Position numbers and translations under genes: made by a program. A stretch of 64,000 nt of DNA from Candidatus Poribacteria bacterium (GTDB taxonomy: Bacteria > Poribacteria > WGA-4E > WGA-3G): positions 6,002 through 70,001 of the forward strand of contig JAPPFM010000032.1 of assembly GCA_028821605.1 (NCBI GenBank), given 5' to 3'. The notes below the pieces were generated by a model, which worked only from the letters and a program-made list of their open reading frames with translations, ran no database searches and was not told the DNA's origin. Every line of letters begins with the position of its first letter. Within the stretch, counting starts at the first letter, position 1. Below are positions 1 through 64,000 of this stretch, in pieces.

Positions 1-149
1 TCGGTCAGATTCATGTCTGTTCGCCTTTTTGCCTTTTCGATTCACGTAAAAACGCTCCCATGAGCTCCACACGAAGCCTCCGAAATGACCTCTTCGGTCA
101 GATTCATGTCTGTTCGCCTTTTTGCCTTTTCGATTCACGTAAAAACGCA
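1..149. repeat. 93-bp in-frame tandem duplication
   Basis: The 56 bases at 1-56 recur at 94-149, a period of 93 bp or 31 codons, with only the last bases differing. It lies inside the minus-strand membrane protein gene and keeps the frame, so the product has a duplicated basic C-terminal segment. The left copy may continue beyond the window. Confidence 0.9.
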
Positions 150-762
150 TCCATAAGCCCCACGCAAAGCCTGCTACCAACCAAATTGGTAAGCTTACGA
201 GCATCATTTTCAAATCCCATTCTTCTCCATTATACAAAACCAGCCCCACCTCGAAAAGCACCCACGTGGGTACACCCCAACCGAAAACGCCTATCAAAAG
301 CCAAAGCCAATTTATGGACTTTGCTTGAATCAAGGGACGTTCAAGGACCTTCGCTAATCTCTTTTTTTCTATCTCTATCCATCTATGGCGAAAAAACCGA
401 ACAGGAAAATACCACAGTGGGAAAGTAATCGCCAATATAGCGAGACTAAAAATATTCCATAGACACGGAATTATTTGATGGCAGCTTGGACAAACGAGGC
501 CAAACCAATGCCCAAAAGCGTTCCTTCTGCTCCACAAACGGCCGTCATTCAAGGTTTCACAATGTGGACAAGGAACGTAAGTACGTTCCATAAAAGGTTT
601 ATCGCTCTTTTCGTCAACCAACGAGACTTTGGGTTGTCGTTGTCCGAAAATCAGCTCGTTGACTATTAGTGCTGGGAACAATACCCAGAATAAGATAAGC
701 GGATGAGGTAGTGCCCATACTTTGAATCTGTTTTTGTCGTATTGCATCGGGTTCATCTCCAT
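1..762 (-). CDS. Zinc-ribbon membrane protein, partial (3' end beyond left edge)
   Basis: The minus strand reads open for 254 codons from an ATG at 762 (a second ATG is at 756) to the left edge with no stop. The protein starts with a hydrophobic stretch near residues 18-38, followed by a zinc-ribbon-like pair of motifs, CPHC and later CPSC, and then two or three more hydrophobic segments, so it is probably a multi-pass membrane protein with a cytoplasmic zinc knuckle. The last visible part is duplicated: a unit containing RFYVNRKGKKANRHES occurs twice, 31 residues apart. It lies 34 bp downstream of the CehA/McbA-like gene on the same strand and may share its transcript. I do not recognise the family; the function is unknown. 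The plus-strand ORF at 60-428 is its shadow. Confidence 0.7.
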   Translation of the reverse strand, partial: MEMNPMQYDKNRFKVWALPHPLILFWVLFPALIVNELIFGQRQPKVSLVDEKSDKPFMERTYVPCPHCETLNDGRLWSRRNAFGHWFGLVCPSCHQIIPCLWNIFSLAILAITFPLWYFPVRFFRHRWIEIEKKRLAKVLERPLIQAKSINWLWLLIGVFGWGVPTWVLFEVGLVLYNGEEWDLKMMLVSLPIWLVAGFAWGLWMRFYVNRKGKKANRHESDRRGHFGGFVWSSWERFYVNRKGKKANRHESDR

Positions 763-796
763 GTCAAAAGGTTGCTCTTCTCAAGAGACTTCAGTT

Positions 797-3133
797 TCAG
801 TCCACATCAGATTCTTCAAGAATCTTTTGGTATGTCCGCGATGCTACGTTGTATGCTTTGCGAGCGGCCTCGCGCTCCTCCTCTCGAATGCGATCAACCT
901 TTTGGTTCCAGCAAACCTCTACGGCATCTAAGCACCACTGTGCACTTCTGCGACTCGCCCGGATGGGTTTACCGTCTACAATGACGAAAACCGGATTCGT
1001 ATGGGACGATGGGAAGATACGCAAGGCAACCCAGCTCGATCTGTCGATAGATGTCTCAAATTGAACGGGTACGATTTCACCGTCAGCGACGATTTCTTGT
1101 GTCTCAACCGCCTGACCGTTGACGATGAGTTCAATAGGTACCTTTTGGCTCTCCGCGATGCGCGCACGCTCAATGTCCCAATACGGCTGCTGATCTAAAG
1201 AACGGTTCTTTATCTCAAGGTTCGGCGTTTCGTTAAGTCGTGCGGCGACGCGAGCGGTGATGGTTACTGTACTGGGTGCATCCAAATTCAACTGGCTAAT
1301 CTCTCCAGTTGCCGTCTCCTCCCCAACCGGCACGCCACCGACGGTGAAGTCTAACAGATGGCTTTTGCCATCCCCGACATAAGAGCGACCATCTTTCAAT
1401 CCTGCTGCCCATGCATCAAAGTTGAGAGGACCAGCAGGCATTTTCACATAGATACGACCTAACCCGACGCGCTCGCCGTAAATGCAAGGGAAATCCGTCT
1501 CGCCACTGATTCGCGTGCGGAACCCACAATTTAGGGTATGATACCAGATATTCAGTTCCCAAACAGCAGGCGTGTCTACGGTAGAGATGAAATCAACAGC
1601 GTCATGAACGACATCGACGATATACTCGTTCGCACCGATGCCATCGAAAGGGGGCATGTTGTAATTCGGGAGTTCATCCCCATCCACTTTCAACCCCCAA
1701 CCGCTGTGGCTGAAGCCTGTTACTGCGCCCTGTTCTTTCGCCCACTGAAGAACAGGTAGATCCCAACTGGGCCACTCCTCAATGCGTTCAGTCCCTCTGT
1801 AGTCATCTTCAGTGAGTGCCAGCAACGAGAGATGTCCAGCGTGTGAGGAGGGAAAACCTGAAACCTCCACATCGTATCGCATTACGTAATCATCGGTTGA
1901 GAGTTCGTGAACCTTGCCATCAAAAAACTGCTTCTGAAAATACCAGCAGGGTCCCCACGAGAGTACACACCCAACGTTGAGGTCTTCTCCGAGAATGTGC
2001 CGCATCATATCTTCAGGCGTAACCCCCTCGGTGGGACTTTCATAGTGTGAGCAACCCGCTGCGTGTACATGATGGTCGCCGGAACGCCAACCCTCCGCAG
2101 CGATATGGATCCATCTTTCGAGATGAAATGTCTCTTGATGCGTTTCGGCATTCGGAACAGTAATGGTTTGCGTCTTTATCTTATACTCTGGTCCGCGTGT
2201 GTATTCGACAGTATAGTCGCCCGGCGGTAAGAGGACGGATTCGCCACTGTGCCGATAGATTTGGTTATGGAAGAAGAAATCGGGTGCGAGTCGCCGTCCG
2301 CGCGATGGATATACCCGATTCAGTGTATCACGAATGATAAAAGCAGCGGTTGTCGGTTTTCCGTCAAAGTCCAATACCTCCAGTGTTACCTCCACCGCTG
2401 GCACACAGTTGAATAGGATCGGCACTTCGCTGCGGAATCCGATGTCTTGGGTCCCCTGACCGACGTTGAAACCGAACATCGCCTCTCGTTTGCCTGTATC
2501 GCGACTGTAGAGTTGAACAATACGATATTCCAGTTCCAATCCGGAAAGACTTGGTTTCAAGGGTGGGTTCGCATAGATATCAATATCAAGGAACCGATGC
2601 GGAATTTCGCTTTTCGGGACGGTCGTCTCTGGGTCAGGACTTCCGCTGGAACGCTTATACAGCGGCGCAGCATTCGCGCTCTCTGCTGCCAAAGGTGCCG
2701 TCACACCCGCCTCGTTGTGAACTTTTACTAAAAAAGTGCGCCACCCCTGTTGCATCAGTTCCTTATTGACCGGACCTTCCTTAACTTTCACACGGCTCTC
2801 AGGATTGATATTGACACCAGCCAAACAGTGCGGATCAAGAATTTTTTGAATGTCAGCAATGGCTTGTTGGTGGTCTTCGGAAATCAAGGCTTTTTTAATT
2901 GCTGAAAGGTCATCTTCAGACAGGGGCGAGCCGAGGTAATCCAACGCTTCAATGAGTCGTTGGGTTGCTGCTGCTAAAGGTTGAAATTCCACTTCAGTGA
3001 CGAGATTCAGTTCATCGGTGAAACCTGCGGAAATAAAAACTGAGAGCAGCATCCAACCGATAAGTAGGAAACGAAATTGGCTGTTAGCTCCTATTTGCAT
3101 GATAGTGTTATATCGATTTGTCGTCCGTTGCAT
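797..3133 (-). CDS. Secreted CehA/McbA-type (PHP-like) metallohydrolase family protein
   Basis: The product is 778 aa with an N-terminal signal segment (hydrophobic residues about 21-37; a second Met at residue 12 could also start it). The first 340 residues contain beta-rich regions, including a carboxypeptidase-regulatory-like stretch near 285-340. From about residue 345 it enters a PHP-like domain: the motif DHHVH at 353-357 is the metal-binding HxH of CehA/McbA and related PHP enzymes, and later GFSHSGWG and the GETDFP segment fit further strands carrying ligands. CehA is a carbaryl hydrolase, but most homologues in environmental genomes are uncharacterised, so the substrate cannot be named. 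The C-terminal 150 residues look like an added beta domain. It is periplasmic or secreted by prediction, and a small membrane protein gene follows 34 bp downstream. Confidence 0.75.
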   Translation of the reverse strand: MQRTTNRYNTIMQIGANSQFRFLLIGWMLLSVFISAGFTDELNLVTEVEFQPLAAATQRLIEALDYLGSPLSEDDLSAIKKALISEDHQQAIADIQKILDPHCLAGVNINPESRVKVKEGPVNKELMQQGWRTFLVKVHNEAGVTAPLAAESANAAPLYKRSSGSPDPETTVPKSEIPHRFLDIDIYANPPLKPSLSGLELEYRIVQLYSRDTGKREAMFGFNVGQGTQDIGFRSEVPILFNCVPAVEVTLEVLDFDGKPTTAAFIIRDTLNRVYPSRGRRLAPDFFFHNQIYRHSGESVLLPPGDYTVEYTRGPEYKIKTQTITVPNAETHQETFHLERWIHIAAEGWRSGDHHVHAAGCSHYESPTEGVTPEDMMRHILGEDLNVGCVLSWGPCWYFQKQFFDGKVHELSTDDYVMRYDVEVSGFPSSHAGHLSLLALTEDDYRGTERIEEWPSWDLPVLQWAKEQGAVTGFSHSGWGLKVDGDELPNYNMPPFDGIGANEYIVDVVHDAVDFISTVDTPAVWELNIWYHTLNCGFRTRISGETDFPCIYGERVGLGRIYVKMPAGPLNFDAWAAGLKDGRSYVGDGKSHLLDFTVGGVPVGEETATGEISQLNLDAPSTVTITARVAARLNETPNLEIKNRSLDQQPYWDIERARIAESQKVPIELIVNGQAVETQEIVADGEIVPVQFETSIDRSSWVALRIFPSSHTNPVFVIVDGKPIRASRRSAQWCLDAVEVCWNQKVDRIREEEREAARKAYNVASRTYQKILEESDVD

Positions 3134-3313
3134 GGGGCATTCCTCCTAACCGCTGGAGAGGTTGTTTTTGACGCAATTTTAAACTCACTAACACTATAAC
3201 CTATCATAATGTGGAGCGGATGTCAAGCGGTGTGTAAAACAATCCAATTTCCGGGAACCGAAAAGCCGAACAGTGATAGGCAATGTGATGTAAAGATGTC
3301 TCCTTAATACATA

Positions 3314-4054
3314 TCAGGTTACATGATAGTCTACACCGTACTGCACCAAGCCCAATCGTTGTGCCACACGTTGCGAAGCCACGTTGTCCCACGATGTGCT
3401 GTAGAGAGGAATGCGGTTCAAGGCACGGACAGCAATTGCCCAAGCAGCAACAACCGAGGTTGCATACCCACGCCGACGATAACCAATCAATGTATCAACT
3501 CCCGCTTCATGGGCACGTGATGATGAGCGGACACTTCGGCAAACTGACACCGCCTGTGAATCCTCTATGACTGCTAAATAGGGTTGCGAACTGTTTAGTT
3601 CCGATACCATTTCGGTAAAGTCTCCCTTCAAAAGCCCCGCACCTGCGCGTGATAGTCGAACAACATTTGTCGGTGGCACTATCTGTTCGGGAAAGCGATA
3701 AGCGGGACCAACCCATGTCGGTGGCACTATCTGTTCGGGAAAGCGATAAGCGGGACCAACCCAGACTCGTTCAATGGGTGCATGATTTTGAAGAATATTC
3801 TTGAATTGCCTATGGTTCCGTGGAATCTTCCGGGAATTCATAAGCATCGATTCGGTGGCAGCGACCTCTTTCAGCTGCGTAACGATATTGTCGGGAAGAT
3901 CCTGCCGGAACCTACATATTGAACCCTCGCTGGTGTATCCCAAGAAAAAACGAGGTGCTGGTGTTGCATCACCGGCAGGTTCGTTGATACGTTGAAGGCA
4001 TCCATTCTTATCCTGTGTGAATAGTACCTCAACCTGTATTTTCATCAGTTCCAT
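3314..4054 (-). CDS. GNAT-family N-acetyltransferase-like protein
   Basis: The C-terminal third carries the acetyl-CoA binding pattern of GNAT enzymes: a core strand followed by TLIGYRRRGYATSVVAAW, with the R-x-x-G-x-A loop, then a helix and the S-x-x-N-x-x-S-x-x-V-A-x-x-x-G segment that usually closes the fold. I place the start at the ATG at 4054 (or 4045), 1 nt after the stop of the nucleosidase-like gene, because the longer frame from 4108 would overlap that gene by 53 bp. The middle contains a 16-residue tandem duplication beginning WVGPAYRFPEQ, whose two copies are identical. The substrate is unknown. Tight spacing implies co-transcription with the upstream gene. Confidence 0.75.
   Translation of the reverse strand: MELMKIQVEVLFTQDKNGCLQRINEPAGDATPAPRFFLGYTSEGSICRFRQDLPDNIVTQLKEVAATESMLMNSRKIPRNHRQFKNILQNHAPIERVWVGPAYRFPEQIVPPTWVGPAYRFPEQIVPPTNVVRLSRAGAGLLKGDFTEMVSELNSSQPYLAVIEDSQAVSVCRSVRSSSRAHEAGVDTLIGYRRRGYATSVVAAWAIAVRALNRIPLYSTSWDNVASQRVAQRLGLVQYGVDYHVT
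3668..3763. repeat. 48-bp perfect in-frame tandem duplication
   Basis: Bases 3668-3715 are repeated exactly at 3716-3763. The unit is 16 codons long and duplicates WVGPAYRFPEQIVPPT in the GNAT-like protein. Perfect identity at the DNA level points to a very recent event, or to an assembly artefact. Confidence 0.95.
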
Positions 4055-4055
4055 A

Positions 4056-4796
4056 TTAGAACGCATCCAACAGAATCTCCCTGTCCTTATTGAAGTCCGC
4101 CAGAGCATTTACGTAAGCTTTAGTCGATTTGTGCAAGCGTTCAACCCTCTCTTCGGGAATCGGTCCGCTATCCTCTTCAATACACAGGTCAGATATGATA
4201 CGGATGCCGACATATTTGACGTTATTAATCGCACAGACATCCACAATCGCTGACGACTCCCAATTGACTGCGACGGCTCCACTCTCTTTGGCAATCTTGT
4301 CCCTCACTTCACGATTATAGATGTCCATATCGCCGCAAATCACAGAGGATTTTGTAATCGTAACATTGGGATTGGTTAATAGCGTCGTTGCAAATTTGCT
4401 TATTGACGATGCAGAAGCCTGAAACAACCGTTCCCGCCATGCCTCTTGTTCACGTCGAATTTCGGTTCTATTTGGTACGTCATGTTCAGAGACACCGGTA
4501 ATCACTACAATGTCTCCAATATTCAAGGTATCGACTAAACCACCAGCAAATCCGAACTCAAAGAAGGTATCCACCTGATATGTGTCTATTATCATCTGGC
4601 ACATTGACGCTGCACGTACTTTGCCCATGCCAGACTGCATGACAACCCATTGCTTGTTTCCATCAACGCCTTCAAACTGCAGCCTGCTGTTCCAATTAAC
4701 TGAACCATCGACATCCTGCCCCAAGACGTTGAGAAGTGCTAAGGTTTCATCGGCGTAAGCCGTCATAATGCAGAGTTTTGTATTCACAAACTTCAC
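4056..4796 (-). CDS. MTA/SAH nucleosidase-like (PNP/UDP phosphorylase superfamily) protein
   Basis: The 246-aa product has the layout of the nucleoside phosphorylase/5'-methylthioadenosine nucleosidase superfamily: an N-terminal strand and ADET segment near residue 15, the glycine-rich FFEFGFAGGL near 78-87, GDIVVITGVSEHDV near 94-107, and the purine/ribose-binding VNWESSAIVDVCAINNVKY segment followed by IRIISD near 205. In the true nucleosidases the corresponding segment is usually MEGAA and the final Asp protonates the base; here the Glu and the SD are kept but the flanking residues differ, so the exact substrate is uncertain. The start appears to be GTG at 4796. It sits between RsgA (24 bp) and the GNAT-like gene (about 1 nt), all on the minus strand. 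Confidence 0.7.
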   Translation of the reverse strand: MKFVNTKLCIMTAYADETLALLNVLGQDVDGSVNWNSRLQFEGVDGNKQWVVMQSGMGKVRAASMCQMIIDTYQVDTFFEFGFAGGLVDTLNIGDIVVITGVSEHDVPNRTEIRREQEAWRERLFQASASSISKFATTLLTNPNVTITKSSVICGDMDIYNREVRDKIAKESGAVAVNWESSAIVDVCAINNVKYVGIRIISDLCIEEDSGPIPEERVERLHKSTKAYVNALADFNKDREILLDAF

Positions 4797-4820
4797 CCCA
4801 CAATGAAATAGTTTATCTAA

Positions 4821-6032
4821 CTAATCGCTCGATTTTTGAAATTCACAGTAACTCTGATACCGAAACTCCGAGATGTCGCCTTTTCTCAACGCCATCTCCA
4901 CCGCACAACCTTCCTCATAAGTATGCGTGCAGGAACCTTTTGTACAATGCTCTCGGAGCGAATTCATCTCTGGAAAATAGCGGTCCATTAAGCGAGGCTC
5001 AATGTCGTAAAAGTGCAACTCGCGAAGTCCGGGCGTATCGGCGATAAAACCACCGAAATCCAATTTGTAAAGTTGGGTTGCAGCAGTCGTGTGCCTTCCG
5101 CCTCGCTTGGGATTTACTGTGTTCGTCTTCAATTTCAAACCGGGCTGGATAGCATTCAGGAGCGAGGATTTTCCAACGCCTGACAATCCAGAGAGTGCAG
5201 AAGTCCTCCCTTTCATCCACGCTTTCAAATCCTCGATTCCTTCACCGGTTGTTGCACTCGTGACGATTGCCGGATAACCGATTTTCTCGTAAAGTGTGAC
5301 CATCGCGTCTACTTCTGAACGGTTTTCAAGCATATCAATTTTATTAAAACAGACAAGTGGCTCAATCCTTGATGCTTCGGCGATAACAAGGAATTTGTCC
5401 AGCATTCGCTGCCAGATCGGTGGCTCTTTTACGGAAGAAACAATGACAAGTCCATCAAGATTCGGAATGAGAATAACCCCTTTAGATTGTGTTCCCTTGC
5501 GTTTGTATTGACCCTTGCGACGCATAACGGCTGCAATGACACCATGCCTTTCATCAACCACTTGAATTTTGACGCGATCCCCGACATAGACTTGCTGATT
5601 TCTGCTAAACGCATCTCGTTTTCCGCGTAGCGAACATTGATATTGATTCACATCACACTGCACAAGGTAAACACCATTGCTCGCACGCATCACGACACCT
5701 TCGGGAAGCCCAACCAATTTTTCGTTATCAAAGAGATAGCCTGTCCGTTTGAGAAGTTCCTCGTCCGGTATAATTCGTGCGGTTTTGATGGCACTGAGAT
5801 GCTTGACCCTATTTTTGACAAGCATCTTCTCCGATTTGAGTAGCAGTGCGACAACGACAGGTTTGTCCGTGTCGTTGTCAAGCGCATTCTCCGCGTCCCG
5901 AATCGCTGGGTTCATGCCAAGATACACCTTGCGATAGGCGACACGCTCCCGCCAATCAAAAGCTGAGTAATCACCTTCAACAATTTTTTGTGCTTCTATT
6001 AAAGTTGTGCCTGCGTAAACAGACATTGCCAT
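4821..6032 (-). CDS. rsgA: Ribosome small-subunit-dependent GTPase A (RsgA/YjeQ)
   Basis: This is a circularly permuted GTPase that helps the last steps of 30S ribosomal subunit maturation. After an OB-fold region (about residues 115-175) come G4 CFNKID, the G5-like VTSATTGEG, then G1 GLSGVGKSS, the switch with GGRHTT, and G3 DTPGL, in the permuted order diagnostic of the family. The C terminus has the zinc-binding cluster HCTKGSCTH followed by EEGC, and the RYQSYCEF segment typical of RsgA. At 403 aa it is longer than most homologues because of an unrelated-looking extension of roughly 100 residues at the N terminus containing a Lys-rich stretch. It probably heads the minus-strand group that continues into the nucleosidase-like and GNAT-like genes. 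Confidence 0.95.
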   Translation of the reverse strand: MAMSVYAGTTLIEAQKIVEGDYSAFDWRERVAYRKVYLGMNPAIRDAENALDNDTDKPVVVALLLKSEKMLVKNRVKHLSAIKTARIIPDEELLKRTGYLFDNEKLVGLPEGVVMRASNGVYLVQCDVNQYQCSLRGKRDAFSRNQQVYVGDRVKIQVVDERHGVIAAVMRRKGQYKRKGTQSKGVILIPNLDGLVIVSSVKEPPIWQRMLDKFLVIAEASRIEPLVCFNKIDMLENRSEVDAMVTLYEKIGYPAIVTSATTGEGIEDLKAWMKGRTSALSGLSGVGKSSLLNAIQPGLKLKTNTVNPKRGGRHTTAATQLYKLDFGGFIADTPGLRELHFYDIEPRLMDRYFPEMNSLREHCTKGSCTHTYEEGCAVEMALRKGDISEFRYQSYCEFQKSSD

Positions 6033-6240
6033 AGGTTCTAATTACCTTTGTTTTGCCTACCCCAAATCACCGCGAATTTCCGCGAAGGGTTCAAAGAGAC
6101 GTTCGTTAAAACATAATCTTTCACCTACATGCAATTTTGGATGCACTTTAGGCGGCATCACGTAAACGATTCAAGGTTCTTTCGCTGCAACCAACCTGAC
6201 ATTTGTAAAAAGTCAAAGGATACACGATTCGTCTCTGTGT
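6033..6240. other. Intergenic region between divergent rsgA and Gfo/Idh genes
   Basis: With the promoter region after it, this forms a gap of about 340 bp between two divergent genes. I see no ORF with a ribosome-binding site and no clear RNA structure in this part. It should contain the rsgA promoter on the minus strand, which I cannot place with confidence. Confidence 0.5.
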
Positions 6241-6296
6241 GTCAAGAAAAAATTAGACTGATTTTTCTTGACGTGTTTTAGGAAATTGGTTATTCT
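6241..6296 (+). promoter_or_regulatory. Promoter with an inverted repeat over the -35 box
   Basis: TTGACG at 6268-6273 and TATTCT at 6291-6296 are 17 bp apart and point at the dehydrogenase gene starting at 6373. An 11-bp inverted repeat, GTCAAGAAAAA with TTTTTCTTGAC (6241-6272), ends inside the -35 box and would suit an operator for a repressor. This is read from the sequence alone; no regulator is encoded next to it. Confidence 0.55.
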
Positions 6297-6372
6297 TTTA
6301 CCGAGTGAACAATTGATCGAGTGCGGTAGAAGGATCCATCGAATCATTATATTGAGGACAAGGAGAATACAG

Positions 6373-7452
6373 ATGAAAACGTATCGTGCTGCTGTTATTG
6401 GTTGTAGCCGGATGGGTGCATTTATTGATAACGAAGTCCCCGACTATGAAGCGATTAAGTTACCTTATTCCCATGCTGCCGGCTTTTTTGCTGAAGAACG
6501 AACTGACCTTGTTGCGTGTGCTGATCTTCGTCCAGAAGTCATGGAACATTTTGGCAACCGATACAATGTCCCAAAAGCGAATCAATACACCGATTATCGT
6601 GAAATGCTTGAAAAAGAACAGCCTGATATCGTCAGTGTTGCCACACAACCAGAGCATCGCGCAGAAATTGTTGTTTACGCAGCAGAGCACGGTGTGAAAG
6701 CCATCTATGCAGAAAAGGCGATGGCGGCTTCTATGGACGAAGCGGCAGCAATGGTATCTGCGGTAGAAGAAAACAACGTTGCCTTTAACCTTGGCACAAA
6801 CCGTCGGTGGCATACAGGTTTTGACAAGATGAAGGAGATTATCGACAGTGGTGAAATCGGTAAACTCCGAACCTTGATTATCTATTCAAACGCTACACTT
6901 TTCAACTCAGCCAGCCATCATTTCGACTTAATTTTACGTTTGAATAGCGATGTGCCTGCGAGTTGGATCACAGGGTATCTTCCACAAGGCAATTCCATTT
7001 TTGATGGAGATGTGCTGCAAGTGGATCCGACGGGTGGCGGAACAATCCAGTTTGAAAATGGTGTGACGGCACATGCATTGTTAACACCACGGGGTAGTGA
7101 ATGGGAAGCAATTTGTGATGGCGGAACCGTTACGTGCTGGAACAACGGTTGGCAGTGGCATCTCCGTAAACGGCAAGATGTCCCCGGGTGGCGGACGTGT
7201 CAGGTCCCTGAAACCTTTCCTGAATTTGAACATACCAGTAGCACAGCAAACTTGGTTAAAGACCTTGTTCACTCGTTAGATACAGGGGAACCGACCCGCG
7301 GGGGTGTCCGGTGCGCGTATGCCAGCACTGAACTGATTTTTGGTATCATTGAATCGCACCTACACAACGGCGCACGTATTGAACTGCCGTTGAAAGACTC
7401 AAAAGTCCGGTTACAAAGAAATCCATCTGCAAGACAACCACGGATAGAGTAA
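6373..7452 (+). CDS. Gfo/Idh/MocA family oxidoreductase
   Basis: A NAD(P)-dependent dehydrogenase of the glucose-fructose oxidoreductase/inositol dehydrogenase family, predicted to oxidise or reduce a sugar or sugar derivative in the cytoplasm. The N terminus MKTYRAAVIGCSRMG is the Rossmann dinucleotide-binding loop, and the motif AEKAMA near residue 115 takes the place of the family's E-K-P loop, with an Ala where the Pro normally stands. The start at 6373 is chosen because AAGGAGAAT lies just upstream and because the Rossmann strand begins there; the longer frame from 6268 would start inside the promoter. About 359 aa, normal for the family. It is not closely similar to the four-gene array at 51834-56528. 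Confidence 0.85.
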   Translation: MKTYRAAVIGCSRMGAFIDNEVPDYEAIKLPYSHAAGFFAEERTDLVACADLRPEVMEHFGNRYNVPKANQYTDYREMLEKEQPDIVSVATQPEHRAEIVVYAAEHGVKAIYAEKAMAASMDEAAAMVSAVEENNVAFNLGTNRRWHTGFDKMKEIIDSGEIGKLRTLIIYSNATLFNSASHHFDLILRLNSDVPASWITGYLPQGNSIFDGDVLQVDPTGGGTIQFENGVTAHALLTPRGSEWEAICDGGTVTCWNNGWQWHLRKRQDVPGWRTCQVPETFPEFEHTSSTANLVKDLVHSLDTGEPTRGGVRCAYASTELIFGIIESHLHNGARIELPLKDSKVRLQRNPSARQPRIE

Positions 7453-7466
7453 CCATTTCAATATAC

Positions 7467-7964
7467 TTATCCAAGGGGATTTTCGTCTGATTCTCTCAGA
7501 TTGATACAGAATATAGGAAGTTCACGGTTGGGAATACTTGCCGACTTCCTTGTGCTGATCAGCAAGCCGCCCGCTGAGCGATAGAACCGTTCAGCGTTTG
7601 GATCCCCTTGAATAATCATTTTACTATATCCGAGGTGCCGTGCTTCTTCTTGTGCGTGCATCATTAACTTTCGACCGTAGCCTTTTCCAATAAAGGCGGG
7701 GTCAACAAATAGAAAACTCAACTCTACTTCGGCAGCAGAGATGCGTTCTAAGGAATAGAACCCTACTGCGTTTCCTACAGCTTCAATCACAAAAGTAGGG
7801 TTGTTCTCAATATAACACTCGTCAACCGTAAGTTCTTCGAGGCATGCTTTCATAAATTGATCGGAATAGCCCCAATATGACTTAGAGCGGAATGCAAGTC
7901 CGCTCAAGTGCTCAACTTCATTTGATAAAGCTTGTCGAATTTGCCATTTCTGTGTGTTAGACAC
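7467..7964 (-). CDS. GNAT-family N-acetyltransferase
   Basis: A 165-aa protein with the full GNAT pattern: the core strand AEVELSFLFVDPAFIGKGYGRKL contains the acetyl-CoA pyrophosphate-binding loop (G-K-G-Y-G), followed by the helix with MMHAQEEAR and a last segment with FYRSAGG. The acceptor substrate cannot be predicted. The start codon is GTG at 7964, with AAGGAGA at about 7974-7980 on the coding strand. It converges with the Gfo/Idh gene, the two stops being 14 bp apart, and transcription would come from the gap at 7965-8230. Confidence 0.85.
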   Translation of the reverse strand: MSNTQKWQIRQALSNEVEHLSGLAFRSKSYWGYSDQFMKACLEELTVDECYIENNPTFVIEAVGNAVGFYSLERISAAEVELSFLFVDPAFIGKGYGRKLMMHAQEEARHLGYSKMIIQGDPNAERFYRSAGGLLISTRKSASIPNRELPIFCINLRESDENPLG

Positions 7965-7983
7965 AAGTTCATTTCTCCTTTAT

Positions 7984-8010
7984 GTAGAGACGAGGTACCC
8001 TCGCCTCTAC
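7984..8010. repeat. Palindromic GTAGAG...CTCTAC hairpin
   Basis: The 27 bases form an almost perfect hairpin: GTAGAG, a mismatch, CGAGG, a short loop, then the complementary arm. It sits between the GNAT start and the deaminase gene fragment. It resembles the CGAGG-type inverted repeats seen elsewhere in the window. Confidence 0.6.
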
Positions 8011-8068
8011 AGTCGCGAGAGATGCGCTCCGAATACGCTCTAGCTCTTCAGCACTGAAAACACCCACC
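8011..8068 (-). pseudogene. Fragment of an adenosine deaminase-like gene (C-terminal end)
   Basis: On the minus strand this stretch translates as GVFSAEELERIRSAS, matching the C-terminal end of the two complete paralogues in this window (VFSAEELNDIRRAS in both). The DNA match includes a run around GCTCTTCAGCACTGAAAAC. Nothing else of the gene is present, so this is a remnant of a third copy or a piece carried along with a duplication. Confidence 0.7.
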
Positions 8069-8230
8069 ATGACACCTTGTTAACATCTATATGTGAGAGT
8101 TTACCAAAGAGGCTATTTTTACGCAGACTTTTGCCAACCGAATAGATCGGTTCTAACCCCACCTACAAGGAGAACAGGAGATTAGAAAACTTCCAGGATA
8201 CTGAACGGTACTGAAAATTGAAGGTGCCTG

Positions 8231-9985
8231 TTATTCCACTGGGTGAGTGCTATACTTGAGAACCCCATCTGCATCTGCAAATCGCATATAGAGCCCCCAG
8301 CCCATGTGATCCTGACCAATTTTGCACAGAACCGTATTCCATCCCGTTTCCAGTTGGCAAGGAATGGCATCTTCATCTGGGATTGCTTGACGAAGGACAT
8401 CATTGCGGTGAATCTCTGTGCCGTTTAACCATACAGTGATTCCGTCATCGCTACCAAGTAGCAGTACAGATTCTGTCGCTTTCGGGGTGTAGACATAGGT
8501 AAAGGCATACCCAACCACTATAGGATCAACGCTGATGTTTTTGCGCAGATCAAGAAAGCCATCTGCTTCGGTTGTTGCTTCCTGCCAACGGATAGTTTCG
8601 CCCTCAATTCCCTCAAAAGTTTCCTCAAAGTTAAGCTCAATCTCAGGTCGGAGGGGTTCATCAATAGCGTTAATATCCGCCTTCGGAAATGGCCCCAGGA
8701 CGAGGTAAGTTTTTATATAAGGCGAGTCATGTCGTATTTGATAGGAATCAATGCCAATCTTGTAGCCTGTGGATTCAGGTGCCTTCCCGACGATGCCGAG
8801 CACGATATGATTTTTTGCGACATTCAGCGAGATTGTGCCGAAGGTTACCAGTGTTCCAGCTATCCGTTCTGGGTTGTAGCAATCATACGGTGGACCTAAC
8901 ACTTTTCCATTAACGCGTAATTCCACCTGCCCATATTCCGGTCCACGCGTCAGAACAGCACTGATTTCGTATAGACTGCTATAATTCGTTTCAATTTGTT
9001 GGTTTAACGCTGCACCAGCGGCTTTTGCATTCAAAGCGACATGTCCGCCATCGATTTTAATGCCCGCCGCGCGGTAACTTTCTACCTGAAATTCATCTGT
9101 GTCTGTTAATAAGGCGACTGCCGATTGTGTGTTTTTTGGAGGCAATGTCCACTCTTTCTCATACCAAACTTGTGGTAAACGGTAGAGGTCGCGCGCCTCG
9201 TTCGTTAAAACGAGATTGTAACCGTCAAAGCAGACTGCCTCTCCCAGAAAACCATGCGGAAGATGCCACGATGCGCTCTGAATCATCTGTGCAGGATCAT
9301 TCGCTGGACCCTGATATACCCAAAGGGTATCATAGGTACAGACGGCGAGGCGTGTTCCGTCTTCAGATATGCCTGTACCCGTAACCCATTTCGCTTCAGC
9401 GAATTCTCCAACGTTTTCTAAGATATGTTCTGTATCTGCTTCCAATGTCGGAAAGCGGTATAGCACTGCGCGCTCCCGCTCTTTAGAAACAATGTAAGGA
9501 GCACCATCAGCGATAAATAATCCTTCGGCATCTACATTTTCATTAGGGTACCGATACGGATAACTTGCGATAACCTCTGCCTCTGTGTCAGTAAACGGAT
9601 TCGGTTCGGCAACAACAACTATCTTCAGGTCCGTTCGTAGCCGACTGTTATTACCGATTTCGCCGATCCAGAGTTGATTGTGGTCATCAATACCGAGTGC
9701 TTCCCAATCAAAATTTTGGGAACCTTGCACCGATATCTCTTGGATTAATTCGCCGTTCAGTCTTGTTGCATAGAGTGCTGCGGGGTTCCCAGAATCGTTG
9801 AGGGTCCAATAGACTCCCTCAAACTGACGACTTGCAACGATACCCGAGCTTTCTCGGATAGCGAGATGTGTGTATTGTCCTATGGGTTGCCACGGTGGAA
9901 TGCCAAGAGCTTCGGGCACTTCTGCGATGGAGGCGTAATTTCCAATGGCAATCGTTAAAATTAGTAAGAGACACGACAGTTTCAC
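8231..9985 (-). CDS. Secreted propeller-like protein of unknown function
   Basis: The 584-aa protein starts with a clear signal peptide (MKLSCLLLILTIAIG). Residues about 30-285 contain repeated WTLND-, LWIGEIG-, PYIVSKERE- and LAVCTYDTLWVY-like strands, suggesting a beta-propeller of the kind that reports on secreted esterase-like or SdiA-regulated proteins. Residues about 290-430 and 430-584 are beta-sandwich-like; the last part, with YVYTPKATESVLLLGSDDG and VWLNGTEIHRND, resembles the PA14/carbohydrate-binding folds seen in secreted Planctomycetes-type proteins. No catalytic motif is recognised. It stands alone on the minus strand, with a decayed transposase upstream. Confidence 0.6.
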   Translation of the reverse strand: MKLSCLLLILTIAIGNYASIAEVPEALGIPPWQPIGQYTHLAIRESSGIVASRQFEGVYWTLNDSGNPAALYATRLNGELIQEISVQGSQNFDWEALGIDDHNQLWIGEIGNNSRLRTDLKIVVVAEPNPFTDTEAEVIASYPYRYPNENVDAEGLFIADGAPYIVSKERERAVLYRFPTLEADTEHILENVGEFAEAKWVTGTGISEDGTRLAVCTYDTLWVYQGPANDPAQMIQSASWHLPHGFLGEAVCFDGYNLVLTNEARDLYRLPQVWYEKEWTLPPKNTQSAVALLTDTDEFQVESYRAAGIKIDGGHVALNAKAAGAALNQQIETNYSSLYEISAVLTRGPEYGQVELRVNGKVLGPPYDCYNPERIAGTLVTFGTISLNVAKNHIVLGIVGKAPESTGYKIGIDSYQIRHDSPYIKTYLVLGPFPKADINAIDEPLRPEIELNFEETFEGIEGETIRWQEATTEADGFLDLRKNISVDPIVVGYAFTYVYTPKATESVLLLGSDDGITVWLNGTEIHRNDVLRQAIPDEDAIPCQLETGWNTVLCKIGQDHMGWGLYMRFADADGVLKYSTHPVE

Positions 9986-10024
9986 GTAGAAACCTCCTTT
10001 TATAAGATGGAGAAGCTTAAATTC

Positions 10025-10595
10025 AAAACATGCAAATCCTCATTCGCATGATGGCGACACGCCTTCATGGAGAGGGGTCGAACACCGGCGTGAAAAAAGG
10101 GGCAACGGCATCGGTTATTCAGGACACAAACATCAGAAAGGCGAAAAAGAATTGATGATCACTGATAATTACGGGTTCATCATTGCGCCGATAACGCTGA
10201 AACCCGTCAACGCACATGATACAACGCTTTTGCCTGAGGTCTCCTTCAGCGATGTAATCGCTTTTAGTAAACGGATTGGAAACCTGGATCTTTCGGGTTC
10301 CGTTCTCACACTCGATTCGGAGTTTGATTCTAAGGCGAATCATCGCCTGATTAGAGAACACGGACTGATCGCTGTGATCTATCCGAACCGGCGGAATGCT
10401 AAAGCACTTATCGTCATTGCGCGCAAGTTCCGCTGGTTTGACAAAGAGATATACAAAGACCGATATAAAGTCGAGCGAACTTTCGGGTGGCAAGACACTT
10501 ATAGAAAACTCGCACTGAGTTACGATAAACTCAAAGAGACCCGTTTAGGGTAAAGAATTGGATTTCGTTATCAGTTATTTTTCGCATTTTTTTAA
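10025..10595 (+). pseudogene. Remnant of an IS4/IS5-type DDE transposase
   Basis: The frame reads through NPHSHDGDTPSWRG, GHKHQKGEKELM, then a DDE core with LTLDSEFDS (a catalytic Asp) and VERTFGWQDTYRKL (the catalytic Glu region). A TAA at 10551-10553 interrupts the terminal ETRLG-FRYQLFFAFF segment, and the first half of the transposase, including the first Asp, is absent. The part with an ATG at 10152 (133 codons) is only the middle of the protein. No terminal inverted repeats could be defined with confidence. It cannot encode an active enzyme. Confidence 0.8.
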
Positions 10596-10714
10596 GTATG
10601 GGCCTCCTGTGCATCATTCCATTTGATTCCATGATGGTGTTCGATGTATTCGCAGTGTCTCTGAAAATCTGTTCGGTTTCTTATTTTGCTTAGATCAAAT
10701 CAAGCCATTGGAAT
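10596..10714. other. Short gap between transposase remnant and kinase-like gene
   Basis: I see no gene or clear structure here. It may hold the other end of the insertion sequence, but no inverted-repeat partner was found. Confidence 0.3.
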
Positions 10715-11530
10715 TTAGCCATCAGCAATCGCGGCGTGCCACACGGAAACAAATTCTTGGACAGATGGGTATCGCAATTGTTTGTCTGTATGCGTTGCTT
10801 TTTTTGCGATGTGCCACATCGCATCGTTCCCCTTCCAATCGTCTCTTGAATCGCTGCTGTTAGCAAGCAACACGAAGGCTGTCCGTCCAAGCATAAAGAC
10901 GTTTGTTTTTTGGTCAATGCGTTCACCTTTCTGAAATTCCTCGGGTGCCATAAAGCGAGACGAACCGTTCAGGCGTCCCCGGTCATTTATGAAGGGGCCC
11001 GGATGGTAGTGGTCGAAATCGTACAGATGTATCCGCTTTTTCTCAAAGTCATAGATGATACAGCCATCATAAAAATCTTCAGCGATGAAGCCCCTTTGTT
11101 CGATGAGGATGTGGACATCATAAATAACGTTAAGTGCATCAATGATTTCAGACACTGGCAGCGCACAAAACCTATCACGGGGATGGACTTCATCGGTACG
11201 GAGTTCCCTCTCCGGACGCAAACCCTCACCGTCTACCCAGTCATAGACCAGTGTAAACCCATCAGTTGTCGTGAAAGCGTTGTGCAATTGGGGGAGTGCC
11301 TCGTGCTGGACAGCAGCGTGGAAGCGAACAGCCTGTTTGAGCCATGTGACGCTTTGGGGGATGTTACTGTGTTTGACAAACCAACGTTGGTCGTCTACCA
11401 CTACCTGAAATGATTGACATCCGGAATCGTGTTCCGGGAACTGATACGTGGTTTCAGCGATATGAGTCAAGTATGTTTCGATATCCGTGTCAATCTCCGT
11501 AACGTCCAGAAGTGGGTGCTCAGTGGGCAT
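10715..11530 (-). CDS. Protein kinase-fold protein with degenerate catalytic loop
   Basis: A 271-aa protein with the outline of the eukaryotic-type protein kinase superfamily. WFVKHS near residue 50 matches the ATP-binding VAIK strand, the hinge-like TLVYDWVDGEG follows near 95, the activation-segment landmarks YDFDH (in place of DFG) and SSRFMAPEEF (the APE motif) lie near 170-195, and then comes TNVFMLGRTAFVLL (matching the DxxxLG helix, with the Asp replaced by N). The catalytic loop, normally HRDxxxxN, reads RGFIAEDFYDGCI, so the catalytic base and the Asn are not in the usual context. It could be a pseudokinase or an aminoglycoside-type phosphotransferase relative. ATG at 11530 follows GGAGATAAG. 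It is a single minus-strand gene. Confidence 0.6.
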   Translation of the reverse strand: MPTEHPLLDVTEIDTDIETYLTHIAETTYQFPEHDSGCQSFQVVVDDQRWFVKHSNIPQSVTWLKQAVRFHAAVQHEALPQLHNAFTTTDGFTLVYDWVDGEGLRPERELRTDEVHPRDRFCALPVSEIIDALNVIYDVHILIEQRGFIAEDFYDGCIIYDFEKKRIHLYDFDHYHPGPFINDRGRLNGSSRFMAPEEFQKGERIDQKTNVFMLGRTAFVLLANSSDSRDDWKGNDAMWHIAKKATHTDKQLRYPSVQEFVSVWHAAIADG

Positions 11531-11675
11531 TTCTTATCTCCTCATTGGGTGCGACGAAGTTATGGTCTAACCGTGTCGCGTCGGTTTTATGGCGTTAAAA
11601 TAATAGCATACACCAAAATGCGAAAAAAGTCATACTGAGTAAAACATAAGAATGTCGTAAAATAGAGAAAAGAAG

Positions 11676-12026
11676 GTGATGATTTATGTCTCATTCTTTC
11701 CACGTCAGATGATTTGTCAATTAACGTTTCCGGGCGTTACTACGTTGCTTATCTCCCGACCGCTGCGCATTGTCGCGTTGGGTGTTTCCCTACTTCTCAG
11801 CATTCTCATGCTCTTGGTCGCTTTTGGCGACTTCAATACGATCTTGCTGCCTGTTATTAATTTTATCGATTTTGGATTTGACCATGGTATCCTTCTCCTA
11901 TTGCCGGTTTTGTATTGTTCAACCCGATGCTTATGCGAGCAAATTTTATGCCAATTTCTGATGGTTATTGAGGTTTTCAATCTTGTTTCTTGTGCCATAG
12001 AAGCGATATCAACATCTCAACTCTGA
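11676..12026 (+). CDS. Possible small hydrophobic protein (weak)
   Basis: A 116-codon frame begins right after AGAAGGTG and encodes a protein with long hydrophobic stretches such as VALGVSLLLSILMLLVAF, which could be membrane segments. A second ATG nearby (11686) with better spacing to the same ribosome-binding site opens a frame that stops after 8 codons, so this may be a frameshifted remnant rather than a working gene. The antisense frame at 11717-11998 gives no recognisable protein. Confidence 0.3.
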   Translation: MMIYVSFFPRQMICQLTFPGVTTLLISRPLRIVALGVSLLLSILMLLVAFGDFNTILLPVINFIDFGFDHGILLLLPVLYCSTRCLCEQILCQFLMVIEVFNLVSCAIEAISTSQL

Positions 12027-12204
12027 TTTTCAGGAAAAGGACAAGCATAAGTTTAATCGTTTTGCAAATAGTGGGGCAAATGTAGTGTGTCTCTTTGGAC
12101 ACAAAGTTAACATATCAGCACCGGTGATGTTGTAAAACGAACACATATAGTCAGGAAATATGTTTAGGATTTCGGCAATTTTTTTCGTGCGACCCTATGT
12201 ATGT

Positions 12205-12360
12205 ATTGCGCGCCGCTGGCGAGGTTTGTTGAAGTGTACTGCCATCGGTAATTCGGACCACTACCTAAACCAATATTGTGATATAACAACAATCTACCAA
12301 AAATCCACACTTACTTGGACGTTGCAAGGAGGCGAGGATCTAATCCTCGCCAGCGGTGAT
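12205..12360. repeat. Inverted-repeat element with CGCTGGCGAGG ends
   Basis: The left end reads GCCGCTGGCGAGG and the right end CCTCGCCAGCGG, with an internal GGCGAGGATC/GATTAGATC-type palindrome before the right end. The same ends occur at 19335-19384, near 29778-29803 and near 30771-30815. This looks like a short non-coding mobile or structural element. Confidence 0.6.
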
Positions 12361-12414
12361 GAGAGTTTGCTTTCCTGAAAACCAGTCTACATGCTTCGAG
12401 CTTTACTATAAATT

Positions 12415-12688
12415 CTAAACTTTGGACAATTTTAAGAATTCTCATGTTTAGATCAAGACTGATAGAAATACCTGAGTCTCCCTATAAGATTTGCTCTACA
12501 AATGTCGCCCCGCTGGGGCTATAGGAGTAGGGGGCCTGTGTTTCTATAGACATGTCGCCCCGCTGGGGCTGCGCTTCCTTCTGTTTAGACTCTTTTTCCC
12601 TGAGTTATCGGTGGGTGCCAAACTCACAGGAAAATAGAGAACACTTTGAAAACTCAACTCACACACGACACGAATTGTCCAAACTTTA
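12415..12688. repeat. MITE-like element with TTTGGACAATT terminal inverted repeats
   Basis: CTAAACTTTGGACAATT at the left end and its near-exact complement AATTGTCCAAACTTTAG at the right end bound about 270 bp. Inside, TGTCGCCCCGCTGGGGCT occurs twice (12503-12520 and 12553-12570). A second copy, in the opposite internal orientation, lies at 51516-51762, and a single end lies at 32162-32182. No ORF is inside, so it would need a transposase in trans. Confidence 0.75.
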
Positions 12689-12864
12689 GTAATTGCAAGA
12701 AAAACAATACATTTAACAAAAAAAGTCAAAATAAATTCAAATTAAATTTATCTCAACAAGTCTCGTCAAAAAGTGCTCTTTGAGCATATTCTTCCGTGAA
12801 ACGAGATCCCCGTTGTTAATGACGCGATTTGCTAGCTAAAAGGTTGCATAATTCCAGAAAAACT

Positions 12865-12908
12865 GCAAAAAAAACACCTTATGCTACCGGGATCGGTGTG
12901 CATAAGGC
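12865..12908 (-). terminator. Rho-independent terminator after adenosine deaminase gene
   Basis: On the minus strand the stem GCCTTATGC/GCATAAGG is followed by TGTTTTTTTT. It lies about 50 bp downstream of the stop at 12956. An almost identical hairpin is found at 21550-21592, downstream of the paralogous gene. Confidence 0.85.
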
Positions 12909-12955
12909 TTCAACGGAATTTAAAAATGAAAAATACGGAATGTCAAGGTTCCTAA

Positions 12956-13897
12956 TTAACCGACACCAATGACGGACGCGCGCCGAATATCATTTAACTC
13001 CTCAGCACTGAAGACATCCGCTTGGTAGAGGTTCCGATATTCTTCAGAAACGCTCTGACCGAATATCATTAGGTCGTCTGTGTTAATCGTCACCGGCACG
13101 CCGTTGTCAAACAAGATACGGATTGGATGCGAGACGAGATCGGGCACAGCGTCCAACATCACGTTACTTGTTGGACAGACGTTCAATTGCGTCTGATTCT
13201 CAGAAAGCCATCGCATGACTTTGGTCGATTCTGCGGCACCGATACCGTGTTGGACTTCGTCTAAGTCAAGGACTTCAACGGTTCGCCGGACCTCTTCTGC
13301 CCCTCCGAATTCTCCAACATGTGCCTTGAGTTTCATTCCTGCGGCGCGCGCTTTGGCATATAAGGATTGGACGGCTTCAGGCGCACATGCTTCTTGATGA
13401 CTATACAGATCCATCGACTGAAATATGTCTAATTCTATTGCTTCGTGTGCCGATTTCATCCATCTTGGATCGCCAGCACACTCCCGCGCAAAGCCGAGTT
13501 CTGGGCGTAAATCAACCTTCTCTCTATACTGTTCAACTAACGCTTCAATAAACGAACGAAGTTCGGTTAACCCACCTGGATAAAACTTAAGCAACCGGAT
13601 GTCGAAACTCATTTCAAGTATAACAACACCCTCTTGGACTGCATCGTTCAACGCGGATGCCGCGATGAACTCGAAGCCTTGGCGGTGGTCTAAGTGAGGT
13701 GCTAAGGCCTCGTCTATGTACGCATGCATCCCCTCAAGTCCTTCCATTTTGAGCGGTGGTTTGGTTAGGGAGCGTCCCAACCAGTGCTCTGCATTCTCTC
13801 GACGTGTGCTTAAGAAAGCATGGCAGTGAACATCCGTTTTAGGAGATGCTTTTATAGCGGTTAAGTTATCTGTGGAAAGTGCTTTAATGAAATCCAT
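12956..13897 (-). CDS. Adenosine deaminase-family protein
   Basis: A 313-aa member of the adenosine/adenine deaminase branch of the amidohydrolases, which remove the amino group of a purine using one zinc ion. Zinc-binding TDVHCHAF (His24 and His26), the KAHVGEFGG His and catalytic Glu, EVQHGIGA with its conserved His, and the NTDD motif near residue 278 are all present, so the enzyme should be active. The substrate could be adenosine, adenine or a related aminopurine; the sequence does not decide. It has a paralogue (21910-22857) with similar residues throughout. It has its own downstream terminator and sits beside, but not obviously in, the sigma-factor gene cluster. Confidence 0.8.
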   Translation of the reverse strand: MDFIKALSTDNLTAIKASPKTDVHCHAFLSTRRENAEHWLGRSLTKPPLKMEGLEGMHAYIDEALAPHLDHRQGFEFIAASALNDAVQEGVVILEMSFDIRLLKFYPGGLTELRSFIEALVEQYREKVDLRPELGFARECAGDPRWMKSAHEAIELDIFQSMDLYSHQEACAPEAVQSLYAKARAAGMKLKAHVGEFGGAEEVRRTVEVLDLDEVQHGIGAAESTKVMRWLSENQTQLNVCPTSNVMLDAVPDLVSHPIRILFDNGVPVTINTDDLMIFGQSVSEEYRNLYQADVFSAEELNDIRRASVIGVG

Positions 13898-13961
13898 ATA
13901 CGTGATATAACGTGAGTTTGATAATTAAACGTGAGTTGAAGAATAAAATGCAAATATGGAC

Positions 13962-14127
13962 GTAGGTTGGGTTGAGCGGTCAAACCACAAGCGCATTTTC
14001 GCTATACACAACGTTCCATTCTTCAATGAACCATTCGAGTAGATAGGTGTAGCGAAACCCAACATCCCAAACTGAAAACACTGTGCTGTGTGGGATTTTT
14101 AGTAGATCTCCATTCAACCCAACCTAC
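13962..14127. repeat. Inverted-repeat element with GTAGGTTGGGTTGA ends
   Basis: The 14 bases GTAGGTTGGGTTGA (13962-13975) are complemented exactly by TCAACCCAACCTAC (14114-14127), about 166 bp in all. An outer, less exact pair of AACGTGAGTTTGA and TCAAACTCACGTT flanks it. A related copy with the same left end is at 41767. It contains no gene. Confidence 0.75.
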
Positions 14128-14190
14128 AAGACGCTTCAATTTTTATTTTCAAACTCACGTTGATATAAATTAAAGGAAAATAGATATTAT

Positions 14191-17169
14191 CTATTCTTCG
14201 CCAAGTGAGATATGAAAGATCCCTCGCTCATTAATGGCAGTATAGAGTCGATTGTTAATGACAGCGAGAGAAATAACTTCACCTAAAACTTCCGAAGAAA
14301 TCTGCTTCCATTTGCCAAGGTTATCCAAACGGTAGATCCCTGCATCGCCAGCCCCATAAACTGTTATACCATCTATAGCAAATCTGTTTATGATGGAACG
14401 TTCTCCCAAGTTATCAGTTATCACGTGCCAGTGTTCGCCTGTTTGTGAAACCAAAACACCTGCATCTGTTGCGACATAAATCGTTGAACCTACAAAGAGG
14501 ATATCGTTGAAGTGCGTAAAGCGAAGGGGCAGACTTAGCGTAATGTCTTTCCAGTTTTTTCCGCTATCCAGCGATTGAAACAGTTGACCATCTCGCTTAC
14601 CGACGTAAACGGTTGCTTCTGAAACTGCTACCTTGAAACCATTTTTTATATCCGCGTTAGGTTGTTTATCTGTGTTTATCAATCCGGTATCCATCCATTT
14701 GGGATCACCTAATTTCCATTTGAAAAGTCTTTGTCCGTATTCAGCATAGAGGACATTATTACTGACGACAATCGCTTTGATTTTCACCTCTTTTTCAGGC
14801 AGATGAGATAACGATTCATGATCATACGTAGAAAAATTTTGAACTGGAATGAGCATATTGCCATCTACAGATAAACGGTAAATTCGCAAGATGTGCCTTT
14901 CAGGCGAAACGAAATAAAGTACGTTACCGTCAACCATCAACTGTGAATCGAAAGAAGTATAGACACGTAATCTGTCCTGTTTTAAGGGTTCAGACGTAGT
15001 CTCCTCCGTAGCAAACTCCCCGGCAATCGAAAGTTTTTTCCAAGTCCCACCTTCATCTGTTGATTGATAAACTTCATAGCCGGTGTGCGCGTATAATCTG
15101 TTATTGAAGACAACCAGGTTGTTTGTCCTTGTTCCGACTATTCCATCCATAAATAGGTGCCACGATTTACCGCTATCAGTTGTGCGATGAATGCCGAATG
15201 TACCAGCTTTGTAAAATGTTGCCTCGTTCGCTGCTACGACTGGAAGGCTGCTGATCATCTGCATATTTGTGTCAACTTTGAACTCTGTCCACGTATGTCC
15301 ACCATCCGTTGAAAGAGATTGTGTGGCTCCCAAGGCTAAGATCGTTTCACCGGCAGCTAAAACCGTTATCCCAGATGCATCCGCCTTCGGGTCGGGTTTA
15401 TCTATATGCATTATTTCGGTCCATGACGCCCCCAAGTCAGCCGAATGAAAAACTCTGACTGAATGTAACTCGCTTTTCGGCACCGCTTGCCCTACCTCTA
15501 TTGGCGTGAATCCCAATAGATCGGGACCCGTTTCAGTATGAAGATTATTATTAAAGACTGCCAAGGAATAGACAGATTGGGACGCACCCACCGGCAACTT
15601 TTTCCAAATATCTGAATCAAGATGGGGCAGATCGGGTCCCGTTGCAACATAAACATTATTATTAAAGACTGCCAAGGAATAGACAGATTGGGACGCACCT
15701 ACCGGCAACTTTTTCCAAATATCTGAATCAAGACGGTAGAGGCCGCGGTTGGTGCCAACAAATACTATTTCTTTAACAGTCGCTATGGCAGAAATCTTTT
15801 CGTTTCTCAGTCCCTCAGTGAGGGGATCCCATTTTATGCCACCATCTGTAGAACGGAAAATTCCTTTATCTTGAAGTGCAAGATACATCGTCATAGGTGC
15901 CTGTGACACATCCGGGATGATGAGCCCAACAGCATATCCCTTGGGTCGAGTGCCTATCGAATTCCACGTCTCGCCCCTATCATCTGAAGTAAATATCGCA
16001 TCAACAGAGACAATATAAAGGGTACCTTCATGTGCTGCCATCGGCATGAAAGATTTGTCAATCGGGATATTTGCGTTGATGCGTGCCCATGCGGTCGCCC
16101 CTACTGCCAACCTGTACAGCCCCGTTGGTGAAACAGCATATAGGGTGCCTGCAGGATCAGCGAAGATATTGCGGACATGTCCCCCTGGTGGTGCATTCCC
16201 CTGTATCCATTGTGCGTTGGAGAACTTAGCGGAATTGTCTTGCGCATTAGAGGTTGAAGCGTTCTTAAAAGTTTGCAAACTTGCCCCTGTGCTTTTGTCT
16301 GAGGACACAGCGCGTCCGACCTGATTTCGCACATCAGGTTTCGAGTCAACATCAAAAACGACAGGTGCCTCAATAATTTCAATCGTAGGTTCAGATCGCG
16401 CCTCAAAGTTATAGGGTCTCTGAAAACGATTAAGATATCGGCTGCTGACCCCGAGCATCAATACAATCACGACCACGGCTGTGCCGAAGGCACTCCACGG
16501 TAGCAACGGTTTTCCAGCCGGCGAAGGGGTAGGTTTCATATCAGCGATTTGCCGCTTGATGCTCTCACTTAAACGCGCCGGTATCTGCCTGCCGCCCAGG
16601 ACCTCTTTGATAAGATGTTCTTGGTCGTCTTGTAAACGCTTTCGTGCGCGCTGAAGCCGACTCGTAATCGTGTTCACGGACACCCCTAAAAATCTGCCAA
16701 TCTCTTTGGTCGTCATCTCACCGAGGTAATAGAGGGTGGCGACAGTTTGCTCACTCTCTGGAAGTTTGGCGAGAAGTTTTTTGGCGAGTTCAAGGCGATG
16801 CTCGCTAGCTGCTGTTTTACGTTGTTCAGATTCATAATGTGTATACGAGGCATCCTCGATTTCTTCCATGGGCGTGTCCTCTAAGGATTGTATGGCAGAT
16901 TTCTGTTTTTGAAGCCAATTGATACAAAGCCGGTTTGCGATGACATACAGCCATCCAGCGAATTGGTGAGGATTTTTGAGTGTCGAGAGGTTTTGGTATG
17001 CGCGAAGGAACGTGTCTTGGGTTACCTCTTCAGCGTAGTGAAAATCACGGATTTTTCGCCACGCAAGAGCGTGAACATTCTTTTGGTACTTTCGCACCAA
17101 AACATCAAAGGCTTCATCATCGCCTGCTAACGTATCCTGAATGAGTTGAGCATCATTTTCTCTTTCCAC
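14191..17169 (-). CDS. ECF sigma factor fused to a membrane anchor and an extracytoplasmic beta-propeller domain
   Basis: Residues about 20-90 form sigma region 2, with the EEVTQDTFLRAY and HQFAGWLYVIANRL segments, and 125-180 form region 4, with ETTATLYYLGEM-type residues and an SVNTITSRLQRARKRL recognition helix. A single hydrophobic helix near 225-242 follows, then about 740 residues of repeated propeller-like blades with SDDRGETW, STDGG-x-x-W and similar Asp-box/BNR-like motifs. If the helix is an anchor, the sigma domains face the cytoplasm and the propeller faces the periplasm. I start at GTG 17169, not ATG 17211, because AGGAGAG precedes it by 6 bases and it aligns with the start of the paralogous fusion at 34511. 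A blade is duplicated at 15505-15726. A DUF5916 gene lies upstream, 69 bp away. Confidence 0.85.
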   Translation of the reverse strand: MERENDAQLIQDTLAGDDEAFDVLVRKYQKNVHALAWRKIRDFHYAEEVTQDTFLRAYQNLSTLKNPHQFAGWLYVIANRLCINWLQKQKSAIQSLEDTPMEEIEDASYTHYESEQRKTAASEHRLELAKKLLAKLPESEQTVATLYYLGEMTTKEIGRFLGVSVNTITSRLQRARKRLQDDQEHLIKEVLGGRQIPARLSESIKRQIADMKPTPSPAGKPLLPWSAFGTAVVVIVLMLGVSSRYLNRFQRPYNFEARSEPTIEIIEAPVVFDVDSKPDVRNQVGRAVSSDKSTGASLQTFKNASTSNAQDNSAKFSNAQWIQGNAPPGGHVRNIFADPAGTLYAVSPTGLYRLAVGATAWARINANIPIDKSFMPMAAHEGTLYIVSVDAIFTSDDRGETWNSIGTRPKGYAVGLIIPDVSQAPMTMYLALQDKGIFRSTDGGIKWDPLTEGLRNEKISAIATVKEIVFVGTNRGLYRLDSDIWKKLPVGASQSVYSLAVFNNNVYVATGPDLPHLDSDIWKKLPVGASQSVYSLAVFNNNLHTETGPDLLGFTPIEVGQAVPKSELHSVRVFHSADLGASWTEIMHIDKPDPKADASGITVLAAGETILALGATQSLSTDGGHTWTEFKVDTNMQMISSLPVVAANEATFYKAGTFGIHRTTDSGKSWHLFMDGIVGTRTNNLVVFNNRLYAHTGYEVYQSTDEGGTWKKLSIAGEFATEETTSEPLKQDRLRVYTSFDSQLMVDGNVLYFVSPERHILRIYRLSVDGNMLIPVQNFSTYDHESLSHLPEKEVKIKAIVVSNNVLYAEYGQRLFKWKLGDPKWMDTGLINTDKQPNADIKNGFKVAVSEATVYVGKRDGQLFQSLDSGKNWKDITLSLPLRFTHFNDILFVGSTIYVATDAGVLVSQTGEHWHVITDNLGERSIINRFAIDGITVYGAGDAGIYRLDNLGKWKQISSEVLGEVISLAVINNRLYTAINERGIFHISLGEE
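15505..15726. repeat. 111-bp in-frame tandem duplication in the propeller
   Basis: Two consecutive copies of a 37-codon unit begin SDIWKKLPVGASQS, with only a few different residues near their ends. The period is 111 bp. It duplicates about one propeller blade. Confidence 0.9.
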
Positions 17170-17238
17170 TGGAAACTCTCCTAAATGTAGCTTTGAGTGT
17201 CCGCACTCCACAATAAGTTTAAGGTTTGATAAAGTGAA

Positions 17239-19236
17239 CTACCAATTGAAGGCAATTTTTGTAAACAACTGGTTGATTGTCGCTTCGGCATGTTGATCTC
17301 CGTAGACAATGTATAACACAAGATTTTCGATAAAAGTATATTTAAAGACGGCATTGAAATTTGGTTTATGTTTACGCGCTGAACGCAGCCGAACCGTTAC
17401 CCACCTTTCCGTTCCGATTTCAAGATTCATACTTGCGCGGAGAGAAAAATTTCGAGTCCTGTGCCCGTCTGGAAAAGTCTGCCAGAGGTTTTCACCTTCA
17501 ATACCTAACGATAAAAAACGGAACGGTATTAAGTTCATCGCCGTGGTGACAAATGTTGCCGTGGCACCCTCAAACTCGCCATGTTGGTAGACGACAAAAA
17601 TACGGTCAGGTCTCTGACGGTTATACGTTGTTTGTGCTGCAACCACCCAATTTGAGTATATATCGTAAGACCAGTTTCTGTAGAAAAACCCCGTTTCTAT
17701 CTTTTCTCCCAAATCAAAACCGATCAGTTGAAAATGGTTACCTCGTGTTTTTTCGCCAGCTTGACTCCACGTCACAGATTGGACAGATTCAAAGTTAACG
17801 CTCCGCAAAAAGCCTTTCTCAACGGGCCAACGATACACGCCCCAGAAACTGGGTTGCCGGATGTCTGTGAGTCGAACGTAGCCATTGACAGGATTAAAGC
17901 CTCCCAAAAAATCGCGATAGGCGAGACTCAGAATCGGATTACCTTTACGGTTCACTTCCGCGATGAAAGCACGAGTGTTCTCCTTATGTGGTTCCCAATT
18001 TCCGGCATAGGATGTCACAAAGTTCAGTGCCTTCGGTAAGCGAATGGAGCCATCAAAGGCGACGGATCTGTTATATGTCCCCGGTATCTCTTTCGAGGCA
18101 AAAAAGAGCCCAAACGAAGATGCGTTGCCAGCGTCCCAAAGTCCGCGCAGTAAAACGTTATGACTCTCATCGTTTTTCTCTTTGACATTCATCAATCCAT
18201 ACGTTGCCCTTCCTGTTTTGCCGATTAATTTCGCCCCGTAAGCCATTTTACCAATGCGACGGCTATAAAAAAGCGCGATGGGTGCTCTAAAGATTCGTCC
18301 GTCTTCTTGAAAGAACGGACGTCGGTCAGTTAAACGTTGCTCCAGATCAGATAAAACGATCCCCTGAACTTCTGACTCAATGTGGCTGAAGTCGGGATTC
18401 ACTGTGCCAATAAAAGAGGTACTGGTTGTCAGTTTATAGGCGACATCACCGCCGACAGCCGCTGTGAATCGCGTTGGGAGGTCTTCCGTTGTTGAAGAAT
18501 CCTCGGCTTTACCGGAGAAGTACCCGCCGAGTTGAAATTTTCTGCCAGCGTCCTTCGGATTGAATTCAAGGTTCGCCAACGTCCCGAATTGATTCGCGTC
18601 AGAAACGTTAACACCCGTGTCCGCCCAAATACTGGTCCGATCAAGATTTTGATGGCGGCGCACGAGGTTAAGCCCCCAGGTCTGTTTGGCAGACTGAGGC
18701 AAATCAAGCATCTGAAACGGAATTTTCATCTCAACTGTCCACACAGCCGGTTCTACGATTGCAGCGGCAAACCATTCGCCATCCCACCCCAAATCACCCT
18801 GTTTCTCATCCCGTTGTATACCGAGTGGACTCACAGCAAAGCAATAAGAACGACGGCGGTCATGATGTGTATCAAGGTAGACAGCAACATGGTCCTCATA
18901 TTGAAAACTCCCATCCCTTCGCGTCTGATTTGCAATTATGGATGCTTCTTTCTGAACACAACGAAAACTGACATAGAGTGCTTCGTCATCAAATCCCAGA
19001 AATACCTCGGTTCTGTTAGGAACAGTTGTTTCCAACTCCGCGATTTTGAATGCGTCGACTCCTGTTACGCGTTGCCAACACTCATCATCAAGTTTACCAT
19101 CAATCGTGGGAGAGGTGTGGAATTTAATAGCTTCTATCGTTTGAGACTTAGCAGCGAGATTCGCTGCAAGGAAAAAAGCTATAGAACTCAGTAAAACTGT
19201 CCAAGATCGAATGATGATATTTACATTAACGCTCAT
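17239..19236 (-). CDS. DUF5916 family outer-membrane-type protein with CBM9-like N-terminal domain
   Basis: The 665-aa product has a signal segment (residues 7-30), then a carbohydrate-binding-module-9-like domain of about 200 residues that starts at TIDGKLDDECWQ and includes EVFLGFDDEALYVSF and YEDHVAVYLD. The rest is rich in amphipathic strands, with alternating aromatic residues, compatible with a beta-barrel; the family combination CBM9-DUF5916 is common in secreted or outer-membrane proteins. No catalytic residues are apparent. Its stop is only 27 bp from the longer start (and 69 bp from the preferred start) of the sigma-propeller gene, so the two are likely transcribed together; a surface protein paired with an envelope-spanning regulator is attractive but unproved. 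Confidence 0.75.
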   Translation of the reverse strand: MSVNVNIIIRSWTVLLSSIAFFLAANLAAKSQTIEAIKFHTSPTIDGKLDDECWQRVTGVDAFKIAELETTVPNRTEVFLGFDDEALYVSFRCVQKEASIIANQTRRDGSFQYEDHVAVYLDTHHDRRRSYCFAVSPLGIQRDEKQGDLGWDGEWFAAAIVEPAVWTVEMKIPFQMLDLPQSAKQTWGLNLVRRHQNLDRTSIWADTGVNVSDANQFGTLANLEFNPKDAGRKFQLGGYFSGKAEDSSTTEDLPTRFTAAVGGDVAYKLTTSTSFIGTVNPDFSHIESEVQGIVLSDLEQRLTDRRPFFQEDGRIFRAPIALFYSRRIGKMAYGAKLIGKTGRATYGLMNVKEKNDESHNVLLRGLWDAGNASSFGLFFASKEIPGTYNRSVAFDGSIRLPKALNFVTSYAGNWEPHKENTRAFIAEVNRKGNPILSLAYRDFLGGFNPVNGYVRLTDIRQPSFWGVYRWPVEKGFLRSVNFESVQSVTWSQAGEKTRGNHFQLIGFDLGEKIETGFFYRNWSYDIYSNWVVAAQTTYNRQRPDRIFVVYQHGEFEGATATFVTTAMNLIPFRFLSLGIEGENLWQTFPDGHRTRNFSLRASMNLEIGTERWVTVRLRSARKHKPNFNAVFKYTFIENLVLYIVYGDQHAEATINQLFTKIAFNW

Positions 19237-19292
19237 GAAGATCTGCTCCTTCTCGTATATTTTGCACGGAATACAACCAGTTTGTTTTTTTT

Positions 19293-19403
19293 ACGACTTA
19301 CGCAATTTTCTTAGGAATAGCGACTACTACACGCCGCTGGCGAGGTTTCTAAAGGAAACACCCAAGCAAAACACCTCACCAGCGAAGAAGCTGCGTAAGT
19401 CCT
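19293..19403. repeat. MITE-like element with GACTTACGCA terminal inverted repeats
   Basis: The left end ACGACTTACGCA (19293-19304) pairs with TGCGTAAGTCCT at 19392-19403, a 111-bp element. Its interior contains CGCTGGCGAGG and CTCACCAGCG. Similar elements are at 26944-27117 and 30684-30966. Confidence 0.75.
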
Positions 19404-19455
19404 GTTTTTAATTTTTGTAAGTATTTCTTACAACAGTTGATGTATCATGAGCTTT

Positions 19456-21228
19456 CTACTCAACTTCCGTTTCTGTTGAATCTAAGACGGATTTGAATTG
19501 CTCACGATATAATTGGCTATAGAGTTTGCCGGACGCTAACAAGTCGGAGTGATTTCCAACTTCAACGATTTGTCCCTGATCCATAACGACAATCTGGTCT
19601 GCATCCCGAATTGTAGAGAGGCGGTGAGCAATCACAAAGGTCGTCCGCTGTTTCATGACATTTTGGAGTGCCTCTTGGATAAGTGCCTCGGATTGTGAGT
19701 CCAGTGCACTCGTCGCTTCATCTAAGATTAAAATTTTTGGATTTTTCAGGATTGCCATGGCAATGGCGACACGCTGTTTTTGACCACCGGACAACTTAAA
19801 ACCGCGTTCACCGATCTGTGTCTCGTACCCATCTGGCAAAGATACAATGAACTCATGTATATTAGCAGCTCGAGCTGCGGCGTAGACTTCCTCGTCCGTT
19901 GCTGAGGAGCATCCATAACGGATATTATCTTTGATACTAATATCAAATAAAACTGGTTCTTGTGGTACAATTCCAATCTGCTGTCTTAGGAATTTCAAGT
20001 CTAAAGTTTGCAAATCATGCCCATCGAGCAAAAGGCGACCAGCATTCGGTTCATACAAGCGAGGAATTAGATTCGTCAGGGTGGTTTTGCCGGAACCTGA
20101 AGGTCCAACAAGCGCGACATTGCAACCTGGGGGGACATCCAAATTGATGTCTTTGAGAACTTCAATCTCTTCATAGGCAAAACGCACAGACTGAAACTGA
20201 ATGTGTCCTGCTACATTATCAAGTTTTTTCTTTTCCAAATCTTGTGCCTCACCGTGTTCATCCGTTAAATCAAGAACTTGGAAAAGACGTTGGAGTACCG
20301 CTTTGGTCGCGGCGAGTCCAAGGTGGAAGTGGAGTATACGATATACAGGCGCAGACAGGTACTCAAGATATGCCGAGAAGGCGACCAACTCGCCAATCGT
20401 CAATCGACTCTTTAAGACTTCCATACCCCCAAAACAGATAATCGCGATGGGTTGAATTCTCACCACGAACTGACTAATGTTACCTGCAATCGATTCCAAG
20501 ACCGAAACCTTCGCTTGCGCGAAAAGCAATCCCTTTGATTCCCGAAAGAAGGAACGGTTATGATGTTTCTCCGCCGAAAAGCACTTTACCAGTCGAACCG
20601 CTGACAAGGTTTGCTGCACATACGAAAGAGTTGCCGCTGTCGCTTCTTGTCTCTTCAGGGTTGCTTTATGAAAATGCGGTCGAAAGTAGACGTAAGTGAG
20701 ACCATTAAGAGGAACAACAATCAGGGCAATCAGTGCCAATCTCCAATTGAAGTAAAACATTATAGAGATTATGGCAACTGCTGACAAAGTGTCTGTAAAG
20801 AAATGAAGGACATTATACGTTGCACTCGTCAGAATTGCATCTACATCGTTAATGATCATGGAACCGTATTCCCCTGTTTGCCTTTTGGTGAGACTCGGCA
20901 TCGGTAGACGCAAGAGGTGTTGGAAAAAACGATTCCGAAAATCAAGTAGGATCCGCCTTGTTGTATAGATGTAGAATCGGTCCCGTATTAGAGAAAGTAG
21001 AACATACACGCAGATGGAACCGACACCTCCAAGGCAGACGATCCAAAGCAATTTTTGGTCTTGTTGCGTAATGGCTCTGTCTATTACTAATTTCGTAAAA
21101 AGAGGTATCAGCAGCGAGAAACCCACCATTGCAGTCATGCACAACATGGTCTTAACAATTTGGGGCCAGTATGGGAAAACACCTTTTAAAAATCGCTTTC
21201 CGACAGCCTTTGGATTCTCTGTTGACAT
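19456..21228 (-). CDS. ABC transporter, fused permease and ATPase (MsbA/lipid-drug exporter type)
   Basis: The 590-aa polypeptide has six hydrophobic helices in its first 310 residues (for example TMLCMTAMVGFSLLIPLF and ALIALIVVPLNGLTYVYF), followed by a nucleotide-binding domain. That domain shows Walker A GPSGSGKTT, the signature LSGGQKQR, Walker B ILILDEATSALD, and the H-loop VIAHRLSTI, so it should hydrolyse ATP as a homodimer. It resembles exporters of lipids, peptides or drugs. Size and layout are normal. Neighbours give no substrate: it is followed by the DUF5916 gene after about 220 bp containing a MITE. Confidence 0.9.
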   Translation of the reverse strand: MSTENPKAVGKRFLKGVFPYWPQIVKTMLCMTAMVGFSLLIPLFTKLVIDRAITQQDQKLLWIVCLGGVGSICVYVLLSLIRDRFYIYTTRRILLDFRNRFFQHLLRLPMPSLTKRQTGEYGSMIINDVDAILTSATYNVLHFFTDTLSAVAIISIMFYFNWRLALIALIVVPLNGLTYVYFRPHFHKATLKRQEATAATLSYVQQTLSAVRLVKCFSAEKHHNRSFFRESKGLLFAQAKVSVLESIAGNISQFVVRIQPIAIICFGGMEVLKSRLTIGELVAFSAYLEYLSAPVYRILHFHLGLAATKAVLQRLFQVLDLTDEHGEAQDLEKKKLDNVAGHIQFQSVRFAYEEIEVLKDINLDVPPGCNVALVGPSGSGKTTLTNLIPRLYEPNAGRLLLDGHDLQTLDLKFLRQQIGIVPQEPVLFDISIKDNIRYGCSSATDEEVYAAARAANIHEFIVSLPDGYETQIGERGFKLSGGQKQRVAIAMAILKNPKILILDEATSALDSQSEALIQEALQNVMKQRTTFVIAHRLSTIRDADQIVVMDQGQIVEVGNHSDLLASGKLYSQLYREQFKSVLDSTETEVE

Positions 21229-21909
21229 TTTTTAATACTCCCTATTTCCCTCAATTTCCACAGGTAGATAGAGTCGCGCCTCCATACATCAGATGTCGAT
21301 TTTCTGAAATTCAAAAATCTAACACGTTTATACTATCGAGTCCTTAATTATTAAAGACAAAATTTTGGGATAGAAAACGTGCATTTTGTAAAAAAAAAAG
21401 AGAAAATCTGGATTTTTTGGAAGCGTTCCATGAGATAAGTTCGCAGCACACAATAAATTGCCGACTGCATGTATTTCGGAAAAACAAAACGGCACGTTGC
21501 GGTTGCGTTTTGTAATACAGTCGTAAATTTGGGAAATCTGTGAACCGTACAAAAAAAGACCTTATGCTACCGGGATCGGCGTGCATAAGGCTTCAACGGA
21601 ATTTAAAAATGAAAAATGACGATTTTTAATCTATATTTCGGTTACCCCTTCGCGCGCACACTCCCCACAAGCAATTAGGTCGCCTATTATGCCAACGTTT
21701 AAACATGCTATGCAAGCTGGAATGTGAGCGTAAAAGTGTCATTTTTCTCGTTTTTCAACAACGGTTAATAACCGCTAAATATTGGATTTATCCACGTTAG
21801 ATTTTAGATACTAATGTTAATGATACGACATCTACTTTGCATTGTCAAATTTTCATTTGTAGTAAAGCTCATAATTACCTTCACACCAACGGAAGGGCGA
21901 GGTTCCTAA
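21229..21909. other. Gap between ABC exporter and second deaminase gene
   Basis: About 680 bp, AT-rich in the first half. It holds the hairpin terminator at 21550-21592. The short frames at 21328-21586 on the minus strand have low-complexity products and no plausible start. I see nothing else. Confidence 0.5.
21550..21592 (-). terminator. Rho-independent terminator, duplicate of 12865-12908
   Basis: On the minus strand CCTTATGC and GCATAAGG form a stem followed by a T-tract. Unlike the first copy it lies about 320 bp downstream of its deaminase gene, so something has been inserted or deleted between gene and terminator. Confidence 0.8.
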
Positions 21910-22857
21910 TTAACCGAGACCAGTGACGGACGCGCGTCGAATATCATTTAACTCTTCAGCACTGAAAACGCCTGATCGGTAGAGGTTCCGATATTCTTCA
22001 GAAACGCTCTGACCGAATATCATTAGGTCGTCTGTGTTAATCGTCACTGGCACGCCGTGGTCAAATAAGATACGAATGGGATGTGAGGCGAGATCAGACA
22101 CGCCATCCAACATCACGTTGCTTGTTGGACATACATTCAACTGAATTTGATTCTTGGAAAGCCATCGCATGATTTCAACCGATTCTGCAGCGGCGATACC
22201 GTGTTGGACTTCGTCCAAATCAAGGACTTCGACCGTTCGTCGGATTTCCGCAGCATCTTCAAATTCTCCGACATGTGCTTTTAGTTTCATGCCGGCAGCG
22301 CGCGCCTTTGCAAACAACGGTTTCATAACCTCTGGCGGACACACCTCTTGACGGCTATACAAATCAATCGACTGAAAAAAACCTAATTCCACCGCTTCGT
22401 GCGCTAACGCCATTAGCTTAGGGTCGCCAGCATTTCCACGAGAAAAGCCAAGCTCTGGACGCAAATCCGCCTGTGCTTTATACTGCTCAACCAATGCTTC
22501 AATAAACGCGCAAAGCTCCGTTATCCCATTGGGATAGAACTCCGCCAGTCGGATGTCGAAACTCATTTCAAGCATAACAACGCCATCCTGAATTGCATCG
22601 TCCATCGCTGACACTGCGACGAACTCAAAACCCTCCCGGTGTTTTATGTGAGGTGCCAAGACCGCGTCGGCGTATTCCATCATCCCCTCAACGCCTTTCA
22701 TTTTGGGAGCGGGCTTGGTTAACGGGTGTCCCAGCCAATGCTCGACACTTTCTCGGCGTGCACTGAAGAACGCATGACAGTGAACATCGGTTTTAGGGGA
22801 TGCTTTTATAGCGGTTAGATTATCTGTGGAGAGTGCTTCAATGAAATCAATAGACAT
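21910..22857 (-). CDS. Adenosine deaminase-family protein, second copy
   Basis: A 315-aa paralogue of the protein at 12956-13897: the first 30 residues differ only slightly, and the catalytic motifs are the same (TDVHCHAF, KAHVGEFED, EVQHGIAA, NTDDLMIFGQSVSEEY). It should be an active zinc-dependent purine deaminase or similar. Residues between the motifs differ more, for example VLAPHIKHREG against ALAPHLDHRQG, so the copies are not brand new and may have different substrates. A YdcF-like gene lies upstream, on the same strand, about 110 bp away. Confidence 0.8.
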   Translation of the reverse strand: MSIDFIEALSTDNLTAIKASPKTDVHCHAFFSARRESVEHWLGHPLTKPAPKMKGVEGMMEYADAVLAPHIKHREGFEFVAVSAMDDAIQDGVVMLEMSFDIRLAEFYPNGITELCAFIEALVEQYKAQADLRPELGFSRGNAGDPKLMALAHEAVELGFFQSIDLYSRQEVCPPEVMKPLFAKARAAGMKLKAHVGEFEDAAEIRRTVEVLDLDEVQHGIAAAESVEIMRWLSKNQIQLNVCPTSNVMLDGVSDLASHPIRILFDHGVPVTINTDDLMIFGQSVSEEYRNLYRSGVFSAEELNDIRRASVTGLG

Positions 22858-22965
22858 AATATCAGATTTAGAGTATTCAGTTATCAGTTGTCGGTGAGTG
22901 TCGCGATCGGGAGTGCTTCGCAGTGAGAATCCTACAAGAAAGAATCCACGATGGGAAAACCGAAA

Positions 22966-23619
22966 TTATAGGTCAGCAATGTCGCCCCTCCTTGTATATT
23001 CGATGATACGCAAGTATTCACCATACACGCGACCTCTCGATACCTCATGCTGATACCAATCTTCTTCAGCAATCTTAACCCCGTCATACACAGCAACATA
23101 AGTAATCGGTAAAAGGGTTTGGGAAGGGAAGAATTTTCTTAAGGTTCGTAGGCAGCGACCACTATGGTGTGCCTTACACAGAAATCCGATACCCTCAGGA
23201 GAAATGCTATGCTTTTCTAAGACCTCAAGACTGAAGGCAACATCCTCAAGTGTGTTTGTTGACCTGTCTTGAACGAGGATTACCTCTGATGGAACACCGC
23301 GTGCGATAAGTTCATCACGCATTATGTGTGCTACAGGTTTGCCTGTTTCGGAATAGAGCCGTCCGCTCAAACCGGTGACCATGACTTTTGGAAAGCGACC
23401 TTTCTGACAATCACACGCCACAGATTCCAGAGCATCACTATCAATCGTAGAAGTTCCAAAGATGAAAAGGAGATCCGCTGCTGGGTGAAGATCAGACGTA
23501 ACGAATACACTTTGTGTGATACCCTCAATCTCCTCTGACGACAAATCTTTCACCGCGACTTCTCTCGGAATGGAGCGATTTTTGAGATCATTTTCATAGT
23601 TGTGGGGGAATTGCGCCAT
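22966..23619 (-). CDS. YdcF/SanA-type (DUF218) protein
   Basis: A 217-aa protein of the YdcF-SanA-ElyC family: strand LLFIFGTST, the core KVMVTGLSGRLY, then VPSEVILVQDRSTNTLEDVAFSLEVL, whose D-x-S-x-N-T-x-E segment is the family hallmark, and GIGFLCKAHHSGRCLRTL. Family members bind nucleotide-like ligands or act in envelope biogenesis, but the reaction is unknown. No membrane helix is present, unlike SanA and ElyC, so it is probably cytoplasmic like YdcF. ATG at 23619 follows GAGGAA. A GNAT gene ends 20 bp upstream of it, implying an operon 24879-22966. Confidence 0.8.
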   Translation of the reverse strand: MAQFPHNYENDLKNRSIPREVAVKDLSSEEIEGITQSVFVTSDLHPAADLLFIFGTSTIDSDALESVACDCQKGRFPKVMVTGLSGRLYSETGKPVAHIMRDELIARGVPSEVILVQDRSTNTLEDVAFSLEVLEKHSISPEGIGFLCKAHHSGRCLRTLRKFFPSQTLLPITYVAVYDGVKIAEEDWYQHEVSRGRVYGEYLRIIEYTRRGDIADL

Positions 23620-23639
23620 AATTTCCTCGTATGATCGAA

Positions 23640-24083
23640 CTATTCAGGTGATTTTTCCATCTGGAAGTATATAGAATCTTCACCGACGATTTTGAATCCC
23701 AGCCTCTTGTAGAGAGCAATACCACGGGTATTGACTTTTAGCACTTGAAGCACCACAGATCTCTGCTCAAAGTTGGCATTATCAATAATACGGGTCATGC
23801 ACGCGGAACCGATGCCTTTCCCCTGATATTCAGGAAGAATAAAGATCTGATTGACCTTGAGCGTGTCCGAAGTATGAGATACCGCCAAAAAACCGATATC
23901 CACCTCATGCAACTGGATAATGCAAACATCCTGTGCAGCGAACCGCCTATTATGCAGTTCCCGTTGATAATTATCGTCCCAATCCCAGATCTGTTCTACA
24001 TACTCACGGAATGCCGCCTTCTTTACGGCAAAAACGAATTCACTGTCGTTTGCGTGTGCCTTGCGAAGACTTATCTCCTCCAC
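23640..24083 (-). CDS. GNAT-family N-acetyltransferase
   Basis: The conserved core is NQIFILPEYQGKGIGSACMTRII, which contains the acetyl-CoA loop Q-G-K-G-I-G, followed by LQVLKVNTRGIALYKRLGFKIVG. The acceptor is unknown. I choose GTG at 24083 because a perfect GGAGG lies 7 bases before it; the longer ATG frame from 24128 would overlap the methyltransferase stop by 23 bp. About 147 aa, a normal GNAT length. It sits tightly between the methyltransferase and YdcF genes. Confidence 0.85.
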   Translation of the reverse strand: MEEISLRKAHANDSEFVFAVKKAAFREYVEQIWDWDDNYQRELHNRRFAAQDVCIIQLHEVDIGFLAVSHTSDTLKVNQIFILPEYQGKGIGSACMTRIIDNANFEQRSVVLQVLKVNTRGIALYKRLGFKIVGEDSIYFQMEKSPE

Positions 24084-24105
24084 AGCAAACCTCCATCTTT
24101 CAGAC

Positions 24106-24879
24106 CTATACGTCTTTTTTCGCGACAACGGCGAAACTCACGTTGTAAGCCATTTCATGTGTCCAACTCCCCGGCGCAGCATTAATATCTGGCTGTGTCC
24201 AAGCACGTTCCTCAACCCGCTCAATCCGGAAACCGTTGTCCACAAGTCCGTTGAATATATCACTCAAATAGTGTCGAAAATCAAACGCTCCATCTGGATA
24301 CCTGAAAACGCGCTCAGCGTACGGCTCGGTAACACGATAGAATTCACCATCCCACTCCCAAAAATGATTGGCAGGATTTCCAAAATCTACGCGATACCGT
24401 CCGCCGGGTCGGATGATCCTTGAGACACCTCTATAGATTTCATGAACGGATGGCACCCAACTCATGGAAGGTCCTTGATAGATGAGGTCATACGAAGCAT
24501 CCTCAATTGCAGACAAATCTCTGATGTTGAGGCGAAGCGTTTTCACTGGATAGCCGTAATGCTCCGCAGCTGCAGTATCACCGTCAAGTTGACCTTGCGT
24601 AAAATCAATCACGGTTACATGTGCTCCAAGCAGACCGAACACCGCTGACTGTTGTCCGCCACCTGCGGCGAGACACAACACGTCTTTATGGGCAATATCT
24701 CTGAGTATATAAGCAGGATAGATTTGGTAGAGATGATACGGCACTGGATCAAGCTGATCCTCAGCATATTTTAGAATATCGTCTCTATTGAGGTCGAGCC
24801 ACGGGACGGTAAAGCCGTTCTTTTTAATGACTTCGGCTTCCCAATGTGTTCGATTGGCAATAGTAATTTCGTCATTCAT
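24106..24879 (-). CDS. Class I SAM-dependent methyltransferase
   Basis: Motif I is VLCLAAGGGQQS (residues about 70-81), followed by VTVIDFTQGQLDGD and the motif-IV-like YDLIYQGPSMSWV. These mark the S-adenosylmethionine-binding Rossmann fold of small-molecule methyltransferases. 257 aa. The substrate is not evident. The extended N terminus with HWEAEVIKKNGFTVPWL is typical of a UbiE-like branch. It heads or follows a small-enzyme operon with a GNAT gene immediately downstream (22 bp from GTG) and the uridine-kinase-like gene 34 bp upstream. Confidence 0.85.
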   Translation of the reverse strand: MNDEITIANRTHWEAEVIKKNGFTVPWLDLNRDDILKYAEDQLDPVPYHLYQIYPAYILRDIAHKDVLCLAAGGGQQSAVFGLLGAHVTVIDFTQGQLDGDTAAAEHYGYPVKTLRLNIRDLSAIEDASYDLIYQGPSMSWVPSVHEIYRGVSRIIRPGGRYRVDFGNPANHFWEWDGEFYRVTEPYAERVFRYPDGAFDFRHYLSDIFNGLVDNGFRIERVEERAWTQPDINAAPGSWTHEMAYNVSFAVVAKKDV

Positions 24880-24913
24880 AGGGTTTTACAGTAAAGGTCT
24901 CCAGAGATACACT

Positions 24914-25534
24914 TCAACCGGATGCATCTATCGGTAAATATGACCTTGCTCCATTTATGGACAAATCGGCTCTTTCATGAGGCAAATGAGTTTTGACATA
25001 GTCATCTTCTTGGGGCATCCAATCCTGTTCCCAAATGGTGCGTGCCTTTTCTCCATCTCGCGCAATACCACGGACAAGACGGATTGCTCTCGGGCATTCC
25101 ACCCATATTTTCAAATCGTATAGGTTTGTTAACTCACACCTCATCGTATAGACCCCCTCAACAAGCACCACATCGGAGGTAGTAATTGTATGCCATTCGG
25201 CAAGAGCATCTGTCTCCCAATCGTACCGTTGATAATGTGCTGCCCGTCCCTCTCTAATAGGAGTGAGTACCTGATCGCGTAGACGTTCCCAATCAAAGTC
25301 ACGACCAATCGTCCTCGCTTGTTGGTTTTCACGTTGATTAGAGGGGAGGTAGAAATCATCATGCTTAACGACGGTCACGACCCAACCCAAAGTACTGAGT
25401 TGTTCTTCCAACAATCGCGCCAAAGTGCTTTTTCCAGCACCGCCAAGCCCATCAATAGCCACAAGCGAGCAAACTTTTTGGTGTTGGAGCATCTTCAAAG
25501 AGTTTACAAGGTTTGCAAGTGAAGTGAAACCCAC
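24914..25534 (-). CDS. Uridine kinase-like P-loop phosphotransferase
   Basis: The P-loop DGLGGAGKSTLARLL (residues about 25-39) and KHDDFYLP match the uridine kinase/phosphoribulokinase-like group, and LVEGVYTMR is the usual Walker-B-like strand followed by the YDLKIWVECPRAIRLVRGIARDG lid region. It probably phosphorylates a nucleoside or a sugar-like substrate. At 206 aa it is the usual length. No complete pathway is nearby; co-transcription with the downstream methyltransferase is likely given 34 bp spacing. Confidence 0.8.
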   Translation of the reverse strand: MGFTSLANLVNSLKMLQHQKVCSLVAIDGLGGAGKSTLARLLEEQLSTLGWVVTVVKHDDFYLPSNQRENQQARTIGRDFDWERLRDQVLTPIREGRAAHYQRYDWETDALAEWHTITTSDVVLVEGVYTMRCELTNLYDLKIWVECPRAIRLVRGIARDGEKARTIWEQDWMPQEDDYVKTHLPHERADLSINGARSYLPIDASG

Positions 25535-25669
25535 GTCTCTACTCTGCTTTTGTTAGAAATCCAAACGAGTTTGAAAGGTTTTCGATACTCCTATCCAGTA
25601 GTATTACACCATCAACAGCGATATTATCAAGACATAATGGAGTAATTTAAGCTGACTGACAGGTATGAC

Positions 25670-26836
25670 TTAAACCATTACACTCTCTATCCATGCTTCA
25701 TCAATTTCGAGACCGAAACCGGGGGCATCCGAGGGAGCAACATAGCCGTCTTTGATGACGGAAGTGCCGGGCAATTTGACCATCTCCTCCAGAGGGACAC
25801 CGGGAGCAGAAACACCTTCAGAGCGTTCACCCCACGTAATGGCAGGCATAGCAAATGCGAGGTGCTGACCGTAGGGATAGTTCATACCGCCGTGTGTGAT
25901 TACGTTAATCCCATTTGCCTCTGCGATGTGACAAATCTTCGCCGCCGATGTAATACCGCCACACCACAAAACGTCCGGCTGGAAGATGTCAACCAACCGT
26001 CGTCCTGCCGCCTCTGCAAAGACGGTAGGCAGATACCAGTGTTCTCCTGTCGCCAGCGTTTGCCACGGGAGGCGTTGACGCACCGTCTCGTAGCCAACAA
26101 AATCATCAGCGCGGATGTAGTCCTCCATCCACTTTAACCCGTAAGGCTTCATCGTTTCACAGACACGCACCGTATGCTCTATGTCAAAACCGGTCCAAGC
26201 ATCCAACATTAAGTCAACCTCATCGCCGATGGCTTCCCGCGTTGTTGCTACCAATTCTTCGAGCTTGCCTAAGCCTTCTTTTCCTTGTTCCGGACCCCAC
26301 GGTGTGAAAAGTTTTGTGGCTTTGAATCCAAGCTCCATATACCATTCCTGATCGAAGCCAGAGGCGTAACAGAAAATCTTTTCCTTTTGCGGTCCGCCGA
26401 GAAGTTCGTAAACCGGTCGTCCCAAAATTTTGCCTTTGAGGTCCCACAAAGCACAATCAACGGCACTGATGGCGTAACTCGTCAAGCCGGTTGCACCGAA
26501 GGCGGCTGACAATCGTACCATCATGTCCCATATTTTTTCAGTCGCCATACAATTTTCGCCAACGAGAAAGGGGGCAAAGTGGTCTGAAATGATTCGGGTC
26601 ACGGGACCCCCGTAAAGTGAGATACCGAAACCCCATGTCCCGTCTTCTGCCGTTATAATGCATGCCGGACGCTTCCATTCTGAATAGGAAACGTGTCCCT
26701 CTTTTCGATTGAATGACGGATAACGCGTAATGGGGCGGTTCAATTGATACGTTCTGGATCGACTGGGTGTGCGCGGCGTTGTTGTCGGTTTTGGATTTAG
26801 GTCAATTTCTACGACGCGGATTTCCTTAATTTTCAT
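25670..26836 (-). CDS. Mandelate racemase/muconate lactonizing enzyme family protein
   Basis: An enolase-superfamily enzyme of 388 aa, predicted to dehydrate or epimerise a sugar acid. The metal-ligand pattern is intact: LMLDAWTGFD (first Asp), LKWMEDYIRADD (Glu), LATGEHWYLPT (Glu), and ITHGG with a possible base His near residue 325. An N-terminal capping domain of about 120 residues starts at KIKEIRVVEIDL. ATG at 26836 follows AGGAAA. The sugar-acid type is not decided by the sequence, but the genes immediately across the divergent gap (six-hairpin enzyme, two isomerase-like barrels) suit sugar or uronate metabolism. Confidence 0.85.
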   Translation of the reverse strand: MKIKEIRVVEIDLNPKPTTTPRTPSRSRTYQLNRPITRYPSFNRKEGHVSYSEWKRPACIITAEDGTWGFGISLYGGPVTRIISDHFAPFLVGENCMATEKIWDMMVRLSAAFGATGLTSYAISAVDCALWDLKGKILGRPVYELLGGPQKEKIFCYASGFDQEWYMELGFKATKLFTPWGPEQGKEGLGKLEELVATTREAIGDEVDLMLDAWTGFDIEHTVRVCETMKPYGLKWMEDYIRADDFVGYETVRQRLPWQTLATGEHWYLPTVFAEAAGRRLVDIFQPDVLWCGGITSAAKICHIAEANGINVITHGGMNYPYGQHLAFAMPAITWGERSEGVSAPGVPLEEMVKLPGTSVIKDGYVAPSDAPGFGLEIDEAWIESVMV

Positions 26837-27372
26837 AGAATTTCCTTTCTATACTGGATGAAGTTGCAGATACAGCAACTCTATTGATTATGGTGGCTTG
26901 ACGAACCCAAACGGCCATAACCCCGAAAATGTTCAAGTTTAACAGGACTTACGCAATTTTGATCATCGCCGGTGCTATGAGAGCGCGCGTGTGATAGACC
27001 CCCTGCTAAAGCATGGGGGTTTTAGGTTCCGAAACTTTGATAAAAAACACAGATGTTCTCGTGACACAGGAAACCAACGGTCTCCTATGCTACAAAAGAG
27101 CAGCCTGCGTAAGTCCTATTTAATATACACTATCTTCAGAGAAACAGCAACGGCGAAATTCGTGAAAGAGCAAGTTTCGCTAAACGAGAATTTGTGACCA
27201 TGCAGAAAGGAGAAGAAGGTTCCGAGAGATCTGCCAAAGGATTCTAATTCTCTGGCGGTAAATGTCTCAAGTGCTTCTATGGGTAGTGAAGAACCAAATG
27301 GCTCTAAGTTTGACCTTTTAATGCATTCATGATACTATGTTTGCATTCAGCAGTGCGGAGGTATCGTTTGTG
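26837..27372. other. Divergent promoter region with a MITE
   Basis: About 535 bp between the enolase-family gene and the six-hairpin gene. It contains the inverted-repeat element at 26944-27117 and probably both promoters, which I cannot place exactly. An embedded CCCCCTGCTAAAGCATGGGGG hairpin (about 27000-27020) resembles the one at 38262-38282. Confidence 0.5.
26944..27117. repeat. MITE-like element with AGGACTTACGCA terminal inverted repeats
   Basis: AGGACTTACGCA (26944-26955) and TGCGTAAGTCCT (27106-27117) are perfect complements, 174 bp end to end. The interior, with the CCCCC-loop-GGGGG hairpin, differs from the copy at 19293-19403. Confidence 0.8.
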
Positions 27373-28794
27373 ATGAATCCAGAAGCAATTATAAACAAAA
27401 TATGCAACGCTATTGATCTGATCATTGAGAGCAGTAAGCCATACAAAGGGCTGTTCCCCTCCATTCTGCATCCGCAGACGGGTGAGATGCTAACGGAGAA
27501 ACCGACAAAGATTCCCGGACAAAGAGATGGAGATCGGGCACACCTCGGTTCTAACTTGATCCACGATGAGCCATTACTCGGCACCCTGAACGTGCTCGCT
27601 GAAACTGAATCGAAACCGGAGTACGTTGAAGCCGTGGATCGGTATTTGGCGCACTTTGCCCAGAATTGCACGAATACAGTAACAGGGCTGTTTCCTTGGG
27701 GCGAGCATTCGTTTTGGCAACTGATTGAGGAGCGGGTCGGGTGTTCGCGGAATCCGGCAGGTGGTGCCGCAATCCACGATCATCTTCGCAAAGTCCCACT
27801 CTGGATCTGGCAAAAATTGAATACGTTTAACCCTGCCTGTGTCCAAAGTTTCGCCGATGGATTGGATTATCATTGGACCGAGGGAGATGGGCTTGAATAC
27901 ATCCGCCATGCGAATATCGACACAAAAGCACATCTCGTTCGCGGGAGTCGCGCCTGTGATTTTCCACGACACTCAGGTTTTTATATCTTCGATTTGGTGT
28001 TCGCGTATACGCAAGACCAGCGTCCTGAAACCCTTCAGCAGATTCAGAACTATACCGATTACTGGTGGGAAAAACGGGATGACCGTGGGCTTTTGCGTAT
28101 TGAGAGTCGCTCACCAAAGGAAGATGAACGTTTTTTTGAGAACAACGCCCCCACACAGACGTTTTCGTTGGGCATGAGTCTACTTGAATCCGCAGCGTTG
28201 ATAGAAGTGCTTCTACCAGACTTGGCAGACCAGATGCGGCAATACGGCTTGGTTTACATTGATGGGTTCCTCGCTGCCCCGCATAACCTTGAAACTCGTG
28301 AGTTTATTAGTTTATGCCAGTGTAAGACGAATCGAATTGTTGAACGTATGTCTGTTTGGGGGAGTGTTTACGGTGCCGGGACTTCCTGTAGCACGGGGGT
28401 ACTCTGTCTTGCTGGTTGGCGATTGACGCAGAATGAAAAATTGATGGAATACGCACGCACCGTTGGCACGACCTATCTTGATGAGGAATTTCCTGTCGAT
28501 CGCGTTCAGACGGAAGCGTTTAAGATTCCGGCATCGGATGCAGGTCTTACACTTGAGTTGTTCGCCGATCTCTACGACATCACAGGTGAATCGGTATGGT
28601 TAGAAGGCGGCATTGAACTTGCCGAGACAGTATTAGAAGTCTATTTCCCAGAGACGCTTCCGTACGGCGCATCAGGGATTGACTGGTATGAATCGCAGAT
28701 GGGAGCAGCGTTCCTGATTCACGGTTTAGCACGAGTGGCGTTATTGGCACTTCACCGAACCTGTCCACTCACACCCAATTACACTGCACGATAA
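27373..28794 (+). CDS. Six-hairpin (alpha/alpha barrel) glycosidase-like protein
   Basis: A 473-aa protein made almost entirely of helices with motifs such as HDEPLLG, GFYIFDLVFAY, NYTDYWWEKRDDRG and DIYESQMG-like aromatic/acidic clusters, the pattern of (alpha/alpha)6 barrel enzymes acting on unsaturated or plain oligosaccharides. No signal peptide is seen, so it is probably cytoplasmic and acts on imported oligosaccharides. The start at 27373 follows GCGGAGG 10 bases upstream and replaces an upstream ATG at 27337 that lacks one. It heads a plus-strand run with two TIM-barrel genes. The exact family is uncertain. Confidence 0.6.
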   Translation: MNPEAIINKICNAIDLIIESSKPYKGLFPSILHPQTGEMLTEKPTKIPGQRDGDRAHLGSNLIHDEPLLGTLNVLAETESKPEYVEAVDRYLAHFAQNCTNTVTGLFPWGEHSFWQLIEERVGCSRNPAGGAAIHDHLRKVPLWIWQKLNTFNPACVQSFADGLDYHWTEGDGLEYIRHANIDTKAHLVRGSRACDFPRHSGFYIFDLVFAYTQDQRPETLQQIQNYTDYWWEKRDDRGLLRIESRSPKEDERFFENNAPTQTFSLGMSLLESAALIEVLLPDLADQMRQYGLVYIDGFLAAPHNLETREFISLCQCKTNRIVERMSVWGSVYGAGTSCSTGVLCLAGWRLTQNEKLMEYARTVGTTYLDEEFPVDRVQTEAFKIPASDAGLTLELFADLYDITGESVWLEGGIELAETVLEVYFPETLPYGASGIDWYESQMGAAFLIHGLARVALLALHRTCPLTPNYTAR

Positions 28795-28905
28795 AAAGAT
28801 TGATAGGAACGTTTGTAGTAGGGCGATTTATCGCCGGTTGGCATTACAGCGTCCATCAATAATTGTAGGCTTTATACAGATTCCACTACAAAAGAGAGGA
28901 AAATT

Positions 28906-29682
28906 ATGTCAAGAGTACCAATTGGTTTAGAACTGTTTTCCGTCCGAAACGAATTAGCAGAGGATGTCCGCGGCACAATAAAGGCAGTCGCCGAGATGGG
29001 ATATGAAGGTGTTGAATTCGCCGGTCCACCGCAACACTCCGCCCAAGAACTAAAAGGCTATCTCGACGAGTTCGGCTTGATCTGCTGCGGGTGGCACACA
29101 CCCTTCAACCTCGTCCAAGAAGACACCCTTGATGAGACAATTGAATTCAACAAGGTCTTAGAAAACCCCTATGTCATCGTTCCGGGTATCCCCGGTGAAC
29201 TGCGTCAATCGCGCGCGGATTGGCTAAAATTAGCCGATGTTTTCAATGGAATCGCCGATAAACTTGCAGCGCACGATATGGTAACCGGCTATCACAACCA
29301 CCACGTCGAATTTACGCCGCTTGACGGTGAACAACCCTGGGATACTTTCTTCGGTAACACGAACGAAGGCGTTGTGATGCAACTGGATATGGGCAATGCG
29401 CTGTCTGGCGGTGCCGATCTCGTCGGTATTCTGGAGAGATACCCTGGACGCGCTGGTACAGTCCATCTCAAACCGTACACCGAATCAGCGGGTGAGGCAG
29501 ACAGACACGCAGGTTTCCGTCCAATTATCGGTGAAGACAGTGTGCCGTGGGATGAAATCTTCCGAGTCTGCGAAACCACGGGTGGCACGAAGTGGTATAT
29601 CGTTGAATATGAAAGTGATGCCTTCCCACCACTTGAGGCTGTTGAACGCTGTTTGAGCGCACTAAAAGCGATGGGTAAATAA
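28906..29682 (+). CDS. Sugar phosphate isomerase/epimerase-like TIM barrel
   Basis: A 258-aa xylose-isomerase-like TIM barrel. Characteristic parts are GLELFSVRNEL at the N terminus, GYEGVEFAGPP, the metal-site GYHNHHVEFTPLDG near residue 128, QLDMGNALSGGADL, and TVHLKPYTES with a C-terminal Glu-rich YIVEYESDAFPP. The Glu/His metal ligands of this family are present. It could interconvert keto and aldo sugars or epimerise inosose-like substrates. GAGAGGAAAATT precedes the ATG at 28906. It shows low similarity to the next gene. Confidence 0.8.
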   Translation: MSRVPIGLELFSVRNELAEDVRGTIKAVAEMGYEGVEFAGPPQHSAQELKGYLDEFGLICCGWHTPFNLVQEDTLDETIEFNKVLENPYVIVPGIPGELRQSRADWLKLADVFNGIADKLAAHDMVTGYHNHHVEFTPLDGEQPWDTFFGNTNEGVVMQLDMGNALSGGADLVGILERYPGRAGTVHLKPYTESAGEADRHAGFRPIIGEDSVPWDEIFRVCETTGGTKWYIVEYESDAFPPLEAVERCLSALKAMGK

Positions 29683-29699
29683 CCATCAGCAGCAAAAAC

Positions 29700-29905
29700 A
29701 CCCATACCGCAATCCCCAGGCCCCGGTAGGTGCGGTTTGTAACCGCACCGGACTTCGCTAAGTATAGAACAACCGCCGCCGCCGCTGGCGAGGATTGTAT
29801 CCTCGCCTTCCCGTAATCGCCAATAATGCTGCCCTTTACCATAAGTTTGTTCTTGAACCCCGTAGGGGTAATATGTCTGTAGAAGAAAGCATCCCAGGAG
29901 TCATA
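29700..29905. repeat. Composite intergenic repeat with CCCCAGG/CCCGTAGGGG units
   Basis: This gap contains CCCCAGGCCCCGGTAGG followed by a TGCGGTT...AACCGCA palindrome, a CGCTGGCGAGG unit with its complement, and CCCCGTAGGGG. Related units are at 36770-36930. It looks like a nest of small interspersed repeats, not a gene. Confidence 0.65.
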
Positions 29906-29907
29906 AA

Positions 29908-30666
29908 ATGAGAACCTATTGTGCAAGCACCCTCCCGTTTTCCCCTTTTCCTTTAGTGGAATTTGTCGGCGAGTTATCCCAAAAGGGCGTGTCTGCTATT
30001 GAACTCGCCCAATCCCATTTCTCGGATGTGGAAGCCGAAACGATTGACGCGCTTCGAGAGGAAACCGGAGTCCGCTTCAAATCTATGCTGAGCACGGTAG
30101 CGGTTGACGCGCCCGATGGACTTGAAGCGTTAATCTCGATTCTCGACACTGCCCAGAGGCTTTCCATTCCAATGGTCAGCATAGCAAGTGGTGGGAACGA
30201 AACCGCCACTGTTCACGAGATTGAAACGATCATTGGTCATCTCAAAACGGTCACCGAAGAAGCACAGGCTCGGAATCTAACCCTTATGCTCTACGCGCAC
30301 GAAGGGAGCCTGGCTTACAACCTTGAACGCACGCAACAAATCCTCGAGGCGATCCCCTCCGAAAACTTCGGCTTTTACTACAGTCCGTTTCATTTTCATC
30401 GCGCCGGGGACGATCCAGTTGTCGCCTTGCGAACCTTGTCAGATCGGTTGTTCAGCGTCTATTTCAACTGTGGTGTGGATTCGAGGACAGGAAGCGAGCC
30501 GTTCTGGGCACCAGAGATGGATTTTCCTGCCATCTGTCAGGAGATAGAGCGTGTCGGCTACACTGAGGAAATCATGCTTATCTATTTGGGATTGCAGGCG
30601 GAAACACCGCAGCCGATTGTCGAGGGAGTCGCGAACGCACGCGCGAAATTGGAGACCTACTTTTAA
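29908..30666 (+). CDS. Sugar phosphate isomerase/epimerase-like TIM barrel
   Basis: A 252-aa member of the xylose-isomerase-like TIM-barrel group: it has a first strand RTYCASTLPFSPF, a middle VSIASGGNETATVHEIE, LTLMLYAHEGSL (a metal His and neighbouring Glu), FGFYYSPFHFHRAGDDP and MLIYLGLQAET near the end. Compared with the upstream gene, the metal-site order is kept but most residues differ. A start at ATG 29908 is preceded by CAGGAG. Its substrate is unknown; the neighbourhood suits sugar or uronate metabolism. Confidence 0.75.
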   Translation: MRTYCASTLPFSPFPLVEFVGELSQKGVSAIELAQSHFSDVEAETIDALREETGVRFKSMLSTVAVDAPDGLEALISILDTAQRLSIPMVSIASGGNETATVHEIETIIGHLKTVTEEAQARNLTLMLYAHEGSLAYNLERTQQILEAIPSENFGFYYSPFHFHRAGDDPVVALRTLSDRLFSVYFNCGVDSRTGSEPFWAPEMDFPAICQEIERVGYTEEIMLIYLGLQAETPQPIVEGVANARAKLETYF

Positions 30667-30683
30667 GCGAATTCACCTTAAAT

Positions 30684-30966
30684 AGGACTTACGCATTCCC
30701 TCTTATAGTAAAGCCCGAAAATATGTAGACAGTTGGTTAGCGAACCAACCCTACTGCTGCTGGCGAGGGAGTTTTTGCTTGGGTGTTTCTTCGTAGTATC
30801 CTCGCCTCTCCGCAAGGTCCAAGTAATTATGGGCTTTACTATAAATCGGACTTACGCACTGCTTCTTAAAGTCCCCCTGATAAGGGGATTTAGGGGGTTA
30901 AAAATATGAAAATTACCGCTTTTTTGCGTCTGAATGTCCGATATTTTCTCAATTTGCGTAAGTCCT
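30684..30966. repeat. Nested MITE-like elements with GACTTACGCA ends
   Basis: AGGACTTACGCA at 30684-30695, CGGACTTACGCA at 30847-30858 and the complementary TGCGTAAGTCCT at 30955-30966 suggest one element inside or next to another. Between them is a GCTGGCGAGG/CCTCGCC unit (30771-30815) and the sequence AGTCCCCCTGATAAGG with AGGGGG-type stem (30869-30898), which recurs at 48628-48657. It fills the whole gap between convergent genes. Confidence 0.7.
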
Positions 30967-30973
30967 GTTAAAA

Positions 30974-32122
30974 TTACTCATTTGCTTTCACAATAGTGTG
31001 TTGCTGTGGTTGACCATCAACAATTTTCAACACGCGGATACCCGCAGCAGGTTTGACAGGATGACGGTTCCCATCAAAGCCGGAAATAGCTGTCGCACCT
31101 TGGTAGTCAGTGATAGCAGCAACCGCATCTCGAATCATAACAGGGTCCGTTGATTGCACCTTTTCAATCGCTATTGCCAATAACTTCATGGCATCGTAAC
31201 CTAACGGAGCAATACCAATAGGCTGATTTTTAAACATTGCCTCATAAGCAGCAGTAAAATCTGCAGCAAGCTCATCCGAGATACTACAATAGTAGGAATT
31301 TTCGAGAGGCATGTTATCCTCTAAAATCTCTAACATCAACGAATCATCCCAACCATCGCTGCCGATAAACGTCGCCTGAATGCCCATCTCCCGTGCCTGC
31401 TCCACTATGAGCGGGCTCTCTGGCGGAAAACTTGCCAAAAGTAGAACATCAGCGTTTGCCTCTTTGATGATCCCAAGCTGTCCATCAAACATTGTATCGC
31501 CTTGTTCATAGATTTGATTGGCAACAATGCGACCGCCAAGTTCCTGGAAGTTCGCATCAAATGCGTTAACAAAACCTTTAGAATAGACATCCCCGTTCTG
31601 CCAAATCATCGCTGCAGTTTTCTTCCCGAGGTCCTTCACCACGAAACCTGCCATCACTTTCGCTTGCAACGCATTTGAATTCGCCACCAAAAAGAGAAAA
31701 TCTCCCGGATCATTCCCAGTATTCGTCACGTCGGCACCCGTTGCGCCCACAATCACAGGGATATTGATGATCGGTCCAACTTTAACAGCACTACTCGAAA
31801 ACATCGGACCTAATATGGCAACAACATTTTCCATTTCAGCTAATTCTCTTGCAGAATCAGCAATGCTTCCTGTTTCTACTTTATAGATAAGTTCTACCTG
31901 TCTTCCAAGAACACCGCCTGCCTTGTTGATTTCGGCTAAGGCGAGTTTCGCACCGTCGCCAAAAGTGGCATAATTTAGCAACGGATGAATCAAACCCACT
32001 TTAAGTGTAGACATCGGTTCTTCAGTTATTCCAACATCTTCCGTTCGCTCACCCGCAGAAAAGTAAACGACTGAGAAGACCAGTAATACGCATAGTGCTA
32101 ACCTAAAAATTTTCGGATTCAT
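30974..32122 (-). CDS. Periplasmic branched-chain amino-acid-type binding protein (Peripla_BP_6)
   Basis: A 382-aa solute-binding protein of the leucine-binding-type family: KVGLIHPLLNYATFGDGAKLALAEINKAGG is the first strand-helix unit, VVAILGPMFSSSAVKVGPI follows, and TGADVTNTG, GKKTAAMIWQNGD and GIQATFIGSDGWDD mark both lobes. An N-terminal signal sequence runs to about residue 25, without an obvious lipobox. The ligand is unknown. The start follows AGGAG. No permease or ATPase of a LivFGHM system lies nearby, so the protein may serve a transporter elsewhere. It is homologous to the protein at 39761-40942. Confidence 0.85.
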   Translation of the reverse strand: MNPKIFRLALCVLLVFSVVYFSAGERTEDVGITEEPMSTLKVGLIHPLLNYATFGDGAKLALAEINKAGGVLGRQVELIYKVETGSIADSARELAEMENVVAILGPMFSSSAVKVGPIINIPVIVGATGADVTNTGNDPGDFLFLVANSNALQAKVMAGFVVKDLGKKTAAMIWQNGDVYSKGFVNAFDANFQELGGRIVANQIYEQGDTMFDGQLGIIKEANADVLLLASFPPESPLIVEQAREMGIQATFIGSDGWDDSLMLEILEDNMPLENSYYCSISDELAADFTAAYEAMFKNQPIGIAPLGYDAMKLLAIAIEKVQSTDPVMIRDAVAAITDYQGATAISGFDGNRHPVKPAAGIRVLKIVDGQPQQHTIVKANE

Positions 32123-32498
32123 AAGTTACTCCTGTCTTTTTAGACCAACGCACCAAGGATGAATTGTCCAAAGTTTAGTAATTATGTGAAGATTATACTA
32201 AATTTTGTCGTTTTAAGCAATATTAAGAAACAAATTTTACAGCGTTATTAGTTTTCCGTTTTTTCACCCAATTCGGCAGTTTATTGCGCGTTTGAAATCC
32301 GACCTTCGCAGAAAAATATCTAAAAAATTCAGATAATTTTCATTTTTTGTCAGATTATGCACGTTTTCAGCACCCAAATTACGTCATTAGACAATCAAAG
32401 GGTAAAACAATCGTTTCGTTTTAACGATACTATGTGTTTTGCTTCAGTATTTATGTGGTTTACCTGAATTCTACAGTCATATAAACAGGAGAAAAAAG
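32123..32498. other. Divergent gap of about 375 bp, with half of a MITE
   Basis: The gap carries the solo end GAATTGTCCAAAGTTTAGTA (32161-32180), matching the ends of the elements at 12415-12688 and 51516-51762, but no partner end is visible. The rest is AT-rich and should contain promoters for the binding protein and for the repeat protein. Confidence 0.55.
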
Positions 32499-33074
32499 AT
32501 GTCAAAAACTTTTAGTTCGGAAACTTTCAAAAAAACGTTTGACGCGTACATCCTAAGGTGGCATATATCGGAAGCGGTCTTATTGATTTTGGCGTTCTTG
32601 CCTTTCTTGGCGTACGGTATAGCGACATATTTGGAACTTGTAAAAACCGAAATTACGCCATTTCTATTGGGTGACATAACTTTTGGCGCAATTTCATCCG
32701 GTATTGTCTCTTTCGGAGCGGTCTCTTTTGGAGTTGTTTCGATTGGTTCTGTTTCTTGTGGTGTAATTGCTATTGGCACCGTATCTTGCGGGATCATCTC
32801 GATCGGTGTAATATCCGCAGGGGGTTTCGCTTTTGGAAATGCCGCTGCTGTTGGACTTATCGCTATTTCTACAGGTTCAACTGGCGTAACCCCTCGGGTT
32901 GGCGGCACTGCTTTTGGCGTTATAGCGATCGGTCGACAGGCAAGTGGAGTATACGCGCTTTCTTATGAGAGGAAAGACAATAGTGTTTATCAGTTTTCAC
33001 CGGAACGCCAAGATATAGAGGCTGTCGCACTGTTTACCCGCTGTCTCCGAAAGTTTAAGAAGGTGTATGCGTAA
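32499..33074 (+). CDS. Membrane-anchored protein with G-V-S-type five-residue repeats
   Basis: About 191 aa. The start at 32499 has AGGAGAAA upstream; the frame from 32439 has none. One membrane helix near residues 25-45 is followed by a run of pentads of the form (F/I/C/S)G(A/V/I)(V/I)(S/A), about a dozen in a row across residues 59-125, then a Gly-rich stretch and a charged C-terminal 50 residues. The repeat pattern suggests a beta-helical domain like that of bacterial pentapeptide or hexapeptide-type solenoids. Known function: none that I recognise. It sits upstream of the M16 peptidase gene (about 105 bp) and may be co-transcribed. The antisense ORF at 32477-32908 is the Pro/Thr/Glu-rich shadow of the repeat. 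Confidence 0.7.
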   Translation: MSKTFSSETFKKTFDAYILRWHISEAVLLILAFLPFLAYGIATYLELVKTEITPFLLGDITFGAISSGIVSFGAVSFGVVSIGSVSCGVIAIGTVSCGIISIGVISAGGFAFGNAAAVGLIAISTGSTGVTPRVGGTAFGVIAIGRQASGVYALSYERKDNSVYQFSPERQDIEAVALFTRCLRKFKKVYA

Positions 33075-33178
33075 ACCCTTTAAACTAACGTGAGGGACGA
33101 TTGAAAACATGGGGAAATACCCTATGCGCTAACGTAGTCCGACAAGATTTTGGATACCTAACACTTGGAGGTAAAAAG

Positions 33179-34486
33179 ATGATTAATAGAATTAAAGACA
33201 CCATCGTCGCATTCCTTATCCTTGCCAATTTTTCTTTGGTTTCCGCTGCACCGCCTGAAGTGACACGCTTTACATTAAGCAACGGCATTAAGGTCGTCAA
33301 TCTCTATGTTGAGAATTCCACGGATGTGGGGATTTTCACTTATTTGCCCCTTGGACTTGTTGCGGATGGAAAAGCAAAGACACAGTGGAGCCATCTGATT
33401 GAACACTTAACAATCCGAACCACAGGATCCATTGATTTCAAAACGAGTGGCGCAGAAACAATGGCTGATAATATGCGCTTGGATTTTATCGGTAACACCG
33501 ATAACTGGACGCAGGGCTTGAAACGACACGCACAATGGCTTTCTGGATTGCCATTTTCAGCGGAAAGTTTAGCCGAGGAGTTACCGAAGGCCTTGTCCGA
33601 GATTGACGCTACTGAAATCAGATTGGCGACGCACAAATGGGCGTTTGCTGCATGGAATCAAGTTTTTCGCCATGGTGAAACCACTATATCAATGCGCGAC
33701 GATGTTCAATCAGCACAGTTGAGTGAATTACAAGAATACCGAGATCTACACTTGGTCCAAGCAGATCGGGTGCTTTTGTGTGTCATCGGTGGAGTTGAGG
33801 CGGAAACACTACAGCCAGTAATGGAAGAACAACTCGGATCTATCAACCTAACGGCAAAAACACTTCCGCCAGCAACAGCAACATCGGAGACAGCGAAAGA
33901 CCAAGTTGCCACTTGGGATATCAACGTAACCCACTACATGGAAACTTACGCCATACCCAACGTTGAGAACAGAGACTACCCAGTGCTTTATATGGCGAGT
34001 CTGCTTTTACGGATAGCCTGCATCCAAGATGTGCAATTGAAGGAATTGATTGGACTCGTTTTCTGTGGGGTTGACCTTATCACGCCTGAACAGATATACT
34101 TATATGTCAGTGCTTCGCTCAAACCGGATACAGATATAGAAAAGGTTAAACAGCGGATTGGAGAGTTGATAAACCGACTAAAACAACCAACGAACAACGC
34201 GCAGGTGCCGATGTACGCGCAGGCACTTTCAATGGAACTCGGTTCACCTCCGGACATAACAATGGTAATGCAGCAATACAAATCTGCAGGTATGACAGAA
34301 ACTATAATGCTCGGGAACATAGGTGTACAGTGGGGAATGCTTGAATATCAATATGGTGATACCTTACCTCAGTTTGCGAGTGCGCTTGCCAATGTCTCCG
34401 CGGCGGATGTCGCCGATGTTGTCAATCGGTATCTGACCGAAGATGAACGGATGACATTGCTTCTCACACCGCGTGCGTCGGAGTGA
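33179..34486 (+). CDS. Secreted M16-type (insulinase family) metallopeptidase-like protein
   Basis: A 435-aa protein with a signal peptide (residues 1-23, cleaved near SAA). It has the M16 zinc motif H-x-x-E-H as HLIEH at residues 72-76, where the first and last His bind zinc and the Glu is the base. A Glu about 70 residues after the motif (near residue 146) could be the third ligand; M16 enzymes usually have it about 75 away. The remainder includes a second M16-like half (PEVTRFTLSNG through LTEDERMTLLLTPRA). GGAGGTAAA precedes the ATG. Its domain is a clear paralogue of the C-terminal domain of the next gene. Confidence 0.75.
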   Translation: MINRIKDTIVAFLILANFSLVSAAPPEVTRFTLSNGIKVVNLYVENSTDVGIFTYLPLGLVADGKAKTQWSHLIEHLTIRTTGSIDFKTSGAETMADNMRLDFIGNTDNWTQGLKRHAQWLSGLPFSAESLAEELPKALSEIDATEIRLATHKWAFAAWNQVFRHGETTISMRDDVQSAQLSELQEYRDLHLVQADRVLLCVIGGVEAETLQPVMEEQLGSINLTAKTLPPATATSETAKDQVATWDINVTHYMETYAIPNVENRDYPVLYMASLLLRIACIQDVQLKELIGLVFCGVDLITPEQIYLYVSASLKPDTDIEKVKQRIGELINRLKQPTNNAQVPMYAQALSMELGSPPDITMVMQQYKSAGMTETIMLGNIGVQWGMLEYQYGDTLPQFASALANVSAADVADVVNRYLTEDERMTLLLTPRASE

Positions 34487-34510
34487 TATGAGGCATTACG
34501 GAGAATTCTG

Positions 34511-36718
34511 ATGGAGAAAAACGATGTTCAGTTGATTCACAGCATCTTATCTGGCAACGATGAGGCATTCAGCACCTTGGTTCAAAAATACCAAAAGAGT
34601 GTTCACGCCTTGGCGTGGCGAAAGATCGGTGATTTTCATTATGCTGAGGAAATTACACAAGACACCTTCCTTCAAGCTTATGAAAAACTCTCCACACTCA
34701 AGAATCCCCATCAATTTGCTGGATGGCTCTATGTCATTACAAATAATCTATGCACCGATTGGCTCCGAAAGAAGAAACCTGCGATGCAACCGCTGGGGGA
34801 CGCGTCTGTGAAAGCAATAGACAAACTAACTTATGAGCGTTATATGTTGGAACAACGCGAGACAGAAGCAACCGAGCGTCGTCATGAAATCGTCAAGCAA
34901 CTTCTGGAAAAATTGCCAGAGAGCGAGCGGACTGTAGTGACACTCTACTATCTCGGCGAGATGTCCACAAAAGAAATTAGCAAGTTCATTGGGGTATCAG
35001 TGAATACGATTACGAGTCGGCTCCAGCGGGCGCGGGAGCGTTTACAAGCGTCGGAAGAACTCTTGATTAACGAAACGCTTGGCGGCTTGCAATTGTCTGG
35101 TAACCTACTTGAAAACATCATGCAGCAAGTTGCTGACATAGAACCGGGAGTTTCGCCGACTGGAAAACCGTTACTGCCATGGGTGTCTTTGGGTGCAGCT
35201 ACGGTTTTGATTATATTGCTGCTCGGTGCGAGTCATCAATATCTCGTCAGATTCCAGCGACCGTATAATTTTGAAGCGCAAGCCGAGCCTACTATTGAAA
35301 TTATTGAGGCGGCTGTCGTTCTTGAAACCGACGCAAAACCGGCTGTACGAAATCAAATCGGGCGGGCTGCCACCCCCGGTAAAAACAGCAGTGTCGACTC
35401 ACAGATCTCTGAGGAAGTCTTAGCACCTAATACATCAGAGGACTTCCCTAATCTGATTACTTCTAATGCCATACCTAAAGTGACGCGCTTTACATTAAGC
35501 AACGGTATCCGGGTTGTCAACCTTCATGTCGAAAATTCCACAGATGTCGGTATCTTCAGTTATTTGCCCCTTGGGCTCGTCACTGATGGGAAAGCAAGGG
35601 CATATTGGAGCCATCTCATTAATCATCTGACCGTCCGAACCACAGGTCCCATTGATTTCAAAACAAGTAACGCGGAAACAATGGCTGATAACATGCGTTT
35701 GGAGTCTTGGGGTGGGAAAGATACATGGACCCAGAGTTTAGCACGACATGCGAAATGGCTTTCCAGACTGCCGTTTTCAGCAGAAAGTCTCGCTGAGGAA
35801 CTCCCAAGAGTCTTGTCCCAGTTTGACTATATTGAAGCGAACTTGGCAACGCATAAGTTGGCAGATGTTGCGTGGAATCAAGTCTTTCGACATGGTGAAA
35901 CCGATATAGCGATGCGCCGAGGCATTCAATCAGCACAACTCAGTGAACTCCAAGAATATCGCGATCAGCATCTCGTTCAAGCAGATCGCGTCCTTTTGTG
36001 CGTCATTGGTGGTGTTGATCCCGAAACACTGAAGGACACTATGGAAACACAACTCGGAGCTATTAACTTAACCGAGAAAACCTTTCCCACGCCAACAGTC
36101 CCTCCAGAGATAGCAAAAGATCAAAACGCTACTTGGGATATCAATGTAACCCATTACATGGAAACCTATCCAATTCCTCACCCTGAAAACAAAGACTACC
36201 CCGCGCTCTATATAGCGAGTCTGATGTGGCGGTTAGCCTGCACACAGGATGCCCAATTGAAAGAATTGACAGGTTACATTCACTGTGGTGTTGATCTCGT
36301 TACACCTGAACAGGTCTACTTATACGTCAGTGCCTCACTCAAGCCGGGTACAGATATAGAAAAGGTTAAGCAGCGGGTACGGCAGTTGATGAATCCGCTA
36401 AAACAACCGGAAAACAACACGCAGGTTCCTATGGTTGCCCAGTCCCTTTCCAAGGAACTCGGTGCACCGCCGGACATGGAGACACTCATGCAATATAAAC
36501 CTGAGAATGTGCCGGAGGCTCTGATGCTCCTTCAGCTCGGTGTGCGTTGGGGAACAATAGAATACCAATTTGGTGGAAACTTATCGCAGCTTGCGAGTGC
36601 ATTCGCCGATGTCTCCGCGGCTGATGTTGCCAACGTCGTCAACCGATACCTCACTGAGAATCGTCGGATGACGTTACTTCTCACGCCACGAGCAGTCGTT
36701 AATCCCCAGACTCGGTAG
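34511..36718 (+). CDS. ECF sigma factor fused to a membrane anchor and an M16-type domain lacking the catalytic Glu
   Basis: A 735-aa protein. Residues 1-90 are sigma region 2 (VHALAWRKIG, EEITQDTFLQAY, HQFAGWLYVITNN), 130-185 region 4 (VTLYYLGEMSTKEIS and SVNTITSRLQRARERL), and 220-240 a hydrophobic helix. A linker with EPTIEIIEA then leads at about 320 to an M16 domain. That domain matches the secreted protein encoded 24 bp upstream closely, but the motif HLIEH reads HLINH (His368, Asn371, His372), so the base is missing and hydrolysis is not expected. The sigma-TM-linker region is a paralogue of residues 1-280 of the protein at 14191-17169. Start ATG 34511 follows GGAGAA. It probably shares an operon with the peptidase gene. 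Confidence 0.85.
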   Translation: MEKNDVQLIHSILSGNDEAFSTLVQKYQKSVHALAWRKIGDFHYAEEITQDTFLQAYEKLSTLKNPHQFAGWLYVITNNLCTDWLRKKKPAMQPLGDASVKAIDKLTYERYMLEQRETEATERRHEIVKQLLEKLPESERTVVTLYYLGEMSTKEISKFIGVSVNTITSRLQRARERLQASEELLINETLGGLQLSGNLLENIMQQVADIEPGVSPTGKPLLPWVSLGAATVLIILLLGASHQYLVRFQRPYNFEAQAEPTIEIIEAAVVLETDAKPAVRNQIGRAATPGKNSSVDSQISEEVLAPNTSEDFPNLITSNAIPKVTRFTLSNGIRVVNLHVENSTDVGIFSYLPLGLVTDGKARAYWSHLINHLTVRTTGPIDFKTSNAETMADNMRLESWGGKDTWTQSLARHAKWLSRLPFSAESLAEELPRVLSQFDYIEANLATHKLADVAWNQVFRHGETDIAMRRGIQSAQLSELQEYRDQHLVQADRVLLCVIGGVDPETLKDTMETQLGAINLTEKTFPTPTVPPEIAKDQNATWDINVTHYMETYPIPHPENKDYPALYIASLMWRLACTQDAQLKELTGYIHCGVDLVTPEQVYLYVSASLKPGTDIEKVKQRVRQLMNPLKQPENNTQVPMVAQSLSKELGAPPDMETLMQYKPENVPEALMLLQLGVRWGTIEYQFGGNLSQLASAFADVSAADVANVVNRYLTENRRMTLLLTPRAVVNPQTR

Positions 36719-37003
36719 GGTCTTTCACCCAACCGCCCCATAACTGTCAATTTTAGAAAAATGGTGGCATTGATCCCCAGGCCCGGTAGGCGCTGTTTCT
36801 AACTGCGCCGGGTTTTAACCATGAACTTTGTACACGCCAGAAATCCTCTTCAGTCCCGTAGGGACGGTATATTTATAGAAATGCGATGCCTCCGTCTCCT
36901 AAGCCCTGTAAGGGCGGCATTTGTGGAGACATTCCCACAAAATACCGCCAAAAATCCCTAAATTGACACTCATCTTCCGCAAGTGTATAGTTAATTGTGT
37001 ATT
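36719..37003. repeat. Intergenic gap rich in CCCAGG/CCCGTAGGGA repeat units
   Basis: Units such as CCCCAGGCCCGGTAGGC (36775-36791), a CTGCGCCGG arm, TCCCGTAGGGACGG (36853-36866) and AGCCCTGTAAGGGCGG follow each other. They match units at 29700-29905. A terminator for the fusion gene may be embedded but was not resolved. Confidence 0.6.
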
Positions 37004-38239
37004 TCACCATAGTTGCGCTAACAGATCCGTCATTTCCGCCTGAATCTGTTCTTCAACCGCTGGCACTAATGCTAACCGATACGGACCACTGAGTGCATGG
37101 TTCCGCGGTCCTGCCTCATAACCCGCCTTCAACCCTAACTCGTAAGCGGCTCTGGTCGCAATATAGACCTCACTGCCGTTCGTGTATCCGAAAACGAATG
37201 TGTGTGCGAACGGTGACGTTTCGTCTACAAAGAGTTGATACTCCGAAAAGAGTTCGTGCGCTACAGACAGAAAGCAGAGCGCATCGCCCACCGCAAATGC
37301 GCTTATTGGGAAGGGTAAGGTACGTTTCTCACCACTTTTCGCGACCTCTAATAAAGCAACATAGCGTTCATCATCGGGGAATTTTTCGATTAACTGCTCG
37401 CATTCCGCAACCGATGGCGGATCTCGGAACGGCAAATTGACGAGTTTAGAACACGCTTTAAGAGGTGCTGCAGGGATCTCCTTCGCGGTCTTTAACGCTT
37501 GATGTGTCGCAAACGCGAGCGCAAACCCAGCGACATCGCATGCCTCGAAACCACCCCGCAACGGATACCCATTAATATCTGCCGCACAGCCTTGCGCGAA
37601 CAACAAAACACTTTCCGACTTCAGATCCAAGAAATTGCGCAGATGTTCAACAGCATAGCCCGGGAAGTCAGCACCCATCTCCTCGCTCGACCAGTGGACA
37701 ATCACCGGATGTGCCGCATGTGAGAACAGCACCGCGATGATGTCCCCATTTGCATCGTAAACCCCTAAAACGTCAACCCACGGCACAACGGGACCTTCTG
37801 GATTCGGTGCCATTGTAATATAACCCTCGTCGTTCATTAGGCGACGGTTGTAGCCGATTTGGACAGGCGCGCGTCCTGACCGCAATGTTGCCGGTTCAAG
37901 TGCGTCTACTGCATCTTTCACCAACTCGGCAAGACAGGTCGCCAACCACACCTCGGATGCCTCTGTTATCCACCGTCCGTCAACACCCGGCGCGTTGTGC
38001 GTATGGCTGCAGTTGATAACAACATGCTCCGGTGGTATGCCTGTAGCGTTCTGGATAGCATCAAGCAGCACTTTGTTGTACTGGAGTGGAAACTGTCCGT
38101 AGTCCGCTGTTACGATAGCGAGTTGTTTTTCGCCATCGGCAAGCACCAACGCGCGCGCATACAGCTCGGCGTAAACTTCGGGCTTGTCCTTTATGGAGGT
38201 AATCACAGTCTCTGCGGCACCTGCCATGAGGGTATCCAT
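37004..38239 (-). CDS. Neutral/alkaline ceramidase N-terminal-domain-like protein
   Basis: A 411-aa protein with the hallmark VINCSHTHNAPG (residues about 74-85), the segment in neutral/alkaline ceramidases and their many bacterial relatives that carries the metal-binding His and the catalytic region. Other pieces fit the same fold: VLFSHAAHPVI with a metal-binding His, SVLLFAQGCAADINGYPLRGG. Unlike true ceramidases it lacks a signal peptide and the C-terminal immunoglobulin-like domain, so it may act on another substrate in the cytoplasm. ATG at 38239 follows AGGTAA. Its right-hand flank is the promoter/hairpin region at 38262-38340. Confidence 0.75.
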   Translation of the reverse strand: MDTLMAGAAETVITSIKDKPEVYAELYARALVLADGEKQLAIVTADYGQFPLQYNKVLLDAIQNATGIPPEHVVINCSHTHNAPGVDGRWITEASEVWLATCLAELVKDAVDALEPATLRSGRAPVQIGYNRRLMNDEGYITMAPNPEGPVVPWVDVLGVYDANGDIIAVLFSHAAHPVIVHWSSEEMGADFPGYAVEHLRNFLDLKSESVLLFAQGCAADINGYPLRGGFEACDVAGFALAFATHQALKTAKEIPAAPLKACSKLVNLPFRDPPSVAECEQLIEKFPDDERYVALLEVAKSGEKRTLPFPISAFAVGDALCFLSVAHELFSEYQLFVDETSPFAHTFVFGYTNGSEVYIATRAAYELGLKAGYEAGPRNHALSGPYRLALVPAVEEQIQAEMTDLLAQLW

Positions 38240-38261
38240 AAAATTACCTTTCTTCCGTCTA

Positions 38262-38340
38262 AAGCCCCATGCTTTAGCTTGGGGAGGAATGCCCGTCTCC
38301 TGTGTTTTTTCTTGACAAGTGTTGTCAAAAATGCTACAAT
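38262..38340 (+). promoter_or_regulatory. Hairpin next to a consensus promoter with palindromic -35, perhaps an IS200/IS605-type remnant
   Basis: CCCCATGCTTTAGCTTGGGG (about 38263-38283) forms a small hairpin. Next, TTGACA at 38312-38317 and TACAAT at 38335-38340, 17 bp apart, make an almost ideal sigma-70 promoter on the plus strand. The -35 lies in a palindrome, TTGACAA-GTG-TTGTCAA. Downstream there is only a short frame (from 38368) ending opposite the next gene. The arrangement recalls the ends of IS200/IS605-type elements, but no tnpB or tnpA is present. Confidence 0.45.
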
Positions 38341-38446
38341 ATTCTTGTAGTGTAAGGTTGCAAGTTATGCTGCTGTTCGCTATCCCCGTGTGCGACTTGT
38401 GTAAAGCTACAGCACCATACGGAAAAGAAACAGAAACCCAACACTC

Positions 38447-39505
38447 TTATGTCAAATCCGCCAGTTGTGGCATCACCTCATTCTTGAGGAGTGTCATTGA
38501 GTTCAACCACTGCTCCTTCGGTTCCCATTCGTGTCCCATAGCGAGTAAAACCCCAAAACCACCGACTTCATCGTAAAGCTCGCGCAAACGATTGGCAACG
38601 TGATCCGGACTTCCAACGATCCACAAGGTATCTAACAGATGCTCGAGGGTCATATCCGCATCATCCATATCTGGATCTGGTTTGAAGTTCCCCGGGCTAA
38701 ATAACTTGAACCAATAGTCCGTAAAATCGCGTCCGAGCGTGCCTTCAATTGCCTCTTTTCGCGCCTGCTCAGTAGTATCCGCAACGTAAACCTCACGGGC
38801 AATGCGCCACGTCGAGCGACATGGCGATAAGCCAGTCTTTTCCGCACCCTCTTCCACCGCGTCCCAGTGTGTTTTAATGGTAGAAACGTGCGCTAAATTA
38901 ATACTCATCGGAATCCAGCCGCGCTCACCAGCGAAGATGAGCGTGTCCGACCTTGCGGAAGACCCCGCCAACGCAATTGGCGGATGCGGTTTCTGATAAG
39001 GTTTCATGTGGACGCTCACAATATTCGGACGGTACTCAGGGATCTTAAATTCCCAGAAATCGGTCTTATAATGTCCGGGTTCCGGGTCTGTCCAAATCTT
39101 GAGTACAGCGTCAATTCCTTCTCGGGTTGACTGCCGTCTGTCCCCGTCTGCCATGAACATCTCCGCGTCGCTCGGTGTAGAACTTGACCCAACGCCCCAA
39201 TGAAAACGTCCATGCGTTTGGTGATCCAGTTGTGCGATGCGATGCGCGACAACAGCGGGATTGTGTATCGGCATACAGGTGATCCCCGTGCCGAAAATAA
39301 TGTTCTCTGTCATCGCAGCCGCTTTTGCAATAAAGAGATCCGGAGACGGAATATTCTCCCATGTAAACGTGAAGTGCTCGCCAACATACGCTTCCTTGTA
39401 GCCCAACTCGTCGAGGACCACCATCTGGTCAATATCGTGATCGAGCGTTTTGGTGGTGTCGCTACCAGGTGGATGCAAAGGCATTGTGAAAAAACCGAGT
39501 TCCAT
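38447..39505 (-). CDS. LLM-class (luciferase-like) flavin-dependent oxidoreductase
   Basis: A 352-aa bacterial-luciferase-like monooxygenase, with the N-terminal MELGFFTMPLH, the middle ITCMPIHNPAVVAHRIAQLDHQTHGRFHWGVG, and the C-terminal HVANRLRELYDEVGGFGVLLAMG typical of F420/FMN-using TIM barrels. It would oxidise an unknown small substrate with reduced flavin. ATG at 39505 follows AGGAGCC. No flavin reductase is adjacent. It is divergently arranged to the lipoprotein gene at 39761. Confidence 0.85.
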   Translation of the reverse strand: MELGFFTMPLHPPGSDTTKTLDHDIDQMVVLDELGYKEAYVGEHFTFTWENIPSPDLFIAKAAAMTENIIFGTGITCMPIHNPAVVAHRIAQLDHQTHGRFHWGVGSSSTPSDAEMFMADGDRRQSTREGIDAVLKIWTDPEPGHYKTDFWEFKIPEYRPNIVSVHMKPYQKPHPPIALAGSSARSDTLIFAGERGWIPMSINLAHVSTIKTHWDAVEEGAEKTGLSPCRSTWRIAREVYVADTTEQARKEAIEGTLGRDFTDYWFKLFSPGNFKPDPDMDDADMTLEHLLDTLWIVGSPDHVANRLRELYDEVGGFGVLLAMGHEWEPKEQWLNSMTLLKNEVMPQLADLT

Positions 39506-39760
39506 GAAAAGGCTCCTTTGTGTATTCCAAATTTTCTAACTATTGGGTTTTACTCCGTTTTTTACCATTTATCGTACGAACTAAGTCTGTTGCACGCGAT
39601 ATGTTGTCACGGAAGAGGTCAGTTAACTGTATATTTTAGAAACTTGACAAAATCGGTTGGATGTGTTACTGTTTTCACGAAACTTTAGAACATTAGGTAA
39701 TAAAGTTACCACAAATCCGAATATTTTTCAAGCATTTTCCCGAAGGAGAAAATCTACAGT

Positions 39761-40942
39761 ATGCATGCAAGAATTTTTATCTTAATCTCAGTTATTCTGC
39801 TTACCGCCCTAACAGGATGTGAACGAGTAAGCCAGATGGTTCAACCCGATGCTACCACCACTCCGACCGAAACGGCATTAAAAATTGGCGTAATTCAACC
39901 GGCGAACACTTTTACTACCTTTAGCCAAGGTGCTGAAACCGCTCGGGCTCAAGTTAATGAAAAAGGTGGGGTGCTCGGTATGCAGGTGGAATTTATCAGT
40001 CGAAACAATCAACCCATCGCGAGTGAACCGCCAACGCCGGAAGCCAGCGTTACTGCCGCAAAGGAACTGATTGAAGTGGAGAACGTCTTCGCACTATTGG
40101 GTCCCGTTTACTCCACCAATTCCGTCGAAGTCGGTCCGATTGCACAACACGCACAACGGCTTATGCTGCCCGGTTCCAGTGGTTCAAACGTCCCTGAAAC
40201 TGGAGATTACGTCTTTCTCATTACGGTGCCAAACCCATTTCAAGGAAAAGTGATGGCAAATTTTGCCATGAACCCGAATGAACTCGGCGCGAAAACCGCA
40301 GCGACTATTCTTGAGCAAGGCGATGACTACACGACAGATCTCGTGCAAGCATTTGAGGCAGCTTTTCAGGAAATCGGCGGCGAAATTGTTTACAGTGGTG
40401 CCTATCCCGTCGGCGATAATACTTTCACGACACTGCTCACAGAAATTCAGGCTGCCGCCCCCGATGTTATCTTCTGCCCCGGTTTTCAACCGGAGGTCCC
40501 ACTGTTAATAGATGAAGCGCGACAGATCGGCATCACAGCGACCTTCCTCGGTGGCAGCGCGTGGGATGATAGGGAACGATTTCTCAGTATATTAGACGAT
40601 AACAGTGTGTTGGATGGCAGCTACTATCCGACTAATTTCTCGGTTGCCACACAGGACGCGGATGTGCAGGAATTCGTGAGTGGGTACACAGCACTCTTCG
40701 GCAGTCCACCAGATGGTATCGCCGCCTCGGGCTACGATGCAATGCGACTCTTGGCACGTGCAATAGAGAAAACGGGTTCGCTTGATCCGATGGCTGTTCG
40801 GGATGCGTTCGCAAAGGTCAACGGTTACAAAGGGGCGACAACCATTTCCCATTACGACGAGAACCGACACCCCGTCAAAAGCCTCACAATTCAAGTGATC
40901 CGAAATGGACAGGTGGAACACTACAAAGTTGTGGAACCGTAG
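39761..40942 (+). CDS. Periplasmic binding lipoprotein, branched-chain amino-acid type (Peripla_BP_6)
   Basis: A 393-aa solute-binding protein with a lipoprotein signal: the hydrophobic N-terminal segment ends in LTGC, where the Cys would be lipidated. The core (ALKIGVIQPANTFTTFSQGAETARAQVNEKGG, FALLGPVYSTNSVEVGPIAQ, AAPDVIFCPGFQPEVPLLI, GITATFLGGSAWDD) matches the leucine-binding family and is similar to the protein at 30974-32122. The ligand is unknown. GAAGGAGAAA precedes the ATG. A HAD phosphatase gene starts 15 bp after the stop, suggesting an operon. Confidence 0.85.
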   Translation: MHARIFILISVILLTALTGCERVSQMVQPDATTTPTETALKIGVIQPANTFTTFSQGAETARAQVNEKGGVLGMQVEFISRNNQPIASEPPTPEASVTAAKELIEVENVFALLGPVYSTNSVEVGPIAQHAQRLMLPGSSGSNVPETGDYVFLITVPNPFQGKVMANFAMNPNELGAKTAATILEQGDDYTTDLVQAFEAAFQEIGGEIVYSGAYPVGDNTFTTLLTEIQAAAPDVIFCPGFQPEVPLLIDEARQIGITATFLGGSAWDDRERFLSILDDNSVLDGSYYPTNFSVATQDADVQEFVSGYTALFGSPPDGIAASGYDAMRLLARAIEKTGSLDPMAVRDAFAKVNGYKGATTISHYDENRHPVKSLTIQVIRNGQVEHYKVVEP

Positions 40943-40957
40943 CACACAGAGAGGGCA

Positions 40958-41737
40958 ATGCAGAAAATATCACCAACGCGTCCGAAGGCTTTTTTAATCG
41001 ATTTGGACGGAACGCTCTATTTTAAAGGCGAACCTTGTCCGGGCGCGATTGAAACTGTCAACTACTTGCGTCAGGAAAAGTACCAACTCCGGTTTTTGAC
41101 GAATACGACTGCCAAAACGCCAAAAATGCTTCACGCACAGATGCAAGCATTGGGTTTTGACATCTACGAAGATGAGATTTTCAATGCAACTTACGCCTGT
41201 CTCCAATACTTACGTTCGCAATCTAAGAACCGTTGTCACTTCATGGTTGATGATGCCGTCAAAGCGTTTTTCAAAGAGATACCAGTAGATGACAACGCTC
41301 CCGATTTTGTCGTCGTCGGAGACTACGGCGCGGGGTTCGACTTTCACGCTTTAAATCACGCCTTTCGCCTATTGATGGATGGTTCGGAGCTCATAGCACT
41401 GCAGAAGGGACTCTACTGGTTTTCTTCTGAGGGGATGTTCTTAGATTGCGGTGCCTTCGTGACACTTCTGGAAGCAGCCGCAGGCAAAATCGCCAAGGTT
41501 ATGGGTAAGCCAAGTGAGACATTCTTTAGGCTTGCACTTGAGAGTCTTCAACGCTCTCCAAGTGAAGTGATTGTTGTCGGTGATGACATCACTTCCGACA
41601 TCGTCGGAGCGCAGACAATGGAGATGCGAAGTATTCTTGTGAAGACTGGAAAGTTTAAACCTGATCAATTAGAAAATCCTGTCGCGAAACCGACATGGGT
41701 GCTTGATAGCATTGCCGAATTACCGAATATGTTTTAA
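40958..41737 (+). CDS. HAD-superfamily hydrolase, class IIA (NagD/LHPP-like)
   Basis: A 259-aa phosphatase of the HAD superfamily. Motif I is FLIDLDGTLY (the nucleophile Asp and catalytic Asp), motif II is LRFLTNTT, motif III is Lys within VMGKPSETF, and motif IV is VVGDDITSDIVGA. The cap inserted between motifs II and III places it in class IIA, like NagD or LHPP. The substrate is probably a small phosphorylated metabolite. GAGAGG precedes the ATG. It appears co-transcribed with the binding lipoprotein. Confidence 0.85.
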   Translation: MQKISPTRPKAFLIDLDGTLYFKGEPCPGAIETVNYLRQEKYQLRFLTNTTAKTPKMLHAQMQALGFDIYEDEIFNATYACLQYLRSQSKNRCHFMVDDAVKAFFKEIPVDDNAPDFVVVGDYGAGFDFHALNHAFRLLMDGSELIALQKGLYWFSSEGMFLDCGAFVTLLEAAAGKIAKVMGKPSETFFRLALESLQRSPSEVIVVGDDITSDIVGAQTMEMRSILVKTGKFKPDQLENPVAKPTWVLDSIAELPNMF

Positions 41738-41766
41738 ACGTCAGCTTGAGAAAAATCTTGAATCTT

Positions 41767-41870
41767 GTAGGTTGGGTTGAACGGGAATCAAGTAAAACGT
41801 GATAGAAAAGACACTTATTAACTTTAGTAGGAAACTTGAAGACATCAAAGAACGAGTGAAACCCAACACT
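41767..41870. repeat. Partial GTAGGTTGGGTTGA element
   Basis: GTAGGTTGGGTTGA at 41767-41780 repeats the left end of the element at 13962-14127, and GTGAAACCCAACACT at 41856-41870 could be its inner or degraded right end. It lies just upstream of a dehydrogenase gene. Confidence 0.55.
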
Positions 41871-41916
41871 TTTTACTTCTTTCCATTTTTCCATACAAGC
41901 GTCGGAGGCAAAACTT

Positions 41917-42957
41917 ATGACAAACCAATTCATTCAAACCGGAGTTGTTGGATGTGGATGGGCAGGCTGTCGGGCTATCGAAGCTGCCAATGCGACATCT
42001 CGACTGAACGTTATCGCAATTGCAGAACGGGATCCAACCCGTCGTGCGCAAGCAGGCGACGACAATGCTGTGCCACACCGTTACGCTGACTATCAAGAAC
42101 TGCTTGAAAATCCTAACGTTGAAGCCGTCTATCTCGCGACTTCTCCGGATGGTAGGCTACAGCAAGTCTTGGATACGCTCAATGCGGGTAAGCATGTCTT
42201 GGTCCAAAAACCGCACGCAATCCGCGCCCCAGAAATTTTAGAGATGGAGGCGGCAGCACAAGAAGCCGGAAAGACCCTCCAATTCTGCTACTTTATGCGC
42301 CACTTCCCAAACAACCGAAAAATTCGGCGCGCCGTCCTCAACGGGGCAATCGGGGACCTGTATCACGCCCGCGTCTTCGGGAAATACAACTTCATCCCGG
42401 ATTTTGATGCCAACAGTCGTTGGTTGCATGTCTACGGACAGAAAGGCGGTTCGTTGGGGCAGCACTACTCCCATGAACTCAACCTGACGTGGTGGTGGAT
42501 GGGATGTCCGAAACCGGAATGGGCATTTGCTGCGAAGCACGTGCTTTACCCGCAGTATGACGGACCCGAAGGCGCAGCGGAAGACTACTTCACCGGTCTT
42601 CTCGGCTGCGAAGGTGGAAAGACTATCCAGATTGACTGCTCTCGGATGAGCCACTCGGACTCCGGGAGTGTCGTGGAGCTTTACGGCACCACCGGCGCAA
42701 TCACAAACGGCGGTATCGCCCGATTCAAAGACGGCGAGTTCATCCGAGAAACCGTTGACGAACCACTCGAAATCGACCACGGCGAACTTCCCGAAGAAGT
42801 GCATGTCTTCTACTATGAACTAAACCACTTCGCCATGGCAATCGCGGGTGAGGTCGCACCCGATGTTTCTGCGCCAGATGCTTATGTCTTCATGCAAATC
42901 TTAGATGCCTTCTACGACAGCGCAAAAAGTGGCGAGAAAGTCTACATCTCCTCGTAG
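41917..42957 (+). CDS. Gfo/Idh/MocA family oxidoreductase
   Basis: A 346-aa dehydrogenase: N-terminal TGVVGCGWAGCRAI is the NAD(P)-binding loop, VQKPHAIRAPEI fits the E-K-P motif region, and a catalytic His-containing helix near HYSHELNLTWWWMG follows. The start follows GGAGG. It is not closely related to the array at 51834-56528 but could belong to the same metabolic theme. It ends 24 bp before the convergent HEPN-like gene, at the left border of the accessory island. Confidence 0.85.
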   Translation: MTNQFIQTGVVGCGWAGCRAIEAANATSRLNVIAIAERDPTRRAQAGDDNAVPHRYADYQELLENPNVEAVYLATSPDGRLQQVLDTLNAGKHVLVQKPHAIRAPEILEMEAAAQEAGKTLQFCYFMRHFPNNRKIRRAVLNGAIGDLYHARVFGKYNFIPDFDANSRWLHVYGQKGGSLGQHYSHELNLTWWWMGCPKPEWAFAAKHVLYPQYDGPEGAAEDYFTGLLGCEGGKTIQIDCSRMSHSDSGSVVELYGTTGAITNGGIARFKDGEFIRETVDEPLEIDHGELPEEVHVFYYELNHFAMAIAGEVAPDVSAPDAYVFMQILDAFYDSAKSGEKVYISS

Positions 42958-42981
42958 AACCAATCTTTAGAAATTAAGGAA

Positions 42982-43827
42982 TTATCGGATTGGAAGGACA
43001 CCACTCTGCTCAAGATCGACTTGGATCAACCGATAGCATTCATCTACAAAGTTGACTGTTTCGTCATAAGCATTTTGACAGAAGGCAATAATTTCGGTGT
43101 TAGCAGAATCTGTGTTAGGAGCAAAAAAAGAATTGTGAAAGTGTAATTTTGGAACTGAAGGAGCACCTGATAAGGAAATTGGAGATGAGGAAACCATCAC
43201 ATCATCTATATCGTCATGCACTAACTTGTTCCTGATTTCCCTCGCGATATTGAACACAGAACCTGTTTTGTCCGGTTTTCCATCCTGATCTATCGCGTGA
43301 AAGGTACATAAATGAGCAGTTAGGGTTCCGTTTGGTGTTTTGTTTGCTAATTCTTGACGTATTTTATAACTGAAACGATCATCTTGAAGCAAGTCGTAAA
43401 TGATGTTAATAATCCTCACTACGCAGTCCTCAGAACCGACCAAATTTGAAAAGAACCCGTTTAAAATAATAAAAACAATCAATGCGGACTTCTCGCGCAA
43501 GATGGAGTTAGTGTTCTCCAATAACTTAATTTGTACCTGAACCGAACCGTCATCCGAAAAATCAATAAATGGTTTTAGTGGTGAGACCATTTTTGATTCT
43601 GTAGATGGAGGAGCTTGAATTTTCAGGTAGAAATCGGAGTCCATGCGTTCTATTAAATCCAAATAAAACTTTGCAGCGTTGGTTCTCTGTTTAGTTGTTG
43701 GAATCAATTTCTGAATTTTAGATTCAACGGTTCGCTTCGTTAACCCTACAGAATTTTGAATTTTCCCGTTCGCAGCAAAGTCTTCAATTTTCTGAAGGAG
43801 GCTGGCTTCATGCCCTAAATTTACCAT
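42982..43827 (-). CDS. HEPN-like protein, partner of the nuclease-STAND protein
   Basis: A 281-aa mostly helical protein with no close family recognised. Near residue 199 the segment REIRNKLVHDD contains R-N-x-x-x-H (Arg199 to His204), the motif of HEPN RNases and HEPN nucleic-acid-binding domains. Residues 20-60 have a helix pair (SVGLTKRTVESKIQK, TKQRTNAAKFYL) that could bind nucleic acid. The ATG overlaps the TAA of the upstream nuclease-STAND gene by 7 bases (43821-43827), a tight coupling suggesting a joint function. Known HEPN proteins occur as toxins, abortive infection effectors and sensors; which applies here is inference. It could also be a structural partner with no enzymatic activity. 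Confidence 0.55.
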   Translation of the reverse strand: MVNLGHEASLLQKIEDFAANGKIQNSVGLTKRTVESKIQKLIPTTKQRTNAAKFYLDLIERMDSDFYLKIQAPPSTESKMVSPLKPFIDFSDDGSVQVQIKLLENTNSILREKSALIVFIILNGFFSNLVGSEDCVVRIINIIYDLLQDDRFSYKIRQELANKTPNGTLTAHLCTFHAIDQDGKPDKTGSVFNIAREIRNKLVHDDIDDVMVSSSPISLSGAPSVPKLHFHNSFFAPNTDSANTEIIAFCQNAYDETVNFVDECYRLIQVDLEQSGVLPIR

Positions 43828-46800
43828 GCTTCCCCTTCCAGAAATTCTTCATCTTCCTGAGCCTGTTTTTCAATATCTTGCTCTGTCATTTTTATCAGAT
43901 CTTCGGCAAATTCCGTAACAATCGGTGATTGTGTCTTATCTCGGAGTGCTTTAAGGTCTTTGATACGTTTCAGAAGATGCGGTGCAGGATCGCCGAAGTT
44001 TCTTGAGTAAACCCCCGAATACAATGCAGCGACTATTTCACCTTGTGCCTGTTTGTCGCCTGTGCTTTTTATGAGAATCGACTCTGCAAGTGAATAAAAG
44101 ACTGGATCCGCGTCGAATCCCCTCATCAGATAAGCGACTTCTCTTATCAGTTTTAAATCATCTGAGCCTATCCACTCCTCAAAGAGTTTTCGCATTACCG
44201 GATTAATTTTGATCTCATCATTGCGTGGGTCGTTTCCACTGAGCATAGACACGAGCAGGTTGGGTGCCTCAAATCTCAAGAGGTTTGAGGACGTAAGCAC
44301 CCAATCTCTCACGCGTCTTAAAGCGTCCATTGCCTTTTCATCACTCCAATCAACATCCTCAAAAAGATAGTGTAGTCGATGCGGAACCGCGTCAAACTTT
44401 AACAAGTCTCGTGGACGATCCGAAAATGAATCGTAGCGTTCAGATTCGTTCTCTTTGTAAGCAATGCGCCTCTCAAAAAATTTGATAACCCAGATCGGCT
44501 CATGTCCGAAGATAGTGTGAAGTGCTTGTTCAGCCTCAGAATCAATACGTTCTAAACGGACACAATTAAGCATCACCTGTTTGTATTTTTCTAAGTGATT
44601 TTGTGGTGAGAATTTGAATTCTTTACTGGTGAGTGCGTGGATGACTTGCCTCATAACCATAGGTGATTCATCACTTGATAATCTTACCAAAATCTCAAGG
44701 ACAGCATTCGCATCTACGACATAGAAGTTCGGCAGGCTTTCGGCTATATACAGCCGTAATTTCGGGTCTAGCGTTTTAGACAATTGATCTAAAATGGCCA
44801 GATCTTCTTTTCCAATGTATCCCTCTGTTTTGCTTCTCCAGAAATAACTCCCTACAATAATGCGTTTGGCAAAAATGGTGTTCTGATCTAAGAGACGGTG
44901 AGTTGCTTCGTTACCTTTATCTTTGTTGACATAGCGAATACCACTGAGCAATCCAGCGGCACAATGCGATTCCTCTGTCTCCCACGCAAGGATATAGTCT
45001 AATAGATCAGAACCGTAAGAGGGGTCGAGTTCACCGATAGATTGCAGCAGCGATGTTGCGGTTCCCGGATTCCACCCTTTTTCTGCCCAGATGCTGTCTC
45101 TATTACCGCGATACTCCTTGTCTCTTTCAGCAATCTGTATACATTCTTGCATTAGGTTTGAGAGTTGTGCCGGTTTGTATTTCTTAATATACTTTTCCAA
45201 AAACACTTGCGTTTGCTCATCACTCTCCCTCATTTTCCAGTTTTGGAATTTTCCAGTAAATTGACGATGGAAAAGATACCTTTCATAGTTCTCATGTTCT
45301 CCGAATGTCGCGAGCAATTCTGCTGCCTTCTTTTTCGGAAAACCTTCTAAATAGGTATTCTCTGCATATCCGTGCAGACACCGATCTATCGCGTTCAGAA
45401 TAGTAAAATCGGTCTCTTTTGATATTTGATAGGTTAATATATTGAAGAACCGCGCCTGCTCTTCTTGTAAAAGACCCTGTTCCTCTTCTGAAATTCCCTG
45501 TCGAAATGGGCTCTCCAAAGGATTTATCGCCCGACTGATAGAGCCTATTGCTTCCGTTTTGACGATACTATGTTGAGACGTTTTCAAGCAATGCTCAATT
45601 AGATCAATCGCCTTCGCCCTGAGGCGGGTTAATTCAGGTGTATATGTTAAATGGTGCCAACCAAACTTCAAAGAACCACCTTCACTGACAGTTTCACTGA
45701 AGTCCAGCACCAGAAGTGAGTCGAGGGCGTTGAGTAGAGCCATGCTCAGTTGCGGTTTATCTTCCGTTTTCCATACCTCAAACACTTCAAGCACTTTAGT
45801 TTGAAATACACCGGGTTTGCTCGTTTGGAAGCCTGCCATCCTTTTCAATAATTCTTGCGGTGAGTCATAATTGGGGAGCTCCAAATCATTCATTAGGAGA
45901 AGTTTTCGGACTGTTTCCAGCGTCTTTATAAATCCAGAGAGTGTATTGACAGTTTTCTGTGTTTCTTTGGCAATTTTCTTCACCACGTCCTGATGGGTCC
46001 GTGTGGATGTCCACGCTGTATAGTGCTCCATCGAGTCTTCTTTAGGGGCATCCAAAATAATATTGAAAATATCAATTGCATCATCCGGACGAAAGTAACT
46101 GACCCCTTCCATCTGTTCCAGAATATCCATCCGAACAAAGTTATCACCTTCCTGGGCCCGAGTTTTAAGTGAGGCGACGTGTTCATCAAGAAGGCTTTTT
46201 TCACCAACAATGTTCTCCACGCGAGCGAGATTGATGACCACCTTAATAGGAAGAAGTGGTAAAAATTCTTTCAACAGGTTTTTGTGAAAAGAAGACCTTC
46301 TCCCGTTGGAAAGGAAACATACTTTCCGTAAAATATAGTCACTAAGTGCATCAGGAAAGACTCGCTGTTTCGCCCCGTACTGAAAAAGTAAACCATCGGT
46401 TTTCAGATCATCGCGATACTGCTCTACCTCATAAGGTTCCACTTTGAGAATCTCTGCCAATTTATCGCGTATTTGGTTATTTTCTATGTCAATCGGTGTA
46501 ATCCCGCTAAGCCACTCAAGCAATTTCCGCCGCCGCTCGCTGGATTCTGGATATTTTTTAAAGTTGTCGTTTAGGTAGGATTCAAAGGTAAGTTCGATTA
46601 ATTTATCTTTTGTTAAGTCCTTTAGCGGACCAATATCTTCATTAACGAAGTCTATCACCATGACAGCGATTAACGGTGTGTCCCGCGCGATCTTCGCCAA
46701 TCCCGTCAACATAGCATTGTCGGGAATTCGCGTATGGGTGTGGATAAATTCCTTCGTTCTTTCCAGAGAGAGTTTCCCGATTTCAAGTTCATTAACAGCA

Positions 46801-47744
46801 TTATCTGGTAAGGCAGTTCGGAAACTACCCTCCAAAAACGCTTTGAACGGCTTCCGAGTTATGAGCACTGCTTTGGATTCACTATATCCGGGACTATTCA
46901 AGAGTATTCTGATACCGCCGAGATTGTCAAGAAAATCATGCGCATCATCTACAAAAAAGATATACTTACGGTTGGGTGGAATGTCTGCTAAAGCATTTTC
47001 AAAACTGTCGCCAGCCATCTGAACAAAAAGTTGCTCATAATCGGTGTGGTCCCGTTCAACTGTCTTGGCAAACTCAATAGAGAGCTTGGTTTTTCCAATG
47101 CCCCCGCTACCGTATATCATGAGAAGTCTTTTTTCTCGATTTTGAACAAAGGCTTGAAATTGGCTAACTTCATCCTCACGTCCGAAGGTTTCATAGTCGT
47201 ATCTTAAAAGTTGATGTTTGCCCGCAATTTGATTTCGGAATATGTCCTGCCAAGGAAGAAATACAGATAGATGGGGATCTCGGAATGAATTTAAAAGGTA
47301 TGGAAACGCATCGGTCATTGTGATGAGATCTTCGGCATCCCAACATGTCAACGAAAAGTTATAGTCTTTCTCATTTTTAGCATCTTCAATTTTACGCTTG
47401 TTTCCTGCAGTAAGCAAGGTGTTAGTCATGAGGACGTAGTGGTCACATTGCAGCGCATCGGCTTTGTCGAGTTCACCTTTTTTTCGTTTGCCACCTTTCA
47501 TCTGGGAAATGAGTTGACTACGGGCGCGTCCCTTATCCATTGTCGGGTCAAAGAATTTATATTGGAAGACCCAGGTGCCCTCTCTATTCTTATAAACGCC
47601 GGTGTAGTCTGCGTCAATTCCGCCATCGCGCCCTGGCGCGTCGTAAACTTTTACGAAGGAAGACACTTCTTTTTTCAAGAACAGATTGCAGAATCGATCG
47701 AAATCGTCCTTTGATTTTATGTAGTCTAATAACTCTTTTTTCAT
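43821..47744 (-). CDS. PD-(D/E)XK nuclease-STAND NTPase, antiviral-type (Avs-like)
   Basis: A 1307-aa protein. Residues 1-150 have an Mrr-like restriction endonuclease core: GRDGGIDADY (Asp44) and VFQYK (Q61-Y-K63) form the D-(x)n-Q-x-K arrangement. Residues 205-310 form a NTPase with Walker A YGSGGIGKTK (211-220) and Walker B YIFFVDDAHDF (261-271). The next 900 residues are helical, with segments that look like irregular HEAT/TPR repeats. This nuclease-NTPase-repeat layout is that of STAND proteins in phage defence such as Avs and some restriction systems. ATG at 47744 follows GAGGAAACT. It would start a bicistronic operon with the HEPN-like gene. It lies divergent from the wHTH gene at 47975. 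Confidence 0.8.
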   Translation of the reverse strand: MKKELLDYIKSKDDFDRFCNLFLKKEVSSFVKVYDAPGRDGGIDADYTGVYKNREGTWVFQYKFFDPTMDKGRARSQLISQMKGGKRKKGELDKADALQCDHYVLMTNTLLTAGNKRKIEDAKNEKDYNFSLTCWDAEDLITMTDAFPYLLNSFRDPHLSVFLPWQDIFRNQIAGKHQLLRYDYETFGREDEVSQFQAFVQNREKRLLMIYGSGGIGKTKLSIEFAKTVERDHTDYEQLFVQMAGDSFENALADIPPNRKYIFFVDDAHDFLDNLGGIRILLNSPGYSESKAVLITRKPFKAFLEGSFRTALPDNAVNELEIGKLSLERTKEFIHTHTRIPDNAMLTGLAKIARDTPLIAVMVIDFVNEDIGPLKDLTKDKLIELTFESYLNDNFKKYPESSERRRKLLEWLSGITPIDIENNQIRDKLAEILKVEPYEVEQYRDDLKTDGLLFQYGAKQRVFPDALSDYILRKVCFLSNGRRSSFHKNLLKEFLPLLPIKVVINLARVENIVGEKSLLDEHVASLKTRAQEGDNFVRMDILEQMEGVSYFRPDDAIDIFNIILDAPKEDSMEHYTAWTSTRTHQDVVKKIAKETQKTVNTLSGFIKTLETVRKLLLMNDLELPNYDSPQELLKRMAGFQTSKPGVFQTKVLEVFEVWKTEDKPQLSMALLNALDSLLVLDFSETVSEGGSLKFGWHHLTYTPELTRLRAKAIDLIEHCLKTSQHSIVKTEAIGSISRAINPLESPFRQGISEEEQGLLQEEQARFFNILTYQISKETDFTILNAIDRCLHGYAENTYLEGFPKKKAAELLATFGEHENYERYLFHRQFTGKFQNWKMRESDEQTQVFLEKYIKKYKPAQLSNLMQECIQIAERDKEYRGNRDSIWAEKGWNPGTATSLLQSIGELDPSYGSDLLDYILAWETEESHCAAGLLSGIRYVNKDKGNEATHRLLDQNTIFAKRIIVGSYFWRSKTEGYIGKEDLAILDQLSKTLDPKLRLYIAESLPNFYVVDANAVLEILVRLSSDESPMVMRQVIHALTSKEFKFSPQNHLEKYKQVMLNCVRLERIDSEAEQALHTIFGHEPIWVIKFFERRIAYKENESERYDSFSDRPRDLLKFDAVPHRLHYLFEDVDWSDEKAMDALRRVRDWVLTSSNLLRFEAPNLLVSMLSGNDPRNDEIKINPVMRKLFEEWIGSDDLKLIREVAYLMRGFDADPVFYSLAESILIKSTGDKQAQGEIVAALYSGVYSRNFGDPAPHLLKRIKDLKALRDKTQSPIVTEFAEDLIKMTEQDIEKQAQEDEEFLEGEAW

Positions 47745-47974
47745 TGGAGTTTCCTCTCAGTGCCCGCAGAAAGTGGCATGGTGGAACAGATACATCTTCT
47801 CAAAAATAAAAATAGACTTTAGCATACCAGCAAGGCTTCATAACAACATATTAGCACATTTCAAGGCAAAAGTCAAATCGTTTTGCTAATGAAGTTTGAG
47901 GATTTGGTAACCTTTGACAAAAACGCCTCCTTCTGATAACCTAATGGCAGAATTGACTGAATAAGGAACGAACA
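47745..47974. other. Divergent gap between defence operon and terminase module
   Basis: 230 bp with promoters for both sides. A good TTGACA (about 47918-47923) with TAACCTAAT-like -10 lies on the plus strand before the wHTH gene. I see no operator repeat that could be tied to either gene. Confidence 0.4.
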
Positions 47975-48475
47975 ATGCTAAAGCGTTATTGGCGAAGTTT
48001 CCAATTAACCTTTGAAGATAGGAGTACTGCTATAGGCTATGAAGTAAAACGACCCAACCGCGAAACAGTTGTCCGCGTCAATTTTCCCCTAAAATCGCCA
48101 ATCGAAGGCAAAACACTCAACAGTATTGAAGAAGCACTTAATCTCGAAGGCGTGAAATCCTTCCAATGGTTGCCCTCAATAGCCTGGAATATCTCTAAAG
48201 ATGGAACATTTTACAAATATCACGCCGACCCAAACCAAGACATTACCATCCCCAACCAACTCACACGCAGAGAGAAATTTTTATACGCACTCCTAAAACT
48301 CAACCACGCCCTACCCAAAACAATCCTCATAGACTGGTTTAAGACGGACACAGCAGTTGAATCCCATATCTCCCGTCTACGCAAAAAAATCAAACCACTT
48401 GGCGAGCACATACGATTTAAAGAAAAAACCTACATATTGGAAAATACTGGCAAAAATAAAATTAATAAAAGTTAA
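47975..48475 (+). CDS. Winged-helix protein, possible regulator of the terminase module
   Basis: A 166-aa protein, first in a plus-strand run ending in the terminase gene. The C-terminal half (residues about 95-160) resembles the OmpR-type winged helix: LPKTILIDWFKTDTAVESHISRLRKKIKPLGEHIRFKEKTYIL, where the S-x-I-S-R-L-R-K-K-I helix would be the recognition helix. The N-terminal half is beta-rich and unrelated to a receiver domain. An AAGGAACG sits before ATG 47975. Adenine-rich codon use differs from the neighbouring dehydrogenase genes. Function as regulator is inference. Confidence 0.6.
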   Translation: MLKRYWRSFQLTFEDRSTAIGYEVKRPNRETVVRVNFPLKSPIEGKTLNSIEEALNLEGVKSFQWLPSIAWNISKDGTFYKYHADPNQDITIPNQLTRREKFLYALLKLNHALPKTILIDWFKTDTAVESHISRLRKKIKPLGEHIRFKEKTYILENTGKNKINKS

Positions 48476-48627
48476 TAATTGCTATAAAATCCTATTATTA
48501 CACGGGATATTACCAACAAAACAAATAATTTTAAAAAATTTAATTTGACATTTATTCTGGCATTTGATATAATTAAACCATCACGCTTATGTAGCACAAA
48601 CTTTTAGTTTGTGGCATTTGCTCTTAA

Positions 48628-48657
48628 AGTCCCCCTGATAAGGCGGATTTAGGGGGT
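48628..48657. repeat. AGTCCCCCTGATAAGG hairpin unit, second copy
   Basis: The sequence CTTAAAGTCCCCCTGATAAGG followed by GGATTTAGGGGG repeats the unit at 30869-30898. It forms a CCCCC/GGGGG hairpin. Confidence 0.65.
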
Positions 48658-48764
48658 GAAAAAAAGCGCGGTAATCCAACAAAACACAATGTTCACACAA
48701 GATGCCTCTGTAATCCTGAAAATCCTTGAATCCTGAAAATCCTGATTCAGACAATGACAGAAAA

Positions 48765-49199
48765 ATGAATAATTTAACAACACACGCTTTAGCTTTTGGA
48801 CGCATCGGCACCGGCTACGCAGTCATTATTCGGAGCGGTGGGCAAAACACATACAGAATTTGCGAAAACGGTGTAATTCCACACGATCAGTTCTCGCCAC
48901 AAGGAGCACTCAATTGGTTCATCGAAAAACACGATCCCGACACTCTTTTTTTCGGGACGTACGAACCACTGGATACACCCGTCAAAATCCTAATGCTTAA
49001 AACAGATATTCCTGTCCATTCTATCCCGAAGCGCGAAGCAATCGCAGCAGGCACCAAAGCCGAGAAATACTTACCCAATTTTTACAAGCACGTCCACACA
49101 GACAAACAAGACCTCTGGACCGGATTCCATCTATATCCCTCACTACAAGCATTATGTGTCGCATTCAGCAGCGCATACTACGAGGAGCAAAAATCATGA
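48765..49199 (+). CDS. Small protein in the terminase module, unknown
   Basis: From ATG 48765 a 144-aa product with a beta-strand-rich first half (ALAFGRIGTGYAVIIR, NTYRICENGVIP) and a Ser/Lys-rich middle, SIPKREAIAAGTKAEKYL. I do not recognise it. It overlaps the following gene by ATGA, so translation is probably coupled. A resolvase-like or ribonuclease-H-like fold is possible given strand positions (HALAFGRIGTGYA, LFFGTYEPLDT), since phage Holliday-junction resolvases look like this; that is a guess. Confidence 0.5.
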   Translation: MNNLTTHALAFGRIGTGYAVIIRSGGQNTYRICENGVIPHDQFSPQGALNWFIEKHDPDTLFFGTYEPLDTPVKILMLKTDIPVHSIPKREAIAAGTKAEKYLPNFYKHVHTDKQDLWTGFHLYPSLQALCVAFSSAYYEEQKS

Positions 49200-49774
49200 A
49201 AAAACGAAAAACACTACCAAAATCCGAACCCTGGCATAAAGAATACTACAAAACACTTATCTGCCAACACGGACAACATAAAACAGCAATTAAAAAGGTA
49301 AATACAATTTTTCTCGAACTCCTCAACGTAGAAGATACAACGAAAAACCGTGAACTACTTGGTGGACGAATGCGAACCGTCAATCCAAATCGACCCGAAT
49401 GTGATCAGGAAACCAAAAATCAAATCCTACGCGAAATTGATAACAGATCTGCATTTTTACGCAGCGAACAAGACGCACGTCGGAGCAACGACCGACTTGT
49501 TTTAGACCAAATTATCGCCAAAACTAAAAATGCAGTATTAAATGCAGATTCAGAAAACTTTAACGTCCGAGATCTCATCAGCTTAATGGAACTCCAACTC
49601 AAAATCGACGAGCAGGAAGCAAAAATCCATGGACTCTTCAAAAACCATACAATCGACAACGAACCCACAAACGATTTTGGAGATAAACTCTCTGACGCGG
49701 CACAACTTCTCGAAAACACTTGCAAAACTAAAAGCACAGATCACCCAGAAGATCAAGATAGGACACACGACTGA
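49196..49774 (+). CDS. Possible terminase small-subunit-like protein
   Basis: A 192-aa protein, charged and helical (residues about 80-150 read as long helices with regular Lys/Glu spacing), starting with the basic MKKRKTLPKSEPWHKEYYKTL. It lies directly before the large terminase gene, the usual place for the small DNA-recognition subunit. It starts at ATG 49196 after GAGGAG, overlapping the previous stop by 4 bases. No sequence motif proves the function. The terminase frame (from 49629) overlaps its end by 146 bases, so one of the two boundaries may be different. Confidence 0.5.
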   Translation: MKKRKTLPKSEPWHKEYYKTLICQHGQHKTAIKKVNTIFLELLNVEDTTKNRELLGGRMRTVNPNRPECDQETKNQILREIDNRSAFLRSEQDARRSNDRLVLDQIIAKTKNAVLNADSENFNVRDLISLMELQLKIDEQEAKIHGLFKNHTIDNEPTNDFGDKLSDAAQLLENTCKTKSTDHPEDQDRTHD

Positions 49775-51494
49775 AGCTAAAACACTCGCAAAAAAAGTCA
49801 TGGGTCTCATCGAAATCTACGGATACGCGCATATTGACGTTTTCGCAAAGCATTTTCTCTCGCACTACATCACCACCGATTTCGCGCCGCATCACCTCGA
49901 AATCTTTGACTGTATCCCGCCCGGACACGTCGGACAGAAAAAGAACATTATCGCACCGCGCGGTTCCGCAAAATCTACCTGTATGGCGGTGATTTACCCC
50001 CTACATCGCATCTGCTACAAACATTATGACGAGACGATGGGCCACGACCCAGACCACTTTATTTTAATCCTATCCCGCACATATCCGATGGCGATCAGCC
50101 GTATCAAAGCGATCAAGTACGAATTGGAAACTAACGAAACCTTACGGACTTCCTTCGGAAACCTTGTTGGAAAAACGTGGGGGCAAAAAGAGATTGTGAC
50201 GAAAAACGGTATCTGTCTGAAAGCCATCGGGCGCGGAGGTCAAGTTCGAGGATCGCTGTTCCGCAACTTCCGTCCATCATTGATTATTTCTGACGACCTC
50301 GACGACCCCGAAACCGTAAACAATCCCGATGTCCGCGAAAAAGATATGTTATGGTTCGATTCGGACTTGATGCGTGCTGGTAGCCTTGACGGGACGACAA
50401 ACTTTATTAACATTGATACCATCAAGCACAAATCCTCTATCGCCAACGTCCTTCGCAACCGTCCGCAATGGGAAACACTTTTCTATCCAGCAATTTTGCA
50501 TCCAATAGAACTCTGGCATCCCACCGCAGAGCAGAAGTGGAAGCAGTGGGAAACTTTATGGACAGATATGTCAAAAGAGAAAACCCAGCGTATAGCAGAA
50601 GCAGACGCCTTTTATGAAGCAAACAAAGCCGAGATGCACGGTCCCGAAATCAAAGAACTTTGGCAAGAGCAAATCACCTATTTGGATGTCCGAAAAGAAA
50701 TTTGCGATGTCGGCTACTTTCCAGTGATGCGCGAACTTCAAAATAACCCCCGTGACCAAAGTCAAGCACTCTTTGATATGGAAAACGCACTTAGGTTCTC
50801 TATCGTCCCAGAAGGTTTTCTCAGAAACGACAAAATTTTGGTCAGGTGGGAAGAAATGAGCGGGGCAACAGTTTTCTTGGACTGGGCAGGCGGCAAAGAC
50901 CTCGCCGAAAACGCTTTTGCCGCTGTTGTCGGCGTTGTCTGGGTGCCTCTACCCGGTTCACGAGAAGAGAAAACCGATTCGCTCATGGGCGGCACAAACG
51001 GTTATGTCCTCTTTGATCATCTCGCGAAAGTCGGACCCACACAACAGATCGCTGCCTGTTTCGATATGATAGAAAAAATACGAGCAACAATCCCCACTCG
51101 CGATTTTTCCATACGTCTCGGTATTGAAGGCTTCGTGCAAGATACTTGGAACGCACAAAAACAGATGATCGAACAAGATTTTCGAGCACAGCGCGAGAAA
51201 CGAAATCAACGCGATATTCTTCTACACATTGAGTGGCTACCACGCCTAAAAAACAAATATGACCGCATTGACGCGCTCCAGCCGCCGATCTACAATCATT
51301 GGCTCGGATTCCACGACAGATTGAGCACGGAATTCATGGCACAAATGGCAGATTATCCAACCGGTGATCATCTGGATGCACCCGATGCCCTTGAAGGCGC
51401 ATGTCAATTGCGCGTATCAACATTCCAGAGCCAAAGAACAGCGCGACGAAACCAAGCACGCCAACGAAACAAAAATTTTAAAGTCAGGATATGA
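49629..51494 (+). CDS. Phage-type terminase large subunit
   Basis: Residue numbers count from ATG 49629. The ATPase has Walker A APRGSAKST (109-117) and Walker B LIISDDLDD (218-226). The nuclease region begins with FLDWAGGKD (first Asp near 418), and a later DHLDAPDALEGA carries the terminal Asp typical of TerL. The protein should cut and pump DNA into capsids if it works with a procapsid. An AGGAAG precedes 49629, but ATG 49800 would give a more usual N terminus and no overlap. No portal, capsid or tail gene lies nearby. The gene has adenine-rich codons, unlike its chromosomal neighbours. Confidence 0.85.
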   Translation: MDSSKTIQSTTNPQTILEINSLTRHNFSKTLAKLKAQITQKIKIGHTTEAKTLAKKVMGLIEIYGYAHIDVFAKHFLSHYITTDFAPHHLEIFDCIPPGHVGQKKNIIAPRGSAKSTCMAVIYPLHRICYKHYDETMGHDPDHFILILSRTYPMAISRIKAIKYELETNETLRTSFGNLVGKTWGQKEIVTKNGICLKAIGRGGQVRGSLFRNFRPSLIISDDLDDPETVNNPDVREKDMLWFDSDLMRAGSLDGTTNFINIDTIKHKSSIANVLRNRPQWETLFYPAILHPIELWHPTAEQKWKQWETLWTDMSKEKTQRIAEADAFYEANKAEMHGPEIKELWQEQITYLDVRKEICDVGYFPVMRELQNNPRDQSQALFDMENALRFSIVPEGFLRNDKILVRWEEMSGATVFLDWAGGKDLAENAFAAVVGVVWVPLPGSREEKTDSLMGGTNGYVLFDHLAKVGPTQQIAACFDMIEKIRATIPTRDFSIRLGIEGFVQDTWNAQKQMIEQDFRAQREKRNQRDILLHIEWLPRLKNKYDRIDALQPPIYNHWLGFHDRLSTEFMAQMADYPTGDHLDAPDALEGACQLRVSTFQSQRTARRNQARQRNKNFKVRI

Positions 51495-51515
51495 GAACCC
51501 AAATTACTATCCAAT
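51495..51515. other. Short stretch between terminase gene and repeat element
   Basis: Nothing recognisable before the inverted-repeat element begins. Confidence 0.3.
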
Positions 51516-51762
51516 ACTATAGTTTGGACAATTTCGGTCGGATTCATGCTCGGTTTTCAAGGGGGCTCTGATTTTTCTGAAAGTTCCTGACACAAACGCA
51601 ACTCACAGAAAAGTAAACTCGGATGCACAGAGTGGCAGCCCCAGCGGGGGTTTTTGATAGGGTGTTTCTTCAGTATGTCTATAGAAACGCCATACCTCCC
51701 TAAGATCCAAGCCCCAGCGGGGCGAAATGTGTATCTAAAAAAAATTTTCCAAAGTTTAGTAT
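51516..51762. repeat. MITE-like element with TTTGGACAATT ends (second copy)
   Basis: ATAGTTTGGACAATTT at the left end and AATTTTCCAAAGTTTAGTAT at the right end are near-complements. Inside are two AGCCCCAGCGGGG units (51637-51651 and 51710-51727), reversed relative to the units at 12503-12570. It lies at the right border of the accessory island. Confidence 0.7.
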
Positions 51763-51772
51763 TAGAAGTAAC

Positions 51773-51801
51773 TTGACAAAAACGTTTTCTGCTGTTAATC
51801 T
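51773..51801 (+). promoter_or_regulatory. Promoter of the four-gene Gfo/Idh array
   Basis: TTGACA at 51773-51778 and TAATCT at 51796-51801 are 17 bp apart and end about 30 bp before the first ATG (51834), which has AAGGAGAC upstream. It lies just outside the MITE. Confidence 0.6.
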
Positions 51802-51833
51802 GATACAACTTCGGATACTAAGGAGACACTTCC

Positions 51834-52877
51834 ATGTACAAAACTGCGATGTTAGGGTGTGGGGGGCGCGCCCGTGGGCACGCAGATGCGTATCGTTTCG
51901 TCAAACGCGGTAAGCTCGCTGCAATCTGCGATATGAACGAAGAACGACTCAATGGCTTCGGTGCTGACTTCGATATCCTATCCCGCTATACCGACTTAGA
52001 CGAGATGCTTGAAAAAGAGAAGCCCGATGTCCTGCATATCGTCACAAGTCCTGTGATTCCGAGTAGCAACGAACGGATCCGTTATCCGTTGATGAAACAG
52101 GCATCCGATCACGGCGTGCCAGCGGCGATTATTGAAAAACCGGCTGCTATTGAAGGCGAGGATTGGAAGCAGATTGCGGGGTTAGCAGAAGAGACGCAGA
52201 CGAAATTTGTCGTCAATACACAACTCAATTTCCACCCGAAAAACTTGGAACTAAAAAGAGATGTCGCAGCAGGACGTATCGGCGAGATTAGGTTTATTGA
52301 TGCTAGTGCACGTAGTAGATCCGCCGAGCAGGGAGGACATGTGCTACAGTTGGTGTCCTCTTACATTGACGACGCGCATCCGGTCCGGGTTCTTGGACAA
52401 ATCGCTGGCAGCGAGCATTTAAATTCTGCGGGTGGGCATCCCGGTCCGACACATGCTGCCGCTCAGGTTTTGTATGAGAACGGTGTCCATGTCTCTATTG
52501 CGTTTGGTACGGAGATGGCACAAATGGCATCCGATGACCCGGGTATCTACGGGCACAAACGTGTGCTTGTTGTCGGGACGAAGGGCTTTGTACATTGGCG
52601 TTTCAGCAGTTGGGAACGTTCAACATTGGACGGTGGCTATGAGAGCGGTCCACTGAACTACGGGGAGCAAGATGTTGTTGCACAGGCTAATTTCACCGAA
52701 GCTATCTTTGATTGGTTAGAAGATGAGAATAAGGCGCACCCGACGCATCTCAAACAGTCCCTCGTTGAGAATAACCTCATCTTAGGGATGTACCACAGCG
52801 GGATAACAAACGAGATTGTTGACCTCCCATTTGAACCACCTGATGGGTTAATGGATGCACTCCGAGAGAGGCTATAA
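51834..52877 (+). CDS. Gfo/Idh/MocA family oxidoreductase, array copy 1
   Basis: A 347-aa dehydrogenase: MLGCGGRARGHADAYRFV is the dinucleotide-binding loop, KPDVLHIVTSP and VPAAIIEKPAAIEGEDW follow with the E-K-P motif, then VVNTQLNFHPKNLELKRD and a beta-sheet domain ending NEIVDLPFEPPDGLMD. Compared with copies 2-4, the Gly/Ala-rich first loop has GRARG where the others have GRARA, and PAAIEG instead of PIAVES, so copy 1 is the most different. Probable role: oxidation of a sugar or a cyclitol. Confidence 0.9.
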   Translation: MYKTAMLGCGGRARGHADAYRFVKRGKLAAICDMNEERLNGFGADFDILSRYTDLDEMLEKEKPDVLHIVTSPVIPSSNERIRYPLMKQASDHGVPAAIIEKPAAIEGEDWKQIAGLAEETQTKFVVNTQLNFHPKNLELKRDVAAGRIGEIRFIDASARSRSAEQGGHVLQLVSSYIDDAHPVRVLGQIAGSEHLNSAGGHPGPTHAAAQVLYENGVHVSIAFGTEMAQMASDDPGIYGHKRVLVVGTKGFVHWRFSSWERSTLDGGYESGPLNYGEQDVVAQANFTEAIFDWLEDENKAHPTHLKQSLVENNLILGMYHSGITNEIVDLPFEPPDGLMDALRERL

Positions 52878-53086
52878 AACGTTAACCTACATTTTTTCCT
52901 GTTAAGCAATCTTAGGTTTTGAGGAAGTGTGGAAGAGGAGGAAGATTGGAAGAAATACCGTGTTTGCTGTCTTCCGAACTTTCAGACTTCCAACTTTCCA
53001 ACGCAATTGGGACTGCAAAACTTGAATGTTAAGACTTATACTTGCTTAACCCATTTTCGCTAATAGTATTTTAAGGAGATATTTTT
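52878..53086. repeat. Spacer duplicated with the dehydrogenase gene (copy A)
   Basis: This 209-bp spacer is almost identical to 54131-54337. It contains GGAAGTGTGGAAGAGGAGG and the complementary CTTCCAACTTTCC stretch, and ends in AAGGAGA-type ribosome-binding sequence. It moves together with the gene as one duplicated unit. Confidence 0.85.
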
Positions 53087-54130
53087 ATGTATAAAACTGC
53101 GTTCTTAGGGTGTGGGGGTCGTGCCCGTGCGCATGCAGATGCCTACCGCTTCGTCAAACGCGGTGAAATCGGCGCAATCTGCGATATGAATGAAGAACTC
53201 CTCAACAGTTTCGGAGACGACTTTGGAGTTTCGTCGCGTTATACCGACTTGGACGAGATGCTTGCAAAGGAGAAACCGGATGTGCTTCACATCGTCACTG
53301 CCCCGGTGCTGCGCGGGACCAATCAACGTATTCGGTACTCACTGATGAAACAGGCATCCGATGCGGGTGTTCCAGCAGCGATTGTGGAAAAGCCGATTGC
53401 CGTTGAAAGCGAAGACTGGAAGCAGCTTGCCGGATTAGCGGAGGAGACACAAACGAAGTTTGTCGTTAACACACAACTCAACTTCCACCCGAAAAACTTG
53501 GAATTGAAGCGAGATGTCGCAGAGGGCAGGATTGGTGAAATCAAGTTCATCGATGCCAGTGCGCGCAGCACCCCTGTCGATCAGGCACCTCATGTGTTAC
53601 AGCTCGTTTCGTCCTACATCGACAACTCGCGTCCGGCGCGAGTGCTCGGGCAGGTTTCTGGTGCTCAGGATTTGGATTCCACGCAGCCTTCCCCTATGCA
53701 CGCTGCTGCGCAAGCGCTATATGAAAACGGGCTTCACGTCTCTCTTGCATTCGGGACAGGTGTAGGGCAGAAAGTGCCAAAAGAACCGGATGCGGGGAAT
53801 CACACCCACAAACGCGTCTTTGTCGTTGGAACGAAAGGATTTGTGCACTGGCGGTTTAGCAGTTGGGAACGCGCAACACCGGAGGGGGGTTACGAAAGCG
53901 GTCCGCTCGACTATGGAGAGCAGGATGTCGTCGCACAGGGTAACCTCACCGAAGCCGTTTTCGATTGGTTAGATGATGAGAACAACCAGCATCCGACACA
54001 TCTCAAGCAGTCGCTTGCAGAGTTTAACCTGCTTTTAGGAATTTACTACAGTGGTGTAACAAATGAGATTATAGATCTACCATTTGAGCCGCCCGATGGA
54101 TTGATTGATATACTCCGGGAGAGGCTATAA
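53087..54130 (+). CDS. Gfo/Idh/MocA family oxidoreductase, array copy 2
   Basis: A 347-aa paralogue of copy 1 with the same motif order (FLGCGGRARAHADAYRFV, IVEKPIAVESEDW, QLNFHPKNLELKRD, LPFEPPDGLID). A two-residue-longer loop near residues 222-232 (TGVGQKVPKEPDA) separates it from copy 3. Start at ATG 53087 behind AAGGAGATA. Its substrate is unknown. Confidence 0.9.
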   Translation: MYKTAFLGCGGRARAHADAYRFVKRGEIGAICDMNEELLNSFGDDFGVSSRYTDLDEMLAKEKPDVLHIVTAPVLRGTNQRIRYSLMKQASDAGVPAAIVEKPIAVESEDWKQLAGLAEETQTKFVVNTQLNFHPKNLELKRDVAEGRIGEIKFIDASARSTPVDQAPHVLQLVSSYIDNSRPARVLGQVSGAQDLDSTQPSPMHAAAQALYENGLHVSLAFGTGVGQKVPKEPDAGNHTHKRVFVVGTKGFVHWRFSSWERATPEGGYESGPLDYGEQDVVAQGNLTEAVFDWLDDENNQHPTHLKQSLAEFNLLLGIYYSGVTNEIIDLPFEPPDGLIDILRERL

Positions 54131-54337
54131 AACGTTAACCTATATTTTTCCTGTTAAGCAATCTTAGGTTTTGAGGAAGTGTGGAAGAAGAGGAAGGTTG
54201 GAAGAAATGCCGTGTTCGCTGTCTTCCGAACTTCCAGACTTCCAACTTTCCAACGCAATTGGGGCTGCAAAACTTGAATGTTAAGACTTACACTTGCTTA
54301 ACCCATTGTCGCTAATAGTATTTTAAGGAGACCTTTT
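54131..54337. repeat. Spacer duplicated with the dehydrogenase gene (copy B)
   Basis: The 207 bases match 52878-53086 almost throughout, differing at scattered positions and by a few short indels. The spacer after copy 3 (55376-55490) is different, so that duplication has another history. Confidence 0.85.
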
Positions 54338-55375
54338 ATGTATAAAACAGCGTTCTTAGGATGTGGCGGTCGCGCCCGCGCACATGCAAGTGCCTACCGT
54401 TTCGTCAAACGCGGCAAAATCGCCGCAATCTGCGATATGAATGAAGAACTCCTCAACAGTTTTGGAGATGACTTCGACGTTTCCTCACGCTACACCGACC
54501 TTGATGAAATGCTTGAGAAAGAGAAGCCGGATGTCCTCCACATCGTCACTGCACCAGTGCTACGTGGGACGAGTGAACGTATCCGATATCCGTTGATGAA
54601 GCAAGCATCCAACCACGGTGTTCCAGCGGCGATTGTAGAAAAGCCGATTGCTGTCGAGAGCGAAGATTGGAAGCAGATTGCGGGGTTAGCGGAAGAGACG
54701 AAAACAAAGTTTGTCGTCAATACGCAACTCAACTTCCATCCACAAAACCTTGAATTGAAGCGGGACGTCGCAGAAGGACGTATCGGCGAGATTAAGTTCA
54801 TTGATGCAAGTGCGCGCAGTACGCCCGTTGATCAAGCACCGCATGTGCTGCAGTTGGTGTCCTCCTATATTGATAACTCGCGTCCGGTACGGGTGCTGGG
54901 TCAAATCTCGGGGAGAGAGCAATTAGACTCAGCGCAGCCGTCTCCCATGCATGCCGCTGGACAAGCCATATATGAGAACGGTCTCCACGTCTCTCTTGCG
55001 TTTGGCACCGGTATGGGAACATTGGCATCGGATAGTGAGAGCACTGTTGCGCATAAACGTGTATTTGTCGTTGGAACGAAAGGATTTGTCCACTGGCGTT
55101 TCAGCAGTTGGGAGCGTGCAACCCCAGAGGGTGGCTACGAAGGCGGTCCACTGAACTATGGAGAACAAGATATTGCTGCGCAAGGCAACCTCACGGAGGC
55201 GGTCTTTGATTGGCTCGACGATGAGAACAACGTACACCCAACGCATCTCAAGCAATCACTTGCGGAGTTTAACCTCCTCCTCGGTCTTTACTATAGTGGA
55301 ATAACAAACGAGATTATTGATCTCCCGTTTGAACCACCTGATGGCTTGATGGATTCGCTTCGAGAAAAGTTGTAA
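54338..55375 (+). CDS. Gfo/Idh/MocA family oxidoreductase, array copy 3
   Basis: A 345-aa paralogue with FLGCGGRARAHASAYRFV, IVEKPIAVESEDWK, QLNFHPQNLELKRD and LPFEPPDGLMD. It is closest to copy 2 in its first half and to copy 4 in features such as HPQN. ATG 54338 follows AAGGAGA. Confidence 0.9.
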   Translation: MYKTAFLGCGGRARAHASAYRFVKRGKIAAICDMNEELLNSFGDDFDVSSRYTDLDEMLEKEKPDVLHIVTAPVLRGTSERIRYPLMKQASNHGVPAAIVEKPIAVESEDWKQIAGLAEETKTKFVVNTQLNFHPQNLELKRDVAEGRIGEIKFIDASARSTPVDQAPHVLQLVSSYIDNSRPVRVLGQISGREQLDSAQPSPMHAAGQAIYENGLHVSLAFGTGMGTLASDSESTVAHKRVFVVGTKGFVHWRFSSWERATPEGGYEGGPLNYGEQDIAAQGNLTEAVFDWLDDENNVHPTHLKQSLAEFNLLLGLYYSGITNEIIDLPFEPPDGLMDSLREKL

Positions 55376-55490
55376 ACGCTGACAGGTATAGCGGCAGGTG
55401 AGACATCATCCTGCCGCAAGTTATCCTATATTTTTCTACTAACTTTCATTTACCTTGGTTTGACATCAAAATATTAAAGGAGATATTTCT

Positions 55491-56528
55491 GTGTATAAAA
55501 CCGCAATGTTAGGGTGTGGTGGCCGCGCCCGTGCGCACGCGGATGCCTATCGCTTTGTCAAAGGTGGTAAGCTCGCTGCAATCTGCGATATGAACGAAGA
55601 ATTACTCAATAAATTTGGAGACGATTTTGGTATCTCTTCCCGATACACTGACTTGGACGAAATGCTTGAAAAAGAGAAACCTGATGTCCTCCATATCGTC
55701 ACAGCACCGGTGCTGCGGGGTAGCAACGAGCGCATCCGTTACCCGCTCATGAAACAAGCCTCGGATGCAGGTGTTCCGGCAGCGATTGTGGAAAAACCGA
55801 TTGCCGTTGAAAGCGAGGATTGGAAACAAATTTCGGGACTTTCCAAAGAGACGAAAACGAAATTCGTCGTCAACACACAACTCAACTTCCACCCACAAAA
55901 CCTTGAATTAAAAGCAGATGTGGCGGCAGGACGTATTGGTGAGATTAAGTTCATTGATGCAAGTGCGCGGAGCACACCTGTTGACCAAGGTCCGCACGTG
56001 TTGCAATTGGTGTCTTCCTATATTGACAACTCCCGTCCGGTGCGGGTACTCGGTCAGATTTCTGGTGCTGAACACTTGGATTCAGCGCAACCCTCACCGC
56101 AATATGCGAGCGCGCGCGTCCAATACGAGAACGGGCTTCATGTCTCTGTTGCGTTCGGGACAGCCATCGCCCCGACTGCGTCCGACGATCCGGTTGTCTT
56201 TTTCCACAAACGCGTTTTTGTCGTTGGGGTTAAAGGTTTCGTGCATTGGCGGTTCAGCAGTTGGGAACGCTCAACCCATGAGGGCGGTTATGAAGGCGGT
56301 CCACTCAGCTATGGAGAGCAGGATGTCATCGCACAGGGCAACCTCACAGAGGCAGTTTTTGATTGGTTGGATGATGAGAGCAAGGTACATCCGACCCATC
56401 TTGAACAGTCGCTTGCAGAGTTCAATCTGCTTTTGGGAATTTACTATAGCGGTATCACAAACGAAGTGATTGATCTCCCATTTGACCCACCGGATGGACT
56501 GATGGATAAACTGAGAGCCAAGCTGTAA
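55491..56528 (+). CDS. Gfo/Idh/MocA family oxidoreductase, array copy 4 (GTG start)
   Basis: A 345-aa paralogue beginning with GTG (55491) behind AAAGGAGATA. Motifs are as in the other copies: MLGCGGRARAHADAYRFV, IVEKPIAVESEDWK, QLNFHPQNLELKAD, LPFDPPDGLMD. Its 3' flank has no sibling spacer. It precedes the first LamG gene by about 100 bp. Confidence 0.9.
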   Translation: MYKTAMLGCGGRARAHADAYRFVKGGKLAAICDMNEELLNKFGDDFGISSRYTDLDEMLEKEKPDVLHIVTAPVLRGSNERIRYPLMKQASDAGVPAAIVEKPIAVESEDWKQISGLSKETKTKFVVNTQLNFHPQNLELKADVAAGRIGEIKFIDASARSTPVDQGPHVLQLVSSYIDNSRPVRVLGQISGAEHLDSAQPSPQYASARVQYENGLHVSVAFGTAIAPTASDDPVVFFHKRVFVVGVKGFVHWRFSSWERSTHEGGYEGGPLSYGEQDVIAQGNLTEAVFDWLDDESKVHPTHLEQSLAEFNLLLGIYYSGITNEVIDLPFDPPDGLMDKLRAKL

Positions 56529-56632
56529 GGCAGTTTCTTGCACCTTTTTCGCACGCCTATTCAAATGTCTTTTTTATCCCATGGCGAGGTCTGTGGATCT
56601 CGCCATACGCTCACTTGAATGGAGGTACAACC

Positions 56633-57361
56633 GTGTCCCTTTCAAAAATTGCGTGTCTGATCTTCTTCCTGTCTGGCGTTATCAGTCTCACAGCAAATGT
56701 CGGATTGGTGGGTTATTGGTCTTTTGACAAGGCAGACGAGGCGAACGATATGAGTGGGAACGGACACGATGGCGTTATCCGTGGAAATCCGAAGGTGATA
56801 GCCGGAAAATTCGGTGAGGCATTGGAATTCAACGGTAGCACGGACTATGTTGAGATACCCGATGCACCGGCAATTTCTGAATTGAAAGCGCTGTCTATGT
56901 CGGCGTGGATTAATCCAACGAAACTCGGTGCGTGGGTGGCGGTTGCGGAGAAGGGTATCCATCTCAACTGGAGTTACGGTTTTTTCATTGAACCTGATGG
57001 GACACTCTCCTTTTACGTCTCTACCGGTCCTGGCAACAACCTCGTCTGTTGTGTTGGCAATTTTGCGCTTGAAATTGGAAAGTGGTACCACATTTTCGGT
57101 TCCTACGACGGTAAGTCTGTGAAGGCTTACGTTGATGGAAAGCTGGAAGGCGAGATGCCGGGTAATGATGCCGTTCATATTACCGAGGGGCTACCTTTTA
57201 CGATCGGCAGTCGCAATGGTCAGAACCATTATGGTGGTGCTGTTGACGAGGTGGCGTTCTGGGATGAAGCCATCGCTGTTGAGGACGCTATGGACCCACT
57301 TCCTGTGAAACCGGGACGCAAACTAACGACTACTTGGGGCGCAATAAAAACACGACGTTAA
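56633..57361 (+). CDS. Secreted LamG/concanavalin-A-fold protein with TWG tail (GTG start)
   Basis: A 242-aa protein: signal peptide (residues 1-20), then a LamG/Laminin-G3 domain with GLVGYWSFDKADEANDMSG, NGHDGVIRGNP, a ALSMSAWINPTK strand, GKWYHIFGSYDGKSVKAYVDGKLEG and DEVAFWDEAI, as in other bacterial LamG proteins that bind sugars or serve surface structures. It ends in KLTTTWGAIK, the tail shared by the four other secreted proteins here. GTG 56633 has a perfect GGAGGT 6 bases upstream. Confidence 0.8.
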   Translation: MSLSKIACLIFFLSGVISLTANVGLVGYWSFDKADEANDMSGNGHDGVIRGNPKVIAGKFGEALEFNGSTDYVEIPDAPAISELKALSMSAWINPTKLGAWVAVAEKGIHLNWSYGFFIEPDGTLSFYVSTGPGNNLVCCVGNFALEIGKWYHIFGSYDGKSVKAYVDGKLEGEMPGNDAVHITEGLPFTIGSRNGQNHYGGAVDEVAFWDEAIAVEDAMDPLPVKPGRKLTTTWGAIKTRR

Positions 57362-57366
57362 AAACA

Positions 57367-58218
57367 ATGGGAACGAATTCTGAAAAATTTACAGAACAAG
57401 GTTACCTTGTCGTCCAATCGGTGCTAGCTGAGTCTGATCTTACCCCGTTAATTGCTGTTGTCTCTGAAGTCGTTGAGGCACGCGCTACTGAACTCTATAA
57501 CGAAGGTGTCATCCCGGATACATACAAAGAGATGTCTTTTGAACACCGTTGGCATGCTGTCCTAAAAGCGTGTGGCAGAGAAAACGAGGTCTTTGGCTGG
57601 CATACGCTTGTCTTCAGCGAAGCACTCTTTGATCTGATAACCCATCCAAAGGTGCTGGATGTCTTAGAATCCCTTATCGGAAGCGATATTCAGTTCAACG
57701 GCGACTTTTGGGTGCGTCCAAAACTCCCAAACGAAAAGTTGACGACACTCCCGTGGCACCAAGACAGCGCGTATATGCCGAACACCGAAAACGATACGCA
57801 CCTCACTGTATGGCTCCCACTCGTCGATGTCAAACCAGAAAATGGCCCCCTACAATTCCTGCCCGGAAGCCATAAATTAGGTTTACAAACCTATCACCGT
57901 GTTCCGGGTGAGGCATTCGCTGTGCCGGAGCTCTCTCCCACATCATCTGACACTGATATTCACACCTTAGAAATGAAGAAGGGTGACCTGCTTGTGTTCA
58001 ACAACCTGGTCTTCCATCGGTCGCTATTCAACCGCAGCGATATTATTCGTTGGTCGGTGGATTTTCGGTTCAGTTCGACCGGCACTTCACTGGATGGACT
58101 TTGGCACGAAGCGATTGCATGCCCTGCTCGTGAGGGCGGAACTCGGCAATGTCCAACGTCGTGGCAGACGTGGCGTGCCCAATGGGAAGCCAGTCCACAT
58201 AAAGACAGATTTGTTTAA
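57367..58218 (+). CDS. Phytanoyl-CoA dioxygenase (PhyH) family protein
   Basis: A 283-aa Fe(II)/2-oxoglutarate oxygenase: the metal motif H-x-D in LPWHQDSAYMP, the distal VFHRSLFNRSD (the second His) about 95 residues later, and GPLQFLPGSHKLG with the usual Gly/Pro features. It would hydroxylate an unknown small substrate, perhaps a sugar-derived or lipid-type one. Start at ATG 57367 chosen because the longer frame (57334) overlaps the LamG gene. It is only 5 bp from the LamG stop, suggesting an operon. Confidence 0.85.
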   Translation: MGTNSEKFTEQGYLVVQSVLAESDLTPLIAVVSEVVEARATELYNEGVIPDTYKEMSFEHRWHAVLKACGRENEVFGWHTLVFSEALFDLITHPKVLDVLESLIGSDIQFNGDFWVRPKLPNEKLTTLPWHQDSAYMPNTENDTHLTVWLPLVDVKPENGPLQFLPGSHKLGLQTYHRVPGEAFAVPELSPTSSDTDIHTLEMKKGDLLVFNNLVFHRSLFNRSDIIRWSVDFRFSSTGTSLDGLWHEAIACPAREGGTRQCPTSWQTWRAQWEASPHKDRFV

Positions 58219-58541
58219 TCCTTCAGCGAAGATTTCCGGTCTTAAAAAGAGATTATATTTTCTTTATCGAATTCACCTGTCAAAATCCTTTACTTTAGTA
58301 GCAGAACTATAGACGGGACCTATGGAATTAGACCCAAACGTTTTTCTAAAATATATTGAACTTTTTCTAATTTATTTCGTCTAATCTAATGTAATCCAAA
58401 CACGCGTTTGCGTATGAGGTTGTGAGCCGGCGTTCTGAATGCTGCATACTCAGTGAACTCATGTAAAGTTGCGGCACACATCGGTAAAAGTTGTAATGTA
58501 CACAATTTGCTGGTTCTTCAAGTAATACATAGGAGGTTACT
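58219..58541. other. Gap before second LamG gene
   Basis: About 320 bp, AT-rich, with no ORF and no clear hairpin. It should hold a promoter for the next run of genes, which I cannot place. The end (TAGGAGG) is the ribosome-binding site for the next start. Confidence 0.4.
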
Positions 58542-59300
58542 TTGTTAAAGGCGAGAGTTATAACAATTGTTCTCAGCCTGATGCTCATGTTGAGTATGAG
58601 TCTAACGGGTTCTGCTGAGATCAACGAAGACATGATTGCAGCGGCATGGCTGTTTGAGGGCGATGCCGAAGATGTGTCCAGAAATGGATTTGATGGCGAA
58701 GTAAAAGGTGGCAAGTTTGTCACAGGCAAAATCGGCGATGCGATCGAACTGAACGGCGCAAGTGACTGGGTCGAAATTCCGAAACGGATCGGCGAATTTG
58801 AAGAAATTACCTTCGCACATTGGGTCAAATCTACAGGACGCGAAGCACAGTGGCGTGTTTTCTTCAACGTCAACGGTTGGAAAGCCGGAGACATCCATTA
58901 CCAGATGCACCCGAATAATAAGGTTGAGTTCTCCATTCACAGTAATCCAGGTGGGAATGATACCTTTGCGAACTATATGTTAGCAGGGGATCAGATGGAC
59001 AAATGGGTCCACATCGCCACCGCCTACAGCGCGACGGAAAAGAAAATTCGTTTTTACGTTAACGGCGAACTCGATATCGAAAACGATTGGGGTGGAAACC
59101 CCGGAGTCCTCGACCCAGCTCGGATTGGTGACTGGGGGCAATCAAGACAGTGGGAAGGGTTGATAGACGAGTTCATTATTTTCAACACCGTTCTCGACGA
59201 AGACGATATCCAAGCGGTTATGAATGACGGTTTGGAAACAACGCTCGCTGTGGACGCAAAAGAGAAATTGGCTGTCACATGGGGCAGTCTCAAGAAATAA
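58542..59300 (+). CDS. Secreted LamG protein with TWG tail (TTG start)
   Basis: A 252-aa protein: signal peptide to about residue 27, LamG domain with AAWLFEGDAEDVSRNGFDG, VEIPKRIGEFEEITFAHWVKST, WVHIATAYSATEKKIRFYVNG and DEFIIFNTVLDEDD. The last 18 residues are LAVDAKEKLAVTWGSLKK. The start is TTG 58542, preceded by TAGGAGGT. It follows the PhyH gene by about 320 bp. Confidence 0.8.
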   Translation: MLKARVITIVLSLMLMLSMSLTGSAEINEDMIAAAWLFEGDAEDVSRNGFDGEVKGGKFVTGKIGDAIELNGASDWVEIPKRIGEFEEITFAHWVKSTGREAQWRVFFNVNGWKAGDIHYQMHPNNKVEFSIHSNPGGNDTFANYMLAGDQMDKWVHIATAYSATEKKIRFYVNGELDIENDWGGNPGVLDPARIGDWGQSRQWEGLIDEFIIFNTVLDEDDIQAVMNDGLETTLAVDAKEKLAVTWGSLKK

Positions 59301-59344
59301 CGGAGAAGTGATCACCGAATCACTTTTCCAGAGAGGAAATAAAT

Positions 59345-60187
59345 ATGTTTTTGGCAAAACGCTATCTGAATTACACATTCACTGCAGTTGCTATCATTGC
59401 TCTCGGTTTCGCTGTGATGGCTACAAGCCACGCGGCATTTGATGAAGACGACATTGCAGGGATGTGGACCTTTGAAGAAGGTAAAGGTAAAGTTGTAAAA
59501 GACCTTTCTGGTAACGGAACCGACGGTGAATTTGTCGGCGACCTGAAATGGGCGAAAGGCAAATTCGGTGGTGGATTGGAATTTGACGGTGCGGACACTT
59601 GGGTCAAACTCGGCACCAAGGGTGAAGACAAAACGTTAGCCGCCTTGGATTTCAAAGATTCCAAAGGGTTCTCAGTCCATTCTTGGGTCTATGCAGCGGA
59701 AGACCCGAATGGGAAATGTGTGATATGGAAAGGGCTTGGATGTTCGACGTGGTCGCAGTTCTTACTCGGAACCGGAGCACATGAAAACGGGCAAAATAGC
59801 ACACAGGCTGCCTTTCACATCCGTGTTGCCAACGGGGGCGCGAAACTTGAGGTCCTCGGTGATGAACTTCCTGCTAAAGAGTGGATTCATCTCGTTGGCA
59901 CATGGGATGGATCACGACTCCATGTCTATGTTAACGGCAAACTGCAAAACTCCGAGGATGCAAAAGGACCACCCTGGGCATCTCCCGAAGAGGTCTATAT
60001 CGGTGCTGATCCGGGATGTGGCAAACGCTGTCAGTGGAACGGTATCATTGATGAAGTCGTCGTCTTTGACACAGTACTCTCTGATGATGACGTAGCAAAA
60101 CTTGGTGAGGGTATTGAAGGCGCATTAGCCGTTGAAGCCGCTGGAAAAATAGCAACAACTTGGGGTTCACTTAAATCTTCCCAATAA
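59345..60187 (+). CDS. Secreted LamG protein with TWG tail
   Basis: A 280-aa protein: signal peptide (residues about 8-31), LamG domain with AGMWTFEEGKGKVVKDLSGNG, WVKLGTK, EWIHLVGTWDGSRLHVYVNGK and DEVVVFDTVLSDDD. It has four extra Cys-rich positions (GKCVIWKGLGCS and GCGKRC), absent from the neighbours. Ends LAVEAAGKIATTWGSLKSSQ. ATG 59345 follows GAGAGGAAA. It is 45 bp from the previous LamG gene, so the two are likely co-transcribed. Confidence 0.8.
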   Translation: MFLAKRYLNYTFTAVAIIALGFAVMATSHAAFDEDDIAGMWTFEEGKGKVVKDLSGNGTDGEFVGDLKWAKGKFGGGLEFDGADTWVKLGTKGEDKTLAALDFKDSKGFSVHSWVYAAEDPNGKCVIWKGLGCSTWSQFLLGTGAHENGQNSTQAAFHIRVANGGAKLEVLGDELPAKEWIHLVGTWDGSRLHVYVNGKLQNSEDAKGPPWASPEEVYIGADPGCGKRCQWNGIIDEVVVFDTVLSDDDVAKLGEGIEGALAVEAAGKIATTWGSLKSSQ

Positions 60188-60219
60188 GTATCCTTTGAGG
60201 TATACATCGTGTTGAAAAT

Positions 60220-60249
60220 GAGATGTCCACTAATTGAGGTGGGCATCTC
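60220..60249 (+). terminator. Hairpin after the LamG genes
   Basis: GAGATGTCCAC and GTGGGCATCTC form an 11-bp stem (one mismatch) with an 8-base loop. The following bases are ATCTTATAGG, a poor T-tract, so it may be only a partial terminator. The SDR gene begins 42 bp later. Confidence 0.5.
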
Positions 60250-60291
60250 ATCTTATAGGGATTATGTGAAGTGTATGAGGATAGTTGATCC

Positions 60292-61080
60292 ATGGATTTA
60301 GGACTCAGCGGAAAACGGGCAATTGTTACAGGCGGCAGTCGCGGCATTGGTAAACAATGCGCGCTTGCCCTCGCACGTGAAGGTGTTCACGTCTGTATTG
60401 CTGCCCGAACAGAAGATGTACTCAATCAAACCCTTGCAGAGCTTGAGCAAACCGATGGCAAAGGACATGCCATTGTGGTGGACCTAACCACACAAGCGAG
60501 TTGTGAAAAGGTGGTGCAGCAGACCATAGACCGTTTTGGTGATGTTGACATCCTTGTCAATAATGTCGGTGCCGCTCGAAACGCTGATATTTTAGGACTA
60601 TCGCCGAAACTGATTGATGAAGCACTTTCATTGAAAACCTACAGTTATCTGCGGATGTCACAACTGGTTATTCCGTATATGAGGAAGAATCAGTGGGGAC
60701 GAATTGTCAATATAGCAGGGTCAGCCGGTACAAGCCCCACCCGTGGAAACATACCTACCGGTGCCGCCAATATCACTATTCTTAACATCACACGAGCACT
60801 CTCCGATGCTGTCGCAGGTGACGGAATCTTAGTAAATGCCGTTTGTCCGGGATTGACGAATACCGGTCGAGCACGTACGCAGCAGGGCGCGCGTGCTGAG
60901 CGAGAAGGACGTAATGTTGAAGCGTTGCTGCAGGAGCTTGGACAAGAACTGCCCGCCGGCCGTATCGCGGAGCCAGAGGAGATTGCGAATGTTGTGACAT
61001 TCTTAGCCTCTGAGGCTTGCTCCTATATGTTTGGGAGTACGTTTTATATGGACGGTGGCAAACGCCGCGCAACCCCGTGA
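60292..61080 (+). CDS. Short-chain dehydrogenase/reductase-fold protein, atypical active site
   Basis: A 262-aa SDR: TGGSRGIG at residues 12-19 binds the dinucleotide, NNVGAAR and the C-terminal SEACSYMFGSTFYMDGG are typical of FabG-like members. The catalytic segment is unusual: in place of S-x(12)-Y-x-x-x-K it reads GSAGTSPTRGNIPTGAANI, with the Ser kept but no Tyr or Lys at the expected positions. Either it uses other residues or it has lost activity. It lies between LamG genes but is cytoplasmic, so the linkage may be positional only. Confidence 0.75.
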   Translation: MDLGLSGKRAIVTGGSRGIGKQCALALAREGVHVCIAARTEDVLNQTLAELEQTDGKGHAIVVDLTTQASCEKVVQQTIDRFGDVDILVNNVGAARNADILGLSPKLIDEALSLKTYSYLRMSQLVIPYMRKNQWGRIVNIAGSAGTSPTRGNIPTGAANITILNITRALSDAVAGDGILVNAVCPGLTNTGRARTQQGARAEREGRNVEALLQELGQELPAGRIAEPEEIANVVTFLASEACSYMFGSTFYMDGGKRRATP

Positions 61081-61167
61081 GAATAAAAAATCTATTCGAA
61101 CGAGAACTCTTGATCCAACATTAGGAAACTAAATCAACAAGAGGCTACCTTGAAGGAGGTTGTTCCG

Positions 61168-61941
61168 ATGAACGTTGTTAAGAGTTTATCAACCCACAAA
61201 TATCTCCTCTTCACGCTGGTATATGCCGCCATTTTTGTCTGGACTTCCAGCAGCTTTGGTAAGGTTTTATACCTTGACAATTTTGACGATGGAAAAATTG
61301 ATGGAAAGTATGAATTCAAAAACCACGAGGGCAAATGGGTAGAAAAGGGCGGCGTTATCAGCCAAACCCACGAATCTCCCGGCGATCACACCTATCTCGT
61401 GCTTGATGGTGGCTTTAAAGAACCGCATACTGGATTGGTGATGATTCGGGTCGATGACTGGGGAGATGGCGATCTTGCCCGTTGTGGACTTGGATTTCGT
61501 CTTGATCCCGGAGATGCCTCTGGTTACGCCTTTCTAATCCATCATTTCCTCAATAACATGGAATTCCTCAATGACCATCTCGCTTGGAAACAGAACGATA
61601 CCAAACCTCCTTTCGGTATTGTAGAGATCGGGACCTGGTACTGGATGAAGGCTGAAATATCTGACAAGGGGTTTACCGGTAAAATCTGGGAAGATGGCGA
61701 AGAGGAACCCCAAAAATGGCTTCTCGAAAGCAAACTTGATTTTGGAAACGTCAGACCTGAGAGCGGACAAGTTGGACTTAACGGGGGTTCAAGTAGAGGG
61801 GCACCCGCGCTAACCATTGTCTCATTTGACAATTGGGCAATTTGCGATACGCCTGATGATTGCACACCGAAAGAGATCCTTGCCGTTCAGGCAACTGGCA
61901 AACTTCCAACCGTTTGGGGCGCGCTCAAAGCGCGCTACTAA
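61168..61941 (+). CDS. Secreted protein with DUF1080-like beta-sandwich and TWG tail
   Basis: A 257-aa protein: signal peptide (residues about 10-30), then a concanavalin-A-like fold unlike the LamG neighbours, with YLDNFDDGKIDGKYEFKNHEGKWVEKGG, YLVLDGGFKEPHTGLVMIRVDDWG and GTWYWMKAEISDKGFTGKIWEDGEEEP. This resembles the 3-keto-disaccharide hydrolase/DUF1080 family, but I cannot assign the function. It ends LAVQATGKLPTVWGALKARY. ATG 61168 is chosen because AAGGAGG lies 7 bases upstream. Confidence 0.7.
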   Translation: MNVVKSLSTHKYLLFTLVYAAIFVWTSSSFGKVLYLDNFDDGKIDGKYEFKNHEGKWVEKGGVISQTHESPGDHTYLVLDGGFKEPHTGLVMIRVDDWGDGDLARCGLGFRLDPGDASGYAFLIHHFLNNMEFLNDHLAWKQNDTKPPFGIVEIGTWYWMKAEISDKGFTGKIWEDGEEEPQKWLLESKLDFGNVRPESGQVGLNGGSSRGAPALTIVSFDNWAICDTPDDCTPKEILAVQATGKLPTVWGALKARY

Positions 61942-61991
61942 AGCAATCCATCTCTAATAGGACGATGGATTGATGTGAACAATAACAACCG

Positions 61992-62012
61992 GGCGCGCTT
62001 TTTAAGCGCGCC
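61992..62012 (+). terminator. Terminator-like hairpin after 61168-61941
   Basis: GGCGCGCTT and AAGCGCGCC form a perfect 9-bp stem with a TTTA-type loop; the bases after it are weakly T-rich. The preceding AATCCATC/GATGGATT pair (61945-61971) forms another small hairpin. Confidence 0.6.
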
Positions 62013-62060
62013 TATTGATAAGCTGCAACACGTGGATCCATATCCACATAACATTAACGT

Positions 62061-62228
62061 ATGGGAAAAATTTTACTCATCATTTTCGGGATATTTATCT
62101 TTGTTGTAGGTATCCTGATTCTCTTCCAAATTTTGCAAGCAATTTTCGCCTTCATCTTTTCCGTCGCGCTGTTTATCATCGTTGTCGGCGGCGCGTTTCT
62201 AATTCTCAGGAAGATTTTTAATGGATGA
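62061..62228 (+). CDS. Small membrane protein of 55 residues
   Basis: The frame from ATG 62061 to TGA at 62226-62228 encodes MGKILLIIFGIFIFVVGILI and further hydrophobic residues, ending in LRKIFNG. Two membrane helices fill almost the entire protein, and a basic residue pair at the end fits the positive-inside rule. There is no clear ribosome-binding site, so confidence is moderate. Function unknown. Plus-strand frame 62015-62221 is its shadow. Confidence 0.55.
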   Translation: MGKILLIIFGIFIFVVGILILFQILQAIFAFIFSVALFIIVVGGAFLILRKIFNG

Positions 62229-62294
62229 GGGTGCCACACTGTGGCATACGACTTGCAGATTTCCATATTCTACCAAATCAAAGGAGATTTAATT

Positions 62295-63083
62295 GTGCTA
62301 CAGAAAGTTAACTTTGTGATATTAATTTTCACTATTAGTCTAATCGCGACCAACCTATCTGCCCAAATTGTGGAGGATGGATTGGTGGGTTATTGGAGTT
62401 TCGATGCAAACAACATTAGCGGAAAGACCGTTACGGATGGGACTGGTAATTACGACGGGACTATCAACGGGAACCTGAAAAAGGTTACTGGTAAAATTGG
62501 CGATGCGTTAGAGTTTGATGGAAACGAAGCGAACTTCGTCGAGATTGATAGTCCTGAAGATTTTGATTTCAACAGCGACTTCACGTGGGCAGCATGGATC
62601 AAGACAGACAATGTTGGGCCCGGTGTAATTTTCGCGAAAACCGGTGGTCCAGGGACCGATGACAAGGGTCCCAAAACCTTGTGGGTTCGCAACGGGGTCC
62701 TTAACTTAGATACCGGTTGGGTGGGCAATGTTGAAGACACCGAAAATATTGCCGATAACAAATGGCACCACATTGCCGTTACGGGTGCACCAGAGGATAG
62801 TGGAGTCCAATACTTTGTTGACGGCAAAGCGACAGGTGGTGGTAACCTTAACCTCGCCCAATTCCCTGAAGAGGATTGGGAAAACCATGTTTTCATCGGA
62901 TTGGATGGAAGAGCCGATGGCGAATTCGGTGTGTTTACCGGTATTATTGACGAATTTAGCGTCTACGACAGAATACTTGAAGAAGCGGAAATCAATCAGA
63001 ACTTCAAATCTGATACAGGACTCGCTGTAGACCCCAATGGCAAACTCGCCGCAACGTGGGGTGCTCTCAAAGCACGCCGATAA
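62295..63083 (+). CDS. Secreted LamG protein with TWG tail (GTG start)
   Basis: A 262-aa protein with a signal peptide (residues about 4-22) and a LamG domain with DGLVGYWSFDANNISG, WAAWIKTDNVGPGVIF, KWHHIAVTGAPEDSGVQYFVDGK and DEFSVYDRILEEAE. It ends LAVDPNGKLAATWGALKARR. GTG 62295 follows AAGGAG. A hairpin follows at 63094. Confidence 0.8.
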   Translation: MLQKVNFVILIFTISLIATNLSAQIVEDGLVGYWSFDANNISGKTVTDGTGNYDGTINGNLKKVTGKIGDALEFDGNEANFVEIDSPEDFDFNSDFTWAAWIKTDNVGPGVIFAKTGGPGTDDKGPKTLWVRNGVLNLDTGWVGNVEDTENIADNKWHHIAVTGAPEDSGVQYFVDGKATGGGNLNLAQFPEEDWENHVFIGLDGRADGEFGVFTGIIDEFSVYDRILEEAEINQNFKSDTGLAVDPNGKLAATWGALKARR

Positions 63084-63093
63084 GACACTATCT

Positions 63094-63119
63094 GTAGGCG
63101 CGCCTTTGAGCGTGCCTAC
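63094..63119 (+). terminator. Hairpin after last LamG gene
   Basis: GTAGGCGCGC and GCGTGCCTAC form a 10-bp stem with one mismatch around CTTTGA. The following bases ACGACTCTATTTG are not a run of T. It may work as a partial terminator. Confidence 0.5.
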
Positions 63120-63147
63120 ACGACTCTATTTGTAGGCAGTAGAATGT

Positions 63148-64000
63148 ATGTCGTATGTCAAGAACCGAACCATCTTTGAGAACGACAACCTTCATGTACT
63201 TCGTGGGCTTGACACAAATTCTATCGACCTGATTTATCTCGATCCACCCTTCAATTCCAACCGAACTTTTGAGGCTTCAATAGGTAGTGAAGCCGCAGGT
63301 GCAACGTTCAAAGATTTTTGGACCTTGGAGGATTTAGATAACACATCTCATGGTGAGCTCGCGGACAGGGAACCAGAACTCTATCATACCATCAGTGCTG
63401 CCGAGTTCAGTCATGGGAAATCCATGAAGGCTTATCTCATCATGATGAGTATCCGGATGTTGGAAATGTTCCGAATCCTCAAACCCACCGGAACGCTCTA
63501 CTTGCATTGTGATGACAACGCCAGTCACTACCTCAAAATTATGATGGATACTATCTTTGGGAAGGATAATTTTAGAAATGAGATTGTTTGGCAACGGGCG
63601 ATAACCACCAAAGGCAATCTCAAAAAGGGGTTGGCACGGGATTCAGATAGTATCCTCCGATATTCAAAAAGCAATACGTATGTTTGGAATGTTGAGGCAG
63701 TCACGATGCCTTATGATATGGCGCATTTAGACGAGAAAACGAAACGTCAGTATTATTGTATTGAACCAGAAACCGGACGCCGCTTTTCACATACTTCCAT
63801 AACTGCGCAGAACTACGATCCCGATTCTCATCTTACGTATGAGGTAATGGGAGTCGTCAGAACATGGCGGTGGGCGGAAGATCGCATGCGGAAGGAGATT
63901 GAAGCCGGACGCATCGTTCAAACGCGCCCCGGAAATGTTCCACGCTATAAGCGCTATCTTGATGAACAAAAAGGCAAAAGACTAAACAATATCTGGGTGG
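63148..64000 (+). CDS. DNA adenine methyltransferase, partial (right edge)
   Basis: The open frame from ATG 63148 to the right edge (284 codons) begins SYVKNRTIFENDNLHVL and contains LDPPFNSN, the D-P-P-x motif IV of adenine N6 methyltransferases, then LHCDDNASHYLKIMMDTIFG and NEIVWQRA as in type III and other beta-class enzymes. It should methylate adenine at a recognition sequence that cannot be predicted. The partner restriction gene, if any, is beyond the window. The start has no strong ribosome-binding site, and ATG 63144 in another frame is rejected. Confidence 0.8.
   Translation, partial: MSYVKNRTIFENDNLHVLRGLDTNSIDLIYLDPPFNSNRTFEASIGSEAAGATFKDFWTLEDLDNTSHGELADREPELYHTISAAEFSHGKSMKAYLIMMSIRMLEMFRILKPTGTLYLHCDDNASHYLKIMMDTIFGKDNFRNEIVWQRAITTKGNLKKGLARDSDSILRYSKSNTYVWNVEAVTMPYDMAHLDEKTKRQYYCIEPETGRRFSHTSITAQNYDPDSHLTYEVMGVVRTWRWAEDRMRKEIEAGRIVQTRPGNVPRYKRYLDEQKGKRLNNIWV

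Follow-up and report, generated by a model that had tools for sequence, protein, structure and literature searches.

Lone terminase cassettes in Candidatus Poribacteria: an insertion beside a STAND NTPase gene and its relatives in the phylum

Genes and promoter of the insertion

The window, meaning the whole stretch of 64,000 nucleotides that was analysed, corresponds to contig C32:6002-70001 of genome G000, a 6.0 Mb draft of a sponge-associated Candidatus Poribacteria in 60 contigs. An insertion of ~3864 bp (~3.86 kb) is located at window 47957..51820 on the plus strand. It consists of a wHTH ORFan, a repeat spacer, the genes gene2-TerS-TerL, and a 3' spacer. All four plus-strand ORFs described in the initial annotation were present, and the last of them was confirmed as a large terminase subunit (TerL).

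The TerL gene (49629..51494, plus strand, an ORF of 621 aa) encodes a predicted ATPase and nuclease. It matched phrog_38 'terminase large subunit' of PHROG over residues 31-610 (E=6e-59). The Walker A motif (APRGSAKST), the Walker B residues (DD), and the acidic residues D418, E500, D583, and D586 are invariant in the 11 aligned copies; both the ATPase motifs and the RNase H-type nuclease residues of a large terminase are present. As judged from these residues, the TerL of the window is real and intact. Its similarity to relatives starts only near residue 44-65, so that the gene may in fact begin at 49629 or at ~49800. The named relatives, with 39-59% identity, are Candidatus Poribacteria MAGs. 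The best annotated phage matches were found in Pseudomonas phage JBD26 and Faecalibacterium phage Mushu (25-27% identity over 90% of the protein), which are Mu-like transposable phages. A PDB profile search with TerL gave nothing useful.

The TerS-like gene (49196..49774, plus strand, 192 aa) has 42-45% identity to a gene of genome G069. An ATGA overlap between two genes, reported previously, was located at 49196-49199, where it joins the stop of gene 2 to the start of the TerS-like gene. The structural model contains a small helical N-terminal domain and a long helical hairpin (pLDDT 78-95, residues 1-100). Family searches with the gene gave no match, and fold searches with the model gave no significant match. 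The gene is named TerS-like by its position upstream of TerL and by the predicted helices.

Gene 2 (48765..49199, plus strand, 144 aa) has a conserved counterpart in just one other orphan module, with 40% identity to G069:C256:502-957. Its start was corrected by homology to ATG 48765, replacing TTG 48726. The predicted structure starts with a beta-beta-beta-alpha arrangement of low confidence (model pLDDT 46). Family searches gave no match for gene 2, and no relatives were found among viral contigs.

The wHTH ORF (47975..48475, plus strand, 166 aa) begins at the left junction, behind a promoter-like stretch that precedes the MocA-like gene in the empty loci, and is ~290 bp apart from gene 2. 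Its C-terminal winged helix weakly resembles Trans_reg_C of Pfam (E=0.0024, below the cut-off), and no homolog was found in 84 genomes of the phylum. The wHTH ORF is thus outside the conserved unit, which by sequence comparison is gene2-TerS-TerL. The four-gene module proposed at first was rejected because this ORF is an ORFan; the order of the other three genes recurs in G069.

A perfect sigma70 promoter of the three-gene unit (TTGACA-17-TATAAT) was matched at 48545..48573 on the plus strand. It is the sole perfect TTGACA-(16-18)-TATAAT in the window on both strands. The leader that follows (48574..48764, plus strand, ~190 nt) consists largely of dispersed poribacterial repeats, as found by sequence comparison. 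The terminator hairpin of the relatives is absent from this leader, and so the window cassette may be constitutively expressed.

The insertion contains no recognisable integrase or replication gene and no known packaging site. The window contains no tRNA, and an Rfam search of it gave no match. The whole contig C32 has no portal of this family, and no structural-gene cluster was found in C32:1-110001, which agrees with the earlier statement that other phage genes are missing. The portal, capsid, tail, and integrase genes of a complete prophage were not found near TerL at this locus. The gene content shows a cassette that is evidently phage-derived, inserted with no accompanying structural or lysis genes and no integration genes that could be recognised.

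The empty site and the neighbouring genes

The homology between C32 and contig C24 of the same assembly ends at window 47956 and restarts at 51821 (blastn). In C24, the STAND-type gene directly adjoins the first MocA-like gene; in C32, there are 3864 bp in between. Terminase-free versions of the locus were aligned in eight places, one on C24 and seven in other species (G004, G005, G009, G012, G020, G030, and G075), with ~230 bp separating the defence gene and the oxidoreductase gene in these seven. The alignments show that the terminase module was gained at C32 as one discrete insertion, and a simple chimera is ruled out because C24 and the seven species have the empty arrangement. This argument holds on the seven other species alone, without C24. 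A misassembled junction had been considered in the initial annotation; simple misassembly does not explain the junctions, since the empty locus is matched to the left as well as to the right of the insertion.

The right-junction promoter-like stretch resembles the left one mainly in the TTGACAAAAAC core, and a target-site duplication is not claimed. As a possible second empty site, for G039:C142, G036:C52 was compared with it; synteny between the two stops exactly at the end of a dnaE-like gene. About 30 kb is present twice in the assembly (window 32300-64000 versus G000:C24:30860-60000, ~85% DNA identity). This C24/C32 repeat is either a segmental duplication (paralogs) or a second strain in the bin.

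The left neighbour, outside the insertion, is an AAA/STAND NTPase gene (43821..47744, minus strand, 1307 aa; AAA_16, 5.7e-8), which is conserved in 14 genomes. It is accompanied by an adjacent gene of 281 aa. The N-terminal part of the NTPase (residues 13-267) has a weak match to PADLOC PDC-S73 (7.5e-12). From these matches, it looks like an unclassified Avs-like defence gene. The right neighbour, also outside the insertion, is the first of the tandem Gfo/Idh/MocA-like oxidoreductase genes (51834..52877, plus strand), which was named by sequence pattern. Four related oxidoreductase genes (345-347 aa) are in tandem at window 51834-56528, and the homologous region of C24 has five.

Related cassettes and structural modules in the phylum

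TerL was found in 9 of the 84 phylum genomes, in 15 copies. Phylogenetic analysis placed the poribacterial TerLs in one clade (support 100/100), in which the window copy pairs with the G069 orphan (support 96/89). The orphan and portal-linked copies are intermixed in the tree, so that the phylogeny did not assign the window TerL to a complete prophage, as had been considered at first. G069, of another genus, carries gene 2, TerS (45%), and TerL (58%) arranged as in the window, and the genes next to them are not phage genes; the G069 contig begins just 0.5 kb upstream of the module.

Most poribacterial TerLs are orphans. A copy was counted here as orphan when the contig extended 5 kb or more to each side of it and there was no portal in the vicinity. 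There are about nine such loci in five species, with invariant catalytic residues: the window, G036:C54, G036:C60, G036:C32, G038:C14, G038:C30, G039:C142, G039:C39, and G080:C161. The insertion sites differ between genomes. Several of the loci are near restriction-modification or other defence-type genes, which differ from locus to locus. In G036 and G039, the DNA similarity between copies is limited mainly to TerS-TerL and the leader. This survey of genome sequences shows lone cassettes of the TerL clade at many chromosomal sites in the phylum. However, some of the orphans could be pieces of large prophages, because a TerL cassette with an orphan-type leader on G039:C123 is ~8.5 kb from a portal. 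On G036:C32, TerL and a portal share the contig, ~88 kb apart. Portals from three families were looked for, and G038, G069, G070, and G080 have none. The omega among close TerL copies is 0.09-0.19, and these low values may partly date from selection in phages before capture. The phrase 'orphan terminase' was not found in the papers searched.

The leaders of the orphan cassettes were compared with those of other genes. Perfect promoters precede 4/12 orphan cassettes vs 7/~407 other genes (p=1e-4). When one mismatch was allowed in the promoter and a strong intrinsic terminator was required after it, 6/11 orphan cassettes had such a leader vs 0/113 other genes; the p-value of 1e-7 is optimistic, because this test was devised after the G036/G039 leaders were seen. 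The random control set contained 116 genes, and its only three matches were TerS genes themselves. The portal-linked TerS copies of this genus (C24 and G017) have neither a promoter nor a terminator leader. The most interesting feature is the recurrence of lone TerS-TerL cassettes with promoter-terminator leaders, mostly outside the window.

The G036/G039 hairpin (AGCCC...GGGCTTTTTTT) has five pairs preserved through two-sided changes, although the overall covariation term is not favourable. In both G036 and G039, this TerS-leader hairpin is also present upstream of a likely capsid gene, and G036 has one further copy. The capsid gene was named by position only, and a PDB profile search with it gave nothing useful. 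The TerS leader and the likely capsid gene may respond to one signal, as their shared hairpin suggests. Another similar hairpin, recognised by eye, is shared by the TerL leader of G070 and the structural module of G046.

Portals were found in 6/60, one weak match included. Searches of IMG/VR and of phage records gave no relative of the poribacterial portal. On C24 of G000 and in G017, the cluster that surrounds TerL is phage-like and includes a P22-type portal and ejection-like genes. The C24 TerL is 59% identical to the window TerL, and its cluster, which includes a tail-fibre-like gene, is cut by the contig end. This prophage-like module is the putative helper of the window cassette. An SU10-type adaptor is present in the G017 cluster; none was found in G000. 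The structural module with both the P22-type portal and the SU10-type adaptor is located at G017:C2:157003-178376, and related clusters are present in G036, G039, G046, and G024. Glycosyltransferase-like genes recur near the phage-like structural modules. The terminases of JBD26 and Mushu share phrog_38 with the window TerL. Unlike those Mu-like systems, the poribacterial portal is P22-like and the adaptor SU10-like, and the TerLs group in a clade of their own with good support.

Another type of lone terminase was observed at L149:5836-9551 and L150:5842-9638 (L150 from Vampirovibrionales). These loci contain a D12 DNA adenine methylase, a ParB-N protein, and TerL, with a TerS-like ORF between the last two in L150 only. 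Single-domain integrase-like ORFs are nearby, and no portal-like gene was seen within several kb.

Possible roles of the cassette

The best explanation, with a probability of about 0.4, is that the packaging cassette has become detached and serves, in trans, capsids produced elsewhere, in a satellite- or GTA-like manner. TerS would recognise the site where packaging starts, within the cassette or close to it. TerL would cut the DNA and pump it via the portal of a capsid from another locus, such as the C24 module, or from a helper phage. The cassette would thereby redirect packaging to its own DNA. In the relatives, the promoter-terminator leader might silence the terminase until an antitermination signal permits read-through, as at a phage late promoter, and this read-through may couple packaging to capsid production. 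The lambda-type late leader (pR'-tR', with antiterminator Q) has a strong promoter, a short leader, and an intrinsic terminator before the late genes. The poribacterial orphan leaders share this layout; however, no antiterminator was identified, and the window copy has no terminator.

A satellite or domesticated packaging unit was already suggested in the initial annotation. The discrete insertion, the recurrent orphan loci, and the cassettes' own promoters are consistent with such a unit, but its satellite part is weakened by the lack of an integrase, replication gene, and packaging site. Like PICI/cf-PICI, PLE, P4-like, PICMI, VEIME, and Tycheposon elements, which are helper-dependent, the cassette is chromosomal and keeps packaging genes apart from a complete phage. 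The packaging genes of satellites are TerS, or TerS and TerL in cf-PICIs; the poribacterial cassette has both subunits and no capsid genes. Capsid and portal genes accompany the terminases of cf-PICIs and Streptomyces satellites, and cf-PICIs also carry connectors (PMC10690885). No genes that redirect packaging were identified in the PICMI study (PMC10803314). The poribacterial insertion differs from satellites in its ~3.9 kb size and in having no recognised integrase, replication, or regulatory genes. The TerS-like and TerL genes might redirect a helper capsid, as the packaging gene of a PICI-type satellite does; the integrase and attachment sites of such a satellite were not found, as the insertion has no integrase ORF and the window no tRNA.

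Gene-transfer agents (GTAs), e.g. RcGTA, have genes at several loci. The poribacterial genes resemble them in that phage-derived packaging and structural genes are at separate loci, possibly under common regulation (the G036/G039 hairpin). GTAs are typically vertically conserved, whereas the poribacterial TerL is patchy and its sites change, the portal is similarly sparse, and any transfer by the poribacterial genes is putative. A wider proposal is that there is a class of poribacterial terminase-only elements (promoter, leader RNA with terminator, TerS, and TerL), scattered over the chromosome, switched on by one signal together with a capsid module at another locus, and packaging chosen chromosomal regions in trans, either as a split multi-locus GTA-type system or as packaging-only satellites. 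This proposal is doubtful. The leader RNA might even join in packaging.

The main rival of the in-trans cassette is a neutral phage fragment, namely a terminase region captured by recombination or left from a decayed prophage, with no present function. It is the likeliest alternative and a real possibility, although we do not favour it. The sparse, strain-specific distribution, the different site in each genome, and the dispersed repeats adjoining the insertion are all consistent with such a fragment, and phage decay does occur in the phylum, as shown by the portal pseudogene pieces in G036. However, the TerL copies are full-length and stop-free, except for a contig-end fragment in G027, and the retained piece is repeatedly the TerS-TerL unit. 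The promoter-terminator leaders, far enriched over other genes and missing where TerS is portal-linked in this genus, also argue against a neutral fragment.

It is unlikely that the cassette is a domesticated anti-phage or superinfection factor, in which a lone terminase disturbs packaging by related phages through dominant-negative or competing TerS/TerL. The defence-type genes near several orphan loci and the constitutive-type promoters of the cassettes are consistent with such a role. But those genes vary between loci, so that there is no conserved defence partner, and the catalytic residues are invariant, though a blocker need not keep them.

It is very improbable that the cassette serves the neighbouring STAND NTPase as a decoy or trigger; a decoy working beside the divergent defence operon was suggested in the initial annotation. 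The NTPase adjoins the module in the window, and Avs1-4 were reported to recognise the large terminase or portal (PMC12931631). However, a recurrent pairing was not found: the defence gene is present in 14 genomes and TerL in 9, with both only in G000. The homologous C24 site is terminase-free, and a trigger with constitutive expression, if sensed, would be toxic to its own cell. The decoy as a conserved pairing is therefore largely refuted. An assembly artefact joining phage and host DNA is hardly credible even for a draft of 60 contigs, since in eight places both flanks align with a single uninterrupted empty locus, since they rejoin in register, which those of a chimera would not do, and since the three-gene unit is present among non-phage genes in an independent assembly (G069).

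A lone match to TerL, a widely used phage marker, need not indicate a prophage. If the in-trans cassettes work, a packaging motor by itself can be mobile, or be retained by the host, as a unit that selects the DNA for particles, apart from the capsid genes. Phage satellites and gene-transfer agents would then include a minimal form, and an uncultured phylum of sponge symbionts would have a route of DNA exchange.
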